Assembly (NCBI GenBank): GCA_937121175.1
Contig: CAKZKD010000005.1
Coordinates: 124,001 to 188,000, forward strand
Direction: 5' to 3'
DNA: 64,000 nt
From: an uncultured Flavobacteriales bacterium
Lineage (GTDB): Bacteria > Bacteroidota > Bacteroidia > Flavobacteriales_G > Salibacteraceae
Under the pieces are notes generated by a model that saw nothing but the letters and a program-made list of their open reading frames with translations, had not been told where the DNA came from and ran no database searches. Below are positions 1 to 64,000 of the stretch, one piece after another (the first letter of the stretch is position 1; every line of letters begins with the position of its first letter). The position numbers and the translations under genes were made by a program.

Positions 1-1506
1 GTTTTGAAAAATGCTGAAGGTGAAATCGTAAAAGAGTTCAAAGAGATTAAAATGATTGGAATCGAAGCTGATGGTGACGGTCAAAAAGTTGATTTCGAAA
101 AAGGTGGAACTGTTTCTTATTCGGACAAAATTGCTTACGATCCTTCTATGGAAAACGTAACAATGCATATTTCTGCTGTTGCTGGTTATAAAACTAAAAC
201 AACAGACTTCGAAACTGTGAAAATTGCTGATGGTACTATTACTACCTCAACAATGGCACAGACCGATGCTCGTCCTATTTTAGGAAAGGACAACTTCAAA
301 AAAGTTATTCCTCGTTCTGTAAAAGCAGATATCAATTACATGATTCAACAGTCGAACGTTCGTTCTTCTGAATTGAAAGAAGAAGATATTAAGGCTTTAG
401 AAGCGTTTGTTAAAAATGCAGTTGAAAACGAATTTGTATTCAAAGGATTAACGGTTGAAGCCTATGCTTCTCCAGATGGTGAGCTGACTATCAATGATAA
501 CCTTGCAAACAATCGTGCAAAATCTGCTTCAAGTGCTGTGAACAGAATTCTTAAGAAAAACAAAGTTGAAGCTGCTAAAGCTGAAGGTTTTGCAACTGAA
601 ACAGGTAAAGGTGAAGACTGGGAAGGTTTCCAAAAAGCAATGAAAGAATCAAGTGTCGAAGACAAAGAATTGATTCTACGTATTCTTAATATGTACAAAG
701 ACAACGAGAAGCGTGAAACAGAAATCAAAAACTTAGCTGCTACTTATGTTGAAGTGGCTGAAAAAATTCTTCCTCAATTAAGACGTTCTAACATCACTAT
801 TAATGCTGATGAAATGGCAAGAACTGACGAAGAAATTACTCAATTGACAAAATCTGATTCTGCTGTATTAAGTATTGAAGAAATTCTATACGCTGCTACA
901 TTGACTAATGACTTAGACGAAAAACTTCGTATTTACAGATTGGCTAAAGCACAACATGCTTCAGATTGGAGAGGAGCGAATAATGCTGGTTACATTTTAG
1001 TTCTTAAAAATGATATTGATGGTGCTAAAGCCGAATTTGAGGCAGCAGCAAGTATCAAGGAAAACGGAACGGTACACAACAACTTAGCTGTAGTTTCCAT
1101 ATTTAATGACGACATGTCTTCTGCAAAGGAGTCTTTAGTAAAAGCTTCAGGCGCTGGAGCCGAGGTTAATTACAACAACGGAATTGTAGCTCTAAATGAA
1201 GCTCAATACGGTGATGCAGTTAGTAAATTTGGAAGCGAAAATACTTTCAACGCTGCTCTATCTAAAATGCTAAATGGTGACAATGATGGTGCACTTAAAG
1301 CTATCGATGCTTCAGATGCAAAAGAAACTGCTGAAGGTTACTACTTGAAAGCAATTATTGGTGCTCGTTCAGGAAACAAAGAATTAATGGGAAATAACTT
1401 AAAATCTGCAATTGCGAAAGATGCTGCAATGAAAACTAAAGCTGCTAATGACGCTGAATTCATTTCGTTCAGAGATGACGCTGCGTTTACTGATGCTGTA
1501 AAGTAG
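1..1506 (+). CDS. OmpA-like domain plus TPR-type repeat protein, 5' truncated
   Basis: The reading frame is open from base 1 and runs to TAG at 1504, so the gene begins before the window; the TTG at base 4 is not a convincing start. About 500 residues are visible. Around residues 105-190 the motif VEAYASPDGE, followed by a run like NDNLANNRAKSA, matches the peptidoglycan-binding fold of the OmpA C-terminal family. Residues from about 290 look like helical TPR-type repeats (for example DWRGANNAGYILVLKNDIDG, then repeated NN or HNN turns). The protein is rich in Lys, Glu and Ala. This layout is common in periplasmic or outer-membrane lipoproteins of Bacteroidota that tether the envelope. Whether a lipoprotein signal exists cannot be seen. 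A strong terminator follows directly. The OmpA/TPR class is fairly secure; the precise role is unknown. Confidence 0.7.
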   Translation, partial: VLKNAEGEIVKEFKEIKMIGIEADGDGQKVDFEKGGTVSYSDKIAYDPSMENVTMHISAVAGYKTKTTDFETVKIADGTITTSTMAQTDARPILGKDNFKKVIPRSVKADINYMIQQSNVRSSELKEEDIKALEAFVKNAVENEFVFKGLTVEAYASPDGELTINDNLANNRAKSASSAVNRILKKNKVEAAKAEGFATETGKGEDWEGFQKAMKESSVEDKELILRILNMYKDNEKRETEIKNLAATYVEVAEKILPQLRRSNITINADEMARTDEEITQLTKSDSAVLSIEEILYAATLTNDLDEKLRIYRLAKAQHASDWRGANNAGYILVLKNDIDGAKAEFEAAASIKENGTVHNNLAVVSIFNDDMSSAKESLVKASGAGAEVNYNNGIVALNEAQYGDAVSKFGSENTFNAALSKMLNGDNDGALKAIDASDAKETAEGYYLKAIIGARSGNKELMGNNLKSAIAKDAAMKTKAANDAEFISFRDDAAFTDAVK

Positions 1507-1529
1507 GTTAAACAACATATAAAAAATTG

Positions 1530-1557
1530 AAAGGCGCCTTTTCGGCGCCTTTTTTTG
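1530..1557 (+). terminator. Rho-independent terminator after the OmpA/TPR gene
   Basis: The arms AAAGGCGCC and GGCGCCTTT form a GC-rich stem around a short TTTTC-type loop, followed by a run of T. It lies 24 bases after the stop codon at 1506 and insulates the next gene. Confidence 0.9.
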
Positions 1558-1564
1558 TTAGCGG

Positions 1565-1596
1565 TTGATATTTCAATACCTATATTACTATATTTG
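1565..1596 (+). promoter_or_regulatory. Bacteroidota-type promoter for the small lipoprotein gene
   Basis: TATATTTG at 1589-1596 fits the Bacteroidota -7 consensus TAnnTTTG. A TTG at 1565-1567 could act as the -33 element, but the 21-base spacing is at the upper limit. The start codon is at 1615, giving a short leader. It sits just after the preceding terminator, so the small gene is probably transcribed on its own. Confidence 0.55.
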
Positions 1597-1614
1597 TCCA
1601 CATAGTATTAGATT

Positions 1615-1809
1615 ATGAGAAAAGTATTATTTGTAGTAGCCGTTGGAAGTTTAGCTTTATTGTCTTCGTGCAAAAAATGTGCAACATGTACATTTGATGA
1701 TCCTATTAAAGGGGAGCTGGTAAGTGAAGATGTTTGCCAAAAGGGGAAACAATTTAAGCATGTAATGGATGTTTACGAAAGAAACGAATGGGTTTGTACT
1801 GAAAAGTAA
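1615..1809 (+). CDS. small Cys-rich lipoprotein (64 aa)
   Basis: The N-terminus is Met-Arg-Lys, a hydrophobic stretch and a lipobox-like LLSSC, so Cys19 should be lipidated and the mature protein is only about 46 residues. Four further cysteines lie at 22, 25, 41 and 61 (C-x2-C, then two spaced Cys), enough for two disulfides in the periplasm. No family is recognised; similar tiny Cys-rich lipoproteins are frequent in Flavobacteriales and usually annotated as hypothetical. It is flanked by terminators on both sides and has its own promoter, which supports a real monocistronic gene despite its size. Function unknown. Confidence 0.75.
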   Translation: MRKVLFVVAVGSLALLSSCKKCATCTFDDPIKGELVSEDVCQKGKQFKHVMDVYERNEWVCTEK

Positions 1810-1833
1810 ACCCAAACCACATATTGATATTTC

Positions 1834-1860
1834 AAAAGGCTTAAGAGATTAAGCCTTTTT
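1834..1860. terminator. bidirectional terminator between convergent genes
   Basis: AAAAGGCTTA and TAAGCCTTTT form a 10-bp stem with A-rich and T-rich flanks, so it can work in both directions. It serves the lipoprotein gene (+) and the RNA methyltransferase (-), whose stop codon at 1849-1851 lies inside the hairpin. Confidence 0.8.
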
Positions 1861-2382
1861 TAGTTTACCAATTATATCCCACAAGGCGATTCCTGTGCTA
1901 ACAGATACATTAAAAGAATGTTTAGTTCCAAATTGAGGTATTTCAATACACATATCGCAAATATCAATTACCGCTTGCTGAACTCCATCAACCTCGTTAC
2001 CGACTACCAATGCGAGCTTCTCAGCTTTTGGATTAAAATTATTTAGCATTTTACTGTTTTCTACTTGTTCCAAGGCCAATAGTTGGTAGCCTTGGTTCTT
2101 TAATTCCTGGACTGCGTTTACGGTATCGGAATAATATTTCCAATTTACAGACTCAGAAGCTCCTAAGGCCGTTTTCATTATTTCTCGATGTGGTGGTTGA
2201 GCCGTTATTCCACAAAGAACAACTTCTTCAATGGCGAGGGCATCAGAAGTCCTGAAAACAGAACCTATATTGTAAGCACTTCTAATATTGTCTAATACTA
2301 CAACTATTGGATTTTTCCTTACCGATTTAAAGGCTTCGACATCCAACCGATTTAATTCTTCGAGCTTAAGTTTCTTGTTCAT
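1849..2382 (-). CDS. SpoU/TrmH-family RNA 2'-O-ribose methyltransferase
   Basis: A protein of about 177 residues with the three SPOUT motifs of the TrmH/SpoU family: NIRSAYNIGSVFRTSDA near the N-terminus, LALVVGNEVDGV in the middle, and IEIPQFGTKHSFNVSVSTG near the C-terminus. The last two form the trefoil-knot S-adenosylmethionine site. It should methylate a ribose in tRNA or rRNA; the target cannot be told from sequence. The open frame extends to a TTG at 2397, but the ATG at 2382 (MNKKLKLEEL) is the better start. It is divergent from mutS, separated by about 85 bases. It lacks the N-terminal substrate-binding domain of RlmB-type enzymes, so it resembles the short TrmH-like group. Confidence 0.88.
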   Translation of the reverse strand: MNKKLKLEELNRLDVEAFKSVRKNPIVVVLDNIRSAYNIGSVFRTSDALAIEEVVLCGITAQPPHREIMKTALGASESVNWKYYSDTVNAVQELKNQGYQLLALEQVENSKMLNNFNPKAEKLALVVGNEVDGVQQAVIDICDMCIEIPQFGTKHSFNVSVSTGIALWDIIGKLKKA

Positions 2383-2466
2383 AATTGGTGAAAACAATGA
2401 AAGGTCAAAGATACCTAACCATTAGGAGTGTCTGTAATTTAGACGACCTTAAACACGTAAGAAAAA

Positions 2467-5061
2467 GTGGCCAAAAGCAATAAACCGAGCGAAACTCCGC
2501 TCATGAAACAATATAATCAGATTAAGGCTAAACACCCGTCTGCGTTGCTGTTGTTTCGGGTTGGCGACTTTTACGAAACATTCGGAGCTGACGCTATTAA
2601 AGCTTCCAAGATTCTAGGAATCATTCTAACCAAACGAAAAAACGGAAGTGCATCTCACATCGAACTAGCAGGTTTCCCTCATCACTCTTTAGACACCTAC
2701 TTACCAAAACTGGTAAGAGCTGGTGAACGGGTAGCCATTTGTGATCAACTTGAAGATCCAAAGCAAACCAAAACAATCGTAAAAAGAGGCGTTACAGAAC
2801 TAGTGACACCAGGCGTGTCTTATAACGATAAAACCTACGACCAGAATTCCAACAACTTTTTAGCAGCAGTTTATTTCGAGAAAAAACAAGTTGGAGTTTC
2901 GTTTCTTGACATTTCGACCGGAGAGTTTTTGGTTGCAGAAGGTTCTGCCGCCTATGTTGATAAACTACTCCAAAGTTTCGAACCCAATGAGGTGGTTTTC
3001 CAACGCTCTAAAAAAAGCCAGTTCGAAGAGCATTTTGGAATTGATTTTCACAGTTTTCAGCTCGAGGATTGGGCATTTGATTTTGGAAATGCAGAAAGAC
3101 GACTGCAAGAACATTTTGGTACTAAATCCTTAAAGGGGTTTGGAATTGAAAATTTGAACACAGCAATTGTTGCAGCTGGTGCAGTTTTCTCCTACTTAAA
3201 TGAAACGGAACATCATCAAATTCAGCATATTTCAAGTATTCAACGCATTGAATCGGACAAATACGTTTGGCTCGACCGTTTTACCATTCGAAATCTTGAA
3301 ATATTTAATTCATCTTCGGCCGGGGGGCAATCGTTAATTGAAACCATTAACCAATGCGTAACACCCATGGGCGCTAGAATGCTCAAACGCTGGTTAGCAC
3401 TTCCATTAAAAGACAAAACCCTTATAGAGAAACGATTGGATGTTGTTTCCTTTTTGGTTAAAGATGATGAATTTAGAAACTGGCTAACTCCTCAATTCAA
3501 AAGTTTAGGAGATATTGAACGGCTTATTTCTAAAGTTTCTTTCGGAAGAGTTAACCCGAAAGAATTGCTCTTTCTTTTCAAAAGTTTAAAATTCACGCCG
3601 GAGCTTAAACTAAAATTATCTGAAACAAATAACAACTCTCTAAAAGAACTAGCCGAACAACTGAATTTATGCGAAGAAATAACTGAGCGCATTGAAAACA
3701 CTTTGCACCCCGATGCACCTGTTCAGCTATCCAAAGGAAATGTAATTCAAGAAGGCGTTCATGTGGAATTAGACGAATTACGCAGCTTGATGCAATCTGG
3801 TAAATCGCACCTCATAAATATCCAAGAACGAGAAATAGAACAAACTGGAATTTCAAGCCTAAAAATAGGCTTCAACAATGTGTTTGGTTACTTCCTTGAA
3901 GTTACTCATGCGCATAAAGAAAAGGTTCCGGCAGAATGGGTACGCAAACAAACTCTTACGGGTTCTGAACGCTACATTACCGATGAACTTAAAACCTACG
4001 AAACCAAAATTTTAGGAGCGGAAGAAAAAATTGCAGTTCTCGAGCTAGAGCTATACAACGAACTCGTTGCATCAGTATCTGGTTATACGAAAGCCATTCA
4101 AAAAAATGCAGAAATAATTGCACAATTGGATGTTCTATTGTCCTTTGCTTCCCATTCAATTAAGGAACATTACACTCAACCCAAAATCAATGACGGTTTT
4201 GATTTAGCCATTCAGGACGGGCGACATCCAGTCATTGAACAAATGCTTCCTATTGGCGATGACTACATCACAAACGACGTTTTCCTTGACCGAAAAACAC
4301 AGCAAATTCTCATGATTACTGGGCCTAATATGGCTGGTAAATCGGCCTATTTGCGGCAGAATGCACTTATTGTTTTATTGGCTCAAATTGGAAGTTTTGT
4401 TCCGGCCAAAGCAGCCGAAATTGGCATTGTAGATAAGATTTTTACGCGTGTTGGCGCTAGCGACAACATCTCGCAAGGTGAATCTACCTTTATGGTAGAA
4501 ATGAATGAGACGGCAAGCATTCTCAATAATATTACCGAACGAAGCATGGTAATATTGGATGAAATTGGAAGAGGAACTAGCACGTATGATGGCATTTCAA
4601 TTGCTTGGGCGATTGCGGAATTTTTGCACGACCATAAAGCCAACCCAAAAACGCTTTTTGCAACCCACTATCATGAACTCAATGAAATGTGTAAAAGCCA
4701 TAAGCGTATTAAGAACTACAACGTTTCCATCAAAGAGCACAAAAAGCAAGTAATTTTCCTTAGAAAGATTGTTCCTGGCGGAAGCGAACACAGCTTTGGA
4801 ATTCACGTGGCTAAAATGGCAGGAATGCCCGTTAAAGTATTGAACAAGGCAAATAAGATACTGGAGGGTCTTGAAAAAAACCACTCCAATGACGACAAAA
4901 ACATTGCTATTGAACCCGATTTACAAATGAGCTTTTTTCAATTGGATGACCCTACTCTTTCTCAAATTAAAGAAGAAATTTTGAGTACGGATATCGACAC
5001 TTTGACTCCAGTAGAAGCACTTTTAAAACTCAATGAAATAAAAAGTTTATTGAAAGGATAA
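2467..5061 (+). CDS. mutS: DNA mismatch repair protein MutS
   Basis: An 864-residue MutS of normal length. The mismatch-reading Phe-x-Glu motif lies in GDFYETFG (Phe35-Tyr36-Glu37). The connector, lever and clamp domains fill the middle. The ATPase has Walker A GPNMAGKS near residue 619 and Walker B VILDEIGRGTSTYDG near 695, followed by ATHYHEL. Near the C-terminus QMSFFQLDD fits the beta-clamp binding motif of MutS1 proteins. The start is GTG at 2467; an in-frame TAA lies three codons upstream, so no earlier start is possible. MutS binds mispaired bases and recruits MutL; mutL is not in this window. The gene is followed by tRNA genes with their own promoter and then by a mutagenic polymerase pair. 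Confidence 0.98.
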   Translation: MAKSNKPSETPLMKQYNQIKAKHPSALLLFRVGDFYETFGADAIKASKILGIILTKRKNGSASHIELAGFPHHSLDTYLPKLVRAGERVAICDQLEDPKQTKTIVKRGVTELVTPGVSYNDKTYDQNSNNFLAAVYFEKKQVGVSFLDISTGEFLVAEGSAAYVDKLLQSFEPNEVVFQRSKKSQFEEHFGIDFHSFQLEDWAFDFGNAERRLQEHFGTKSLKGFGIENLNTAIVAAGAVFSYLNETEHHQIQHISSIQRIESDKYVWLDRFTIRNLEIFNSSSAGGQSLIETINQCVTPMGARMLKRWLALPLKDKTLIEKRLDVVSFLVKDDEFRNWLTPQFKSLGDIERLISKVSFGRVNPKELLFLFKSLKFTPELKLKLSETNNNSLKELAEQLNLCEEITERIENTLHPDAPVQLSKGNVIQEGVHVELDELRSLMQSGKSHLINIQEREIEQTGISSLKIGFNNVFGYFLEVTHAHKEKVPAEWVRKQTLTGSERYITDELKTYETKILGAEEKIAVLELELYNELVASVSGYTKAIQKNAEIIAQLDVLLSFASHSIKEHYTQPKINDGFDLAIQDGRHPVIEQMLPIGDDYITNDVFLDRKTQQILMITGPNMAGKSAYLRQNALIVLLAQIGSFVPAKAAEIGIVDKIFTRVGASDNISQGESTFMVEMNETASILNNITERSMVILDEIGRGTSTYDGISIAWAIAEFLHDHKANPKTLFATHYHELNEMCKSHKRIKNYNVSIKEHKKQVIFLRKIVPGGSEHSFGIHVAKMAGMPVKVLNKANKILEGLEKNHSNDDKNIAIEPDLQMSFFQLDDPTLSQIKEEILSTDIDTLTPVEALLKLNEIKSLLKG

Positions 5062-5066
5062 AAACC

Positions 5067-5096
5067 TTTGATAGGTTGATATTTTATATAATTTTG
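5067..5096 (+). promoter_or_regulatory. Bacteroidota promoter for the tRNA-Gly/tRNA-Leu unit
   Basis: TTTG at 5067-5070 and TAATTTTG at 5089-5096 match the -33 and -7 consensus elements of Bacteroidota sigma factors with an 18-base spacer. The -7 is followed by CCGCC, and the tRNA begins 11 bases later at 5107. This is the best promoter in the window. Confidence 0.8.
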
Positions 5097-5106
5097 CCGC
5101 CCTACT

Positions 5107-5179
<73 letters not shown>

Positions 5180-5185
5180 CAAGAA

Positions 5186-5205
5186 GAGGCTGCTTAGGCA
5201 GCCTC
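5186..5205 (+). other. perfect hairpin between two tRNA genes
   Basis: GAGGCTGC and GCAGCCTC form an 8-bp perfect stem with a TTAG loop, seven bases after tRNA-Gly. No long T run follows (GAATGTTTTG), so it may be an attenuating terminator or a processing element in a joint tRNA precursor. Confidence 0.6.
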
Positions 5206-5253
5206 GAATGTTTTGCTAAATAAGCGAAATAGATTTACTCAAGACATCACCAC

Positions 5254-5338
5254 GCCCGGGTGGTGGAATTGGTAGACACGCGGGACTTAAAATCCCGTGG
5301 CCATTGCGGCCGTGCCGGTTCGATCCCGGCTCCGGGTA
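5254..5338 (+). tRNA. tRNA-Leu (anticodon UAA)
   Basis: An 85-base class II tRNA with a long variable arm. The anticodon stem CGGGA/TCCCG encloses CTTAAAA, giving anticodon TAA. The T arm has GGTTCGATCCC and the discriminator is A. The acceptor stem closes with two G-U pairs. CCA is not encoded. It is probably cotranscribed with tRNA-Gly. Confidence 0.96.
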
Positions 5339-5341
5339 CTT

Positions 5342-5374
5342 AAAACCTCTCATGAAAATGGGAGGTTTTTTTTT
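5342..5374 (+). terminator. terminator after tRNA-Leu
   Basis: An AAACCTC arm pairs with GAGGTTT around a loop of about 12 bases, followed by nine T. It ends the tRNA transcript just after 5338 and separates it from dinB. Confidence 0.75.
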
Positions 5375-5438
5375 GACTCTATGACTCCCAAAAACAAAGC
5401 CCAAATCTTATCAACAACCCACTCAACCAAAAATTATT

Positions 5439-5480
5439 ATGTCTAAATTATCATCCAAAATATGATGATAATATCGACAT
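5439..5480 (+). promoter_or_regulatory. two-tier palindrome, candidate operator of the dinB-dnaE cassette
   Basis: The inner arms ATTATCATC (5447-5455) and GATGATAAT (5464-5472) are a perfect 9-bp inverted repeat with an 8-base spacer. The outer arms ATGTC (5439-5443) and GACAT (5476-5480) are a second 5-bp inverted repeat with the same centre, each separated from the inner arm by 3 bases. The dyad ends three bases before the dinB ATG at 5484, so a bound repressor would block transcription, or an RNA hairpin would block translation. No typical TAnnTTTG promoter is visible here. It is not the E. coli (CTGT-N8-ACAG) or Bacillus LexA box. Confidence 0.6.
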
Positions 5481-5483
5481 TTA

Positions 5484-6692
5484 ATGAAATCTATTCTACA
5501 CCTTGATTTAGACAGCTTTTTTGTTTCCTGCGAGCGTATGCTCGATAATAGCTTGTATGACAAACCTGTACTTATTGGCGGCACATCGAACCGCGGAGTA
5601 GTTGCTTCTTGTAGTTACGAAGCACGAGCTTTTGGCATTCACTCGGCTATGCCCATGCAAATGGCCAAGCAGCTTTGCCCACATGCAGTCATTATTAGAG
5701 GCAACAGCAGCACCTACAGCAAATACTCTGATGTGGTTACCGATATCATTAAAGAAAGTAGCCCGCAATTCGAAAAATCTTCTATCGATGAATTTTACGT
5801 AGATACTACTGGAATGGATAAATTCTTTGGTACTTACTTGTGGGCAAAAGAACTTCGACAGCGTATAATGAAAGAAAGTGGCCTACCGATTTCTTTTGGA
5901 CTTTCTACCGGAAAAACCACGGCTAAAATTGGCACTAACGAAGCCAAGCCCAACAATCATATTCAAGTACCCTACGGAGAAGAAAAAGCTTTTATGGCTC
6001 CACTAGCCATTCGAAAAATGCCCATGGTTGGCGAAAAAACCAGTTTAAAGTTGCAGCAAATGGGCATTCAGAAAATAAAAACTGTACAAGACATGCCTTG
6101 CGAACTTATGGAACGTGTACTGGGTAAAAATGGAATTTCGCTCTGGAAAAAAGCACAGGGAATTGACAACTCCCCCATTATTACTTACCACGAACGAAAG
6201 TCCATTTCTATAGAGCGTACGTTTGAAAAAGACACTACCGATGTCATTAAACTAAAGAGCATTATTACCGCCATGGCTGAAAATCTTGCTTACCAACTTA
6301 GGAACGGCAATAAATTAACGGCCTGTGTTACCCTAAAAATTCGCTATTCCGATTTTACTACCGTAACACGTCAGTTGCACATTCCCTACACTTCGGTTGA
6401 CCATAAATTAATTAAGGTTGTGCAAGGGTTATTTAAAGTTTTGTACTCGCGTCGTATGCTCATCCGACTCATTGGAGTGCGCTACAGTAAGTTGGTTGGT
6501 GGCGGTTATCAAATCAACTTATTTGAAGACAGCGAAGAATTAGTGAGGCTATACCAAGCCATGGACAAAATGCGAAATCGTTATGGGCAAGATGCAGTAA
6601 AGCGCGCGGTTGCTATGGGTTCAAAAGGCATTGGGAGAAGCAATCCGTTTAATGGGCAACCGAACGTTATTCCAGCGCATAGAAGAGCATAA
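5484..6692 (+). CDS. dinB: Y-family DNA polymerase (DinB / Pol IV type)
   Basis: 402 residues. The palm has the metal ligand HLDLDSFF (Asp8, and Asp10 in the motif) and the second catalytic pair in SSIDEFYVD (Asp102-Glu103). CSYEARAFGI.SAMPM is the Y-family finger motif. The little-finger domain follows, and QINLF at 343-347 fits the beta-clamp binding consensus QLxLF. It should perform error-prone translesion synthesis. The next gene, a DnaE-type polymerase, starts 9 bases after the stop, so the two are almost certainly cotranscribed. The preceding 42-base dyad suggests tight control. All catalytic residues are present, so unlike ImuB proteins it is predicted to be active. Whether it is orthologous to classic DinB or a cassette-specific paralogue needs a tree. 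Confidence 0.93.
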   Translation: MKSILHLDLDSFFVSCERMLDNSLYDKPVLIGGTSNRGVVASCSYEARAFGIHSAMPMQMAKQLCPHAVIIRGNSSTYSKYSDVVTDIIKESSPQFEKSSIDEFYVDTTGMDKFFGTYLWAKELRQRIMKESGLPISFGLSTGKTTAKIGTNEAKPNNHIQVPYGEEKAFMAPLAIRKMPMVGEKTSLKLQQMGIQKIKTVQDMPCELMERVLGKNGISLWKKAQGIDNSPIITYHERKSISIERTFEKDTTDVIKLKSIITAMAENLAYQLRNGNKLTACVTLKIRYSDFTTVTRQLHIPYTSVDHKLIKVVQGLFKVLYSRRMLIRLIGVRYSKLVGGGYQINLFEDSEELVRLYQAMDKMRNRYGQDAVKRAVAMGSKGIGRSNPFNGQPNVIPAHRRA

Positions 6693-6701
6693 GCCAACCA
6701 A

Positions 6702-9659
6702 ATGCTACTAAATTGTCATAGTTATTATAGCCTGAATTACGGTTGTCTTTCGGTTGAAGAGGTACTGCAAACCGTAAAGGATTTAGGATACTCCGAGTTT
6801 ACCGTTACCGACATTAATAATACTTCCGAAACGTTTCGTTTTTTGATGCGTGCAGAAGAGTATAACCTAAAGGTAAATATTGGAATTGATTTTAGGAACG
6901 GCATTCAGCAACAATACATAGGTATTGCTAAAAACAAGCGCGGATTCTTTGAACTCAACGAACACTTGTCTCATCATCAAGAAAAAAAAGAGTCCATACC
7001 CCCTATTGCACCACAGTTTAATCATGCGTACATCATCTACCCATCCGAGCTTGCACCTCATCCTATTTTTTTAAAGCCGAATGAGTTTATTGGTATCAGT
7101 CCAGCCGATTTAAAAAACACGACCAAGCAAAAAGAATGGAAACATTACCAAGACAAATTGGTGATCCTGAGCACCTCAACTTTCAGACATAAAAGAGACT
7201 ACAACACTCATCGATTGCTGCGTGCTATTGGAGAAAACACCTTGCTGAGTAAACTCCCAAAAATCAGGCAAGCCAATTCAGAAAACACCTATCGGAGTCG
7301 AGCAGAAATAGAGGAACTCTATAGTCAATATCCCAAAATATTGCACAACACCAAAGAGCTACAAAAAAGCTGTAAGGTCAACTATAATTTTAAACGCCCA
7401 AAAAACAAATTGTGCTTCACCAGTAACCAAGAAGAAGACATTAAACTACTCACCAAATTGAGCCATGATGGGTTAAAGTACCGCTACAAACAAGTAAACG
7501 AAACCATTTTAGCACGGCTCGACAACGAACTGAAGCTGATTGAACAATGTGGGTTTTGCGCCTATTTTCTCATCAATTGGGATTTGGTACAATACGCACA
7601 GAGCAAAGGATATTGCCACGTAGGCAGAGGTAGTGGTGCCAATAGCTTGGTTGCTTACTTACTGCGCATAACCAATGTTGACCCCATAGATTTAGACCTT
7701 TACTTTGAACGATTTATAAATCCATATCGGAATTCTCCACCTGATTTTGATGTAGATTTTTCGTGGACCGACCGCGACGACATTACCCATTATCTGTTTG
7801 ATAAATACGGTTGGGATAAAGTAGTTCTTTTAGGCTCATACGTTACTTTTCAGCGCAAGGCGGTGGTTCGAGAACTGGGTAAAGTGTTTGGTTTACCAGC
7901 CGAAGAAATAAAAAGTCTTCAGCGTTCAGGTATCCCAAAAGATGAGTACAGCGCGCTAATTATACGCTATAGTGAATACATTGCTGGTTTTCCGAGTCAC
8001 CTGAGCATTCACGCCAGTGGTATTCTAATTTCTGAAGAACCTATTCATTATTACTCCTCCACTTTTTTGCCTCCAAAAAACTTTCCGACCACACACTTCG
8101 ATATGCAAATAGCCGAAGACATTGGATTGCACAAATACGATATTCTGAGTCAGCGAGGATTGGGTAAAATTTCGGATGCTGTTGCTCTGGTGAAAGAAAA
8201 CAGAAGCGTAAGTATTGACATAAATGCCATTGAAAAAATAAAACAAGACCAACGGGTAAAGAGGTTGCTACGCGAGGGTGACCTTACGGGGTGTTTTTAT
8301 GTAGAATCACCGGCCATGCGTATGCTTATGACTAAACTAAAAGCCGAAGATTACACACGACTTGTAGCGGCAAGCTCTATCATTCGGCCTGGAGTATCGA
8401 AGAGTGGCATGATGCGCGAATACATTCTCCGATTTCAAAGTGTTGAACGTAGAAAACAAGCCCAAAAAGCATTGCCCGAACTCTACAAAATACTCGAAGA
8501 AACGTACGGTGTAATGGTTTACCAAGAGGATGTAATAAAGGTAGCACACTTGTTCGCCGAACTTACCTTGGCAGAGGCCGATATACTGCGGAGAGGTATG
8601 TCTTGGAAGTTTAGAGAACGAACAGAATTTTCGCAAGTGGAGCAGCGGTTTTTTGATAATTGCTACCAAAAAGGCTACGCCGAAAAAACGGTAAAAGAAA
8701 TCTGGTATCAGATCGAAAGTTTTGCCAACTATGCTTTCTCCAAAGGGCATTCAGCCAGCTACGCCGTAGAGAGTTTTCAGGCATTATACATACACGCCTA
8801 CTACCCTATTGAATACCTCACGGCTACGCTAAATAATGGCGGTGGTTTTTACTCGCGTGAGGTATATGTTCACACCGCAAAAATGAAAGGAGCAACCATA
8901 GCCCTACCATGTGTGAATACCAGTAAAAGTTTGGCTAAAATAATAGGCGATACCATTCACCTTGGCCTCAGTTTTATTCGAGGTGGGTTTGAGCGCGAAA
9001 ATGTGTTTGCAATCCTAAAAGAACGCCAACAAAACGGGCCGTACTTATCGTTCCGAAATTTTGTGGAGCGCCTACCTCGAATTTCATTGGAACAAACGAT
9101 TATCCTAATTAGAACGGGATGTTTTAGGCATTTTGAAAAAAACAAAAAGAAACTGATGTGGGACGCACATTTCTTGCTATCAGAAGAACCATCGACTACT
9201 CTAGAAAAAATAAACCTATTTCAGATTGAGCCAAAAACATGGAAACTACCCGAATTGGTACACACCCAACTGGAAGATGCCTACGACGAAATAGAATACC
9301 TCGGTTTTCCGGTGAGTATTAGTCCGTTTGAAATGCTAGAAAAACCCAAAAAGCTAACTCCATTTTATGCATCAGATTTACGTAAAAATGTGGGTAAGGT
9401 AGTTTCTATTGCAGGGTACAAAGTAAACTCTCGGTCGGTTAGAGCCAGTAATAAACAAGCCATGCAATTCGGCACGTTTGTGGACCAAAAAGGCCACTGG
9501 ATTGATACAGTAATTTTTCCGAATGTATATAAACGGCACAACTACATTGCCCCGGGCTGCCATATCATTACCGGCAAGGTTGGCGAAGAATTCGGGCATC
9601 TTAGTTTAGAGGTACATCAGTTGGAGCGATTGGAGAATATGAATTTGAGGGAGGGATAA
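6702..9659 (+). CDS. DnaE-type DNA polymerase III alpha subunit (error-prone DnaE2/ImuC-like)
   Basis: 985 residues, shorter than replicative DnaE (about 1150-1450). The C-family palm is intact: GRGSGANSLVAYLL at 308-321, PDFDVDF with Asp350 and Asp352, and a third Asp480 in GLHKYDILSQRGLG. The N-terminal PHP domain is degenerate: the usual HxHSxYS reads NCHSYYS and the TDHN motif reads TDIN, so metal ligands are lost. A helix-hairpin-helix region and a C-terminal OB-like domain (from about 895) follow. KINLFQ at 836-841, between these two domains, could be a weak clamp motif. The short length and pairing with DinB point to a translesion polymerase rather than the replicase. ImuA and LexA are not next to it. 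Confidence 0.9.
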   Translation: MLLNCHSYYSLNYGCLSVEEVLQTVKDLGYSEFTVTDINNTSETFRFLMRAEEYNLKVNIGIDFRNGIQQQYIGIAKNKRGFFELNEHLSHHQEKKESIPPIAPQFNHAYIIYPSELAPHPIFLKPNEFIGISPADLKNTTKQKEWKHYQDKLVILSTSTFRHKRDYNTHRLLRAIGENTLLSKLPKIRQANSENTYRSRAEIEELYSQYPKILHNTKELQKSCKVNYNFKRPKNKLCFTSNQEEDIKLLTKLSHDGLKYRYKQVNETILARLDNELKLIEQCGFCAYFLINWDLVQYAQSKGYCHVGRGSGANSLVAYLLRITNVDPIDLDLYFERFINPYRNSPPDFDVDFSWTDRDDITHYLFDKYGWDKVVLLGSYVTFQRKAVVRELGKVFGLPAEEIKSLQRSGIPKDEYSALIIRYSEYIAGFPSHLSIHASGILISEEPIHYYSSTFLPPKNFPTTHFDMQIAEDIGLHKYDILSQRGLGKISDAVALVKENRSVSIDINAIEKIKQDQRVKRLLREGDLTGCFYVESPAMRMLMTKLKAEDYTRLVAASSIIRPGVSKSGMMREYILRFQSVERRKQAQKALPELYKILEETYGVMVYQEDVIKVAHLFAELTLAEADILRRGMSWKFRERTEFSQVEQRFFDNCYQKGYAEKTVKEIWYQIESFANYAFSKGHSASYAVESFQALYIHAYYPIEYLTATLNNGGGFYSREVYVHTAKMKGATIALPCVNTSKSLAKIIGDTIHLGLSFIRGGFERENVFAILKERQQNGPYLSFRNFVERLPRISLEQTIILIRTGCFRHFEKNKKKLMWDAHFLLSEEPSTTLEKINLFQIEPKTWKLPELVHTQLEDAYDEIEYLGFPVSISPFEMLEKPKKLTPFYASDLRKNVGKVVSIAGYKVNSRSVRASNKQAMQFGTFVDQKGHWIDTVIFPNVYKRHNYIAPGCHIITGKVGEEFGHLSLEVHQLERLENMNLREG

Positions 9660-9766
9660 ACTGAGACAAACATCACCTCTAAAAAGAAAAAAACCACCTC
9701 ATATTGTAAATATTCAGAATTGGAATAAACTTTTCTAATTTTAGACTCAAATCATACAATACTCCA

Positions 9767-10471
9767 ATGAAAAATTCATTTTTAGCAATTTTATGCGCCT
9801 TACTTATTTCGTGCAATGGAGAACCTGAAGTTAATTTTTATACCAGTTCTACTACACCAATTATTAATGACACTATTGTATTTACCAATAAATCATCAGT
9901 AAATGGATTGTACAATATGATGTGGGATTTTGGAGATGGAACCCAGTCTAATACTTTTCATGCTATCCATATCTATAAAGAAGTTGGAAATTACAAAGTA
10001 ACGCTGACAGGTACGAACAAAAGAGAAAATAAAAATTACAAGAAAACAACAGAAATTGAGGTTAAAGCTAGCAAACTTCAAGGAGAATACTATATCGACG
10101 GGGGGCATTATAAGGCAATAAATGGCTGCAAGATTGAAGGAGGAGATTCTGCAGAAGTATATTTAATAGAAGGACAAGAATATGAGACAGTACGCATTAC
10201 CAATAAAAACGAAATCAAATACTTCGCAGAAAATGGCACATTAAAGCATACCTCTTATATTAACAATGTGGAATCAACTGTGAAATTGAACCTAGTTCTG
10301 GATGCTGTTAAACGTAACACAGCTATAACCTACAACGGTGAATTCACAATAGAATACACTAAGGAAGGTGTACGATTTAGTCAAAATGAACTTTACGAAG
10401 GATTTATTCAAGACACATTAGCTTGCCATAGTAAAAAAGAGAAAATACTGTTACTAAAATCTATCGAGTAA
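9767..10471 (+). CDS. PKD-domain lipoprotein
   Basis: 234 residues. The N-terminus has a short hydrophobic signal ending in LLISC, so Cys16 should be lipidated. Residues of about 22-98 form a PKD (polycystic kidney disease) immunoglobulin-like domain with the diagnostic WDFGDGTQS and YKEVGNYKVTLTG. The remaining 135 residues are beta-rich without recognised motifs. PKD domains mediate binding on cell-surface proteins; the partner is unknown. The gene stands alone, convergent with the helicase gene whose end lies 11 bases away. Confidence 0.8.
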   Translation: MKNSFLAILCALLISCNGEPEVNFYTSSTTPIINDTIVFTNKSSVNGLYNMMWDFGDGTQSNTFHAIHIYKEVGNYKVTLTGTNKRENKNYKKTTEIEVKASKLQGEYYIDGGHYKAINGCKIEGGDSAEVYLIEGQEYETVRITNKNEIKYFAENGTLKHTSYINNVESTVKLNLVLDAVKRNTAITYNGEFTIEYTKEGVRFSQNELYEGFIQDTLACHSKKEKILLLKSIE

Positions 10472-10482
10472 ATATTGACAAT

Positions 10483-12777
10483 CTACTTTGATGACTTTTC
10501 AGCCAAACTCGCCTGCACCATTCTAATCTGGCCATACGAATACTTGCCTTTGAATGCCGCATAAACTCCAGCCGAACCGCTTTTAGATTTTTCTATGGCC
10601 AAAGACAACACTTCAACAGTATCTTTATCCATAAAATCTTCAATCTTTAACTTTTTTGCCTCAATTCCTTTCGCTACATGACCTTCAATTGTTCCTTTTA
10701 CAAGTTCTCGTTTTTTAGCGACCTCTTCAATGGATAAACCACTATTCAGCAAATCGTAGGTTTCGACATACGTACTTCCCTTTTCAACTTTGGATGGTTT
10801 TTCACCATCGACTGGTAAAGGTTTTTTTCTCTTTTTTCCAGTTTTTGTTTTTTGTAGGTCAGGGTTAGTAGCTGCGTTTTGTCTAGCCGCCTCTAATACT
10901 GCCTTGCGTTTATCTATGCGCTTTTTGCCGTGCGGTGATTCTTTCGGAATAGTCTGTTTCGTAAAAACACAATGCGCCAGCATTGCAGATTTTTCAATTT
11001 CGGTAATGGACTTCATTATCAATTGGTCCAATTCTTCTAAGAAACTTTTGTAGGCTTTTGCCTTGGCTAATTGTTCTACATCAGCCAAATGTTCTAATAG
11101 TATTTTCTGTACATCCGTCAAGAAATTCAGAAAGTACGTACTTCCTTTTTCAAGCCGATCCATCAATGTTTTTTGGTCGCTTTCTTTGAGCAATCTTGAA
11201 ATTTGAGATTTAAATTTCCTTGAAATATCTTGCTGCGCCCGAAAGTGCGAATTAATAGCCGGTAAAGCCAGCCGTAAACTTTCTAGGTCGAATTCTAAGT
11301 TCGATTTTTTGCTACGTTGGTGCTGACTTATTGCTTTTTCTATTGGCTCAAAATCAAACGAATGCAAGAGCATACGCTCCAAGTACAGACGCTGTTCTTG
11401 CTCTAGCGTATTGGTTAGTTCTTCTGGCTTTTCCTGCCCAGATACATAACCCGCAACTTTTTCGTCGGTAAAAAGTGAGTCGGTATTTATCGGCGAACGA
11501 AGTATGAGTCCGTCCAAACTTTTTAGCCGACTCAAAGCCACATACACCTGACCAGAAGCAAAAGCTTGCCCAACGTCAATGATTGCTTTTTCGAACGTTA
11601 GTCCTTGGCTTTTATGCACCGTAACTGCCCAAGCCAATTTAACTGGGTACTGTGTAAATGTACCAACAACCTCTTCTTCTAGCTCCTTGTTTTTAGGGTT
11701 AACTGTATATTTTTTGTTTTCCCATTCGTGTTTCTCAAGCGTATATTCTTCTTTTTCTCCGTCTAAAATTACTTTGATTTCATCCTTTTTAATGGAAGAA
11801 ACTTTTGCGATTTTGCCGTTAAAAAATCGTTTATCCGCATTGGTGTCGTTTTTAATAAACATGACTTGCGCACCTTCCTTCAGCACCAATTCTTGATCAA
11901 CTGGAAAAATGTGTTCAGGAAAATCTCTAGAAACTGCCGCTTTGTAGGTTACAGGTTTTGAAGACAAATCAGTAAGTTGTTGCTGATTAATACTGTTTGC
12001 CTTGTTGTTGTGTGTCGTAAGTGTAATTACACCTTCTAGTTTATCGATTTCTTTTTGTGGTTTTACATGGCTATTTAAAGACTCAATATCTTGTTTAGTT
12101 GCACAGTTGTTTCTTAGGTTATTGAGCAGACCAATAAAGACTTCATCGTCTTGTCTAAAAATTTTATTTAGCTCAATGTAAGTCGGCGGGTCGTACTTAA
12201 GTGCGTGCGCCTCAAAAAAGTGCATGCTCTTGTAATAATTTCTCAAAACGCCCCACTCAGCATCATTTACTATGGGCGGTAGTTGAAACAAATCTCCAAT
12301 AAAAAGAACTTGAACTCCGCCAAAGCTTCGACCAAAATTTGACTTTACGCTTCGCATTCTGTAATCAATTGCATCAAGCAAATCGGCGCGCAGCATACTT
12401 ACTTCATCAATAATTAATAAATCTGCAGCCCTAAGTACTTGTTTACGAATTGAATTTAATGGATGCTTTCTCGCCAGCGTATGCTGTGTAAAAAATCGAG
12501 CATCGCTCCCAAAACTACCGTCGGGAGACTTGTCGGGAACAAAACTCCCAAATGGAAAAAGAAATTGTGAGTGAATGGTTACCCCTTGAGCGTTCAAAGC
12601 TGCGATTCCAGTTGGTGCAACTATTACAAAATTTTTGTGTGTTCGCTCCGCTAAATTTCTCAGAAAAGTTGTTTTTCCTGTACCAGCTTTACCTGTAAGA
12701 AAAATGTGCTTTCCTGTACTATTTACAAAACGCTTGGTTAACTCAATTAAGTTTTCGGTATGTTGATTTTCTTCCAA
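10483..12777 (-). CDS. Pif1/RecD-like superfamily 1 helicase with C-terminal helix-turn-helix
   Basis: 764 residues. The N-terminal ATPase has Walker A GKAGTGKTT at 29-37, Walker B LLIIDEVSM, and motif III GDLFQLPP. The later helicase motif AVTVHKSQGLTFEKAIID and the VYVALSRL motif place it in the Pif1/RecD2 group of 5'-3' helicases. A charged, partly coiled region spans about 460-680, with a Lys-rich linker. The last 80 residues (DLLNSGLSIEEVAKKR, followed by VKGTIEGHVAKGIEAK) form a helix-turn-helix like the HTH_40 domain found at helicase C-termini. It likely unwinds stalled forks or structured DNA. The SSB-like DUF3127 gene lies just upstream on the same strand, but a terminator separates them. 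Confidence 0.88.
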   Translation of the reverse strand: MEENQHTENLIELTKRFVNSTGKHIFLTGKAGTGKTTFLRNLAERTHKNFVIVAPTGIAALNAQGVTIHSQFLFPFGSFVPDKSPDGSFGSDARFFTQHTLARKHPLNSIRKQVLRAADLLIIDEVSMLRADLLDAIDYRMRSVKSNFGRSFGGVQVLFIGDLFQLPPIVNDAEWGVLRNYYKSMHFFEAHALKYDPPTYIELNKIFRQDDEVFIGLLNNLRNNCATKQDIESLNSHVKPQKEIDKLEGVITLTTHNNKANSINQQQLTDLSSKPVTYKAAVSRDFPEHIFPVDQELVLKEGAQVMFIKNDTNADKRFFNGKIAKVSSIKKDEIKVILDGEKEEYTLEKHEWENKKYTVNPKNKELEEEVVGTFTQYPVKLAWAVTVHKSQGLTFEKAIIDVGQAFASGQVYVALSRLKSLDGLILRSPINTDSLFTDEKVAGYVSGQEKPEELTNTLEQEQRLYLERMLLHSFDFEPIEKAISQHQRSKKSNLEFDLESLRLALPAINSHFRAQQDISRKFKSQISRLLKESDQKTLMDRLEKGSTYFLNFLTDVQKILLEHLADVEQLAKAKAYKSFLEELDQLIMKSITEIEKSAMLAHCVFTKQTIPKESPHGKKRIDKRKAVLEAARQNAATNPDLQKTKTGKKRKKPLPVDGEKPSKVEKGSTYVETYDLLNSGLSIEEVAKKRELVKGTIEGHVAKGIEAKKLKIEDFMDKDTVEVLSLAIEKSKSGSAGVYAAFKGKYSYGQIRMVQASLAEKSSK

Positions 12778-12861
12778 CTATGCGTCAATTTGTTTTTTCA
12801 AATTTAAATTCAATTTTCTGTTTCACCTAACCAAACGAGCTTGATTAGCAACATCAATTAC

Positions 12862-12892
12862 AAACAAAAAAGGGAGCCAAACGCTCCCTTTT
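12862..12892 (-). terminator. terminator after the DUF3127 gene
   Basis: AAAAGGGAGC and GCTCCCTTTT form a 10-bp stem with a 5-base loop. On the minus strand a T run follows. It lies 20 bases after the DUF3127 stop codon. Confidence 0.85.
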
Positions 12893-12912
12893 CTATCTCT
12901 AGATTCTAATTT

Positions 12913-13293
12913 CTAGAATGGTAAATCATCCTCTTCTTCCGCTGAAGCGCCTTTTGCATCACTTGCTTTTGGGGCAGGTATATCTGGCATTGCTGCAGGA
13001 GCTGGAGCCGATTGTCCGCCACCTTTTGCAATTCTCCAACCGTTGATACTGTTAAAGTATTTTACTTCACCCTGTGGGTTAGTCCATTCTCTTCCTCTAA
13101 GGTTGATTTGAACGATAACGTCGTCACCTACTTTATAACTGTCTAATAATGCCGTGTTGTTTTGTGTAAATTCAACCATTATCGACTGGGGATATTGTTC
13201 GTTGGTGGTAACAACCAATTCTCTTTTCTTGAATCCGTTGCTTCCGAATTCTTGGGTTTCCCCAATCATCTTTACTTTTCCTGAAACTTCCAT
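12913..13293 (-). CDS. DUF3127 protein, SSB-like OB fold with acidic C-terminal tip
   Basis: 126 residues. The first 90 residues (starting MEVSGKVKMIGETQEFG and including VGDDVIVQINLRGREW) match DUF3127, a Bacteroidota family with an oligonucleotide-binding-like fold. A Pro/Ala-rich linker follows and the protein ends EEEDDLPF. That end closely resembles the DDIPF tip of bacterial SSB, which docks repair proteins. This suggests a single-strand DNA binding accessory that recruits SSB partners; the role is inferred, not established. It is followed by its own terminator and then the Pif1-like helicase gene, and preceded at 48 bases by the flavin reductase gene on the same strand. Confidence 0.85.
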   Translation of the reverse strand: MEVSGKVKMIGETQEFGSNGFKKRELVVTTNEQYPQSIMVEFTQNNTALLDSYKVGDDVIVQINLRGREWTNPQGEVKYFNSINGWRIAKGGGQSAPAPAAMPDIPAPKASDAKGASAEEEDDLPF

Positions 13294-13341
13294 TTTGTTT
13301 TAGTTTTTTGAGGATGCATCCTCATTCATTTTATCGTTTTA

Positions 13342-14238
13342 TTAATCGTTATTGAAAGAGAGCAAGGTCATCCACGCTTCTTCCACTTTATTTTCTTCTA
13401 AATAATTCTTTGCCAATTGGTGCAGTTCTTTTTCAAGTTTTGCTGGCTCATCTTCAAATTCTTGATGCAACTCGCTCAATTCAATTAACTTAAATTCATT
13501 AACGGCTGTTTCATTCGGTATGGATTCTACATTACCAAGCTGACCTAAATTATTGCCAGTAAGAATCGAACTATTTCTAATATCATGGGGAATTTGGTCA
13601 ACTCCAATTCCTAATGTGGTTAACGGTTTTGCAACTTCAAACAACGCATCACCATTTGCCCGAACATACCAATTAGCGCCCATTCTACCTACCAAATCCA
13701 ATTTTTCGGTATCCAATTTTCCATCAGAATCTAAAAACTGTTCTTGAATGTGAACTTTAACCACTTCACAGATAACCAAGTTTCCAGCACCCCCATTTGC
13801 CCCCAATTCTTTTACTTCAAGAACTTTGCACTCTAACTGAACTGGAGATTCTGCCACTCTTGGAGGTTTTACAACTTCCGATTTCAGTTCAGTTAAGCCC
13901 GCTTTTTCAAACTCATTTACACCGTCAGCATATTCTGTACTACTCAAGCTCATTTGTTGAACAATGGCATGGTTTACAACATTGATGACTACCTCGGGGT
14001 GTTGTTTTACGTTCTCGTAGGTGTGCTTAGTAGTATTGTCCCTTCCTCTTCTGGCAGGTGAAAAAATTGCAATCGGAGGATTCGCGCTAAACACATTAAA
14101 GAACGAAAAGGGCGAAAGGTTTACATTTCCATCAGAATCTACCGTGCTTGCAAATGCAATAGGTCTTGGAGCCACAGCACTTAGTAGATATCCGTGCAAT
14201 TTTGGTACAGGAATTTCTTTAGGGTCAATGGATAACAT
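13342..14238 (-). CDS. flavin reductase family protein (FMN-binding split barrel)
   Basis: About 298 residues from the ATG at 14238 (MLSIDPKEIPVPKLHGYLLS); the frame stays open further upstream, but a purine-rich AAGAGAGAAA precedes this ATG. The flavin reductase-like domain fills residues of about 15-210, with SAVAPRPIAFASTV and LSPFSFFNVFSANPP, typical of the DIM6/NTAB group that binds FMN. The last 80 residues are acidic and helical. It may reduce flavin for a monooxygenase or act on its own substrate; no partner gene is nearby. It is divergent from tRNA-Leu(UAG). Confidence 0.85.
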   Translation of the reverse strand: MLSIDPKEIPVPKLHGYLLSAVAPRPIAFASTVDSDGNVNLSPFSFFNVFSANPPIAIFSPARRGRDNTTKHTYENVKQHPEVVINVVNHAIVQQMSLSSTEYADGVNEFEKAGLTELKSEVVKPPRVAESPVQLECKVLEVKELGANGGAGNLVICEVVKVHIQEQFLDSDGKLDTEKLDLVGRMGANWYVRANGDALFEVAKPLTTLGIGVDQIPHDIRNSSILTGNNLGQLGNVESIPNETAVNEFKLIELSELHQEFEDEPAKLEKELHQLAKNYLEENKVEEAWMTLLSFNND

Positions 14239-14379
14239 TTTCTCTCTTTTTTTGGTGGATTCAAATGTAATTTTTTGGGTGAAAGACCACCGAAAATAAG
14301 CGAACATCTTATCTACAACTTATAAAGGATTTTCAATTTTTTGCTTAAAAAAATAAAACCTAATAGGAGAGGAAAATTA

Positions 14380-14387
14380 TATATTTG
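14380..14387 (+). promoter_or_regulatory. -7 element for tRNA-Leu(UAG)
   Basis: TATATTTG matches TAnnTTTG and is followed by CCGCC, the same string that follows the tRNA-Gly and PASTA-gene -7 elements. The -33 element is not clear. The tRNA starts 40 bases downstream. Confidence 0.55.
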
Positions 14388-14426
14388 CCGCCCCAATTAA
14401 AGCAATTGGTAAGTTCTTAAAAATAT

Positions 14427-14508
14427 GCAGGCGTGGTGGAATTGGTAGACACGCTAGACTTAGGATCTAGTGCCGCGAGGTGTGAGAGTTCGAGTCTCTC
14501 CGCCTGTA
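14427..14508 (+). tRNA. tRNA-Leu (anticodon UAG)
   Basis: An 82-base class II tRNA with a long variable arm. The acceptor GCAGGCG pairs with CGCCTGT (one G-U). The anticodon stem CTAGA/TCTAG encloses CTTAGGA, giving anticodon TAG, which reads CUA/CUG. The T arm has GAGTTCGAGTCTC. The discriminator is A and CCA is not encoded. Confidence 0.96.
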
Positions 14509-14517
14509 CTAACTAGA

Positions 14518-14550
14518 AGACTCTTCATTTATTTGAAGGGTCTTTTTTTT
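14518..14550 (+). terminator. terminator after tRNA-Leu(UAG)
   Basis: AGACTCTTCA pairs with TGAAGGGTCT around a short AT loop, followed by eight T. The remaining interval to 14784 is AT-rich and I see no gene or structure in it. Confidence 0.8.
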
Positions 14551-14784
14551 GTGTAATATTTTGCTGAAAGTATAGGGAGAAACGAGAAGTTTATTCTAAT
14601 GTGCAAAATGAATTCAATTTGTAATTATTGGCTGTAAATCTGCCTTGGGCCAAATACCAAATTGAAAACCTATCCCCAAATAGCAAGTCTAATTTAAATC
14701 ATCTAAGTGAATTCTTGAGATTAAAAGTCCAATGCTTCAACCATACTGTAAATGACTCACTGTGTAATGTGGTGAGAAGAATTC

Positions 14785-15801
14785 CTAATTCACGATAAGC
14801 TTTACTAACTTGGTTGCATTTCTAGTTTGAATTTCAAGGCTATAAATCCCTGATGACAACCCTGATGTGGAAATATTAAACTGGCTATTTGTGTATTCAT
14901 AATACACCTCAACAACCTGACCCCTTGAATCCCTAATGATTATGGATTTAGAGTTTTCCACCCCTTCAATTTCGACCTTTTCACCTCGCTGCACCGGATT
15001 AGGAAATAAATTTATTGATACATTAGAACTAGTCTGTCTCAAGCCAACAGGTTTGGTCAAAGATTTCTTATCCAATAAACTAATTGATTCAGTGTAAGAA
15101 ACATCTTGAGAACCTAGCCAACCTCTTTTGTGTCTTATTCTTTTATGCTCTAACACCGATGCGCCGATTCCTGAACAGTAAAAGACAAAAACTGTATCCT
15201 TCCTGCTATCTGGCATTCCAGATTCATAATACGTTATTTCTTTAACCAACAAACAATTTGTGTAAGTAGAATCAATAGTTTTCAAACTTCCCGAGCCAAT
15301 CACATCTGATTTAATAGCACTATAAAAAATATCAGTATGAATTCTTCTTAAAGAAGTATCGATGAAGGAAGTAGTTGCAGTTAATGGAAATTCTATCAAC
15401 TTTAACTTTTTCTGATAATCAGACGGAGAAGGTCGAGAAAAGTATTGTCCCCAGTTATAAATTCCAGAAGAATTAATTTCATAATCGACCACGTACTTTG
15501 AATTGCCGGAATATTCTACCAATTGATGGCTTGCCCCAGGCACAAACGGAGCTTGCGCTAACCTATATTCTACAGTATCGCGTCCATTGACTGAAACTCC
15601 AGAATAATCCCAGACTTTACCAGAGCCTCCAAGTGGTAATGATTTAAATTGATTTGAATTAGTCGAATCTAAGTTTCGGTAAGAGTAGTTATAATTTCTC
15701 CCTGCTTGAAATACATCTGAAAGCTTTAGTGAAATTTGCGCATTGGCAATTACACTTTGAAAGCATGTCAAGACCAATAGTAAAATGATTGATTTTCCCA
15801 T
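14785..15801 (-). CDS. secreted protein with T9SS type-A sorting domain
   Basis: 338 residues. A signal peptide ends near VIANAQ. The central 230 residues are beta-rich and not recognised. The last 75 residues are a type-A C-terminal sorting domain: NLFPNPVQRGEKVEIEGV, IIIRDSRGQVVE, then SGLSSGIYSLEIQ and a final KLVKLIVN. It should be exported by Sec, passed through the T9SS and attached to or released from the surface. The gene begins 17 bases after the clpX stop on the same strand, so it may share that transcript, although a functional link is not obvious. Confidence 0.82.
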   Translation of the reverse strand: MGKSIILLLVLTCFQSVIANAQISLKLSDVFQAGRNYNYSYRNLDSTNSNQFKSLPLGGSGKVWDYSGVSVNGRDTVEYRLAQAPFVPGASHQLVEYSGNSKYVVDYEINSSGIYNWGQYFSRPSPSDYQKKLKLIEFPLTATTSFIDTSLRRIHTDIFYSAIKSDVIGSGSLKTIDSTYTNCLLVKEITYYESGMPDSRKDTVFVFYCSGIGASVLEHKRIRHKRGWLGSQDVSYTESISLLDKKSLTKPVGLRQTSSNVSINLFPNPVQRGEKVEIEGVENSKSIIIRDSRGQVVEVYYEYTNSQFNISTSGLSSGIYSLEIQTRNATKLVKLIVN

Positions 15802-15818
15802 GCTTTTGTATAGCTTTG

Positions 15819-17054
15819 TTAAGCCACCTTCAAATTCTGAATCGAAGAGTTTTTCAATTTTTCTTCAGCGTAACTTAATGTCAATTTGAATTCCTTGGTT
15901 TCCTTTTCTGAAGGTAATTCGTACATGGCATCAATCATGACCGCTTCAAAAATTGAACGCAAACCACGTGCACCCAAGGCAAATTCCATCGCCTTTTTCA
16001 CCATAAAATCCAGCACATCTTTATCCACAGAAAGCTTAATATCCTCCATTTCGAACAATTTGATGTATTGCTTAACTAACGCATTCTTAGGTTCGGTAAG
16101 AATTCTTCTCAGTGCACTTTCGTCCAATGGGTTTAAGAAAGTAAGCACCGGAAAACGACCAATTAATTCCGGAATTAAACCGAATTTTTTCAGGTCTTGT
16201 GGGGTAACGTACTGAAACATATTTTCGCTCGTCACCTTAGTTGTTCGCTTGTGTTTGCTGGCATACCCGACCGAAGTAGTATTGAGTCTCGAGCTGATAA
16301 TTTTATCGATTCCAACAAATGCACCACCCGTAACAAAGAGAATATTCTTAGTATTGATAGTCACTAACTTTTGTTCTGGGTGTTTTCTTCCTCCTTTTGG
16401 TGGAACACCAATTTCAGCGCCTTCCAGTAACTTTAACATGGCTTGTTGTACGCCTTCGCCAGACACGTCTCTTGTAATTGAAGGATTATCACTTTTGCGA
16501 GCAATTTTATCGATTTCATCAATAAAAACGATTCCACGCTCAGCTGCTGTAACATCGTAATCTGCTGCTTGTAATAATTTAGCTAAAATGCTTTCTACGT
16601 CCTCGCCTACATAACCTGCTTCTGTAATTACAGTTGCATCGGCTACCGCAAAAGGAACGTTTAATATTTTGGCAACCGTTTTTGCCAATAACGTTTTTCC
16701 AGTTCCCGTCTCACCTAAAAAGATAACGTTTGATTTTTCAATCTCTACATCATCGTTATCGTTCTTTTGAGTAATTCGTTTATAGTGATTGTAAACCGCT
16801 ACAGAAAGCACCTTCTTTGCCTGCTCCTGACCAATAACAAACTCATCCAAATGAGATTTGATGTCTTTGGGCTTCAGTAAATTCAACGACTTTGAAATCG
16901 AAGATTCAACCCGCTGCGTAACTTCTTCTTCAACAATGTGTTGAGCCTGCGAAATACATCCGTCACAAATGTGACCGGATATACCCGCAATTAGAATATT
17001 TACTTCGCTTTTGTTTTTACCACAAAACGAGCAAGGAGGTTCATTTTTAGCCAT
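15819..17054 (-). CDS. clpX: ATP-dependent Clp protease ATP-binding subunit ClpX
   Basis: 411 residues, normal length. The N-terminal C4 zinc finger is formed by CSFCGK and HICDGC. Walker A is GETGTGKT, Walker [11 protein letters not shown], and the pore-loop region around [10 protein letters not shown] is intact. A further loop, [18 protein letters not shown], and the C-terminal domain with [11 protein letters not shown] follow. ClpX unfolds tagged substrates and feeds them to ClpP. It lies 9 bases downstream of clpP in the conserved tig-clpP-clpX order. Confidence 0.98.
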
Positions 17055-17063
17055 AGGCTTATA

Positions 17064-17738
17064 TTACTTCGTTAGTACTTCGTCAACCATACCGTAGTCC
17101 AAAGACTCAGACGCGGTCATCCAATGATCTCTATCTCCGTCTTCCCAAATTTTATCGTACGTCTGACCCGAGTGCTTAGCGATTATTTCGTACAACTCTT
17201 TCTTCAATTTTTGAATTTCTCTAGCCGTGATTTCAATATCACTAGCTTGCCCTTGTGCACCACCCATAGGTTGGTGAATCATTACTCTAGCATGAGGTAA
17301 AGCCGAACGCTTTCCTTTTTCGCCAGCGCATAATAAAACTGCTCCCATAGAAGCTGCCATACCAGTACAAATAGTTGCTACATCAGGCTCAACGTACTGC
17401 ATGGTATCGTAGATACCCAAACCTGCATATACTGACCCACCAGGACTATTCAAATAAATTTGAATGTCTTTGTTGGCATCTGCAGAAGCCAAAAACAACA
17501 ATTGAGCTTGAACAATATTGGCTACTTGATCATCAATTCCAGTTCCCAAAAAGATGATTCTATCCATCATCAATCTTGAGAAAACATCCATTGCTTGAAC
17601 ATTCATCTGGCGTTCTTCCAAAATATATGGCGTCATGCCACGCATTGGTCTTACACTAGATTCAATATACTGATCAACAGCCATTCCACTCATGCCTTTG
17701 TGCATGGTGGCGTATTTTCTAAATTCTTTTCCGTCCAT
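17064..17738 (-). CDS. clpP: ATP-dependent Clp protease proteolytic subunit ClpP
   Basis: 224 residues. The serine protease triad is visible: Ser in GMAASMGAVLL, His in ARVMIHQP, and Asp in GDRDHWMTA. YLNSPGGSVYAGLGIYD is the conserved handle and oxyanion region. The N-terminal extension of about 40 residues (KGMSGMAVDQY) is probably a propeptide, as in other Bacteroidota. It begins 2 bases after tig, so it is translationally coupled, and clpX follows. Confidence 0.98.
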   Translation of the reverse strand: MDGKEFRKYATMHKGMSGMAVDQYIESSVRPMRGMTPYILEERQMNVQAMDVFSRLMMDRIIFLGTGIDDQVANIVQAQLLFLASADANKDIQIYLNSPGGSVYAGLGIYDTMQYVEPDVATICTGMAASMGAVLLCAGEKGKRSALPHARVMIHQPMGGAQGQASDIEITAREIQKLKKELYEIIAKHSGQTYDKIWEDGDRDHWMTASESLDYGMVDEVLTK

Positions 17739-17740
17739 TC

Positions 17741-19138
17741 TTACATTTTTACCAAGTTCGATAGACTATCCAGAATACCTTTCTTGGCGTTATTACCAGT
17801 TGCTAATTTAACGAAATCATCAAAGCTTACTTCCTTGGTTTTTAAGTTCAAGGTTTCTTTATACATCGTTAACAGCTTTTCCTGCATTAGTTGCTCAAAA
17901 ATCTGACGCGATTCTTCGTTCTTAGCTAAGTAGTTTTGAGCCGCTTTTGTAATGTCCTCATCGGTAACTTCGCTACCATATTGAGCCATTTGCTGAGCAA
18001 ATAATCCTTTGGTTCTTTCTAAAGCCTCTTCAAATTCTACTTTGATTTCCGTTTCGGTAATAATTTGATTTTCAATTAACTGACGTTTCATATTTGCCAG
18101 AAATCCGTCAAAATCTTTTTCAATTTCTTCAGCAGCCACGTCTTTGTTCGAAAGCTTTAACCATCTTTTCAAGAAATCTTGAGGTAGGGTAATTTTATGT
18201 TTATCGTTTAGTTTTTCGAATAAGTGCTTTACCAACAACTTATCAGAATCACTTTCTAAGGTTTTTTCTAAATCTTCGGCCAATTTCGTTCTGAATTCAG
18301 CTTCAGTTTTCACTGTATCTGGACCAAACAATTTGTCGAAAAACTCTTGGTTGATTTCACAAGGTGTAATCTGGTGAATCTTTTTGATTACCAATTCGAA
18401 TTTCTTTCCAACATTGTCAACATCTTTTTTATCGATGTGCAACATAGCAGCTAAATCCGCATCACCTTTACTATAATCTCTAGGATTTACCACCATGGTA
18501 TCTTCAAGACCTTTGCCCAACAAAGCTTTTTTAGCTTTATCGTTCTCCAAGTATTCTAAAGCAATGCTTGCATGGCTATGGATGCCACCCTCGACTTTAT
18601 TTCCTTTAGCATCCAACTCGTTTAATGAGGCATTAACCATATCGCTATCGCCAACTTTCTTTACTTCCATCATGGAGCCATAACGACGAGTAAGATCGTT
18701 CACATATTTGTTTACTAATTCTTCGTCCACCTTGATTTTGTAATAGTCCATTTTGAACTTATTCGACAAACCAATTTCCAATTTCGGAGACAAACCAATG
18801 TCGTACTTAAACTCGAAGCTTTCGCCTTCTTTTAGCGACTCTCTCAACTGCTCGTCTTTTCCTGGAATTGGATTTCCGAGCACTTGAAGTTTTTCAGTTT
18901 CGATGTATTTGTACAAGTTATCGACCAACATTTTGTTTACCTCTTCGGCCATTACACCATCGATGTACATTTTTTTAACTACTCCAAAAGGAACTTTTCC
19001 TTTTCTAAAACCTGGCAAATTTGCCTTCGCTCGGTAGTTCTTAAGAACGGAGTTTACCTTCTCTGTATAATCTTCTGGTGTAACTGTAATGCTTATTACT
19101 GCATTTAAGTCGTCAATTTTTTCTTGTTTGATATCCAT
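17741..19138 (-). CDS. tig: trigger factor, ribosome-associated chaperone
   Basis: About 465 residues from ATG at 19138 (MDIKQEKIDDLNAVISI). The N-terminal ribosome-binding domain carries the signature in LPGFRKGKVPFGVVKKMY. The central PPIase (FKBP) domain is diverged, as usual in Bacteroidota, with GDSDMVNASLNELD and a long insertion. The C-terminal helical arms follow. Trigger factor folds nascent chains at the ribosome exit. The upstream extension to 19177 lacks homology and is ignored. It is the first gene of the tig-clpP-clpX operon. Confidence 0.95.
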   Translation of the reverse strand: MDIKQEKIDDLNAVISITVTPEDYTEKVNSVLKNYRAKANLPGFRKGKVPFGVVKKMYIDGVMAEEVNKMLVDNLYKYIETEKLQVLGNPIPGKDEQLRESLKEGESFEFKYDIGLSPKLEIGLSNKFKMDYYKIKVDEELVNKYVNDLTRRYGSMMEVKKVGDSDMVNASLNELDAKGNKVEGGIHSHASIALEYLENDKAKKALLGKGLEDTMVVNPRDYSKGDADLAAMLHIDKKDVDNVGKKFELVIKKIHQITPCEINQEFFDKLFGPDTVKTEAEFRTKLAEDLEKTLESDSDKLLVKHLFEKLNDKHKITLPQDFLKRWLKLSNKDVAAEEIEKDFDGFLANMKRQLIENQIITETEIKVEFEEALERTKGLFAQQMAQYGSEVTDEDITKAAQNYLAKNEESRQIFEQLMQEKLLTMYKETLNLKTKEVSFDDFVKLATGNNAKKGILDSLSNLVKM

Positions 19139-19218
19139 TACTAGACGTATTTCTTTTGCTAAAAGCCTTAAATTCAATTCAATACCAAATATTTGAAGGT
19201 TCTCAAATTTTCGGGCTG

Positions 19219-19226
19219 CAAAAGTA
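19219..19226 (-). promoter_or_regulatory. -7 element of the tig-clpP-clpX operon
   Basis: On the minus strand TACTTTTG fits TAnnTTTG and is followed by CAG, the same extension seen at the valS promoter. It implies a leader of roughly 75 bases. No clear -33 TTTG is present at the normal distance. Confidence 0.5.
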
Positions 19227-19384
19227 ACTCTTTTGTTGATTGCTAATAAGGTTTACAAGTTGAATTGACTCATTTTTAGATTAGACCATTACCCACAGTT
19301 GGGTGGTTGGAAAAAACGATAAATATCGCAACTACCATCTTAGCATTCCGTACTATTGAGATAGTTAATTATAAAACACTAGTG

Positions 19385-20992
19385 ATGAATAAGTTATTAC
19401 TCCTTTTGATTTCCATCCCATTTTTTACCCAAGCCCAAATTGATACTGTGGAAAGCGGCACTGTCACTTTTATTGACTCGGCTTTGGGTCTTAAATTCGA
19501 AATTCCATTCAAAAAACGAATGACCAATGGAGTTACTAAAGGATATTACCTAGAATCGAATAGTCTGGCCGTAGAAGGAAACACCGAGAACAACCAAAAA
19601 CAAGGTGTATGGAACTACTACCAATACAACAGTGTAGGCGATAAAATAGTTAACCAGTTTTTCAATTACAAAAACGATACGCTTCAAGGGCCGTTCATGA
19701 AAAGGGATGATTCTTTAGTCGTGATAGGAACTTATGTGAACGATACGCTTGAAGGTGCATACAAAGAGGCAATTGCCACCTTGGATGATTCTTTGAACCC
19801 AATCTACACCCCAATCGATTCTGGTCAGTATGCGATGGGTGTGCAATATGGTCTTTGGACGTACTTGAAGAATGAATCGGTGATTATGGAAGGGGCTTTT
19901 GAAAACGGCAAAAAACATTTGCACTGGAAAATGTACGATACAGTTCAATTGAATCCACAAACATTAATGCACGATGTTCAGTTTTTTGAAGGTGTAAAAA
20001 CTGGAAATGAAATTATCTATTTCCATTATGAAAACGGTAAAAAAATAGTTGAACAAGAAATTATTCCGTGGCAAATGGGTAAGCTTTCGGGTAACTATTC
20101 TAAAAAAAATGAAACCGGATTGGTACTTGAAGAAGGGATGTATTCTGATGACATTAAAATTGGAAAATGGAATTACAGAGATGCCGCAGCCAACACAGCC
20201 GAAACGGTTACTTATTTGAACAACCAACTAAACGGACCATACAAATTGGAAAAAGAAACTACACCAATAGTTGAAGGAACTTATGCGCAAGACAAGAAAA
20301 ACAAAACTTGGAGCTACTACAATGAATCGGGCAGTCTAATTCGTGAAGAGCATTATAAAGATGGAGCTAAAACTGAAGAATGGAAATTCTACAATGCTGC
20401 TAAAAAATGGACGCATTCATTGGTATTTGAGGATGATATGCTGGTTGAGTTGTACCGTTTTGATAACAATGGCGACGAGAATTTGGCCATGCAACTTCAA
20501 AAAGAAGGTGCCTACTTAAAGATTACCGCCGAAGAAACTATGGTTGATAGCAATATTTCAAAAGATGTGGTTTACAAATTACCTGAAGATACCGTTAATG
20601 GAATCGACCTCTTGAATAGCTACATCAAATCTGGAAGCGATAGTTCCATATTTATTAAAAATGGAGGATTCTCTGTAACTAAATCGGGATCAACAGAATA
20701 CCAAGGCGTTTTTAAGGGAAATGTAAAGCATGGCGAATGGTCTTATTATTACAACCCAAGAATAGTTTGGAAAAAGGAATTTGATCAAGGTATTTTAAGT
20801 AAAGAAACATTTACAGACAAGACAACAGGAGCCAAAATAGAAAAAGGCGAGTACGTGCTTTGGTATGGTCCAGAAAGGCCAAAGGTTGAGTTCAAAATTC
20901 AAGACGGTGTTCGTCATGGTAAAAGTATTTGGTACAAGAAAAACGGTGAAGAGCTTAAGGTGGAGAAGTACAAAGAAGGTATGTTGAATTAA
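19385..20992 (+). CDS. exported MORN/YwqK-like repeat protein
   Basis: About 535 residues from ATG at 19385 (MNKLLLLLISIPFFTQAQ, a signal peptide); the open frame upstream to 19307 has no start support. The body carries repeated units of the YwqK/MORN type, each with a Gly-x-Trp-x-Tyr-Tyr core and a following Tyr-x-Asn/Asp-Gly turn: for example GVWNYYQYNS, TWSYYNESGSLIREEHYKDG, GEWSYYYNPR and SIWYKKNGEELKVEKYKEG. In Bacteroidota such proteins are often annotated as antitoxin YwqK-like, but no toxin gene is adjacent and a toxin-antitoxin role is not supported. No T9SS domain is present, so it is probably periplasmic. Confidence 0.78.
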   Translation: MNKLLLLLISIPFFTQAQIDTVESGTVTFIDSALGLKFEIPFKKRMTNGVTKGYYLESNSLAVEGNTENNQKQGVWNYYQYNSVGDKIVNQFFNYKNDTLQGPFMKRDDSLVVIGTYVNDTLEGAYKEAIATLDDSLNPIYTPIDSGQYAMGVQYGLWTYLKNESVIMEGAFENGKKHLHWKMYDTVQLNPQTLMHDVQFFEGVKTGNEIIYFHYENGKKIVEQEIIPWQMGKLSGNYSKKNETGLVLEEGMYSDDIKIGKWNYRDAAANTAETVTYLNNQLNGPYKLEKETTPIVEGTYAQDKKNKTWSYYNESGSLIREEHYKDGAKTEEWKFYNAAKKWTHSLVFEDDMLVELYRFDNNGDENLAMQLQKEGAYLKITAEETMVDSNISKDVVYKLPEDTVNGIDLLNSYIKSGSDSSIFIKNGGFSVTKSGSTEYQGVFKGNVKHGEWSYYYNPRIVWKKEFDQGILSKETFTDKTTGAKIEKGEYVLWYGPERPKVEFKIQDGVRHGKSIWYKKNGEELKVEKYKEGMLN

Positions 20993-21149
20993 GTTCTCGA
21001 TTTAATTTTGTTCCGTAAACTGCACAAAATCAATCGAATGGAGAATCTTAATACAACTATGTCCCTTTGAGTGGTTCGTTCGAGGCGCTAACCGAGAAAG
21101 AAGTGTATCGAAAAGCCTACTTTAACTATTCATAGAAAACAAAAAGTTT

Positions 21150-22880
21150 CTAGAAATCCGTATCTACCGTATTTAAAGCTTCAAACTCTTCCATTAACTT
21201 ATCGTCGTCCTTATCCCATCGGAAATACTTTGCGTAATTATCGAAGGAAAATGTATGCTCATTACCCGTTTTATGCACTTCGGTTCGTTGCAAGTTTGTC
21301 GTTGGTTTTAAAGTGTATTTCACGTTGTTTAGACTCAACTCCACTTCCATTCTAAAATCAGGATTGCAGTTTGACCATCGGTGATAAACGTATCCATCAA
21401 AAGACACGAAATGCTCTAATGTGGGCACATTGCGTTCAAATAAATATTGATTGAAAAACCAATTGTAATCCTCCTCTGTTTTTTTATTGACCAAATCAAT
21501 AAAATCATTGGTATTTACTAGGCTTATTTCATTTTCAGTGTAGAATGTTTTAATAATATCGAAGAACAAAGAATCGTTATCAATAACCGACCTCAAACTT
21601 TGTAAAACCACAGCTCCTTTGCTGTAGCAATCGGCTTCTTTGAAGTTGAAGTACATTAAATCCTCAGGCCCAACAACTGAGCGTTTGTTGGTGATGAACA
21701 TACGGTCTAAACTCAGTTTTCGATAATACGCATCTTCACCGCCAACGTATTCGGCGTAAAGCGCTTCCGCGTAGGTCGCAAAACCTTCGTGAATCCAAAC
21801 GTGTGCAAAATCGGTTGCACTCACCGAATTCCCCCACCACTCGTGCGCTGCTTCGTGCAATACAATGTAATCGGAAAAAATGTAAGAGGTATTCTTATAG
21901 CCACTTCCATAGGCAATTGCGGTTTGATGCTCCATTCCCTCATAAGGAGATTCTACCATTTTAAATCCGTCTTTCATCCATGAATAGGGACCAAATGTTC
22001 GTTCGTAAAAATGAAAAATATCGTGTACTTGCTCAAAATGCTCAGTAGCTTTCTGCTCATTCGATTTTAACACATAATGGTCCACATTTACAACGCCTCT
22101 AATAGCGTTCAGGGTATCTTCAATTTTCACAAAATCACCTACGTAGTACGTAATGTTATAGGTGTTAATTGGGTAATTGTTTTTCCAATTGTATCTTAGT
22201 TTCCCATTCTCCAAAGTATCTACCGAATGCAGCACTCCGTTGCTTACTCCAACCAAATTATCGGCACATATAATACCCATAGAAATAGAATCGGCCTCCT
22301 CTAAATTATGATCCTTGCACGGCAACCAAATGCTAGCTCCATCTCCTTCGCAAGCTACACCAAGCCACGGATTTTTATTCTTATCTTTTTTCCACACTGT
22401 GCCACCTTTCCAAGGTGGTTTTTTGGCAATTATTGGTTTGCCACTGTAAACGACTTTAAACGTGAATTCATCTCCTTCCGACAATTCATAGTCCTCAATC
22501 GGAAAAACAATTGCTCGATGCTTTCGCTCAAAAAAGATGGGTTCTGAGTCGTCTTGAATAAAAATGCCTTCTACATCTAAATTTTTATGCAAATCGAATT
22601 GAATACTATCTGCAGGTTGCAACAGTTTGCAGGTAAACACAACCGACCCTGCAATAGTTTTATTTTCTGGATTCGGCTCAATTTCTATGGCATAATGCAA
22701 TACATCATAGCATGAACGAAGCTGATTATAACTCCCTAAAGCCTTCATTTCAGCCGAAACTTTTATGGGTTTGGCGTCTCGTTTTGGTTCACGTACCATC
22801 TTGGAATTCAGCACCCAACAGCTGGAGCAGGTAATGGATAAAATTAAAACGATAACGGAAAGCCGTAGTGAAAAATTCAT
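21150..22880 (-). CDS. M1-family zinc metallopeptidase, likely lipoprotein
   Basis: 576 residues. The N-terminus has a hydrophobic stretch ending in ITCSSC, so lipidation at Cys18 or Cys21 is likely. The catalytic zinc motif is HEAAHEWWGN, followed by the third ligand Glu in IHEGFATYAEA at the 18-residue spacing of gluzincins. YEGMEHQTAIAYGSG replaces the GAMEN exopeptidase motif. The N-terminal saddle domain precedes it (YDVLHYAIEIEPN). It should trim peptides from the outside or in the periplasm for nutrition. The long C-terminal helical domain of PepN is absent, as in many Bacteroidota M1 peptidases of this size. Confidence 0.9.
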   Translation of the reverse strand: MNFSLRLSVIVLILSITCSSCWVLNSKMVREPKRDAKPIKVSAEMKALGSYNQLRSCYDVLHYAIEIEPNPENKTIAGSVVFTCKLLQPADSIQFDLHKNLDVEGIFIQDDSEPIFFERKHRAIVFPIEDYELSEGDEFTFKVVYSGKPIIAKKPPWKGGTVWKKDKNKNPWLGVACEGDGASIWLPCKDHNLEEADSISMGIICADNLVGVSNGVLHSVDTLENGKLRYNWKNNYPINTYNITYYVGDFVKIEDTLNAIRGVVNVDHYVLKSNEQKATEHFEQVHDIFHFYERTFGPYSWMKDGFKMVESPYEGMEHQTAIAYGSGYKNTSYIFSDYIVLHEAAHEWWGNSVSATDFAHVWIHEGFATYAEALYAEYVGGEDAYYRKLSLDRMFITNKRSVVGPEDLMYFNFKEADCYSKGAVVLQSLRSVIDNDSLFFDIIKTFYTENEISLVNTNDFIDLVNKKTEEDYNWFFNQYLFERNVPTLEHFVSFDGYVYHRWSNCNPDFRMEVELSLNNVKYTLKPTTNLQRTEVHKTGNEHTFSFDNYAKYFRWDKDDDKLMEEFEALNTVDTDF

Positions 22881-22947
22881 GTTGCAAAAAAGCTACTATT
22901 ACTTATTAGTAATATAGCTTTCGCTAAATATTTACGAGATTTGGAGT

Positions 22948-23691
22948 GTGCAAATCAATTTTCTATTCAAAACTCTAGTTGGATGCCTTGCTCTATTGCT
23001 AGCACATCAATTTGTTATGAGCCAATCTGCGAATAAAAATTCTACCACGATATATTTAATTCCAGGTCAAGGCAGTGATGCTCGTTTGTTTCAAGACTTG
23101 AGTTTTGATACAAACTTCACCATCAAACACATAAAGTATCAAACCCCAAGCAAAAAAATGACTATGAATCAATTAGCGCAAGCATTGAGTAATCAAATAG
23201 ATACAAATCAGCCTTTTATTCTTATCGGTGTTTCGTTGGGAGGAATGTTAGCAACAGAGATGACTACATTTCTAAACCCCCAAAAAACGATTATCATTTC
23301 TAGCGCAAAAAACCGGAAAGAGTTGCCAGCTCAATATCGTTTCCAGAAAACCATACCCATATACAAGTTGGCACCTAAACGGCTGGCCAAATTCGGAGCT
23401 AAAGTGCTACAACCGATTGTTGAACCAGACCGCAGACACAATAAAGAAACCTTTAAGGCTATGTTAAACGACAAAGACCCCAAGTTCTTGAAACGCACTA
23501 TAGAAATTATTATTCGTTGGGAACGACTTGAATCGCCCAAGAACATTGAACACATCCATGGCACAAAAGACCATACTATACCTTACCGAAATGTAGATTG
23601 CATCCATACGATTAATAAAGGTTCGCACATGATGGCGTTAACTCGCGCTGAAGAAATTTCTGTGTTGCTGAACCAGCTATTGAGAAAATAG
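22948..23691 (+). CDS. exported alpha/beta hydrolase
   Basis: 247 residues starting at GTG 22948, preceded by TTGGAG. The N-terminal hydrophobic segment (FLFKTLVGCLALLLAHQFVM) is a signal peptide or anchor. The strand-turn LIPGQGSDARLF resembles the oxyanion region, and GVSLGGML gives the nucleophile Ser. HGTKDHTIP provides the Asp, and KGSHMM a late His. It is a serine hydrolase of unknown substrate. It is divergent from the M1 peptidase gene with about 67 bases between the two starts. Confidence 0.82.
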   Translation: MQINFLFKTLVGCLALLLAHQFVMSQSANKNSTTIYLIPGQGSDARLFQDLSFDTNFTIKHIKYQTPSKKMTMNQLAQALSNQIDTNQPFILIGVSLGGMLATEMTTFLNPQKTIIISSAKNRKELPAQYRFQKTIPIYKLAPKRLAKFGAKVLQPIVEPDRRHNKETFKAMLNDKDPKFLKRTIEIIIRWERLESPKNIEHIHGTKDHTIPYRNVDCIHTINKGSHMMALTRAEEISVLLNQLLRK

Positions 23692-23717
23692 TGCGATTCT
23701 GTAATCTTCTAGATAAA

Positions 23718-23746
23718 ATTCCGACACGTCGGAATCACTCGAAGTG
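23718..23746. repeat. paired palindromes, possible dispersed intergenic repeat
   Basis: ATTCCGAC-AC-GTCGGAAT at 23718-23735 is an 8-bp perfect inverted repeat with a 2-base loop, followed directly by CACT-CGA-AGTG at 23736-23746. The combination resembles short palindromic intergenic repeats that recur in Bacteroidota genomes. No T run follows, so a terminator is unlikely. Only one clear copy is in this window. Confidence 0.4.
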
Positions 23747-23875
23747 ACAGACTAGAATGTTTAGTTTACGAAGTTAAACTTGGTAGCTAAATCATGCAGG
23801 CAACAGAACACAGAACAGAAAAGCCACCCATTAAATAACTACCCAGTAGAATGCTAAAAAAAGTACTTTAGAACC

Positions 23876-24556
23876 ATGATTCGACATATTTCAATTGGTT
23901 TTCTATTCGTTGCTTTTATTGCCTGTAAGAAACAAGAAATAAAACCCAAACCAACAGAATCAGAGCCCGCTGTGTCTAAAATCGACCGCAACGATAGAAT
24001 AGTTCGTGGTGAAGTGTTTTTCGATAATTTGGGCTTTGGTCGGATTAGAAACCGAATTATTGAATTGCAAACGAATGAAAGCACTGAGGATAACCCGGAG
24101 GTTATATTCTCGACAGAAGCTGATGAAAACGGAGCTTTCTATTATCGCTATAATAAAAAATACGATGGTACTAAGGCTAAGTTACTGCTTAAAAACAACG
24201 ACGGAACACCTGGTTATCACGTGTTTGTTGATGGTTTAGAACTACAAGGTGAAATAGTGGATAGTTTTTATTTGGAACGTTTTGGTAAATTGCAAATTCA
24301 CCTTTCTGCAGATACGCAAATCGACCCTAGGTCGTATATCTATTTCTCAAAATCTGGAAATGAAGGTTTCTTAGTTCAAAAATATCGTGGGCAATTTTTG
24401 AAAGAATATGTTGTACCGTTAGACAGAGCCTATAAACCCTTTTGCAAAGGTGTGGGCGTAACCTACTGGATTGGTAATGAGAGTTCTAGAGAAGAACAAG
24501 AGTTGTTAGAAACGTGCATTTTCCCTCTTCCTGCTAAGTCAGAATTTCATCTATAG
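23876..24556 (+). CDS. lipoprotein of unknown function
   Basis: 226 residues. The signal is short and ends in AFIAC (Cys17), followed by Lys-Lys-Gln, so it is a probable lipoprotein. The body is beta-rich with RGEVFFDNLGFGRIRNRIIELQ and a run of ADENGAFYYRY, which suggests a carboxypeptidase-regulatory-like or transthyretin-like beta fold, but this is weak. It stands alone between intergenic repeats and the convergent DNA-repair gene. No function assigned. Confidence 0.7.
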   Translation: MIRHISIGFLFVAFIACKKQEIKPKPTESEPAVSKIDRNDRIVRGEVFFDNLGFGRIRNRIIELQTNESTEDNPEVIFSTEADENGAFYYRYNKKYDGTKAKLLLKNNDGTPGYHVFVDGLELQGEIVDSFYLERFGKLQIHLSADTQIDPRSYIYFSKSGNEGFLVQKYRGQFLKEYVVPLDRAYKPFCKGVGVTYWIGNESSREEQELLETCIFPLPAKSEFHL

Positions 24557-24572
24557 AATAAACGAACAGAGC

Positions 24573-25277
24573 TTATGCTCTATAAATCGACCTAGGATAA
24601 TCCAATACATTGGCCTTAGCACTACTCAATTCCTTAATCGCATCTTTTGCAATCCATTGTGCTGCTGGTGAATCAATTAGTAAAATAGTCTCCGCAGTTT
24701 CTATTGCTTTTTTGTTAAGGTCAATATTTCGCTTTCCAATACTACGCAATGCCCAATTGACGGCCTTTTTCACGTACAATCTTTCATCAGTACTTGCCTT
24801 AATAATCAACGGTAAAAAAGATTCGTAAACTTCGTTACCAGCTTTTTTATCGGCCATGCAATACGCAGCCATAGTAGCGAATCCAGCACGTTTTTCGAAT
24901 TCAGATTTCCGATTAATCCAATTCAGTATTTTTTGCTTGGCGAGTGGGCTTTTGGCAATAACTCCCATCGAAAATGAATCACACACTTCCCAATTCTCAA
25001 AGGTTTTAACCCAGTGCTCGGCTAATTCATTGGTTAACTTCTTAGGCGGAAATAGTTTAGCGCACAAAATACGGGCTTCATACACGTTGGTTTCAAAAAG
25101 CTCAATAGCCAGCGTTTCATTTTTACCAATTTCACGCGCCATGACATTCAAATCTGAATGCATTACTCCTAACGCATTATTAGCTACTATTCCGAATTTC
25201 TGCTTTTTGAATAAGACTTTTTCTGGGTTGGCCAGCGATTTTAAACGCGTCAAAACCTGACTTAGACTATAAAACAT
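24573..25277 (-). CDS. DNA alkylation repair protein (AlkD-like HEAT-repeat glycosylase)
   Basis: 234 residues of helical HEAT-like repeats. Family landmarks are YEARILCAKLF, WVKTFENWEVCDSF (with the Asp expected to act in AlkD), KRAGFATMA, and YVKKAVNWALRSIGKRN. AlkD removes bulky or charged alkylpurines such as 3-methyladenine without base flipping. It overlaps the upstream unknown gene by 11 bases and is the last member of a four-gene minus-strand operon beginning with thyA. Confidence 0.9.
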   Translation of the reverse strand: MFYSLSQVLTRLKSLANPEKVLFKKQKFGIVANNALGVMHSDLNVMAREIGKNETLAIELFETNVYEARILCAKLFPPKKLTNELAEHWVKTFENWEVCDSFSMGVIAKSPLAKQKILNWINRKSEFEKRAGFATMAAYCMADKKAGNEVYESFLPLIIKASTDERLYVKKAVNWALRSIGKRNIDLNKKAIETAETILLIDSPAAQWIAKDAIKELSSAKANVLDYPRSIYRA

Positions 25278-25872
25278 TTATTTCCTCTACTCTAAGAAAT
25301 GATGGACATCCACTGGCCACCTTGAAAAAATATCTAAAGTCCATTCCATTTTGAAGTCGAATATCAACTTCAATATTGTACTCCTTTTTTTTTAAAATAT
25401 CTTCAACATGAAAATATTCAGTTAGTGTTTTACAAAACTCTTGTTCTTGATCCTCAGTAATAACCGCAATATTATATTCATTAATGCTACTGAGAATCTC
25501 AGGAAAAGGCAAATCTTTCAATTCAGACAAAAGAAATGGCGATTTATCTTTTATATTTTTTAGTTCCAAAACGGTAGATTTAATAATTATGGCAGTACCT
25601 TGAAGAACTACAATCGGATGGATGGCATGAAAGTATGATGCCAAATCATAACTTTTCAACTTTTTCAAAACTAAAACAGGCAAGTACCTATTCAACTCCA
25701 ATTGTGCACTGTGCTCAAGTCTAGTGGTTAATTTCCTGTTGTGATAACCATTATAAATTCCTTGCAGAACTGCAACAATTGCTGTTAATACTGCTGCAAT
25801 CGCTGTCCACTTTTCCCAACCTCCAGAATGTCCGTAACCCCTAATTTCCTCAAAAAAATGAAACTCAAACAT
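25267..25872 (-). CDS. single-pass membrane protein of unknown function
   Basis: 201 residues. One transmembrane segment lies at about 22-44 (KWTAIAAVLTAIVAVLQGIY), followed by a mixed soluble domain of about 150 residues with no recognised motif. It starts 2 bases after the folA stop and overlaps the alkD-like gene by 11 bases, so it is translated within that operon. The locally AT-rich sequence and unknown family raise the possibility of a late insertion into the operon. No function can be assigned. Confidence 0.7.
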   Translation of the reverse strand: MFEFHFFEEIRGYGHSGGWEKWTAIAAVLTAIVAVLQGIYNGYHNRKLTTRLEHSAQLELNRYLPVLVLKKLKSYDLASYFHAIHPIVVLQGTAIIIKSTVLELKNIKDKSPFLLSELKDLPFPEILSSINEYNIAVITEDQEQEFCKTLTEYFHVEDILKKKEYNIEVDIRLQNGMDFRYFFKVASGCPSFLRVEEINVL

Positions 25873-25874
25873 GC

Positions 25875-26375
25875 TTATTTTCTAGTATAAATAACCACCT
25901 CAGCTGGCAACGGTTCTACGTCTAATAAAAATTTGGTTTGTCGCTCCCATACTTTTTCATCAATTACCGGAAAAAAGGTGTCAGCATCAAACAATGCAGC
26001 AACATGGGTTACGTACATTTTATCTACAAGGCCTTTTTCGAGGCACTCCTCGTAAATTTGGCCACCACCGATAACAAAAACTTCTTTTTCGCCTGTGCCT
26101 TTTGCAAATGCCAATGCTTCTTCAATGCTGTGAAAAATTTCGGTTTCCTCTTCAGCTGTATATTCCTTGTTTCTTGTAACCACAATGTTGGTTCTGTCTG
26201 CCAAGGGTCGAAATTTAGGCGGAATGGATTCGTAATTTTTTCTGCCCGTTATTATGCAATGGTTTGTGGTTGTTTCTCTAAAATAACGCATATCGACAGG
26301 AAGGTGCCACAACAGCTGGTTATCTTTTCCAATACCATTATTTTCATCAATGGCCACTATTATGGAGCGAATCAT
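25875..26375 (-). CDS. folA: dihydrofolate reductase
   Basis: 166 residues with the DHFR signature: [25 protein letters not shown], shown here in parts as [11 protein letters not shown] and LLWHLPVDM, then [11 protein letters not shown] and [13 protein letters not shown]. It reduces dihydrofolate made by ThyA back to tetrahydrofolate with NADPH. Its start overlaps the thyA stop by 4 bases, so the two are translationally coupled. Confidence 0.97.
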
Positions 26376-27166
26376 ACCGAAACCTCCGCTTTTATATGAG
26401 GATGTGGCTCGTAATTCACCAACTCGAAGTCTTCGAATTTAAAATCGAAAATATTTTTCACCTCTGGGTTTATTTTTAATTGCGGTAAAGGCCGTGGTTC
26501 TCGCGTCAATTGCAATTTTGCCTGTTCAATGTGATTGTTATATAGATGTACATCTCCGAATGTGTGCACAAAATCTCCTGGCTCTAAGTCACAAACCTGC
26601 GCCATCATTACTGTGAGCAGTGCATACGAAGCAATGTTAAAGGGTACACCTAAAAAAGTATCGGCACTTCGTTGGTATAATTGACAAGATAATTTTCCGT
26701 CGGCCACATAAAACTGAAACATGGTGTGACACGGCGGTAAGGCCATATCCTCAATAAACTCACAGTTCCAAGCACTGACCATAAGTCGTCTAGAATTTGG
26801 GTTGGTTTTAATCATTTCAACCAAGCGTGAAATTTGGTCAACACTTTCACCGGTTGATGTTGGCCAGCTTCTCCATTGATAACCGTACACAGGACCAAGG
26901 TCTCCGTTTTCATCTGCCCATTCATCCCAGATTCGAACGCCATTATCTTTAAGGTATTTGATGTTAGTGTCACCGCTCAAAAACCAAAGCAATTCGTGAA
27001 TAATGGAACGGAGGTGCAATTTCTTAGTTGTACAAACTGGGAATCCTTCACTAAGATCGAATCTCATTTGGTAACCAAAACAGCTCAACGTTCCTGTACC
27101 TGTTCTATCACCCTTCTGGGTACCATTCTCTAAAATGTGATCTAAAAGCTTTAAGTATTGCTTCAT
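26372..27166 (-). CDS. thyA: thymidylate synthase
   Basis: 264 residues, exactly the usual size for ThyA. The catalytic Cys is in [54 protein letters not shown] and [12 protein letters not shown] are all conserved. It converts dUMP to dTMP using methylene-tetrahydrofolate and produces the dihydrofolate that FolA recycles. It is the first gene of thyA-folA-unknown-alkD-like. Confidence 0.98.
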
Positions 27167-27298
27167 TTTTACATGCTTTTTGTAATGAACAAATTAACGT
27201 TTTACCGCATGAATTCGACTTGATTTTTAAGGGTAATTACCAACAGATAATACACACCATGATTAAAGATTAGTGGAAAGTAGTTAGTTTTTATTCCA

Positions 27299-27336
27299 TA
27301 AAAAAAGCCCTTCAACTCATGGGAGAAGAAGGGCTT
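27299..27336 (-). terminator. terminator after the DUF1573 gene
   Basis: AAGCCCTTC (27305-27313) and GAAGGGCTT (27328-27336) form a 9-bp stem. On the minus strand the stem is followed by a T run (A run at 27299-27306 on the plus strand). Confidence 0.8.
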
Positions 27337-27357
27337 CTATAAAATATTGTAAGTATC

Positions 27358-27804
27358 CTAGTTCGCTTTGGGCGCCATTGGAGAGGCATCTTTCGTTGGC
27401 GCTGCATTAGCAGGTTTAGGAGCAATGTTTCCTTTGATACGAATAACCTTTGTTGGGTTATCAATTGCGTTAGAGGTAATCGTAACCGACTTGTTAATCG
27501 GACCTAAACGGTTTGAATCGTACTTAACCTTTATAGAAGCAGACTTGCCTGGAGCGATTGGCTCTCTAGGCCATGAAGGAACAGTACAACCACAAGAACC
27601 TCTAGAGTTAGAGATAATCAATGGTTCGTTGCCTGTGTTTGTGAATTTGAACTCATACACTGCAGGTTCTCCTTGCACTAACTCACCATAATCGTGAACA
27701 TCTTTTTCAAATTCTACTTTAGCACCGCTTTCAATATCCAATTGTGCATTTGCGCCAAAAACTCCCATTAGTGCAACAAAAGTTGCGATGATTGTAGTTT
27801 TCAT
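27358..27804 (-). CDS. exported DUF1573 protein
   Basis: 148 residues. A signal peptide (MKTTIIATFVALMGVFGANA) is followed by one DUF1573 domain with DVHDYGELVQGEPAVYEFKF, the conserved SRGSCGCTVPSWP Cys pair, and IKVKYDSNRLGPINKSVTI. The fold is an immunoglobulin-like ASH/MSP type. The C-terminal 20 residues are Pro/Ala/Lys rich. The family is very common in Bacteroidota and its role is not established; the CGC motif may bind metal or form a disulfide. Confidence 0.9.
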   Translation of the reverse strand: MKTTIIATFVALMGVFGANAQLDIESGAKVEFEKDVHDYGELVQGEPAVYEFKFTNTGNEPLIISNSRGSCGCTVPSWPREPIAPGKSASIKVKYDSNRLGPINKSVTITSNAIDNPTKVIRIKGNIAPKPANAAPTKDASPMAPKAN

Positions 27805-27830
27805 AATTTCTTGTTTTTAAGTTTACTCAA

Positions 27831-27838
27831 CAAATGTA
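27831..27838 (-). promoter_or_regulatory. -7 element for the DUF1573 gene
   Basis: On the minus strand TACATTTG fits TAnnTTTG, about 27 bases before the ATG at 27804. A TTTAG about 18 bases further upstream may serve as -33. Confidence 0.5.
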
Positions 27839-28038
27839 GATTGATTTCTAAGCACTAAATAGTCTTTAACAAATCATTAACCTGAGCTCTTTGTGCCTCG
27901 GGATTTCTAAAAATCTGCAAAACCGGGTTCATACTAGTTCACTACTTTCACTTTTGGTAATCAACTTTATTGCTTAATTACCTATCCAACTGTTCAAAGT
28001 ATTTTACTTTTATCTGCGTAACCCATAAAACATACAAG

Positions 28039-28854
28039 ATGGATTTTGAAAAGCCAATACAAGAAGGATACGAATTTAACGGTAGTGAAATTGTTTCAGA
28101 AGCATGGTCAATGTTCAAGAAGCATGCAGGGTCTTTTTTAGGCGCAACCATTCTGTTTCTCATTATCTATTTGGTTCTTGCTGTAATTCCATTGATAAAC
28201 GTTTTTTCAGTCTTCGTTCTAGGGGCATTGTACGCGGGATACCTGGTTTATGCAGGAAATATGAAAACCGGCAATCAAAAAATGTCCGATTTTTTTTCAG
28301 GGTTTACCCACATTGGGCAAATTGCACTGTACTATCTCGTTTTTTTCCTAATGATACTTCCGCTTTTTGCCATTTTATTCAGCGTTTTGATTCCCTTTGA
28401 GTTGCTTGGTGCCTTAATGTCTGGATCTATAACACCCGATGAGTTTGGGGCGGAATTCGCTGCTGGTCTCTTCTCCGCGGGCAATATGGGAAAATTGATT
28501 GGAACGTATTTAGTTGTAATGATTATTATGCTCTATCTATCAATTTCGTACGCCATGACTTTGCCATTGATTGTAAACGGTAAGCTCGGTTTTTGGAAAG
28601 CTATGGAAACGAGCAGGAAAACGGTAGGTAAAAAGTTTTTTAGCTTTTTCGGATTCTATCTCGTTTATGGCATTTTAGCCATGCTATTTATGATTGTTAC
28701 TATTGGGTTTGGCTTGTTTATTCTTTATCCAATGATGTTTCTAGTTTCCTACGTCATGTATGACAAAATTTTTGACCCTAGTACTGGAATGGTGGACGAA
28801 ATAGAAAACTTTGGAGCTGGTTCTGTAGATATTAACAGTGAGTCTCAAGAGTAA
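28039..28854 (+). CDS. multi-pass membrane protein
   Basis: 271 residues from ATG at 28039 (MDFEKPIQEGYEFNG); the frame remains open upstream but without start support. After a 30-residue acidic lead it has five or six hydrophobic segments, such as FLGATILFLIIYLVLAVIPL, YYLVFFLMILPLFAILFSVL and FFGFYLVYGILAMLFMIVTI. The layout, with a repeat of about 90 residues containing Lys-Ala-Met-Glu-x-Ser-Arg-Lys (KAMETSRKTVGKKFF), resembles a Bacteroidota membrane family related to DUF975/YciC proteins. The C-terminus is acidic and cytosolic. Function unknown. It is convergent with the DUF58 gene, 6 bases away. Confidence 0.75.
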   Translation: MDFEKPIQEGYEFNGSEIVSEAWSMFKKHAGSFLGATILFLIIYLVLAVIPLINVFSVFVLGALYAGYLVYAGNMKTGNQKMSDFFSGFTHIGQIALYYLVFFLMILPLFAILFSVLIPFELLGALMSGSITPDEFGAEFAAGLFSAGNMGKLIGTYLVVMIIMLYLSISYAMTLPLIVNGKLGFWKAMETSRKTVGKKFFSFFGFYLVYGILAMLFMIVTIGFGLFILYPMMFLVSYVMYDKIFDPSTGMVDEIENFGAGSVDINSESQE

Positions 28855-28860
28855 TCTAAA

Positions 28861-30186
28861 TTAAATAACTCCCTTAGATTTTAGTTCAAGGTATTTGTTA
28901 ATTGTATTCAACGAAAGCTCTTCCGGTGCAGTTATGATGGAATAAATACCTTCTTTTTTGAGTTCAATTGCCATTCCTTCTTTTTCTAAAACCTGTTTCT
29001 CGGCCAAGGCTTGGTCGAAAAATTCTTTATTTCCATTCACCTTTGAATTGGCAAGTTCTACAACCTCCTTATTCTCAAATAGAATTAAAATCAACACGTG
29101 ATATTTGGCTAAGGCTTTAAGATATGGCATTTGACGTTCGAGCGAAACGCTTGACTCAAAATTCGTAAATAACATAAAAAGACTTCGCCTTTTAATTCTG
29201 GTTCTTACGTTTTTGAGCAAGCGTAAATAATCGGTCTCCTTATTTCGGTTTTGCTGTTTGTACAGTTCTTCGGTAATGTTGTTAATCTGGGTTTTTCCGT
29301 GATTTGCATCCAAAAAAGTACCGATTAAATTTGAGAAGGTAATTAAGCCTGCCTTGTCACCTTTTCGTAGGGCTATGCCAGCCATAACCAGTGCCGAGTT
29401 AATCGCATAATCAAACAGCGCCATTCCATTAAATGGCATTTGCATCATTCTGCCTTTGTCAATTAGGAGATATATGTTCTGTGCTTTTTCATCGTCGTAA
29501 TGGTTCACCATTAACGACTCTTTTCTTGCAGTTGCTTTCCAGTTTATTCTTCTATAATCGTCTCCTCTTACGTATTCTTTAATTTGTTCAAATTCAGTTA
29601 CGCCACCTAATTGTCTTATTTTTTTTACTCCAACTTCCTTCAACCGATTGTTAAGCGCCAAAAACACATATTTTTTGTATTGAATAAATGATGGATAGAC
29701 TTTACAAACGCGTTCGTTATCAAACGTAACTTGTTTGCTCACCAAGTTTAACGGAGTAAAAACCAACACATGCGATTTACCAAACGCATACTCTCCCCTA
29801 CTCAATGGTTTTATATACTCTTCAATCTGTATTTCAAACTCTAACGAATTCCGGTCACTTTGAATGCGCCTTTCTCTCAATTGCAGCTGCACTGGAAATT
29901 CATCAATCAGCACCAATTTTGATTTGAAAGGCAGCAGCCCACTTACTAAATACCGAACTAGATTATTGTCTCCATTCGAAAGTTTATCGTCAACAATACG
30001 CTCAAACTTCAAAGTCCAATTAATGCCAAACAACCAATAAACATCTACTACAACCAGTACAATAAACGCTACAAATGCAATTTTGGCAACCGCTAGTACT
30101 GTTGGAAATGCAAAACCAAAACTGAATAATGCTACGAGTGCAAATACGTAGTACACAAAATTGATATGAAAATTGAATTGCTTCAA
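28861..30186 (-). CDS. DUF58 domain protein
   Basis: 441 residues. Two transmembrane segments at the N-terminus (about 8-55) precede a beta-rich region. The DUF58 signature is YVRGDDYRRINWKATARKES, followed by a von Willebrand A-like domain with YLLIDKGRMM and VMAGIALRKGDKAGLITFS. It lies 2 bases after the MoxR ATPase gene, the usual pairing in which MoxR is thought to act as a chaperone for the vWA-like partner. In Bacteroidota these clusters have been linked to envelope stress, for example the BatA-E-type loci, but this one lacks Bat proteins. Confidence 0.92.
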   Translation of the reverse strand: MKQFNFHINFVYYVFALVALFSFGFAFPTVLAVAKIAFVAFIVLVVVDVYWLFGINWTLKFERIVDDKLSNGDNNLVRYLVSGLLPFKSKLVLIDEFPVQLQLRERRIQSDRNSLEFEIQIEEYIKPLSRGEYAFGKSHVLVFTPLNLVSKQVTFDNERVCKVYPSFIQYKKYVFLALNNRLKEVGVKKIRQLGGVTEFEQIKEYVRGDDYRRINWKATARKESLMVNHYDDEKAQNIYLLIDKGRMMQMPFNGMALFDYAINSALVMAGIALRKGDKAGLITFSNLIGTFLDANHGKTQINNITEELYKQQNRNKETDYLRLLKNVRTRIKRRSLFMLFTNFESSVSLERQMPYLKALAKYHVLILILFENKEVVELANSKVNGNKEFFDQALAEKQVLEKEGMAIELKKEGIYSIITAPEELSLNTINKYLELKSKGVI

Positions 30187-30188
30187 GA

Positions 30189-31178
30189 CTAACGCGGCAC
30201 TTCTACTGACTCAATAATCGCTTTAATTACGTCCGTTGTCAACTTACCTTCAATCTCTTTTTCGGGTGTTAGTACGATTCTGTGACTAAGTACCGGATAG
30301 GTTACTGCTCTAATGTCATCAGGAGTCACAAAATCTCTACCTCGGATAGCTGCCAAGGCTTTTGAGGCTTTTAAAATTCCTATTGAACCTCTTGGCGAAG
30401 CTCCCAAATAAAGTTGCTCATCTTGGCGGGTTTTATTCACCAATTCAGCAATATACGCAATCAGTTTCGAGTCAATTTTTATGTTCTGAATGTCTTTTTT
30501 AAATTTCAACAATTCCGCTTTACTCAAAACTGGTTTTACATCGCTCAAATCCTTATTGATCGTGTTATTGGATGTCCATTCTAGAATAATTTTTTCTTCT
30601 TCTAAAGTTGGATAATTCACATCAATTTTAAAAAGAAAACGGTCTAACTGTGCTTCTGGCAATTGGTAAGTACCTTCATGTTCAACAGGGTTTTGAGTAC
30701 CCAGCACTATAAATGGTTGCTCGAGAGTATGCGTAACTCCATCCAAACTAACTTGGCCTTCTTCCATACATTCGAACAAAGCAGCTTGTGTTTTTGCAGG
30801 TGCTCGGTTAATTTCATCGATTAGAACAACATTGCTAAAAATTGGCCCTTTTTTAAATTCAAAATCGTTCAACTTAGCATTGTAAATGAAGGTACCTGTT
30901 ACATCAGACGGCATTAAATCTGGCGTAAACTGAATCCTAGAAAAAGCAGCATCTATGATGGAGCTTAACAGCCTGGCGGTGTAGGTTTTTGCAACTCCCG
31001 GAACGCCTTCGATTAAAATATGACCATCGCTCAATAAACCAACAAGCATTAACTCTACTAATTGATGCTGACCAACTAGTTTTTTACCGATTTCGGCTTT
31101 TATCAATTCAATTTTTTGAAACAGCTCGTTTTCTGTATTTGGAATCGGAAAATCTGGTGGTAACGCTTCTTCTGACAT
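30189..31178 (-). CDS. MoxR-family AAA ATPase
   Basis: 329 residues. Walker A GVPGVAKT lies in HILIEGVPGVAKTYTARLLS, Walker B in VVLIDEINRAPAKTQAALFE, sensor 1 in FIVLGTQNPVEHEGTY, and the arginine finger region in PEAQLDRFLFK. Sensor 2 is near LGASPRGSIGILKASKA. MoxR ATPases remodel vWA-containing partners. It sits between the DUF4350 and DUF58 genes on the same strand with gaps of 5 and 2 bases. Confidence 0.96.
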   Translation of the reverse strand: MSEEALPPDFPIPNTENELFQKIELIKAEIGKKLVGQHQLVELMLVGLLSDGHILIEGVPGVAKTYTARLLSSIIDAAFSRIQFTPDLMPSDVTGTFIYNAKLNDFEFKKGPIFSNVVLIDEINRAPAKTQAALFECMEEGQVSLDGVTHTLEQPFIVLGTQNPVEHEGTYQLPEAQLDRFLFKIDVNYPTLEEEKIILEWTSNNTINKDLSDVKPVLSKAELLKFKKDIQNIKIDSKLIAYIAELVNKTRQDEQLYLGASPRGSIGILKASKALAAIRGRDFVTPDDIRAVTYPVLSHRIVLTPEKEIEGKLTTDVIKAIIESVEVPR

Positions 31179-31183
31179 AATAT

Positions 31184-32425
31184 TTATTTAAATAATTGTA
31201 TAATCTGATTGTATTCTGCAAACATGTTTTTATTAGGCTCACTTTGAGCTAACAATGCATGATAAAGCACAAATAGTTTTTTTATTCTACTCTCAGGAAT
31301 CGAACTATAACCAGCTAACTGAACAGCCAACTCATTGTCGATTTTGTTGGTGTTGATTCTATGTTTCCTTTTGAAATTGTGTAACAAATAATCCATTTTG
31401 TACCTAACCACAATTTTCTGGTCATTATTTTTGTACAATAAGTCACTCAGCAAGTACACGTATTTCAAATTTCTATTCTTTTTAATGGTTTGTAAAGGGG
31501 TTGATTTTTCTACTCGGCGAATCTGGAAGACTAAAAACAGAGTCAGACCAATAAGCAGTGTATAAAAAGCCCATGTTAGTGACTCCTTACTGTGAATAAA
31601 CTTAAGAACGGAAGGGCTTTTTGTATCGTAATGGCTTATGTTCAATTGCGTAAAGTAATACGTATCCTCATCAGGCAAACTCAACATTTCGGCCTTTGCA
31701 ATTTCCTTGTTTTGATTTAGAATAAAATGATTTCCGAAAATGTAAGGATGCAAGTTAAATATGGCTTTTCCATCCCCTCTTTCAATGGCAATTTTAAACA
31801 CCCTACCATTCGAATACCTACCTAAAACCTCAGCATCATCGGGGTAAACTTTAAAATAATTGAACACTGTTGCGGAATCTGGACGAGACCTCAACTCTTC
31901 TGAAAAAACAGCTTCTATATTTTTCTTCTCCAGCAACTCTTCATCCGAAATACTTTCTGTTTCTACTTCAAACTCCCTCTGAACAACATTACTTAGCCCT
32001 GTAGTAGCGATATAAACCGTATTTCCGGAACTCACATGCAATAACAACAGCTCGGTATCGTACTCAGTGGCGTTTAAGAAATTAGTGATTCCAACCAAAT
32101 TAAAATCAGCATCTTCATCAGTAAAATATGCCAGTTCGGTTGCATTAAGTGCTTCTTCCAATTCTAAGGTGTCAACACTTTCAAGGTAAGCACCGTGTGG
32201 GTCAAAATCAGTTTTAAGAAATGGCTTTACTGTACTGTGTGGAAAGAAGTGGCGTAGCTGAGCATGGAATATTTTTGTTCCATAGGGTTCTACCGAAAGC
32301 CTCCTAAAATCCGCCCCCCAATGAATCGGTCTAGGCTGAAATAATTGAAATATAACTCCCCCGGCAAAAAACAGGATAACTAAAGCCCCTATTCCCACGA
32401 CAATATTTCGAATCCATTTATTCAT
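31184..32425 (-). CDS. DUF4350 membrane protein
   Basis: 413 residues. It has a transmembrane helix at about 7-27 and another at about 285-305 (AFYTLLIGLTLFLVFQIRR). The first half carries the DUF4350 type of extracellular domain, with GADFRRLSVEPYGTKIFHAQ near the start and an alpha/beta fold with YFTDEDADFNLVGI. The C-terminal cytosolic part of 110 residues is helical. The gene is part of the MoxR cluster and overlaps the preceding DUF4129-like gene by 8 bases. The role is unknown. Confidence 0.82.
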   Translation of the reverse strand: MNKWIRNIVVGIGALVILFFAGGVIFQLFQPRPIHWGADFRRLSVEPYGTKIFHAQLRHFFPHSTVKPFLKTDFDPHGAYLESVDTLELEEALNATELAYFTDEDADFNLVGITNFLNATEYDTELLLLHVSSGNTVYIATTGLSNVVQREFEVETESISDEELLEKKNIEAVFSEELRSRPDSATVFNYFKVYPDDAEVLGRYSNGRVFKIAIERGDGKAIFNLHPYIFGNHFILNQNKEIAKAEMLSLPDEDTYYFTQLNISHYDTKSPSVLKFIHSKESLTWAFYTLLIGLTLFLVFQIRRVEKSTPLQTIKKNRNLKYVYLLSDLLYKNNDQKIVVRYKMDYLLHNFKRKHRINTNKIDNELAVQLAGYSSIPESRIKKLFVLYHALLAQSEPNKNMFAEYNQIIQLFK

Positions 32426-33101
32426 CGTGGGTATTCAGTTTTATTCTCTCGCTGTAAAACAAGTTCCAAACCGATTCGTTTACAGGATAATCACCGTACA
32501 ACACCCAATCACTTATCGAACTTATGTAGCTAAATTTTGATTTTAGCTCTACTGGTAACTCTACTTGGTATTCTGAATTTGTTTTCTCTTTATGGAGTTC
32601 AATAATCTCCTTGTCGTTCAATAAATAAATAGCCGATAAAAATGAATATCGAATGGCCGAGCGATAATCTTCTTTTTCTAATGCCTCCCTAACCATTGCC
32701 TCCAATGATTCATAGGTGTGTTCAGCTAAATCTATTTCTTCATTGCCTAAAGAAATAACTGAGCCTGACTTTTGAATGTCAACATCCGTTATACTATTGT
32801 TTTTACCGATTTTGATGAGGTAAATAATTATCAAAATCAATAACCCAATTAGTAGTGCGTATCCTACCCAAGATCCAAAAATCTTTGAAAGGAATTTCAA
32901 TACAGGAATTAGAAATTTAAAGAAGGGATTTTCTTGCTGTTCAATGGTCCGATTGTAATCGTAGTTTTCATTTTGAGCAGCTTTGTCCAGTAGTTCTTGA
33001 TTATAACCGCGCTCATCGGTTTCATTCGGAATTTCCTCCGTATTGCACGAAACAAGTGAGAAGAGAATACATCCGATAATTAAAAACAATCTGAACGGCA
33101 T
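32418..33101 (-). CDS. DUF4129-like membrane-anchored lipoprotein
   Basis: About 227 residues from the ATG at 33101 (MPFRLFLIIGCILFSLVSC): Cys19 is a lipobox cysteine followed by Asn-Thr-Glu-Glu. A transmembrane helix at about 77-98 (VGYALLIGLLILIIIYLIKI) precedes a cytosolic domain with YESLEAMVREALEKEDYRSA and IRYSFLSAIYLLNDKE, typical of the DUF4129 C-terminal helical region. The start codon overlaps the SpoIIM stop in TAATG, so translation is coupled. The TTG start further upstream at 33152 would destroy the lipoprotein signal and is rejected. Confidence 0.78.
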   Translation of the reverse strand: MPFRLFLIIGCILFSLVSCNTEEIPNETDERGYNQELLDKAAQNENYDYNRTIEQQENPFFKFLIPVLKFLSKIFGSWVGYALLIGLLILIIIYLIKIGKNNSITDVDIQKSGSVISLGNEEIDLAEHTYESLEAMVREALEKEDYRSAIRYSFLSAIYLLNDKEIIELHKEKTNSEYQVELPVELKSKFSYISSISDWVLYGDYPVNESVWNLFYSERIKLNTHDE

Positions 33102-34060
33102 TAGTGCTCTAGTTTTTTTCGTAACACAATTGGCAGAACAACAAAATACCAAAGGATAAAACCAAGTGAACTCAGAATAATAAATAGCTTTACATAGTTC
33201 GACGCCTCGGTTAATCGAGTGATATAACTTTCTAAAAACCCAGCAATTACAAACAAAGGAATGGTTCCCATAAATATTTTAAAGGCATCTTTCGCGTGCT
33301 TAACCAAAGAGTCTATCCGGCTGTAAGACCCTGGAAAAAGAAGGCTTCTGCCTACTACAACTCCAGCGGTTCCAGCTATCACAATACTGCTAATTTCCAA
33401 CATACCGTGAATCCAAATACTTAAAAATGATTCTAAAAACAGACCTTCTCTCACAAAAAAATACTGGAATGCTCCAAGCATAATTCCATTAAAAAACAGG
33501 TAATACAATGAACCGATTATTAGAATAATTCCACTGGCAAACGTCTTAGTTGCAACGCTAATGTTATTGATGGTTATTGCGAAAAACATTGTTTCTGAGC
33601 TTTGACTTTTATATATGGCCATAGGGTCGCCAGACTCAATATTTTCTAGCGTTAAATCTACATAAGCATCACCCAAGATAACACGTGGATAGGTTTCGTC
33701 AAAATGCGTCGAAAAAGCACCAATAAATACACTAAAAGCGAAAAACAAAGAGACCAACAAGAAGGTTTTGTGTTGCCTTCCCATAGCCAAGGGTATTTCC
33801 TTTGCCCAATAGTTCCAAATACTTCTGAGATTCAACTTTTTGGTATGCGCAATTTTCTGAAAAACACCAATGCTTAGCGAGTTTAAATAACTGGTGACAA
33901 CACTTTTGGGGTAATGCGTTCTTGCATAAGACAAGTCGTCGGTAAGTTCAATAAGTAATCGACTCGTTTCTTCTGAATCTACCTTGCTCTTTTTATCGAG
34001 AACCTTTTCGACCTTTTTCCACTTGTGCTCATTTTGATTAAGAAAAGTTGCCTCTCGCAT
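33101..34060 (-). CDS. SpoIIM-family (stage II sporulation protein M) membrane protein
   Basis: 319 residues. The N-terminus MREATFLNQNEHKWKKVE is characteristic of the Bacteroidota SpoIIM group. Five or so transmembrane helices follow, including LLVSLFFAFSVFIGAF, the segment TFASGIILIIGSLYYLFF, and IWIHGMLEISSIVIAGTAGV with the conserved HGxxE (His-Gly-Met-Leu-Glu). Despite the name the family is widespread in non-sporulating bacteria and is often clustered with RDD and MoxR genes, as here. It is the first gene of the minus-strand operon and is divergent from the RDD gene. Confidence 0.92.
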   Translation of the reverse strand: MREATFLNQNEHKWKKVEKVLDKKSKVDSEETSRLLIELTDDLSYARTHYPKSVVTSYLNSLSIGVFQKIAHTKKLNLRSIWNYWAKEIPLAMGRQHKTFLLVSLFFAFSVFIGAFSTHFDETYPRVILGDAYVDLTLENIESGDPMAIYKSQSSETMFFAITINNISVATKTFASGIILIIGSLYYLFFNGIMLGAFQYFFVREGLFLESFLSIWIHGMLEISSIVIAGTAGVVVGRSLLFPGSYSRIDSLVKHAKDAFKIFMGTIPLFVIAGFLESYITRLTEASNYVKLFIILSSLGFILWYFVVLPIVLRKKLEH

Positions 34061-34920
34061 CTAAATGGATATTATTTTGGCTGCATAATACAACGATTAT
34101 TTCAGTCTTAAAAGTATATAGTGCCCAAAATGTAGAATTGGATTTTCCAATTGCCAATATTGGACAACGTGTAGGTAGCGCTGTATTAGATATGCTCGCA
34201 ATGTTTCTGTATGCATTGTTGTTTGTAGCACTATTATACATTACGGAGACCAACAACCAGAACCTTATTATCCTGTTAGCCATAATATTCGGGATTCCCA
34301 TAACCTTCTACTATCCCATTATGGAGTATTTTTTTAAGGGTCAAACTATAGGAAAAATTTTGCTGAAACTTAGGGTTATTAGTGTTGATGGTGGTTCTGC
34401 CAGTTTAAGTGAAATCATGCTCCGTTGGATATTAAGAGTCATCGACACTAACCTCGGAATGATTCTAATCTTGTTTTTAGGCTCGGTAAATACCAATGAC
34501 GAATTATATGGCTTTCTGATTATGAGTTTAGCTATTCCTATACCTATTGTGGGCATGGTAAGTATAATGCGTACAAAATATGGTCAACGTGTGGGCGATT
34601 TAGCCGCAAACACGGTGGTTGTCAACGTAAAAAGAAGCCATTCTTTGTCAGACACTATTCTATCGAAAAGTGAAGAGAGTTATGTGCCTTCGTATCCACA
34701 AGTCATTGATTTAAATGACGGAGACATTAGAACCATTAAAAACATTCTGAAATCTGCAAAATCAAAAAAAGGAAAAGAAAATCTGATAAAACTTGCCGAT
34801 AAAGCGCAACAACGATTGGAAATTAAAACCGATCAAGAACCAGCTGTATTCTTAGACAAGCTTATCAAAGACTACAACCATTTCGCCTTGGAAAAAGACG
34901 AAAATCCTTTTGCAGGGTAA
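34048..34920 (+). CDS. RDD-family membrane protein, start uncertain
   Basis: Up to 290 residues. The RDD signature lies in GQRVGSAVLDML, followed by two or three membrane helices (LLFVALLYITETN, LIILLAIIFGIPITFYYPI) and a conserved FKGQTIGKILLKLRVISVDG, then LRWILRVIDT and RVGDLAANTVVV. The C-terminal 90 residues are soluble and Lys-rich. Family members normally begin just before the motif seen here as VYSAQNVELDFPIA; no ATG or GTG exists there in frame. The TTG at 34048 would overlap the divergent SpoIIM gene by 13 bases; CTG at 34081 or ATT at 34096/34099 are the only closer choices. Confidence 0.85.
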   Translation: MPLASKWILFWLHNTTIISVLKVYSAQNVELDFPIANIGQRVGSAVLDMLAMFLYALLFVALLYITETNNQNLIILLAIIFGIPITFYYPIMEYFFKGQTIGKILLKLRVISVDGGSASLSEIMLRWILRVIDTNLGMILILFLGSVNTNDELYGFLIMSLAIPIPIVGMVSIMRTKYGQRVGDLAANTVVVNVKRSHSLSDTILSKSEESYVPSYPQVIDLNDGDIRTIKNILKSAKSKKGKENLIKLADKAQQRLEIKTDQEPAVFLDKLIKDYNHFALEKDENPFAG

Positions 34921-34967
34921 ATTAAATACAGGCGGTAACTGCGGTTTTTAGCAGACACACTAAGTTT

Positions 34968-34989
34968 ACCCGTCTCTCGGCAGACAGGT
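34968..34989. repeat. imperfect palindrome, possible dispersed repeat
   Basis: ACC-C-GTCT, loop CTCGGC, then AGAC-A-GGT pair with one mismatch. The sequence resembles CCTGTCTG/CGGCAGACAGG-type palindromes that are scattered in intergenic regions of many Bacteroidota. It lies in the 293-base gap between the RDD gene and valS, where I see no gene. No T run follows. Confidence 0.35.
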
Positions 34990-35180
34990 TTAAGAATATT
35001 CGAACTTACATCCAATTAGATAACTTGACCCGCCATGTAATTATCTAATTTACAGAATAATACCTATCGGATAGATAAAATCGAAATACAAATAATTAAA
35101 ATTTTAACCAACTTCCTTTATCTGTTGTCGGTTTGATTGATTTTGTGGAGTTCACCGAACAAAATTGTATCGAGAACAGC

Positions 35181-35188
35181 TACTTTTG
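35181..35188 (+). promoter_or_regulatory. -7 element for valS
   Basis: TACTTTTG fits TAnnTTTG and is followed by CAG. It is 25 bases before the valS ATG. The only TTG nearby upstream (35165) is too close to be a standard -33. Confidence 0.5.
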
Positions 35189-35213
35189 CAGGCCAAAATT
35201 TAAGTAGTTTTTC

Positions 35214-37829
35214 ATGGAGCTTTCAAGTAAATATTCCCCGAAATCGGTTGAATCGAAATGGTACCAGCATTGGATGGAGCAAAATTTCTTTGCCTCAACT
35301 CCAGACGAAAGAGAACCGTATAGTATCGTAATTCCTCCGCCAAACGTCACGGGTGTCTTGCACATGGGACACATGCTTAACAATACCATCCAGGATGTTT
35401 TGATACGTCGAGCGAGAATGCAAGGAAAAAATGCTTGCTGGGTGCCAGGAACTGACCACGCCTCTATTGCCACAGAAGCCAAAGTGGTAAAACTCCTTGC
35501 TGAGCAAGGCATTAAAAAAGAAGACATTGGTCGGGAGAAATTTTTAGAGCATGCTTTTGAATGGAAAAATAAGTACGGTGGAATTATCCTAGAACAACTC
35601 AAAAAACTAGGTGCTTCATGCGATTGGGACAGAACCCATTTTACCATGGACCCAAAGATGAACGATGCCGTTCAGAGCGTTTTTGTTGATTTGTACAACA
35701 AAGGATTGGTTTACCGTGGAGTAAGAATGGTAAACTGGGACCCTGTTGGTCTTACTGCTGTTTCTGACGAAGAGGTAATTCATACTGAAGAAAACTCTAA
35801 GCTGTATTACTGTAAATACAAAGTGGTTGACTCCGAGGAATTTATAACAATAGCCACTACTCGACCTGAAACCATTTTAGCGGATACTGCTGTTTGTATT
35901 CACCCAGAAGATGAGCGGTTCAAACACTTGCATGGCAAGAAAGTTATCATTCCAATGGTAAATCGTGAAGTACCAATTATTTTGGATGATTATGTAGATA
36001 TTGAATTTGGAACAGGATGCTTAAAAGTAACGCCTGCTCACGATATTAACGATTACAACCTAGGTTTAAAACACGGATTAGAAACCATTGAAATCATTGA
36101 CGATAAAGGCCAGCTGAATGAAAAAGCGGGTTTTTATATTGGTGAAGACCGCTTTGATGTTCGGAAGAAAATCATTGACGATTTAGATAAATTGGGTCAG
36201 GTTGATAAAGTTGAAACGATTCAGAATAAAGTAGGTCGCTCCGAAAGAACGAGTGCGGTTATCGAACCAAAACTATCGACTCAGTGGTTTGTGAAAATGG
36301 AATCTATTGCAAAACCAGCTTTAGAAGCGGTAACTGACGGAGACATTAATTTTCACCCAAAGAAATTCGAAAACGTTTATCGTCACTGGTTAGAGAACGT
36401 AAAAGATTGGTGTATCTCTCGTCAATTGTGGTGGGGTCAGCAAATTCCTGCTTGGTACGCACCTAACGGAAAATATGCGGTAGCCAATTCGGCTGAAGAA
36501 GCACTTTTTATTTTACAGAAAGAACAAGCTGACCTAACATTAGCTGACCTTTCGCAAGACGAAGATGTGGTGGATACTTGGTTCTCTAGTTGGTTGTGGC
36601 CAATATCTGTCTTTGACGGATTTAACGAAAATGGCAGCAAAGAATACGATTACTATTACCCTACTTCTACGCTAGTTACTGGACACGATATTATTTTCTT
36701 CTGGGTTGCCAGAATGATAATGGCTGGTGTAGAGTTCAAAGGAAAAATACCGTTTAAGGATGTGTATTTCACTGGAATGGTGCGCGACAAGCAACGTCGA
36801 AAAATGAGTAAGTCCTTGGGTAATTCACCTGATGCTTTAAAGCTTATTGAAGACTTTGGCGCAGATGGTGTTCGGGTTGGTTTACTTCTTTCCTCACCCG
36901 CTGGTGGTGATTTAATGTTTGATGAAACCCTGTGCGAGCAAGGAAAAAACTTTGCTAATAAAATTTGGAATTCTTTACGATTGATAAAAGGCTGGGAAGT
37001 TTCCGATTCTATACCTCAACCAACACATTCTAAAATGGCATTTGAATGGTTCGAGAGTCGATTCAATGCTGAACTCTCAGAAATAGAAAAGCAATTTTCC
37101 GAATTTAGGATTTCTGAAGCATTAATGTCCATTTATCGTCTGACTAGAGAATATTATTGTGGGTGGTATTTAGAAATTGTAAAACCTGCATACCAACAGC
37201 CAATTGACAAAACAACGTACGATGCCAGCATTCGATTACTAGAAAACTTGATGTCGGTATTGCATCCATTTATGCCGTTTCTTACCGAAGAGGTTTGGCA
37301 TGCCATGAAAGAAAGAACTGAAAAAGAGTGCATAGTCGTTAATGATTATCCAGCGGTAGGTGCAATAAACTCTGAGTTACTTTCTGATTTTGAAACAATG
37401 ACCGAAGTTGTGGCGGAAATAAGAACCTTCAGAAAAAAGCAAAACCTAGCACAAAAAAATCCAATTGGACTTTCTGTAAAAATAAACGGAGCATTCAATT
37501 CTGAGTTGACTGCTATTATAGAAAAACTCGGAAATATTGAGCAAATTGAAACCGTGACCGAAAAAGTAGAGGGTGCTTTTTCCTTTATTGTAAAGAGTAA
37601 TGAATTTTATATTCCTCTTGCCGGAACTGTAGATGTTGAAGCCCAAAAAGCGAAACTCGAAGAAGAACTGAAATACACAAAAGGGTTTTTGAATTCAGTT
37701 TCTAAAAAGCTCAGCAACGAACGATTTGTGAGCAATGCGCCAGAAGCAGTTGTAACAGCAGAAAAGAAAAAACAAGCTGACGCTGAGCAGAAGATTAAAG
37801 TTATAGAAGAGCAGTTGGCAGGACTATGA
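35214..37829 (+). CDS. valS: valyl-tRNA synthetase
   Basis: 871 residues, normal size. The class I signatures are PPNVTGVLHMGHMLNNT (HIGH box) and KMSKSLGNSPD (KMSKS box). The editing (CP1) domain has TTRPETILADTAV and later DIEFGTGCLKVTPAHD. WCISRQLWWGQQIPAW and SSWLWPISVF precede the anticodon-binding domain. The C-terminal coiled-coil arm (KAKLEEELKYTKGFLNSVSK) binds tRNA. It charges tRNA-Val. The next gene is 95 bases downstream, after an intergenic palindrome. Confidence 0.98.
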   Translation: MELSSKYSPKSVESKWYQHWMEQNFFASTPDEREPYSIVIPPPNVTGVLHMGHMLNNTIQDVLIRRARMQGKNACWVPGTDHASIATEAKVVKLLAEQGIKKEDIGREKFLEHAFEWKNKYGGIILEQLKKLGASCDWDRTHFTMDPKMNDAVQSVFVDLYNKGLVYRGVRMVNWDPVGLTAVSDEEVIHTEENSKLYYCKYKVVDSEEFITIATTRPETILADTAVCIHPEDERFKHLHGKKVIIPMVNREVPIILDDYVDIEFGTGCLKVTPAHDINDYNLGLKHGLETIEIIDDKGQLNEKAGFYIGEDRFDVRKKIIDDLDKLGQVDKVETIQNKVGRSERTSAVIEPKLSTQWFVKMESIAKPALEAVTDGDINFHPKKFENVYRHWLENVKDWCISRQLWWGQQIPAWYAPNGKYAVANSAEEALFILQKEQADLTLADLSQDEDVVDTWFSSWLWPISVFDGFNENGSKEYDYYYPTSTLVTGHDIIFFWVARMIMAGVEFKGKIPFKDVYFTGMVRDKQRRKMSKSLGNSPDALKLIEDFGADGVRVGLLLSSPAGGDLMFDETLCEQGKNFANKIWNSLRLIKGWEVSDSIPQPTHSKMAFEWFESRFNAELSEIEKQFSEFRISEALMSIYRLTREYYCGWYLEIVKPAYQQPIDKTTYDASIRLLENLMSVLHPFMPFLTEEVWHAMKERTEKECIVVNDYPAVGAINSELLSDFETMTEVVAEIRTFRKKQNLAQKNPIGLSVKINGAFNSELTAIIEKLGNIEQIETVTEKVEGAFSFIVKSNEFYIPLAGTVDVEAQKAKLEEELKYTKGFLNSVSKKLSNERFVSNAPEAVVTAEKKKQADAEQKIKVIEEQLAGL

Positions 37830-37914
37830 CGTACAACGTTTAGAAGTATCACGTATTACGCCCTGTAAAATCCAAGACGGGGTACGTAATACGTTGTACG
37901 ACAATACGTAATAC
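37830..37914. repeat. nested palindromes of CGTATTACG type
   Basis: CGTACAACG (37830-37838) pairs with CGTTGTACG (37892-37900). Nested inside, CGTATTACG (37852-37860) pairs with CGTAATACG (37885-37893), sharing two bases with the outer arm. TACGTAATAC then recurs as a direct repeat at 37883-37892 and 37905-37914. The structure starts at the base after the valS stop codon. It lacks a T run. It looks like a dispersed intergenic repeat or a transcript-stabilising 3' structure. Confidence 0.6.
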
Positions 37915-37924
37915 CTAAAATAAA

Positions 37925-39652
37925 ATGAAGAACAACGAAATAACAGAACGAGCAAAGCAATGGTTACACCCAAGTTTTGACGAGCAAACAAGAACCGAGG
38001 TTCAACGATTAATTGACGAAAATGGTCAGGAGCTTTTAGAGGCTTTTCACAAGGATTTAGACTTTGGAACTGGCGGATTGCGTGGAATTATGGGCGTTGG
38101 TACCAACCGAGTGAACAACTACACTATTGGAATGGCTACCCAAGGCTTAGCTAATTACTTGAAGAAAGCGTTTAGCGATAGTACAAACCAACCCATAAGA
38201 GTGGCGATAGCACACGATAGCAGAAATAACTCAGACGCTTTTGCTCGTAAATGTGCCGAAATTTTAGCTGCAAATGGTTTCGAAGCTTACCTGTTTGAAT
38301 CACTAAGACCCACGCCAGAATTATCCTATGCAGTTCGAAAACATGATTGTAAAGCTGGAATTGTAATCACTGCTTCACACAACCCAAAAGAATACAATGG
38401 ATACAAAGTGTATTGGGAAGATGGCGCGCAATTGGTTCCTCCGCATGACAATAACGTAATTACAGAAGTTCGAAAAATTCAAAATCCAACTCAAGTAAAA
38501 ACAGATTATAGAACTTGGAATATAATTCCACTAGGAATCGAAACCGATAGGAATTATTGGGACAGCATTGCGAGTGTAGCCTCCGAGCAACACGAGTCGG
38601 ATTTAAAAGTAGTTTTCACACCTATTCACGGGACTGGGGTAAAGTCTATTCCTCAAGTAATAGATTTATTGGGTTACCGAAATGTTGAAGTTTTAGCTGA
38701 CCAAGCATCGCCAGATGGAAACTTTCCAACAGTAGAATCACCAAACCCTGAAGAAGCTGCGGCCTTAAAATTGGCCATTGACCGAGCACAAAAAACTGGA
38801 GCCGATTTAGTTTTAGGAACTGACCCTGATGCAGACCGAGTTGGAATAGCAGTGAAGGATAATTCAGGAAAATTTGTTTTGCTAAACGGTAATCAAACAG
38901 CTGCCATTTTGGTGAACTACATGCTTAAGAAATGGAAAAAAGCGGGCGGAATTGACGGCAATCAGTACATCTGTAAAACCATAGTAACAACGGAGTTACT
39001 AACTGAAATCGCCAACTATTATGGTGTAACAACCTACAATACCCTTACTGGATTTAAATGGATTGCCGAATTGATTCGAAAGAAAGAAGGTCGTGAAAAG
39101 TTTATCGTAGGTGGTGAAGAAAGTTACGGCTATTTGATTGACGATTTTGTTAGAGACAAAGACGCTGTGTTATCTTCCGTGATGATTGCCGAAGCAGCTG
39201 CTGAGGCTAAAAAAGCCGGCAGTTCTTTGTTTAATGAATTATTGGGCATTTACCAAGAAATTGCCTTTTACAAAGAGCGATTAATTTCCATCACCAAAAA
39301 AGGAATTGAAGGCAATACCGAGATTCAAAAAATGATGTCGGATTTACGTTCTAACCCGCCGAAAACAGTGGCAGGTATTGGTGTTAAATTACTGCGCGAC
39401 TATCAATCGCAAGAAGAACTTAATTTAAAATCAAACGCAATTAAAGGAATTGAACTACCAAAGTCTAACGTGATTCAATTGGTATTAGAAGATGGCAGTA
39501 TTATTACTGCAAGACCTTCTGGAACAGAACCTAAGATTAAGTTTTACTTGAGCGTTAAAGGCGAACAGCTTGCTTCTGGTCAAGCATTTGATTCATCAAA
39601 TGCCGATTTGGAATCCAAGATTGATGCATTTGTCAAAGATTTGAATCTTTAA
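37925..39652 (+). CDS. phosphohexomutase (phosphoglucomutase/phosphomannomutase family)
   Basis: 575 residues. The four domains of the alpha-D-phosphohexomutase family are visible: the phosphoserine loop in GIVITASHNPKEYNGYK, the Mg2+ loop GTDPDADRVGIAV, the sugar-binding loop GGEESYGYL, and the phosphate-binding RPSGTEPKIKFY. The DFGTGGLRGIMGVGTNR near the N-terminus is typical of the long PgcA-like (bacterial PGM2) group. It interconverts hexose 1- and 6-phosphates for glycogen or cell-envelope sugar supply. Glucose versus mannose specificity cannot be told. Confidence 0.95.
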   Translation: MKNNEITERAKQWLHPSFDEQTRTEVQRLIDENGQELLEAFHKDLDFGTGGLRGIMGVGTNRVNNYTIGMATQGLANYLKKAFSDSTNQPIRVAIAHDSRNNSDAFARKCAEILAANGFEAYLFESLRPTPELSYAVRKHDCKAGIVITASHNPKEYNGYKVYWEDGAQLVPPHDNNVITEVRKIQNPTQVKTDYRTWNIIPLGIETDRNYWDSIASVASEQHESDLKVVFTPIHGTGVKSIPQVIDLLGYRNVEVLADQASPDGNFPTVESPNPEEAAALKLAIDRAQKTGADLVLGTDPDADRVGIAVKDNSGKFVLLNGNQTAAILVNYMLKKWKKAGGIDGNQYICKTIVTTELLTEIANYYGVTTYNTLTGFKWIAELIRKKEGREKFIVGGEESYGYLIDDFVRDKDAVLSSVMIAEAAAEAKKAGSSLFNELLGIYQEIAFYKERLISITKKGIEGNTEIQKMMSDLRSNPPKTVAGIGVKLLRDYQSQEELNLKSNAIKGIELPKSNVIQLVLEDGSIITARPSGTEPKIKFYLSVKGEQLASGQAFDSSNADLESKIDAFVKDLNL

Positions 39653-39656
39653 AACT

Positions 39657-39684
39657 AAAAAGCCCCGAAATTCGGGGCTTTTTT
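39657..39684. terminator. bidirectional terminator
   Basis: AAAAGCCCCGA and TCGGGGCTTTT with a 3-base loop, flanked by A5 and T6, lie between the phosphohexomutase gene (+) and the convergent T9SS gene (-). Confidence 0.92.
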
Positions 39685-39710
39685 AAATCAATTATATCGA
39701 ACGAACTAAC

Positions 39711-40238
39711 CTATTGTTTTACGACTCTGTAACTGGTAGATTCTGATTCATCATTTGTAAATCTGAAGTGGTAAATTCCATTTTCCCAGTCTTGAACAGA
39801 AACGGATTGTTCTGAACCAGATATATGAACAAACCCTTCGTTATGTACCAATTTTCCTGCTGCATCAAAAACTTCCAAACTTATTTTATCATCAACACTG
39901 ATCATAAAATTAACTGAAGAATGAGTTGGGTTTGGATATAAAGACATATCCAGAATAGAGTCGAACTCAGCTATTGAAGTCGTGTCTTCTCCATTATTTC
40001 CACCTCCTCCATTGCCAGTTGTGTCCGTAACTGCAACAAATGATTGTTGATAGCCTTGAGTAATCGTCAAAGTACTCACAGTTTGAGTTTGAATAGCAAC
40101 TTCGCCGACAGTACTGGACAATTCAATTCCTCCGGCTTTTGCTTCATTACCAGCAGAACTTACAGCGCTTCTCTCCAGGGTTTGAGCAGATATACCAAGT
40201 GAACCAAAAATTCCTAAAATAAAAAGTAAACCCTTCAT
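39711..40238 (-). CDS. small secreted protein with T9SS type-A sorting domain
   Basis: About 175 residues from ATG at 40238 (MKGLLFILGIFGSLGISAQ, a signal peptide); this start is one base after the stop of the upstream gene. The N-terminal half (SAGNEAKAGGIELSSTVGEV and TLTITQGYQQSF) matches a module seen in many Bacteroidota secreted proteins, followed by a Gly/Asn linker. The C-terminal 75 residues are a sorting domain: MSLYPNPTHSSVNFMISV, EVFDAAGKLVHNEGF and WENGIYHFRF. It is cotranscribed with the tail-fibre-like gene, so the two may act together at the surface. Confidence 0.82.
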   Translation of the reverse strand: MKGLLFILGIFGSLGISAQTLERSAVSSAGNEAKAGGIELSSTVGEVAIQTQTVSTLTITQGYQQSFVAVTDTTGNGGGGNNGEDTTSIAEFDSILDMSLYPNPTHSSVNFMISVDDKISLEVFDAAGKLVHNEGFVHISGSEQSVSVQDWENGIYHFRFTNDESESTSYRVVKQ

Positions 40239-40239
40239 A

Positions 40240-42402
40240 CTATTTAGCATTTTCAAGTGCTTCAATTCGTGCTTCAAGTGCTTTGATATAATCTTGTTGC
40301 TCTTGGATTGCTTTCGTCAGAACTGGAATCATTCCAATGTAATTGACCGCTTTATATTCGAATGCTTCTGCTTCTTGCTTATTGTCTTCGGCGTTAAAAG
40401 CATGTACCTGATTTTCTACTAACTCAGGCAATACTTGCTCCAGTTCCTGCGCAATAAACCCAAACTGAGTCCCTTTTGGCAAATTCATTTTACCATATTT
40501 TCCATCTTGTTTGTAGAGGTAAGTTTTCACATTCAGAGATTCAACTTTAGAAATTGCATTTTCAAATTCAGTAACATTTGATTTCAATCTAGCATCTGAG
40601 GCATTTGCCAAAGTTCCAGTATAGCTTACATTTCCCGCGAAATAAGCAGCATAATTAGTTGTGCCGCTATCTGCCTGAGCATAAATACCATAGTTTGTTT
40701 TAGCCCCTCCGGTTGTTGATTTGTTTGCCAATGCAAAAACTCCCATATTAAAAGTACCATCTCCCCTAGAAGTAGAGTAAACACCATAATTTCTTACGGT
40801 ACCAGTGTTATTGTTACCAGCTTCGGATCGAACACCAAAATTATTTTGACCCAATGCACAATCAGCAATAAAATAACCGCCATAGGCACCTGTTCCAACA
40901 TAGGTGGCATTTGAATTTCCAATTGCTCTTCCTCTAATTCCAACATTTAAATATCCACCTTGCCCATCAACCTGAGACCAAAGTGCATTCGAGGTTGATT
41001 GATTTCCAGTAGAACCACGAGATTGAATGTAGCTGGAAACATAACTATTTCCATTAGCGGTGGCTGTAATTGTATCCACAACATCGAATCTAGAAAAAGG
41101 AGTAGATGTGCCTATTCCAACATCTTTGTTTGTGTGAATAATAGTGGTTCCTGCCGTATCCCAATGGCCTTCCGAAATTGTTTTTGGAGCCCATGCGGTT
41201 CCATTCCAACCTAAAATTTGATTTGCAGTTGGAGCAGTATTATTCAAAGTTCTCCCTTGCAATTGAGAAGCGTTCCATAAAGCTACAGTATTGTTTGCTG
41301 AAAAACTTGATCCAGATAGAGACAATCCTGAACCTGCTGTGTACGATGTATTGTTATCGGCAGATGGAGCCCAAGCAGACCCATTCCATTTAAGTACTTG
41401 GTTACTAGATGGTGAAGAACTTGAAACATTTCTTCCTTGCAATTGTGATGCATTCCACAAAGCTGTTGTTGTATTTGCAGAAAAGCTTGTTCCAGTTAAA
41501 CTAATTCCCGTTCCAGCAGAATAGGATCCTCCATTATCGGCAGCTGGTGCCCAAGAAGTTCCGTTCCATTTTAATACTTGATTAGCTGCAGGCATTGTAC
41601 CAGAAACACTTCGCCCTTGTAATTGAGAAGCATTCCATAATGCTGTTGTTGTATTAGCTGAAAAACTCGACCCTGTTAAAGTTAATCCTGTGCCAGCGGT
41701 GTATGTGTTTCCAGCCGAAACCGAAGTTGGTGCCCACATGGATCCATTCCAACCTAGCACCTGTCCACTGGAAGGAGCGGTATTCGCAAGCGTTCTACCT
41801 TGAATTTGATTGGCATTCCAAGACGCAATTCCAGTATTTGCTGCAATCGTACTTCCTGTTATCGTAATTCCTGTACCACCAGTATAAGTTGTACCGCCAG
41901 TAGCGGCGTTAACAGGTTTCCAAGAGGTTCCGTCCCAACCCAGAACTTGACCATTTGAAGCACCAGAAGTGTTAACATCACTTATATCGGTTAAAGCTAA
42001 AGTTGGCATATTCTCAACATTTTTAGCACTTAAGGCATACGGTACCGATTGAAAAGCCATGGTTCCCATATTGACAAAACCGCTACCATTATCTAATTCA
42101 ATTTTTAGATGATGTTTTTTCGTTCCCCATGTAATTGCTCCGAAATTATCGGAAGTACTTCCTTCGCCTACAATTAAAGTGAAATGGCCGTAATCATTTG
42201 TAGTAACAGCATGTGTTTCAGTGTATTCGACATTTGAACCCGATGAGCCACTAAGTATAACCGCTTTAACAGAGATTGCTTTATTTTTAATGAGTTCACC
42301 TGCTGCATCTCGAGCAGTTGCTTGATAGTTAATTCCACCGGGTGTTTGCGCCAGTACTGACAATGACAATATTGCCAGTGCAATTGAAATAAAAGTTTTC
42401 AT
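40240..42402 (-). CDS. tail-fibre-like protein with tandem repeats and endosialidase chaperone (S74) domain
   Basis: 720 residues. A signal peptide (MKTFISIALAILSLSVLAQ) is followed by a beta-rich domain opening with GGINYQATARDAAGELI, common in Bacteroidota exoproteins. Residues of about 173-410 contain four 60-residue repeats (see separate entry). After KDVGIGTSTPF comes a region of about 150 residues, and then the intramolecular chaperone domain with ASDARLKSNVTEFENAI, GTQFGFIAQELEQVLPELV and a C-terminal coiled coil (LEARIEALENAK). In phage and related fibres this domain trimerises and cleaves itself off. No T9SS sorting domain is present, but the next gene has one. Confidence 0.85.
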   Translation of the reverse strand: MKTFISIALAILSLSVLAQTPGGINYQATARDAAGELIKNKAISVKAVILSGSSGSNVEYTETHAVTTNDYGHFTLIVGEGSTSDNFGAITWGTKKHHLKIELDNGSGFVNMGTMAFQSVPYALSAKNVENMPTLALTDISDVNTSGASNGQVLGWDGTSWKPVNAATGGTTYTGGTGITITGSTIAANTGIASWNANQIQGRTLANTAPSSGQVLGWNGSMWAPTSVSAGNTYTAGTGLTLTGSSFSANTTTALWNASQLQGRSVSGTMPAANQVLKWNGTSWAPAADNGGSYSAGTGISLTGTSFSANTTTALWNASQLQGRNVSSSSPSSNQVLKWNGSAWAPSADNNTSYTAGSGLSLSGSSFSANNTVALWNASQLQGRTLNNTAPTANQILGWNGTAWAPKTISEGHWDTAGTTIIHTNKDVGIGTSTPFSRFDVVDTITATANGNSYVSSYIQSRGSTGNQSTSNALWSQVDGQGGYLNVGIRGRAIGNSNATYVGTGAYGGYFIADCALGQNNFGVRSEAGNNNTGTVRNYGVYSTSRGDGTFNMGVFALANKSTTGGAKTNYGIYAQADSGTTNYAAYFAGNVSYTGTLANASDARLKSNVTEFENAISKVESLNVKTYLYKQDGKYGKMNLPKGTQFGFIAQELEQVLPELVENQVHAFNAEDNKQEAEAFEYKAVNYIGMIPVLTKAIQEQQDYIKALEARIEALENAK
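41173..41886 (-). repeat. four tandem 60-residue (180-base) repeats
   Basis: Each unit follows YTAGTGLTLTGSSFSAN, ALWNASQLQGR, then a variable TAP/SSP stretch, NQVLKWNG and a SWAP end. Units start near residues 173, 234, 294 and 354 and the period is 60 residues. The first unit is the most diverged and a truncated half unit (GQVLGWDGTSWKP) precedes it. Such repeats often vary in copy number between strains. Confidence 0.9.
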
Positions 42403-42448
42403 TTTTTGAGTTTAGATTTTGAAACCCAAAGCTAAGAAACTATCGGCC

Positions 42449-43432
42449 TTATTTATCGATTAAATGCGCTATTTCTTCGTCCAAAAGCACATTTACTTTC
42501 AATCCTGCATAATCCAGCATTTGAGGTAACAAACTTGCCTTTGACATTCCTGGAACCGTGTTTACCTCAATTAAAAATAACTCACCTTCATGTAATATAT
42601 AATCAGCTCTGAAGAAACCACTACAGCCAAGCTTTTTATAAATATCTACAGACAAATTCATGCATTCATCATAAGTGGTTTGGTCTATTCTGGCTGGAGT
42701 TATTTCTTGAGTTGTTGATGAATTGTATTTGGCTTCATAATCAAAAAATTCCGCATCAAATTGAATTTCTGTAACTGCAACTGCAGTTGGTATTCCGCCC
42801 TTTTTAACTACCCCGCAAGTAAGCTCCAATCCTTGAACTGAGCTTTCAACAAGAACACGTTGCCCGACAGAAAAAGCCAATTCCACCGCTGGCAAAAGCT
42901 CTTCCTTTGACTTCACTTTAGAAACACCTAAACTAGAACCCGCATCATTCGGCTTTACAAAACAAGGTAGGCTCAATTCAGCGATAATTTGGTCAACATT
43001 CAAATCATCAACTTCATAAATCAATTTCGAATTCGGAACTAAAATTCCTTGTTTTTCAAGAAAATGGTTACAGAATCCCTTGTTAAACGATAAAGAGCTG
43101 GACAGCACATTACTCCCCAAGTATTTAATACCAAGCACATCAAAATACCCTTGAAGTTTACCATCTTCACCCGGTGTTCCGTGAATGGTATTTACAACTG
43201 CATCAATTTCTTGGAAGTTGCCATTTAGCTCCAATGTGAAGTTGCTCTCGTTGATTTTTACTTCATCTCCATTAGAATCAAAAGCTTCCCAGCCATTTTG
43301 GTCTAGTATCAATTTGAACACATTGTATTTTTCCGCTGAAAGGTTTTCTAAAAAAAGCTCTGCACTTTTAATGGAGATTGCATATTCATCGGTAAAACCG
43401 CCACAAACAAGAGCAATGTTAGGCATTGACAT
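42449..43432 (-). CDS. ddl: D-alanine--D-alanine ligase
   Basis: 327 residues in the ATP-grasp fold. The N-terminus (IALVCGGFTDEYAISIKSAE) is diverged from the usual GGxSxE pattern but keeps the layout. HGTPGEDGKLQGYFD is the family's first signature. KPNDAGSSLGVSKVKS and the later FRADYILHEGELFLIEVNT, GMSKASLLPQM form the catalytic and Mg2+ sites. It makes the D-Ala-D-Ala end of peptidoglycan precursors. A second ATG lies at codon 3. It is divergent from the PASTA gene, 117 bases away, in a region that contains the PASTA promoter. Confidence 0.95.
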   Translation of the reverse strand: MSMPNIALVCGGFTDEYAISIKSAELFLENLSAEKYNVFKLILDQNGWEAFDSNGDEVKINESNFTLELNGNFQEIDAVVNTIHGTPGEDGKLQGYFDVLGIKYLGSNVLSSSLSFNKGFCNHFLEKQGILVPNSKLIYEVDDLNVDQIIAELSLPCFVKPNDAGSSLGVSKVKSKEELLPAVELAFSVGQRVLVESSVQGLELTCGVVKKGGIPTAVAVTEIQFDAEFFDYEAKYNSSTTQEITPARIDQTTYDECMNLSVDIYKKLGCSGFFRADYILHEGELFLIEVNTVPGMSKASLLPQMLDYAGLKVNVLLDEEIAHLIDK

Positions 43433-43517
43433 AAGAGGATATTTTTACCAAAGTTATTTTTGACTCAAAGGTCAACGAGTATGAAATTCATTACTTATTA
43501 AAAGAATTACTAACACT

Positions 43518-43544
43518 TTTGGGTATTCAATAATTCTATCTTTG
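43518..43544 (+). promoter_or_regulatory. promoter of the PASTA gene, perhaps leaderless
   Basis: TATCTTTG at 43537-43544 fits TAnnTTTG and is followed by CCGCC and directly by the ATG at 43550. TTTG at 43518-43521 is a possible -33, with a 15-base spacer that is shorter than usual. Transcription from here would start at or next to the start codon. Confidence 0.55.
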
Positions 43545-43549
43545 CCGCC

Positions 43550-44386
43550 ATGTCGCTTGTTCGAGTTATAAAGTTTGTGTTTTCTAAGGCTTTTTGGGTC
43601 AGTATAGGGGTTTACTTAGTGCTTCTCATTGTGGGAATATGGGCGTTATTAACGTATTTGGATGTAATAACCCTCCACGGTGAAACAGTAAAGGTGCCTA
43701 ACCTACGTACTTATCATGAAACTGAATTAGAGAACCTATTGAAGGTAGAGGGTTTGAAATACCAGATAATGGACTCGGTATTTGTAGAAAACTCACAAGG
43801 CGGACTTGTAATTGAACAAACTCCAGATTCAGGAGCCTTGGTAAAAGACGGCCGAAAAATATATGTAACCATTAGTGCGTACGATGCTCCTAAAGTAACC
43901 GTACCCAATCTGCAATACGATGATAAACGAAATGTAATAGCCCAATTTCAGTCAATTGGGCTTAAGGTTGGCGTTATCTCCTACATACCTTCTGCATGTG
44001 TTGATTGCCTTGAGCGCGTTGAAAAAGATAGCATTGAAGTAATACCCGGAGAAAAACTTGACCAAGGAACAAGCGTTGACTTGGTATTTGGTGGAGGGAA
44101 AAGCGATCAATTTATTCCTGTGCCTACCCTCATTGGTTTATCATTTGAAGAAGCAAAAGAACGAGTAATGCAAGCTGGCTTGGTTATAGGTTCAACCATA
44201 ATTGATGACGAATTTTCTGGTGAGGATAGCGTAGATGCAAAAGTATTTCGCCAAATCCCTGATTTTGCAAATGATGAAATTCTATTTTTAGGTTCTGCGG
44301 TTCAATTATTCTTTACCTTGGATAGCAATAAAATTCCAGAAATACCGATAGATAGCCTAGAAATGGATATCCCAGATGAATACTAA
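43550..44386 (+). CDS. membrane-anchored PASTA-domain protein
   Basis: 278 residues. One transmembrane helix at about 15-37 (VSIGVYLVLLIVGIWALL) is followed by three extracytoplasmic PASTA domains: VKVPNLRTYHETELENLL, VTVPNLQYDDKRNVIAQF and VPTLIGLSFEEAKERVMQ. There is no kinase or penicillin-binding domain. PASTA units bind muropeptides or beta-lactams in kinases and PBPs, so a peptidoglycan-sensing or scaffolding role is inferred, supported by the divergent ddl. The acidic tail ends IPDEY and overlaps the next gene by 11 bases. Confidence 0.92.
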   Translation: MSLVRVIKFVFSKAFWVSIGVYLVLLIVGIWALLTYLDVITLHGETVKVPNLRTYHETELENLLKVEGLKYQIMDSVFVENSQGGLVIEQTPDSGALVKDGRKIYVTISAYDAPKVTVPNLQYDDKRNVIAQFQSIGLKVGVISYIPSACVDCLERVEKDSIEVIPGEKLDQGTSVDLVFGGGKSDQFIPVPTLIGLSFEEAKERVMQAGLVIGSTIIDDEFSGEDSVDAKVFRQIPDFANDEILFLGSAVQLFFTLDSNKIPEIPIDSLEMDIPDEY

Positions 44387-46592
44387 ACACCTCATAACCT
44401 TCTTATTTGTTGTACTTGCTTGCTTTGGAGGTAAATCTCAAGAGCAGCTCGGCGAATTACCCTATAGAGCAGAACAGTATAATACCTCTGAAACGAGGTC
44501 TAAAAACATTGCATCAAGGTCGGATGTTCAAGACAGCTCAATTTCATACCTGCTGAACACTTTGGAGCTGCCAATCATTGATGATTTCTCTAGAAATAGA
44601 ACAAAAGTTTTTCATAAAAATTTAAACCATCCTTCCATTTTTGACTCTACCAGCTATTTATTTCGAGTAAACGGACTTGCCGAAGATTCGGTTAAATTCA
44701 TGTACGACACGGTCTATAACTATATAGTTGACCCGGTATCAGGCAACATTGATTCCACTACAGCTCAGCCCATTACTATTGAGTTTTACGATACCGCGGA
44801 TGCCATTTTTATCGTAAAAGAAACGCTAATCGGTTTCCCAACACGAAGTCTATACATTGAAAATGGAATAACTAGAACCATAAATTATAACCCGGACAGT
44901 TCAATAAAAAACTTTGCTTGTTCTAATTTTTTTGCCAGAGATGATGATTTCAGTTACTGGATAGCGCCAGGCCCATTCCTCAATAATACCATGGCGATTG
45001 AACCTCCTACGATTGGAGTGCTAACGTTCGATGGATTGGACAGCAACGGAATACCTTACGATAATTCCTCTAAATTGACCTACGGAATCTCTGACTTTTT
45101 AACTTCAAAACCCATCAATTTATTTGACCGTCCTGTTGGGGTGCAACGGCAGCGCTATAGTATTATTGATTCCGTTTATTTCAGCTTTTTTTATCAAGCT
45201 GCCGGTAATGGAGACAAACCCGAAGATGAAGATTCATTGATAGTAGAATTTTACAACCCAATTACCTTCAAGTGGAATGTGGTCTGGAGTGCCGCTGGAG
45301 ATACAGCAAAAGATTTTGAGCGTGTTTCGATTCATGTAAGCGACTCCAATCTCCTACAAAATGGTTTTCGTTTTCGTTTTAAGAACTACGCAACGCAATC
45401 TGGCAATTTCGACCACTGGCACATAGATTATATTAGGCTCATCGAAAAAGGTGGAAAAGCAGATGAAATTAAAGATTTTGCGATTTCAAAGCCCATACGT
45501 TCAATGCTGAAAGATTATACCGCAATGCCGTGGGAGCATTACAAAGAAGACCCCAATGCATTTATGATTGACACGGTAAATTTACAGTTGCGTAACCTTA
45601 GTTTCACTTCTGATGTTCTCACGTCGCGTTACAAGGTGTACAAGCGAGAAAATGTCAACTACAGCTTCATATCTAATGAAATTATTCAAAGTTCTATCGG
45701 TAAGGAAACTAAACTTCCGTTTACGGTTCAATCAAGACCAAACAATTACCGATTTCCAACAGACGAATTGGAACGGCAATACTTCAATTGCGTATTTGAA
45801 ACGTTCTCATCGCAAGATGTATATCGGTTTAATGACACCTTGAAGCACACTCAAATTTTTGATAGATACTATAGCTATGACGATCGCTCAGCAGAAAAAA
45901 CATATCACTTAAATTTGGTGGGAACCAACATCGCCGTTCGTTTTAATACGCCTATTGAAGATACCTTAAAAAGTATTCTGATAAATTTTGTACAAACCTT
46001 TGAAGCTACCACTGCCAAGCACAGAGTAAAGTTCAAAGTATATGAAGAGTTAACCTCGGAACCACTGTACGAATCAGAACCGTTTGAAATTCAGAGAACT
46101 GCCCCTGGAAGTTTTATGCGGTTCCTTTTACCTGAGGAAATAATTGTGGATGGTGATTTTTACATTGGCTGGGAACAGGTAAGCGACGGAAAAACTTTTG
46201 TTGGATACGACATTAATTATAACAATCAAGACAATACTTTTATTTCTGAGGTTGAAGGCGTTTGGTTTAATTCTCAATTTACAGGTACCGTTATGTTACG
46301 CGCCGATTTTGGTGACGGCAGCGAAAAACCCTTAAGTAAAAAAGAAGTCAATACTGAAATATCCGATTTTTCTGTTTTCCCGAACCCTTCAGAAGGAATT
46401 TTCAAAATGAAGGGCGTTATGGAAGCTGCACCGATTCAGTTATTCAATTTGCAAGGTGCTCTCGTTAGGTCTTGGGATTATAATAAAACTAACACGTACG
46501 AAATCAACGAATTAGAAAATGGAATTTACATTTTAGCAACGACGGATGAAAATGGTAAGCCTGTAACCTCCAAAATAATATTGGCTAAATAA
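44376..46592 (+). CDS. large T9SS-secreted protein
   Basis: 738 residues. A short signal peptide (HLITFLFVVLACFGGKSQ) is followed by a long beta-rich region with SVYF/FRFKNYATQSGNFDHW, resembling the concanavalin/jelly-roll-like domains of gliding-surface proteins. The C-terminal 75 residues are a sorting domain: SVFPNPSEGIFKMKGV, IQLFNLQGALVRSWDYN and LENGIYILATTDENG. It sits between PASTA and rluA with an 11-base overlap and a 1-base gap, an arrangement I recall as recurrent in Flavobacteriales. Specific function unknown. Confidence 0.85.
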   Translation: MNTKHLITFLFVVLACFGGKSQEQLGELPYRAEQYNTSETRSKNIASRSDVQDSSISYLLNTLELPIIDDFSRNRTKVFHKNLNHPSIFDSTSYLFRVNGLAEDSVKFMYDTVYNYIVDPVSGNIDSTTAQPITIEFYDTADAIFIVKETLIGFPTRSLYIENGITRTINYNPDSSIKNFACSNFFARDDDFSYWIAPGPFLNNTMAIEPPTIGVLTFDGLDSNGIPYDNSSKLTYGISDFLTSKPINLFDRPVGVQRQRYSIIDSVYFSFFYQAAGNGDKPEDEDSLIVEFYNPITFKWNVVWSAAGDTAKDFERVSIHVSDSNLLQNGFRFRFKNYATQSGNFDHWHIDYIRLIEKGGKADEIKDFAISKPIRSMLKDYTAMPWEHYKEDPNAFMIDTVNLQLRNLSFTSDVLTSRYKVYKRENVNYSFISNEIIQSSIGKETKLPFTVQSRPNNYRFPTDELERQYFNCVFETFSSQDVYRFNDTLKHTQIFDRYYSYDDRSAEKTYHLNLVGTNIAVRFNTPIEDTLKSILINFVQTFEATTAKHRVKFKVYEELTSEPLYESEPFEIQRTAPGSFMRFLLPEEIIVDGDFYIGWEQVSDGKTFVGYDINYNNQDNTFISEVEGVWFNSQFTGTVMLRADFGDGSEKPLSKKEVNTEISDFSVFPNPSEGIFKMKGVMEAAPIQLFNLQGALVRSWDYNKTNTYEINELENGIYILATTDENGKPVTSKIILAK

Positions 46593-46593
46593 A

Positions 46594-47631
46594 ATGGAAA
46601 ATTTAGAATCAGAAGAAGAACAAGACCAACTGTTTATCTACAAAACCATTACCGTTGACCCGGGCCAACAACCCCTTAGAATTGATAAATTTCTCATTGA
46701 CAGAATACCCCAAATTTCTAGAAACAAGATTCAAATTTCATGTAAAACAAACTGTCTTTTGGTTAATGATTCTCCCGTAAAACCAAATTATAAGGTAAAG
46801 CCAGGAGACGAATTAGTACTGTTAATTCCTGAAGAAAAAGAAGAACTGGAAATTTTACCTGAAGACATTCCATTAGACATTGTCTATGAGGATGATGACC
46901 TATTAGTCCTTAACAAAAATGCAGGATTAGTGGTGCATCCTGGATACGGAAATAAGCATGGTACCTTGGTAAATGCCTTAGCCTTTCATTTCAAAAATCT
47001 ACCAACTTCAAATGGCACAGATAGACCAGGCATAGTGCACCGACTCGATAAAGCTACTTCTGGATTAATGGTGATAGCCAAAACGGAATTTGCGCATAGT
47101 CATCTTGCCAAACAGTTCTTTGATAGAACTTCAGAGCGGACTTATCATGCTATAGTTTGGGGCGAACCAACAGAACCTGACGGAGTAATTGAGGGTCATA
47201 TAGGTAGGAGTCTAAAAAACAGAAAAGTAATGTCTGTTTTTGAAGACGGAGAATATGGGAAATCAGCTATTACAACATACAAAACACTGCGCTCATACGG
47301 ATATGTAACCTTGATTCAATGCAAGTTAAAGACAGGTAGAACTCATCAGATAAGAGCACATTTCAAACATATTGGTCACCCTTTATTCGGAGACCCTGAA
47401 TACGGTGGAAATAAGATTCTTAAAGGAACAACGTTCACAAAGTATAAGCAGTTTGTAGAAAATAACTTCAAACTATTACCAAGACAAGCCTTACACGCTA
47501 AAACTCTAGGCTTTGAACATCCTACCAAAGGTGTATTTATGCAATTTGATTCTGAGATTCCAGATGATATGCAGAGTGTAATAGACCGCTGGGAAAATTA
47601 CTCCAAGCATTCAGACTTGGATGCTATCTAA
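46594..47631 (+). CDS. RluA-family 23S rRNA/tRNA pseudouridine synthase
   Basis: 345 residues. An N-terminal S4 RNA-binding domain (LRIDKFLIDRIPQISRNKIQ, then VKPGDELVLLIP) precedes the catalytic domain with the signature HRLDKATSGLMVIAKT, whose Asp is the nucleophile. LVVHPGYGNKHGTLVNALA and GRTHQIRAHFKHIGHPL are conserved. It isomerises uridine to pseudouridine; RluD is the closest functional analogue but the target is not certain. Its 3' end overlaps the convergent menE gene by 21 bases. Confidence 0.95.
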   Translation: MENLESEEEQDQLFIYKTITVDPGQQPLRIDKFLIDRIPQISRNKIQISCKTNCLLVNDSPVKPNYKVKPGDELVLLIPEEKEELEILPEDIPLDIVYEDDDLLVLNKNAGLVVHPGYGNKHGTLVNALAFHFKNLPTSNGTDRPGIVHRLDKATSGLMVIAKTEFAHSHLAKQFFDRTSERTYHAIVWGEPTEPDGVIEGHIGRSLKNRKVMSVFEDGEYGKSAITTYKTLRSYGYVTLIQCKLKTGRTHQIRAHFKHIGHPLFGDPEYGGNKILKGTTFTKYKQFVENNFKLLPRQALHAKTLGFEHPTKGVFMQFDSEIPDDMQSVIDRWENYSKHSDLDAI

Positions 47632-48651
47632 GGTTGCCTTTCGATTGATTTTTCCAGATTCTGTGGATACAAAAACCTCGTTGTAGAATATCTCTTTTGG
47701 TCGTTCGAATTTATCCAACAACTTGTGTAGGTTGACTAGTTCCAATTTCTTGTCGGATTGAATGACAAGAATAATTTCTTCACCTAGTTTAATTGAAGGC
47801 CTAGATGCAATAAAAAACGGTACTGAAATGGTTCCTTTTAATTTTTTCTCGATTTGTTCTGGGAACAGTTTTATTCCACCACTATTAATAACATTGTTAG
47901 CTCTGCCTAACCATCGAAACTCAGTTGCAGATTTTAAGTCCACAATATCATTGGTTCTCAATTTACCTTCACTAATAGTTGGAGCAGAAATAACCAAACA
48001 ATCATTTTCAATAAAAAATTGCACACCAGGTAATGCCTTAAAAAACTCATCAGATTGACTTATGTTTCTAACTGCAATGTGAGTTAGGCTCTCCGTACTA
48101 CCAAAAGATTCGTAGAACTGGCCAGAAGAATTTATTTCCAATAGCTTTCGTTCCAATTCATCTGAAATTGGTGCACCACCAATAAGAACTTTTTTAATTC
48201 GATTGGTTGTAAACTCCCCAAGTTCAACAAGCTTACCAACTTGTAGCGGAACCAAAGGCGCAAAATCAATAACCAAAGGCAGCTTTTCGATTTCAGAGTT
48301 AGTTAAAACCGGTACTGTTACTACCAATCTATATCCGCAAAGCAATGCACGATACAGCATCATTTTACCAGCAACATATTCCAGTGGCAATGCATGCCAA
48401 ACAACAGCGCCAATAAACAGTCCGAATCGTTGGTGGGTTGCATTTACAGAAGAAGTTATTTGCTCAATCGAAAATTCTATTTTTTTCGGTTTGCCTGTGG
48501 TTCCTGAAGTTAGGAACGAAAATTTCGTTGTGTTCTGAAACCTCTTCATTTCATTTTGAAACTTCTTGAGTCTAGCATCGGCAATAGTTAATGCAATGAA
48601 TTCTTCGGCTAAGTAACCGTTTATTTCAAACTTCGAATGAATTTTAGGCAT
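47611..48651 (-). CDS. menE: o-succinylbenzoate--CoA ligase (MenE)
   Basis: 346 residues of the AMP-binding (ANL) superfamily. FLTSGTTGKPKKIEFS is the phosphate loop, YESFGSTESLTHIAV the core motif and FRWLGRANNVINSGGIKL the hinge with the conserved Asp/Arg region replaced by Gly-Arg. GKINRKATL near the C-terminus carries the catalytic Lys region. It is short for the superfamily (about 450-500), missing N-terminal sequence as in other Bacteroidota MenE. It activates o-succinylbenzoate with CoA. It is the last gene of the men operon; its start overlaps menC by 8 bases. Confidence 0.88.
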   Translation of the reverse strand: MPKIHSKFEINGYLAEEFIALTIADARLKKFQNEMKRFQNTTKFSFLTSGTTGKPKKIEFSIEQITSSVNATHQRFGLFIGAVVWHALPLEYVAGKMMLYRALLCGYRLVVTVPVLTNSEIEKLPLVIDFAPLVPLQVGKLVELGEFTTNRIKKVLIGGAPISDELERKLLEINSSGQFYESFGSTESLTHIAVRNISQSDEFFKALPGVQFFIENDCLVISAPTISEGKLRTNDIVDLKSATEFRWLGRANNVINSGGIKLFPEQIEKKLKGTISVPFFIASRPSIKLGEEIILVIQSDKKLELVNLHKLLDKFERPKEIFYNEVFVSTESGKINRKATLDSIQV

Positions 48652-49696
48652 TTTCTAATCTTGTTAAGTCCCAATTCATAGATGGATGATAACTTAATTG
48701 CCCTTTCTTTACTTCTAGTGGAGAAGCAATATTATTGGTAAATAAGCCTCCAGTTCCAAGCCCTTGTGGCAGATTCGTTTTCTTTGTAGCAACATATTGT
48801 GCTATTGCATTCAGGCCAATATTCGATTCTAAAGCAGAGGTTATCCACCAGCCGATACTATGTTCTTCTGCTAGTTGTATCCATTCATCGCAACTTGTGA
48901 AACCACCAATCAATGTGGGTTTGAGAATGATGTAGTTAGGCTTTATAGTTTCAAGCAGCCGTTGTTTTTCATGGAATTCATTTATACCAATCAGCTCTTC
49001 ATCAAGAGCTATCGGTAAAGAAGAATTTGCGCATAAATGAGCCATATTTTCCAACTGACCTTGTTTTATTGGTTGCTCTATAGAATGAATGCAGTATTTA
49101 CTCAACTCCTCCATTTTCACCAAGGCATTTTTTGGTAGAAATGAACCATTGGCATCTACTCTAATTTCAATTTCTTTTGGTTCAAAATCTTTTCGAATAG
49201 ATTCTAGTAAAGCAATTTCTTTCCTAAAATCAATCGCGCCAATTTTCAGTTTTATGCACGTAAATCCTTCAGCAATTTTAGTAGAAATCTGATTCTTCAT
49301 AAAGCTATAATCCCCCATCCAAATCAATCCATTTATTGGAATAGGAGATATACCTTCGGTGAAAGGTGAAGGAAATAAATCGAACGAACTAACTCCTTTT
49401 AGTGATCGTATAGCTTGTTCAAGTCCAAAACGAATAGACGGCCATTCTATCAGTTGTTTCAGTAATTCATTTGAATTTATGGAATTGTTCAAAGAAGAAA
49501 CTAGGAATTTAAGCTGATCCGTAAAATCTGGCTTATCGTCAGCACTTAAGCCCTTAAACATACCGATTTCTCCCCAGCCTACTCTATTCTGGTCTTCTAC
49601 CTTTAAAAACCACGTTTCTTTTGTTATAAGCACTCCTCGAGACGTTCCTGCAGGTTGCTTAAACTTTAATATATATGGTATTATCTCTGCCTTCAT
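48644..49696 (-). CDS. menC: o-succinylbenzoate synthase (MenC)
   Basis: 350 residues of the enolase superfamily. GFTCIKLKIG supplies the catalytic Lys pair, IEIRVDANGSF the first metal Asp, CIHSIEQPIKQG the Glu, and SLPIALDEELIG the Asp/Glu pair, followed by YIILKPTLIGG with the second catalytic Lys. It dehydrates SHCHC to o-succinylbenzoate. It lies 2 bases after menA and overlaps menE. Confidence 0.92.
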   Translation of the reverse strand: MKAEIIPYILKFKQPAGTSRGVLITKETWFLKVEDQNRVGWGEIGMFKGLSADDKPDFTDQLKFLVSSLNNSINSNELLKQLIEWPSIRFGLEQAIRSLKGVSSFDLFPSPFTEGISPIPINGLIWMGDYSFMKNQISTKIAEGFTCIKLKIGAIDFRKEIALLESIRKDFEPKEIEIRVDANGSFLPKNALVKMEELSKYCIHSIEQPIKQGQLENMAHLCANSSLPIALDEELIGINEFHEKQRLLETIKPNYIILKPTLIGGFTSCDEWIQLAEEHSIGWWITSALESNIGLNAIAQYVATKKTNLPQGLGTGGLFTNNIASPLEVKKGQLSYHPSMNWDLTRLENA

Positions 49697-49698
49697 TT

Positions 49699-50601
49699 CT
49701 AGCTAAGTAAGGTGGCACAGAACAGCAGAATTGAAAAAACAAAAGTTCCTAATGCTAATTGTTTCAATTTAGGAATGAGTTCTTTCGGGTTTGTATGGTT
49801 TTTAACTGCTTGCACATTGCTGATAAACAATGGAACAGTTAAAAAGGGAATTAAAAAATATAAATTTAAACTTTGCGAAATAAAAAAAACCAAATAGGAC
49901 AACCAACCAAAACCAATCAACGCATAATGATAAACAATACCCCAAGGTTTCCCTCTTTTTACGACTAATGTGTTTTTACCAAATTTTGCATCATTTTCTA
50001 TGTCTCGTAGATTATTTAAATTGAGTACACCAACGGAAAAACAACCTATAGAAATAGAAAGAAATACTGATTCAAGGTTAAATTCGCCAGCGAACAAATA
50101 ACTTGCACCTAATACTCCAACCAATCCAAAAAAAACAAAAACCGAGATGTCACCTAAACCTGAATATCCATAAGCATTCTTACCGATAGTATATTTAATT
50201 GCAGCAGCAATAGCGGCAACTCCAAGCACAAAAAACAGAATAAATTGCAAACTAATTTGATTGAATGCGATTTTAAGTAACGTCAGCCCCGCAATTAAAC
50301 TCAAGGTACTAAACAAAAAAACCGCCTTCTTCATGGCTCCAACCGAGATCTCACCACTTTGTACTGCCCTTTCAGGGCCAAGCCTATCTGAGTTATCTAC
50401 ACCAGAAATGGCATCTCCATAATCATTAGCCAGATTGCTTAAAATCTGTAAGCATGTTGCTGTCAATAAAGCTAAGAATAATAACGTCCAATTTTGAATA
50501 CCAGCTAGAACACCAATGCCTGCTCCAGAAATAATACAAGCAAATGCCAATGGCAATGTTTGTAAGCGAAAAGCACTGATCCACCTACGCATGATCTCCA
50601 T
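49699..50601 (-). CDS. menA: 1,4-dihydroxy-2-naphthoate polyprenyltransferase (MenA)
   Basis: 300 residues with 8-9 transmembrane helices of the UbiA superfamily. The first Asp-rich site is in LANDYGDAISGVDNSD and the second in LRDIENDAKFGKNTLV. GPERAVQSGEIS is a MenA hallmark. It attaches the isoprenoid side chain to DHNA to form demethylmenaquinone. The start at 50601 gives a 17-base overlap with menD; ATG at 50592 with a GGAG four bases before it is an alternative. Confidence 0.95.
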   Translation of the reverse strand: MEIMRRWISAFRLQTLPLAFACIISGAGIGVLAGIQNWTLLFLALLTATCLQILSNLANDYGDAISGVDNSDRLGPERAVQSGEISVGAMKKAVFLFSTLSLIAGLTLLKIAFNQISLQFILFFVLGVAAIAAAIKYTIGKNAYGYSGLGDISVFVFFGLVGVLGASYLFAGEFNLESVFLSISIGCFSVGVLNLNNLRDIENDAKFGKNTLVVKRGKPWGIVYHYALIGFGWLSYLVFFISQSLNLYFLIPFLTVPLFISNVQAVKNHTNPKELIPKLKQLALGTFVFSILLFCATLLS

Positions 50602-52246
50602 TTTTTATAAATGAAAAATACTCTTTCAATATTCGACTATTGATTTCATTTGGTGTTTGAACTTCTAATACTTTGGCAACATCTGAGGCATCAAAAAAAG
50701 TTTGAAGGGCATGATTCAAATCTGATTCGTTTTTAGCCAAACCATAATCAAGACTCATATTTTCTATTATTCCTCTAAAATTCATGGAATGGTTTCCCTC
50801 AAAAAAGGTCTCGAAATTTTCAACCGTATCTGGCCCTGGAATAATTCTAAAAATTCCACCACCTGCATTATTGATAATAATTATTCTCAACTTAGCAGAA
50901 ACTATGTTGTTCCACAAACCATTAGAATCGTACATAAAACTCAGGTCACCGGTGACCAATAACGTTGGTTCATCAACAACATGGCAGAAACCAACTGCAG
51001 TGGAGGTACTACCATCTATTCCAGAAGTGCCACGATTTGCATAAAAACTTTTAGAATTCAAATTATCGAACAATTGAAAATACCGTACGACGCTGCTATT
51101 TCCCGATTGAATATGATAATTAGACGGAAGCACATTTACAATTTGTTCAAATACGTACAAATCTGAATAAACACAATTTCCGAAATATTGATCATGTCTT
51201 CTTTGAGAAAGCAAACGCTTATTCTCCCAATTCGCCTTGTAACCACTATCAATTTTCTGCTTATTGGTATTCAAAGAATTAAGAAAATCACCAGCATTTG
51301 CGTTTATGGTTTCAGAAAGTTTTCCGAAAATATCACGACCAATTCCTCCTTCATTCACATGCCAATGCTTCGCGTTGCTGGAACTAACAAAGCTTTTTAT
51401 TTTTTTAGAAATTATATTTTCTCCAAGAGTAATTACTAAATCTGGTTCATCCGAATCGCCTGATAATTCAAGCACTCTATCTATAGTTTTAATCGTGTGC
51501 GAAATGGATAGGTTAGAGGTGTATTCAGAAAACAAAGCGATGTTTGAAAGTCTAGAGATTGAGTCTAATGCCTCATTAAGTTCTGATGAAGGGGCCAAAA
51601 CGCCACATATAATCAAGACTCTTCGAGTTGAATAGAATTCTGCTAGTAATGTTTCGGACAGTGAATTGAATCCTCTAGCATTTTCATCATTTGAACTTCT
51701 ATCTTCGAGTGCCAGAAATTTTGCTTCACCATACAGTGGCTCGTCGAATGGAATATTTACATGAATTGGACCTTTAAACCCTTGTTTTCCTTTCTCTAAA
51801 AGACAACTAATTTCCTCGAAGAGTAAATTTTCATTAAGTACATCAAGTGGAAGTTGTAAAAATCCTTTTTGGAAATTTTGATAAACGCCCTGTTGCTGAA
51901 TGGTTTGACCAATACCTTGGTCAATGAACTCTTGAGGTCTATCTGCTGAAAATACTATCAAATTTATGCCTGCATAAAAAGCTTCAGCGACTGCAGGGCT
52001 ATAATTTAATAGAGCAGAACCCGATGTGCAGCACAATGCTACAGGACCACCGGTACTTTGAGCTATCCCCAAAGCAATGAAGCCTGCAGAACGCTCATCC
52101 ACAATGGAAAGCAATTGCAAGTCTTCGTTTTGAAAGCTTTTAATTAGGGGCGCATTCCTACTACCGGGAGAAATAACAACATACCTTCCTCCAGCTTCTC
52201 TAAAAGCCTTGGCACTAATGACTGCCGATAATTTATTGGTATTCAA
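50585..52246 (-). CDS. menD: SEPHCHC synthase (MenD)
   Basis: 553 residues, ThDP-dependent. The N-terminal domain has YVVISPGSRNAPLIKSF and LCCTSGSALLNYSPAVAEA. The ThDP/Mg2+ site is in LLVTGDLSFMYDSNGLW and IIINNAGGGIFRIIPG. It condenses isochorismate with 2-oxoglutarate. It begins with TTG at 52246, which overlaps the menF stop as TTGA; no ATG or GTG lies near the expected N-terminus. Confidence 0.95.
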   Translation of the reverse strand: MNTNKLSAVISAKAFREAGGRYVVISPGSRNAPLIKSFQNEDLQLLSIVDERSAGFIALGIAQSTGGPVALCCTSGSALLNYSPAVAEAFYAGINLIVFSADRPQEFIDQGIGQTIQQQGVYQNFQKGFLQLPLDVLNENLLFEEISCLLEKGKQGFKGPIHVNIPFDEPLYGEAKFLALEDRSSNDENARGFNSLSETLLAEFYSTRRVLIICGVLAPSSELNEALDSISRLSNIALFSEYTSNLSISHTIKTIDRVLELSGDSDEPDLVITLGENIISKKIKSFVSSSNAKHWHVNEGGIGRDIFGKLSETINANAGDFLNSLNTNKQKIDSGYKANWENKRLLSQRRHDQYFGNCVYSDLYVFEQIVNVLPSNYHIQSGNSSVVRYFQLFDNLNSKSFYANRGTSGIDGSTSTAVGFCHVVDEPTLLVTGDLSFMYDSNGLWNNIVSAKLRIIIINNAGGGIFRIIPGPDTVENFETFFEGNHSMNFRGIIENMSLDYGLAKNESDLNHALQTFFDASDVAKVLEVQTPNEINSRILKEYFSFIKNGDHA

Positions 52247-53247
52247 TTTATATTATGATGCGCTCTAATTGAAGACAACAATGTTTCCGCTTTGTGCTGC
52301 GTTTCTTCAAGTTCAGATTCAAATTTAGAACCTTTCACAATCCCACCACCTACGTATAGTGTTGTAATGTTATTCTGATACTTCAAATTCCTCAAATTAA
52401 CGTAAAGGTTGGTTTCATTTCCATCTGAAACACCCAAATAACCAGTGTACAAATCCCTATCATAACCTTCGTTTGTTTCAATCCACTGAATAGCATCAGG
52501 AACTGGTGAGCCTGCAACTGCCGGTGTCGGATGAAGTTCGCTTACCAATTCCAAAAAATCAGATTCCTTATTAAGCTTTCCCGAAATTTGTTGATACAGA
52601 TGACTTATTCTGCCAGCAACGCGATCTTCTCTTTCAGAAACTTCCACTGATTCACAATACTTATCGTAAACCAATTTTACCGAGTCGGTTACTATGGAAT
52701 GTTCTATTAGTTCTTTTGCTTGCCAGCCTTGTGTGCCATTTTGTATCGCCTTTGTTTCTTTTGTACCAGCTAATGAATCGGACTGCACCTTTTCACCCTT
52801 CTTGGATATTAGAAGCTCCGGCGTAGCACCTATATAAGTGACACCATTTAAATCTAATAAATAAACAAAGGCACTTTTATGTTTATCAACGAGTTGCTTA
52901 AATACTGATAGTGTATTCAATACTCCTTCCAGTCTTATTCTTCTAGAGACTACCACTTTAGACAACAAATCATTTTCAACGTCAACAATAGCCTGTTTCA
53001 GTGCTCTCGAATATCTTCTAATTTCCCCTTCTTCATTGCTAGATTCAAGTATGCTATTCTCACTACAATCTGATTCATTTAACAATGGTTTCTCCGTAGA
53101 TTCATAGAATCTAGAAGCCTCATTAGCATTAAATCTACAAATTGCTACTCCACCAATAGACCTAAATTTTTCTCCAGAAATTTCATCACCGAGAAAAAAT
53201 TGCTTTACAAGACTACTATCTGGAGACGAAAAAAGTATTCGATTCAT
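52243..53247 (-). CDS. menF: isochorismate synthase (MenF/EntC type)
   Basis: 334 residues of the chorismate-binding family, short for MenF because the N-terminal half is reduced. VEVSEREDRVAGRISHLYQQ and LVSELHPTPAVAGSPVPDA precede the conserved YTGYLGVSDGNETNLYVNLR. The catalytic region KVVVSRRIRLEG and YIGATPELLISKK are intact. It converts chorismate to isochorismate, the first step of menaquinone synthesis. It is the first gene of menF-menD-menA-menC-menE. Confidence 0.93.
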   Translation of the reverse strand: MNRILFSSPDSSLVKQFFLGDEISGEKFRSIGGVAICRFNANEASRFYESTEKPLLNESDCSENSILESSNEEGEIRRYSRALKQAIVDVENDLLSKVVVSRRIRLEGVLNTLSVFKQLVDKHKSAFVYLLDLNGVTYIGATPELLISKKGEKVQSDSLAGTKETKAIQNGTQGWQAKELIEHSIVTDSVKLVYDKYCESVEVSEREDRVAGRISHLYQQISGKLNKESDFLELVSELHPTPAVAGSPVPDAIQWIETNEGYDRDLYTGYLGVSDGNETNLYVNLRNLKYQNNITTLYVGGGIVKGSKFESELEETQHKAETLLSSIRAHHNIN

Positions 53248-53267
53248 AACTCAACACAAAAAATGGC

Positions 53268-53298
53268 AAAAAAAAACCCCGACCGAAGTCGAGGTTTT
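53268..53298 (-). terminator. terminator after the large adhesin gene
   Basis: AAAACCCCGAC and GTCGAGGTTTT pair with one mismatch around CGAA. On the minus strand a T run follows. It also lies upstream of menF, so it separates the adhesin gene from the men operon. Confidence 0.75.
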
Positions 53299-53315
53299 CA
53301 ATTTGAAAAATTTGA

Positions 53316-56300
53316 TTATTTAGATAGTTGAATTCTATCCACAGCTTTTTCTTCACCCACTGTGCTTTCGATAAAGTAGATTCCGCTAGAGTAGCCAGTT
53401 AAATCAACCGTTAGAGTTTCAGCAGAAACGCTTGACTGCTCAAGAACTTCAACCACCTCACCAACAGCATTCATAACCTTAACCGTTACATCTTCTGAAG
53501 AAGTTAAATTAAATTCAATGTTTACTACACCAACAGTTGGGTTAGGATAAACCCTATACTTATTTCCAACTTCTAGGTCAGACAAACCAGTAAACTCACT
53601 TCTAACATCAATTCTAGTGGAATATGAACAACCATTAACGTCAATTACTTTAACAGTATTAGTTCCATTAGGAAGTCTTGTTGCAGTAGAATCGGTTTCA
53701 CCGTTAGACCATAAGAAGTTTACATAAGGTTTTGTACCACCTACAGCATTTGCTGTAGCACTTACGCTATCCTCACCGTTATCGATTACATTACTAATCG
53801 ATACTAGAAGTGGATCTGGTGCAGTAATTATTACCATGGTATCATGATCACAACCCAATGCATCTTCAATTCGCAAGTTATAAACTCCACTTTTAACACC
53901 GTTCAACTCGATAGCTGTACTTCCAGTACTCCAATTGTAGTTGAATGGGCCTGTACCACCATTTACAACAACTTTAGCAGTGGCCGTATCATCATGACAA
54001 TCAACTGCAAAGTTTGTAGGTACAGAAATTGGAGAATTTGGATCATATACTTGAACTCTACGAGTGTTAACACAACCTAGAGAATCAGTGATAGTAACGT
54101 CATAAATACCTTCAGTAAGACCAATAGCTTTTGCTGTATTTTGACCATTACTCCAGCTGTAAGTAAATGGTGTAATACCTCCATTTACATTCATTTTCAC
54201 AGAACCGTCCGCCATTTTACAAGCACTTGGAGCATCATTTTGTACAACAACACCGATTCTTGGTGGGTTATTTACAACCACAGTCATCACATTTGGACAA
54301 TTACTTTTATCCGTAACGGTAACTGAATATGACCCACTTGAAAGTCCACTTTCAACAGAACTATTCCCTGTTGAACTACTCCAAGCATAAGAATAGTTTG
54401 GTATTCCTTTATCAACATTTACTTCAATTGATCCATCATTATCACCAAAGCAAGTTGGGTAGTATGCAGAAGCAGTAACTTGAGGTGTAGCTCCTAATAC
54501 TTCTACGTCAATGTCCTCTCTACAGCCAATAGCATCTATTGCTGTAACCTTATAAACATCTCCACTTAAGCCAGTAAGCGTATCACCCATTACTCCTTGT
54601 CCCCAATCAAAACTATAAGGGCCATATTGGCCAGTAGCGGATAAGGTAACCATTCCGTCAGCTTGATCACAAGTTGCTCTTGTAGAATTAGCCGTTACCA
54701 TTATCTGCGAAGCTCTAACAACCAGTGTTGTATCAAAATATTCACAACCAATCGCATCTTCTACACGAATAGAAATTACACCTGGCGCAACAACTTTTAT
54801 AGAATCAAAGAATTCGCCTGTTGACCATGTGTAAAAACTGTATTCATTTAAAGGTATTACTTGAGCTGAACTTCCGAAACACATGACAGTTGTATCCGCC
54901 AATACTGATTTTGCTCCAATTTCACCAAAGTTTGCTCTTAACAATAAGTTTGCTATTTGCAAATTCGGGTCTGCTAACGTAGTAAAATCTATCCAACCAG
55001 CACCACTATTATAAAACCTAGTATTTTCTCTACTAACTATATTTCCATAACCAAGAGACATATTCACAGGATTCGCCTGATCAACTGACACAAAATACTT
55101 GCCTGGTTGCAACTGGATTCCACCACACCCAAATTCTAGTGTGTACCAGCCTTCACCATTAGCTCCAATCTGCACAGTTCGCGTAGAATCGAGAACCCCC
55201 AGAACACCTGCTGTATCAGAGAATTCGTACAATTTGAGCCTTACACTAGCCCCTCTAGTTGTCAAGGAATTCAAGTAAAACGTTCCAGACGTTATTTTAT
55301 CCGCAGCAAAAACTTCAAATACAGTACCGAATTCACCAACTGCTCCTGTAAACCCTAGACTACCAACACTTGTTGAATCATCGTTACCATATACAGAATC
55401 CGATACCATTACCTCATAGTCAAGTGTATCATTTTCAGTAAAGCAATCGTTTCCAGAGATAGTCGTGTAGTATTCTACACTAACATTCCCAGGTGCAGGT
55501 AAAGGTGTAAGAACATTAAGAGTTGTATCCTGATTTACCCCTAATGTACCTAACAGAATTGAAGTTGCACTTGAATTAAGAGCAGTTGTCAACGTTGGCT
55601 CATACCCAGCATTTTTAACCGTTGTCCTATGATATACTGACTGTCCGGCGGGAATCATATTATAGTCGGTGGTAATTGAACTCACTGCTGCATCAGTTGG
55701 GCACGGAGTAAATTCCAAAGCTCCTATATCATGAAATGGTATATTCCGTGAAGCACCAGAAGCATCTACAAGAATACCAACATTTGAAGCTGTACTATCG
55801 TACTCTGTCGCATTAACGCGCATATCCAGTGTTGTAGCATCTTTGAACCTAGGATTAGCAACATAAGAGTTAGGCAGAATAGTAAAACCAGTAGCACCGC
55901 TGTTCGCTACTCCAGTATCGCCTGCCCAAAAACCATTAAAATCTCTGTATTTATTGCCACCACTAGCATCACTGGTAATTCTAGCAGAGTTTCCACTACC
56001 TCCATTCTCAAATATATTATTCACTGTTTCACTACCAAAATTTCTGTTATTGACATCCAGCAAAGCAGTTGAAGTTCCACTAAGCGTATTTACATATACC
56101 GAATTATGATAGACCTTGGTGCCAGAGTGATAGTTCATGTTGAGACCATAAGCCCTATTTGTAGATGTTGTATTGACCAAGGATACCAGGTTATTAATAA
56201 CCCAAATAGAATCAGCAGCAACTTTATTGTAACGGTTACCATTGGTAAGCCTTATCCCCTCTTGAGTACCAGAACCAACGCCTAAAATACTATTGTTTGA

Positions 56301-57950
56301 AATTTCAAAATTATTTCCGTTATCAACCGATATACCGTATTGTGTTCGAGTGGCATTTCTAGGAGCACTACCCATAGTAATATCGTTGTTGCGTATGTAC
56401 ATATTCAGAATATATTCACTTCTAATCCCATAAAAAATACAGTCGCTGATAGAATTTCCTTCTATCCAAATGTTTACATCTCGTTCATTTCGAGGTCTCC
56501 AGTCACCATCAATGAAAATTCCATTGTACCCTCCAATTATTTCATTATTAGTTATTCTAAGGTTAGTGGTATTCATAGTAGGCGTATTTTGATCACGAAT
56601 AACACTGACGTTAAAACCAGTTGAAGAAGACTCTAGGATACAACTATCAATTGTGATACTATCGTTAACTCCGCTCAAATTAATAGTGTTGGTATTGGAT
56701 ATCATGTGCAAGTGATCCATCTTCACATGAGCTACATCACCTACGGTAAATGAACCAACCACTACAGGACTGGTTGTGTTATTTGGATCAGAAGTAATTC
56801 TTATGTTATTTGTAGAAGACAAACCAATCATGCGGGTAAGTGTAACACTTTCTGAAAAAGTATCCGCAGCAGATAAATGCAATTCAACTGGTCCACAAAT
56901 GCTATTTGTCATCATAGCCAACCAAGCTGAATCTATAGTACTATAATCCAAACCAACACCAACAGTATAAACACCAGACAATGCATTGCTCGCATCAACA
57001 TTAAGAGTATCATTAGGGCGTTGTTCGTCAACAATACCATTAATACTGTCTGTGTATATCGAGAAAGAATAATTTGCACCAGTAACGAAATTAAAGTTAC
57101 CTATATTCACGCTAGCTGACTGTCCTTTTGGAATGCTTAAACCAGTTAGATTGGCTGAACTTTGAACAGCTCCATTAACACTCCAATTAATAGTCGCTGT
57201 CTTGATAGTGTCATTACCGTAATTTGACAAATCCACCTCAACTGGGGCAAGACCTGCGCAAAACGGGCTCAACCTTGAAACTCCGCCATCATTCGCTTTA
57301 ATTTGCTCAATTCGAATATCATCTACTGTAAAACCGTCAGATGCAGTTGTTGAAGACGCTGGAAAATTATCGTTCTGCCCGAATCTAATTTGAACAGTAG
57401 AAGTTAGTGATTGACCTGCGCCTGTTAAGATTTGATCCAAATCAAGTGCGCCACTAAAGTTCCACTGGCCAGAGGGGCCAAATCTCCCACCAGTCCCACT
57501 AGTCGACTGATTATATATTTGAACCCAAGTTGAAGTTGGGCTATCTCTAACCCAGACTCTATCTCCAGTGTGAGCCTCCTCTCCATGATGAGACCACCAG
57601 AAAGAGAACTCAAGGTTATTTGCCCCAGTATAGTTTGATAAATCCAAATTCAAAATCAAATAATTTTGAACGAAGCTACCACTTGGATCCCTATCCAAAG
57701 TAGCTGCAGCCGAACCCGTATGATAGAAGCCTGCTCCAGCCTGAAATCTCAACCTTCCTCCGGCCGCAGAACGTGTATAATCAAATTCAGTAATCCCGGA
57801 GATACCCGTGGTATTGGCAGTAAGCGTACCACTGGCACTTTCAAATCCCTGATTGTATGGGAGTACTATTTGAGCAGACAACCATTGCCCTGCAAAAACT
57901 AGAGCAAATAATAAAATTACTTGCTTCATTATTGAGTAAACTTTTTTCAT
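53316..57950 (-). CDS. giant T9SS surface adhesin with SprB-type repeats
   Basis: About 1544 residues from the ATG at 57950 (signal near QVILLFALVFAGQWLSAQ). Residues of about 28-215 form a jelly-roll/MAM-like domain (LPYNQGFES, LEFSFWWSHHGEE). About 217-330 is CARDB-like. Residues of about 330-740 carry short Asn/Ile-rich turns such as NNEIIGGYNGIFIDG typical of a right-handed beta-helix. A CARDB-like and a jelly-roll unit follow. From about 1020 to 1450 there are about six SprB/HYR-like repeats with the pattern CFGDNDGSIEVNV, PNYSYAWSS, GLSSGSYSVTVTD. The last 75 residues are the sorting domain (YRVYPNPTVGVVNIEF, SSGIYFIES). SprB is a gliding adhesin in Flavobacterium; a role in adhesion is inferred. 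Confidence 0.88.
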   Translation of the reverse strand: MKKVYSIMKQVILLFALVFAGQWLSAQIVLPYNQGFESASGTLTANTTGISGITEFDYTRSAAGGRLRFQAGAGFYHTGSAAATLDRDPSGSFVQNYLILNLDLSNYTGANNLEFSFWWSHHGEEAHTGDRVWVRDSPTSTWVQIYNQSTSGTGGRFGPSGQWNFSGALDLDQILTGAGQSLTSTVQIRFGQNDNFPASSTTASDGFTVDDIRIEQIKANDGGVSRLSPFCAGLAPVEVDLSNYGNDTIKTATINWSVNGAVQSSANLTGLSIPKGQSASVNIGNFNFVTGANYSFSIYTDSINGIVDEQRPNDTLNVDASNALSGVYTVGVGLDYSTIDSAWLAMMTNSICGPVELHLSAADTFSESVTLTRMIGLSSTNNIRITSDPNNTTSPVVVGSFTVGDVAHVKMDHLHMISNTNTINLSGVNDSITIDSCILESSSTGFNVSVIRDQNTPTMNTTNLRITNNEIIGGYNGIFIDGDWRPRNERDVNIWIEGNSISDCIFYGIRSEYILNMYIRNNDITMGSAPRNATRTQYGISVDNGNNFEISNNSILGVGSGTQEGIRLTNGNRYNKVAADSIWVINNLVSLVNTTSTNRAYGLNMNYHSGTKVYHNSVYVNTLSGTSTALLDVNNRNFGSETVNNIFENGGSGNSARITSDASGGNKYRDFNGFWAGDTGVANSGATGFTILPNSYVANPRFKDATTLDMRVNATEYDSTASNVGILVDASGASRNIPFHDIGALEFTPCPTDAAVSSITTDYNMIPAGQSVYHRTTVKNAGYEPTLTTALNSSATSILLGTLGVNQDTTLNVLTPLPAPGNVSVEYYTTISGNDCFTENDTLDYEVMVSDSVYGNDDSTSVGSLGFTGAVGEFGTVFEVFAADKITSGTFYLNSLTTRGASVRLKLYEFSDTAGVLGVLDSTRTVQIGANGEGWYTLEFGCGGIQLQPGKYFVSVDQANPVNMSLGYGNIVSRENTRFYNSGAGWIDFTTLADPNLQIANLLLRANFGEIGAKSVLADTTVMCFGSSAQVIPLNEYSFYTWSTGEFFDSIKVVAPGVISIRVEDAIGCEYFDTTLVVRASQIMVTANSTRATCDQADGMVTLSATGQYGPYSFDWGQGVMGDTLTGLSGDVYKVTAIDAIGCREDIDVEVLGATPQVTASAYYPTCFGDNDGSIEVNVDKGIPNYSYAWSSSTGNSSVESGLSSGSYSVTVTDKSNCPNVMTVVVNNPPRIGVVVQNDAPSACKMADGSVKMNVNGGITPFTYSWSNGQNTAKAIGLTEGIYDVTITDSLGCVNTRRVQVYDPNSPISVPTNFAVDCHDDTATAKVVVNGGTGPFNYNWSTGSTAIELNGVKSGVYNLRIEDALGCDHDTMVIITAPDPLLVSISNVIDNGEDSVSATANAVGGTKPYVNFLWSNGETDSTATRLPNGTNTVKVIDVNGCSYSTRIDVRSEFTGLSDLEVGNKYRVYPNPTVGVVNIEFNLTSSEDVTVKVMNAVGEVVEVLEQSSVSAETLTVDLTGYSSGIYFIESTVGEEKAVDRIQLSK

Positions 57951-58068
57951 ATTCAACTATTTAATAATTAGATGTACATTTTCAAACGCACCAAATTTAA
58001 CTTAATTTTTATTCTAACAAAATTTTACTTGACCTCTATATTTATTCTTATTACTATCGTATTTCTTT

Positions 58069-58773
58069 ATGGCTAAAAACATATTACTAGTAGAGGACGA
58101 ACCCGCTTTAGCTGAAGCTATTATGCTCAACCTACGTTTAGAGGGCTACTCGGCAACACTTAAAACAAACGGTACCGACGCTATTGAATACATATTTAAC
58201 AATCAAAACAAAATAGAACTTATCATACTTGACGTAATGATTCCGGAAAAGGATGGGTTGGAGGTCAGTTATTTAATTCGAAAGCGTGGGTTAAAGACTC
58301 CGATACTTTTTCTGTCTGCTCGAAATTCGACGTTCGACAAAATTCAAGGATTAAAGGCTGGTGGAAACGACTATTTGGGTAAGCCTTTTGACCTTGAAGA
58401 GTTCCTGTTGCGGGTTCAAATTCTCACTGCGATTCCTGTCGCTACTGAAGAACAACTCGAAGACCTTCAATTTGGACGGAATAAAATAAACTTTAAAAAT
58501 TTTGTTGGCACCAATTATAACGGCGACGAAATTAGTTTCACCAAAAAGGAAATGACCATTCTTAATATTTTCGCCGCACAACCAAATGTTGTAGTAAAGA
58601 GAGAAAATATAGCAGCCTCATTTTCAAGCCAAGAAAATTTTAATGTTCGTTCAATCGACAATGCAATCGTTAAGTTCCGTAAATTCTTTAACGACAAAGG
58701 TGAGAAAAAAGAACACTTCCTTTCAATAAGAGGCGTGGGTTATATGTTTAAACCTGAAAGTGCAGATACTTAG
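58069..58773 (+). CDS. OmpR/PhoB-family response regulator, orphan
   Basis: 234 residues. The receiver domain has the acidic pair Glu9-Asp10-Glu11 in LVEDE, the phospho-acceptor Asp55 in IILDVMIPEKDG, Ser83 in FLSAR, and Lys105 in GKPF. The C-terminal winged-helix domain (EISFTKKEMTILNIFAAQP and IVKFRKFFND, ending SIRGVGYMF) binds DNA. No sensor kinase is adjacent on either strand, so its partner is elsewhere. Its 3' end overlaps the convergent nuclease gene by 26 bases. Confidence 0.93.
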   Translation: MAKNILLVEDEPALAEAIMLNLRLEGYSATLKTNGTDAIEYIFNNQNKIELIILDVMIPEKDGLEVSYLIRKRGLKTPILFLSARNSTFDKIQGLKAGGNDYLGKPFDLEEFLLRVQILTAIPVATEEQLEDLQFGRNKINFKNFVGTNYNGDEISFTKKEMTILNIFAAQPNVVVKRENIAASFSSQENFNVRSIDNAIVKFRKFFNDKGEKKEHFLSIRGVGYMFKPESADT

Positions 58774-61357
58774 AAGGATGTTCTTCTGAATCGTAGTAAT
58801 GTTGTTCTTCCAACTGATTGGTTAACACCATAACTATTTCTTCGCGAAAGGTATGAAGTAGCTCATGACTTATTTCTTCGTTACCATTTATTACAGGATA
58901 AAGCAGTCCTTTCTGAATATTTCGAAATGATACAACACCGGACCTTATTTTTTGATTTGAGTTTCCGGAATACAATAATGAATAAAACAGCATTTGTAGA
59001 ACTTTAGATTTTTTCGGATTCTCAAAAATTTCTTCAACAGAATCAACCTTTAAGTCAGCCCCAGTAACCAGTCCCGTTTTGTAGTCTAGTAAATTTATTT
59101 GTCCGTTCAGCTGTTCTACTCTATCAATAATACCATACAGTTTGACTGAGTTTGCACTTGAGCCGATTTTAAGGAGCATAGAACGTTCTTCTTCCAACTT
59201 TCTGATAATAATTATATCACCTGACAGCACCCGTTTCTTATCGTATGCTATCATTTTAGTAATCCATTTCTGAGTCACTTTGGTCACAGTTGACCTTATA
59301 TATACCGAATTAAATTTTGAAGAATAGTCCTTCAACGTTTCAGCAATAATTTTAGAAGCTTTTTTTTCAAGAGTATTTAATAATTCTACCGAGAGTTGAA
59401 CATTCAGACTCTCAGTATAAACTCTCTCCAGGGCTTTATGCACAACATCACCTAACACGGATGGATTTAATTCATGAAGTGTCATTGGAGGCTCTTTGAC
59501 TCCAAGGACATATTTTAAATAGAAATCAAGTTTATTTCTCACCAATAAGTTTAGCATGGAAGCGGAGCAGCCTACTCCTTCCAACTTTTCTCGAATGGAA
59601 TTCGCAATATCTTCATTAGTAGGAATTTCAATTTTCTCACTGGATTGGTTCCAAGACTTTTGATTAATCTGTGCTAGGTCACACTCTTGAAACGGGGGAT
59701 GATTGAATTTTAAGAATTTTAGGAATCTAGATTCTTCCGTTTTAACAACCCCACCTCCACCAGCTAGCACAAAAAATTCTAATGAAGTCGCCCGTTGCAT
59801 AGACTGGTAAAAATAATAACCTATCAAGTTTTCTGAATCATTATTGGTGACTAGATGGTACCTATGCCTTAAATCTTGAGGAATAAAGCTCTGACTTTTA
59901 TTGACGCCTGGAATAAGTTCATCCTGAGGAGCAACAAGTAAAACATGCTTAAAATCTAAAGTCCGAGATTCCAATAAACCTAAAAATTGAATGCGGCTAT
60001 TTTTACTACCTACAGTAGATACGGAACTTGTTACCAAATCATTCACCAGACTTTGCTTAACAATACTTTGCGGAATATTAGCGTGTCCGTTTTTTTTGTA
60101 GTCTTCTGTAAATCGAACTAGAACAACTTGTATTTCATGAATACTGGCATTCAAAAACGGTAAAGCATCTGAACGACTAGTGGTAGAAATTATTTCTAAA
60201 AATTTTAGACACGATTCTACTAATTGTTCAAGTGATCTTATTCCCTTCGAGTCGAACAAGGCTTCAAGCTCCTTTCTATTTTCAGTGGTAAGGATAACAC
60301 CTGTTTCTTGTAATAAAACTTCATCTATATGCTCTACAAGAATTAGGTGCTTTACCAACTTTCCGATTGCGGTAGAACCCAAAGGCATTCCTATGCCCAC
60401 GTTTACATCTGGTAAATGACTAGACAGTTTATGAATAGCTATTTGCATGAGGGACTGATCTGCAAAAACAACACCCACCGATTCTTCCAATTTCGACAAA
60501 GAATATAATCGTTGAAATAGTCCATTCAGCAAATTCGATTTAAGTGAGAAGTTAAATTGCTGGACTTGCTGTCCACTCGATTCCCAATTCGAATTTAAGT
60601 TTCTAGTATTAGGTAAATTCTCATTCTTTTTATTCAGCAAAAATTGGCCTACCGCATTTTCATGTTTGTTTAGGTAGAAATTATCAAAGTCAAAAACAAT
60701 CTCGGTGACAAAATTTTCTGAAAGAACATTGATGAATTTTTTTTCTGAAGCCGAGAATACACTGAAACCAACAACCCATACTTTATCGAACCCAGACAAG
60801 TTTTTGTATGATTCAACTATCTTACTATCAACAGATTTTAGCACATCTGTTTGACCTCTACAACCTGTTTTTTCGAGGTTCGAAAAGTATTCGGCTGCAA
60901 TTTTTGGTAGTAGTTTCCAAAAACCCAAAACTCGTGTCGAATGATTGCCTAACGAAGTTTCCGAAACATCCCAACGTTCTAATGTTTTTACAGCCGAAAA
61001 TTCTTTGTATAGCTTAGCCGGGTCATTGGAGGTTTGTTTTATTTCTTCAATGTCACTTATCAACCTTTGGAACAAATGATAATCGTGCTCAATATTGATG
61101 TTGTTTATTTTCAGAGTGTGCAATGCAGAAGAAAGGGCATTTAATTTCTGCAATTGTTTTACCGGTTTGTGGGGAAGTATATTTTGCAACAATCCACTCA
61201 ATGTAAACACAGTTGGCAACCAACCGTTTTGATTTCCTTGCAAATCGGCAAGTAACTTTTCCGCTCCTCGTTTGCTGGGCAATACGACAATGGAATTTTC
61301 CATTGGCACTTTATCATTGCATAAAATTGAGGCTAAATCAGTTAAGAAGCTGTTCAT
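58748..61357 (-). CDS. AddB/RexB-like PD-(D/E)XK nuclease
   Basis: About 869 residues from ATG at 61357 (MNSFLTDLASILCNDKV). The N-terminal two thirds resemble the inactive helicase part of AddB (NSIVVLPSKRGAEKLLADL; no Walker A). LLVAPQDELIPGVNKSQSFIPQDL is a helicase-like motif region. The C-terminal nuclease domain has His in LGDVVHKALERVY, Asp in GIIDRVEQL, and INLLDYKTG. AddB normally has a Cys-containing Fe-S element around YAACPF; here the equivalent region is LLVRNKLDFYLKYVLG without Cys, so the Fe-S cluster is absent. It probably pairs with an AddA-like (UvrD/RecB) helicase, not seen in this window, for double-strand break processing. Confidence 0.82.
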   Translation of the reverse strand: MNSFLTDLASILCNDKVPMENSIVVLPSKRGAEKLLADLQGNQNGWLPTVFTLSGLLQNILPHKPVKQLQKLNALSSALHTLKINNINIEHDYHLFQRLISDIEEIKQTSNDPAKLYKEFSAVKTLERWDVSETSLGNHSTRVLGFWKLLPKIAAEYFSNLEKTGCRGQTDVLKSVDSKIVESYKNLSGFDKVWVVGFSVFSASEKKFINVLSENFVTEIVFDFDNFYLNKHENAVGQFLLNKKNENLPNTRNLNSNWESSGQQVQQFNFSLKSNLLNGLFQRLYSLSKLEESVGVVFADQSLMQIAIHKLSSHLPDVNVGIGMPLGSTAIGKLVKHLILVEHIDEVLLQETGVILTTENRKELEALFDSKGIRSLEQLVESCLKFLEIISTTSRSDALPFLNASIHEIQVVLVRFTEDYKKNGHANIPQSIVKQSLVNDLVTSSVSTVGSKNSRIQFLGLLESRTLDFKHVLLVAPQDELIPGVNKSQSFIPQDLRHRYHLVTNNDSENLIGYYFYQSMQRATSLEFFVLAGGGGVVKTEESRFLKFLKFNHPPFQECDLAQINQKSWNQSSEKIEIPTNEDIANSIREKLEGVGCSASMLNLLVRNKLDFYLKYVLGVKEPPMTLHELNPSVLGDVVHKALERVYTESLNVQLSVELLNTLEKKASKIIAETLKDYSSKFNSVYIRSTVTKVTQKWITKMIAYDKKRVLSGDIIIIRKLEEERSMLLKIGSSANSVKLYGIIDRVEQLNGQINLLDYKTGLVTGADLKVDSVEEIFENPKKSKVLQMLFYSLLYSGNSNQKIRSGVVSFRNIQKGLLYPVINGNEEISHELLHTFREEIVMVLTNQLEEQHYYDSEEHPSKYLHFQV

Positions 61358-61914
61358 TTTAGTTTCAATCCTTTTTTTAGAAAATCGAAATACTGGTTTC
61401 TGACTGACTTTTCGGTAAATATTTTTTTGATTAACCAAACAACACCTACCGATTCTTCTTCTTTCTCAACTAAAATTTGAGGCTCTTTCGTGCTCGTTTT
61501 GGGTTCTACGCCCAACAATGAATCAGCTTTATCGAAATTTTGTTTCGCGTTTTTCGCATACCCTTTTTGCTCAAGCACCAAACCAAGGTTATTAAACGAA
61601 ATTGCATCTTCGGGGTCTAAATGAACCGCTTTTTGATAATCTTCAATTGCTCCATCAACATCACCCATTCTATTTTTTACGAAGGCTCTAGAGGAGTATC
61701 GGTATGGATTGTTGGGTTGCAGCTGTTGTGCTTTATTAAAATCATCTAAACACCCATCTAGTTGGTTTTGATGATACTGGCACATTGCCCGTTGCTCATA
61801 AAAGTCTGGAGTTGGCTCATTCTCGATTAACCTTGAATAATCATCATAAGCCTTCTTATAATTTCTGGATTTGTAAGCTTTCTTTGCGCTTTCTTCCAAA
61901 GATTCATTACTCAT
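61354..61914 (-). CDS. TPR-repeat protein
   Basis: About 186 residues from ATG at 61914 (MSNESLEESAKKAYKSRN). It contains three to four tetratricopeptide repeats, for example NYKKAYDDYSRLIENEPTPD, VDGAIEDYQKAVHLDPEDA and SFNNLGLVLEQKGYAKNA. The last 50 residues are basic. The stop overlaps the nuclease start by 4 bases, so the two are cotranslated. A scaffold role is inferred; the partner is unknown. Confidence 0.85.
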   Translation of the reverse strand: MSNESLEESAKKAYKSRNYKKAYDDYSRLIENEPTPDFYEQRAMCQYHQNQLDGCLDDFNKAQQLQPNNPYRYSSRAFVKNRMGDVDGAIEDYQKAVHLDPEDAISFNNLGLVLEQKGYAKNAKQNFDKADSLLGVEPKTSTKEPQILVEKEEESVGVVWLIKKIFTEKSVRNQYFDFLKKGLKLK

Positions 61915-61922
61915 ATAAAAAA

Positions 61923-63071
61923 TCAATTTTGGACACGTTGTTTTGATAATACCTCGCTTATTTCGTCAATGTAAATTTTTGAGATAGCATTAACGTCAAA
62001 TTCCTTCAAAACCAAATCCCTTCCGTTCAATCCCATTTTAACTCTTTCAGAATAGTTCAAGTTCAACATCGCATCCATTTTAACTACTAAATCTTCAACA
62101 CTTTGTTTCTCTACTAAAAATCCATTGTAAGAATCCTTTACTATATCCCTACACCCGACATGATCAGTGGTTATAATTGGAATTCCAGCTGAGGCCGCCT
62201 CTATTAATGACCTCGGTACTCCTTCTCTATAGTAGCTTGGCAACACGACACAATCTGTATTTTGAAGAGTTGGAAGAACATCATCAACCCGACCTAAAAA
62301 ATTAATTACTTTTTCTTTTTCCCAACGAGTAACAACCTCTTGAGAAATGGATGAAGGATTATCGAACCCTACTATTCCCAGCACATTAAATTTAACCTTT
62401 GGATATTTTTGTGTCAATTGCTTTGCTGCTTTTTCAAATTCCCCAATACCTTTTTGCCATAAAATTCTACCAAAAAACATAAACGAAAATTCTCCTGACT
62501 CTATTTTCGTATTAGGTATAAAATACTCGGTATTTACACCTGAACCCTTTATTCGAATTGATTTTCCTTTCAGTGCAATTTTATTAGACTGAAACAATTC
62601 CTGGTCTTCCTTATTTTGAAAAAAGGTAACTTTTACCTTAGACTGAGAAATTTTATACAGCCATAAAACCAATCTAGTTTTCCAAGTAAATGCAGAAAAT
62701 ATACTGCCGAGGCCAGCAATATTGTTCACCGTCGGGATTCCCAAACTACTCGCCGCTAAACTCCCATAAATAACCGGCTTTATTGTAAAATGCATCAACA
62801 AATCTGGCCTGTGCTTTCTATATACCTTCCGTAAGTTAATAAACAGAGCTACATCATTGAATGGATTCAAGCTACTTCCTTTAATTGGTATGTTGGTAAA
62901 ATCGCAACCAAGATCTATCAAATGGCTTTTATAACCATCGTCATAAGAAACTACATGCACCTGAAATCCACTTGCAATTAATGACTTAATGAGTTCTTTT
63001 CGAAAGTTGTACACCGTCCAACTTGTGTTACTCACAATCATTAATCTATTATTCCCCGAGATTCTTATCAT
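61923..63071 (-). CDS. GT4-family glycosyltransferase
   Basis: 382 residues with the GT-B fold. The N-terminal domain (MIVSNTSWTVYNFRKELIKS and HFTIKPVIYGSLAASSLG) binds the acceptor; the C-terminal domain has GRILWQKGIGEFEKAAKQL and VVLPSYYREGVPRSLIEAAS with the EGxPxxxxEA (Glu-Gly-Val-Pro...Ile-Glu-Ala) nucleotide-sugar motif. It likely transfers a sugar onto a lipid-linked precursor of a surface polysaccharide, similar to undecaprenyl-phosphate GalNAc/FucNAc transferases. It is divergent from a multi-pass membrane gene, 61 bases away. Confidence 0.92.
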   Translation of the reverse strand: MIRISGNNRLMIVSNTSWTVYNFRKELIKSLIASGFQVHVVSYDDGYKSHLIDLGCDFTNIPIKGSSLNPFNDVALFINLRKVYRKHRPDLLMHFTIKPVIYGSLAASSLGIPTVNNIAGLGSIFSAFTWKTRLVLWLYKISQSKVKVTFFQNKEDQELFQSNKIALKGKSIRIKGSGVNTEYFIPNTKIESGEFSFMFFGRILWQKGIGEFEKAAKQLTQKYPKVKFNVLGIVGFDNPSSISQEVVTRWEKEKVINFLGRVDDVLPTLQNTDCVVLPSYYREGVPRSLIEAASAGIPIITTDHVGCRDIVKDSYNGFLVEKQSVEDLVVKMDAMLNLNYSERVKMGLNGRDLVLKEFDVNAISKIYIDEISEVLSKQRVQN

Positions 63072-63132
63072 ATTTGCATCATCACTTCTAAACTATGAGT
63101 CCATTGGTTCTTTAGAAGTAAAACAAAGCTAA

Positions 63133-64000
63133 TTGGATTTACTTGATATTTTTCTTTGCATTATTTATTCGCTTACAACAATTGGCGGTGCTTGGATATA
63201 TTTAAAACTGCGCACACCCAGTGACGCGCACTCAATTTTGATTCCTGCACTTGTTGTAAAAATAGTTGGTAGCATAGCATTCTATCTTACGTATTTATAC
63301 TACTTCAAAGTTGGCGACACCTTTGTTTATTTATATGATGCAAGAATATTGGCTGAGGAACTTGTTAATAATCCGATTATAGGATTGAAAATTTTATTTC
63401 AATCCGCAGGAACTTTTGACCCAGACACTTTTACGGTTACCAATCAAATGAACTACTTTAAAGGCACAAGCGAGTTAATAATAGTAAAGATAGCCTCTCT
63501 TGTTTCCATATTTTCTTTACAACAACCGCTTACTACCACTCTATTATTCAGTAACCTATCATTTATTGGAATTTGGAAGTTTTATCTTTTTTTTTATGAT
63601 CAATATCCTAAACTAAAAATGCAACTAGCTATAGCCACATTATTTATCCCATCGGTTGTGTTTTGGGGATCTGGTGTCATGAAAGATACAGTGATTCTTG
63701 GGTTTATTGGTATTTTACTTTACTATACCAACCAATTTTTTAAGTACGAAAAACGAAGCTTTAAAAATTTATTTCTAATTTTTTCTTCTCTTTATTTAAT
63801 TTCAATTACAAAAGCATACGTATCAATAGCTCTAGTTCCAGCATTGTTCTACTGGATATTATTTACTTTCAATAAACGAATTGAAAACCCTGTTTTTAAA
63901 ATTTTCATAATTCCACTATTACTTGGTTGTTTGATTGGCATTTCGATTTTAATATTGAATCAGATTGAAAGTGTTTCAAATAAGTACTCCATCGACAACC
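63133..64000 (+). CDS. multi-pass membrane protein, 3' truncated by the window edge
   Basis: The frame opens right after a TAA at 63130 and runs without stop to base 64000. TTG at 63133 is the only plausible start near the N-terminus; no in-frame ATG follows for about 100 codons. The visible 289 residues have many hydrophobic helices (for example IFLCIIYSLTTIGGAWIYL and LVPALFYWILFTF) and a loop with PSVVFWGSGVMKDTVILGF. That loop recurs in a Bacteroidota membrane family near polysaccharide genes, so an O-antigen/exopolysaccharide role is inferred. The exact activity is unknown and the C-terminus lies outside the window. Confidence 0.75.
   Translation, partial: MDLLDIFLCIIYSLTTIGGAWIYLKLRTPSDAHSILIPALVVKIVGSIAFYLTYLYYFKVGDTFVYLYDARILAEELVNNPIIGLKILFQSAGTFDPDTFTVTNQMNYFKGTSELIIVKIASLVSIFSLQQPLTTTLLFSNLSFIGIWKFYLFFYDQYPKLKMQLAIATLFIPSVVFWGSGVMKDTVILGFIGILLYYTNQFFKYEKRSFKNLFLIFSSLYLISITKAYVSIALVPALFYWILFTFNKRIENPVFKIFIIPLLLGCLIGISILILNQIESVSNKYSIDN

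Follow-up and report, generated by a model that had tools for sequence, protein, structure and literature searches.

The symmetrical sequence immediately upstream of the dinB-dnaE polymerase pair in this member of the Flavobacteriales most likely represents two adjacent 17-bp operators of a Bacteroidota LexA-like DNA-damage repressor. From comparison with related genomes, we consider it highly probable that this tandem operator is bound by two dimers of the Bacteroidetes 'non-canonical LexA' and controls dinB-dnaE. The window, the whole 64-kb stretch of DNA analysed here, contains the following features in the region concerned.

5342..5376, + strand: terminator-like hairpin with a T run, 3' of tRNA-Leu, setting the tRNA genes apart from the promoter region of dinB (sequence and repeat finder).
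5439..5480, no strand: the whole dyad, as first described by the sequence-only reading; 15/17 pairs match (sequence and repeat finder).
5440..5456, no strand: predicted operator site 1, TGTCTA-AATTA-TCATCC (TGTCTAAATTATCATCC), with half-sites TGTCTA and, as reverse complement, GGATGA (alignment with 16 relatives and half-site model).
5457..5462, no strand: 6-bp spacer, constant in length in relatives.
5463..5479, no strand: predicted operator site 2, TGATGA-TAATA-TCGACA (TGATGATAATATCGACA), with half-sites TGATGA and, as reverse complement, TGTCGA (alignment and half-site model).
5484..6692, + strand: dinB, Y-family DNA polymerase IV of 402 aa (PF00817, PF11799), proposed regulated gene.
6702..9659, + strand: dnaE, DNA polymerase III alpha-type polymerase of 985 aa (PF07733, PF17657), proposed regulated gene.

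The dyad itself is real and its coordinates are correct. Re-read from the window, positions 5439-5480 carry the letters ATGTC-taa-ATTATCATC-CAAAATAT-GATGATAAT-atc-GACAT, as the sequence-only reading had given them, and the 3-base gap that it placed between dyad and start codon is present as TTA, with the dinB ATG following at 5484. The repeat finder describes an inverted repeat with 17-nt arms, 8 nt between them and 88% complementarity. While the dyad stood as described, its earlier count of 14 pairs over 42 bases did not, 15 of 17 pairs being observed because one pair within the 3-base offset matches too. The best other 17-8-17 placement in the window reaches 12 matches, 20 shuffled windows contained none with at least 15 matches in this geometry, and the inner dyad occurs only once in the 3.73-Mb genome. 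The downstream genes had been named correctly as a dinB-dnaE pair, the polymerase domains listed above being found in both products, and by position dnaE would belong to the same operon as dinB. Upstream of the dyad lie mutS, tRNA-Gly, tRNA-Leu and the terminator-like hairpin, and the interval 5377-5483 must therefore contain its own promoter. The tRNA-Gly(GCC) and tRNA-Leu(TAA) genes and the hairpin that follows them occupy window positions 5107-5376 between mutS and dinB. A standard TAnnTTTG promoter, reported earlier as missing, is indeed absent in both directions. In a test for a canonical LexA regulon, the E. coli-type box CTGT-N8-ACAG had no occurrence in 5377-5483 (by reading), in agreement with the previous statement that the dyad matches neither the E. 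coli nor the Bacillus LexA box, and the sole S24 protein of the genome has a CI-type HTH, not the winged helix of LexA.

Resolved into two sites, the element follows the consensus TGWYNA-N5-TNRWCA in a 17-6-17 layout with centres 23 bp apart. Three of the four half-sites in this genome fit TGWYNA (TGTCTA, TGATGA and TGTCGA), the remaining one, GGATGA, being off by one base. Local palindromy of the window's own two sites is poor, amounting to 2/6 and 4/6 pairs. A plain tandem-local-palindrome score misplaces several relatives and also the window, the latter because its local symmetry is weak, and a half-site model trained without the genus was used instead. Across the 63,961 window positions and five shuffles that were scored, this model ranks 5440-5479 first at 23.3 bits, with the next position reaching 12.3 bits and the best of the five shuffles 11.2 bits. 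Site 2 (5463-5479) is the top-scoring single site of the window. The exact pattern GTCNA-N5-TNGAC proved too strict, matching at three loci only.

Conservation was followed through dinB, orthologues of which are present in 40/60 related genomes and were also taken from 80 named genome contigs. The resulting alignment comprises 17 sequences, this genome and 16 relatives from several Bacteroidota orders, with part of the sites chosen by eye before profile building. The 17-6-17 element is located upstream of dinB in the 17 aligned sequences, in most cases with a divergently oriented HTH-S24 gene on its other side, and its 23-bp spacing is invariant across the set. In three congeners and a sister genus, the bases preceding dinB approximate TGTCTANATTA....TTGACGATTATTTCGACA, a 40-bp element of the same length as TGTCTAAATTATCATCCAAAATATGATGATAATATCGACA here, and a divergent gene encoding HTH and S24 domains is found on its far side in all four. 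The two Arthrospiribacter sites, TGTTTAAATTATAAACA and TGTTAAAATTATTAACA, are both perfect palindromes except for their central bases; those of Labilibaculum are TGACTAAATTATAGTCA and TGACGAAAATATCGACA. The sequence-only reading had proposed that relatives be searched upstream of dinB for the dyad and a co-occurring regulator; the element is kept there and an HTH-S24 repressor gene is co-located. A tandem site at L172:955-994 in Algoriphagus sp. Ww129 precedes a second HTH-S24 repressor gene, suggesting cross-regulation between paralogues.

A 40-bp profile, R1, was built from the aligned element and searched beyond its training set. Outside that set, R1 matches occur in the dinB/repressor intergenic region of genomes G016 (E 8e-5) and G058 (E 1e-3) and, in G018, next to the gene for the repressor (E 4e-3). 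A further match, found in one genome, G016, precedes a bcp-recA pair (E 6e-3). Where dnaE lies apart from dinB, it has its own copy of the element upstream, as observed in seven genomes (G049 and G062 to G067), at a distance of at most about 0.2 kb in six of them and about 0.7 kb in G067. The R1 profile had no match in several genomes that encode a related repressor, and the motif therefore keeps changing. In the genome under study, the dinB copy is the sole strong match (E 4e-7, the next being 0.06), and its regulon therefore looks very small as judged by this profile. Weak matches in this and related genomes with E above 0.01 (L123-L130 and L135) lie within or beside unrelated genes and were rejected as chance.

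This genome encodes one S24 protein, of 245 residues, from a gene at G000:C5:206,223-206,960 on the minus strand, outside the window and 77 kb from dinB. It contains HTH_3 (PF01381, E 2.7e-10) and Peptidase_S24 (PF00717, E 1.2e-7) domains, an Ala122-Gly123 cleavage pair and a Ser160/Lys199 dyad, the Ser and Lys being invariant in 21 aligned proteins, and its AlphaFold model (mean pLDDT 79) matches LexA and the lambda/186 repressors. In the phylogenetic tree, the protein is orthologous to the divergent repressor of the congeners (support 95/91) and sits on a longer branch, and repressors associated with TGWYNA sites fall outside the branch carrying CTAA sites. Repressors of Cyclobacteriaceae and Spirosoma (L098, L104, L108, L110 and L111) have Ala-Ser in place of the Ala-Gly cleavage pair while keeping the Ser and Lys of the dyad. 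The earlier proposal that a dedicated repressor controls mutagenic synthesis is thus well supported comparatively, the conserved element tracking dinB, dnaE and a CI-type HTH-S24 repressor. recA is also present in this genome.

Repressor and dinB genes stand back to back in the congeners but are not adjacent here. The repressor gene is instead situated behind a kdtA-like gene and crcB, near a desaturase gene that in congener G002 adjoins the repressor-dinB pair. On the simplest reading of these gene orders, dinB-dnaE apparently moved next to mutS and the two tRNA genes and carried the operator along. The region around the repressor gene, C5:203,000-214,000, was searched and yielded no tandem operator. 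The congeners have a repressor promoter, TTG-N19-TAnnTTTG, that overlaps with site 1 of the shared operator; in this genome, the old repressor promoter on the opposite strand of the element is no longer recognisable. The repressor gene follows the kdtA-like gene and crcB without a gap (L113:3224-5365, G000:C5) and is therefore probably read from an unrelated promoter, autoregulation having probably been lost here.

The shared centre about which the sequence-only reading arranged all arms is the better axis in this genome taken alone, where its 15/17 pairs exceed the local symmetry of either site. This, together with the constant 23-bp spacing in the aligned set, speaks for one large operator, in which a repressor tetramer or two dimers need all four arms about a common centre. 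Across the relatives with this genome left out, however, symmetry is higher about the two local axes (0.79 and 0.73) than about the shared centre (0.61), against an all-axis average of 0.34; within the 40-mer, the two strongest axes lie at positions 9 and 32, with the shared centre in third place. Nor does the shared centre need a separate cause, because two like palindromic sites in tandem automatically make a larger dyad, and the published relatives bind single half-site-N5-half-site palindromes according to the main text of PMC8565304. We therefore regard a single large operator as unlikely; a tetramer formed by two dimers on the two sites is plausible. The other structure proposed earlier, an RNA hairpin in the dinB leader that either masks the start codon or serves as a regulatory structure, draws on the stable folding of the window sequence (-13.8 kcal/mol, z -4.0) and is, in our judgement, highly improbable. 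Two congeners and Labilibaculum yield weak local hairpins only (z -1.1, -0.4 and -1.0), pairing of the inner arms is kept in 66% of cells among the relatives compared with 83% for the two local palindromes, and at dnaE, as well as in some relatives, a distance of 15-160 bp or more separates the element from the start codon. With congeners devoid of a single hairpin and copies before dnaE and bcp-recA at varying start-codon distances, the RNA hairpin was abandoned.

Assignment of the two sites to the S24 repressor has also to be weighed against the possibility that the regulator is unrelated, such as an NtrC-type activator using tandem TGTC-N9-GACA dyads. Such a dyad precedes an NtrC-type regulator gene in two genomes, and thus shape alone does not identify the regulator. 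These dyads, at L142:1501-1540 (G017) and L147:1501-1539 (G006) in genomes of the same family, share the 17-6-17 tandem arrangement, lie between a gene for an NtrC-type response regulator and a divergent HlyD-type efflux gene, and are probably operators of a different regulator with like geometry. An NtrC-type operator is nevertheless very unlikely upstream of dinB, where the 3 bases separating the dyad from the start codon leave no room for a sigma-54 promoter; elsewhere, the element accompanies the S24 repressor gene, dinB, dnaE and bcp-recA. We attach similarly little weight to a chance or decaying palindrome, functionless here since the repressor gene parted from dinB. Erosion of local symmetry relative to the congeners and the unrecognisable opposite-strand promoter are in keeping with decay, but the element is the top-scoring window position under a model trained on other genera, its outer half-sites have stayed intact, and the genome still encodes the repressor, catalytic residues included.

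The tandem operator favoured here most closely resembles the Bacteroidetes non-canonical LexA regulons, with which it shares a CI-type HTH and S24 repressor, a 5-base spacer and the dinB-dnaE target. According to the main text of PMC8565304, such HTH and S24 proteins act as SOS repressors in Bacteroidetes, including of dinB, and respond to mitomycin C; family members bind the single palindromes mentioned above and have dinB-dnaE under their control, and two sites per promoter are common in their regulons. Motif discovery in that 2021 study returned, per its main text, only two motifs, GGA-N5-TCC and CTAA-N5-TTAG; the study reports none of these regulators for Bacteroidales and describes those of Cytophagaceae as unassignable. 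In contrast to the CTAA or GGA half-sites of those regulons, the half-sites here are TGWYNA, not described in the main text of PMC8565304 (supplement aside), and occur as a fixed 17-6-17 pair. The same source reports a diverged LexA site in E. anophelis, TTAC-AAATT-GTAA, to which binding was demonstrated; like the present element, it is a diverged palindrome located between genes for a repressor and an error-prone polymerase, with 5 bases separating its half-sites, but its half-site differs and it is presented as a single palindrome. GGA-N5-TCC, CTAA-N5-TTAG and TTAC-N5-GTAA were all absent from the 400 bp upstream of dinB in this genome, while GGA-N5-TCC and CTAA-N5-TTAG were both recovered at dinB of other relatives. 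Since diverged motifs have already been described in the published family (PMC8565304, main text), the absence of the published motifs rules out the motif classes known so far but not membership of the family itself. At the CTAA-N5-TTAG loci L075, L083, L092 and L099, TGCTAA-N5-TTAGCA is followed 23 bp on by a weaker palindrome (TACTAA...). Such pairs at some CTAA loci suggest that the double-site 17-6-17 layout may predate both motifs.

Canonical LexA of E. coli and Bacillus is likewise a self-cleaving S24 repressor acting over an error-prone polymerase, with a matching C-terminal domain fold. It differs in its N-terminal winged helix, a CI/Cro-type HTH being present here, and the promoter lacks the canonical box. 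The lambda and P22 CI/C2 repressors have a related HTH domain and an S24 domain, and their tandem adjacent operators are spaced about two helical turns apart. The gene described here is, unlike theirs, chromosomal and would control repair polymerases.

Combined, these comparisons are consistent with a mechanism in which two CI-like HTH and S24 repressor dimers would occupy the two 17-bp sites, centred 23 bp apart, and, as conservation and co-location suggest, block transcription of dinB-dnaE. The constant spacing invites the guess that the sites are bound cooperatively. Upon DNA damage, RecA filaments would promote self-cleavage of the repressor at Ala122-Gly123 via the Ser160-Lys199 dyad and, on the basis of the conserved residues and the published family, both polymerases would then be made.

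In our view, the element belongs to a known system, in which it forms a diverged motif class: the repressor family has been described before, but the operator sequence and fixed two-site layout are not among the main-text motifs of PMC8565304 (supplement aside). With slightly more belief than doubt, we propose it as an undescribed third class, a double operator with TGWYNA-N5-TNRWCA present twice in a 17-6-17 layout, which extends across Flavobacteriales, Marinilabiliales and Cytophagales and follows dinB and dnaE separately once they have parted. In the present genome, it would have persisted after its target was relocated and the repressor lost its autoregulation, while the symmetry of its arms about the shared centre increased. 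With a third motif defined, damage-inducible mutagenesis would become predictable in Marinilabiliales, Cyclobacteriaceae and similar groups. Such a motif would also provide a clean case of LexA-type motifs changing under a fixed two-site layout, and one of an operator that stays with its target genes when these become separated from the gene for the repressor.
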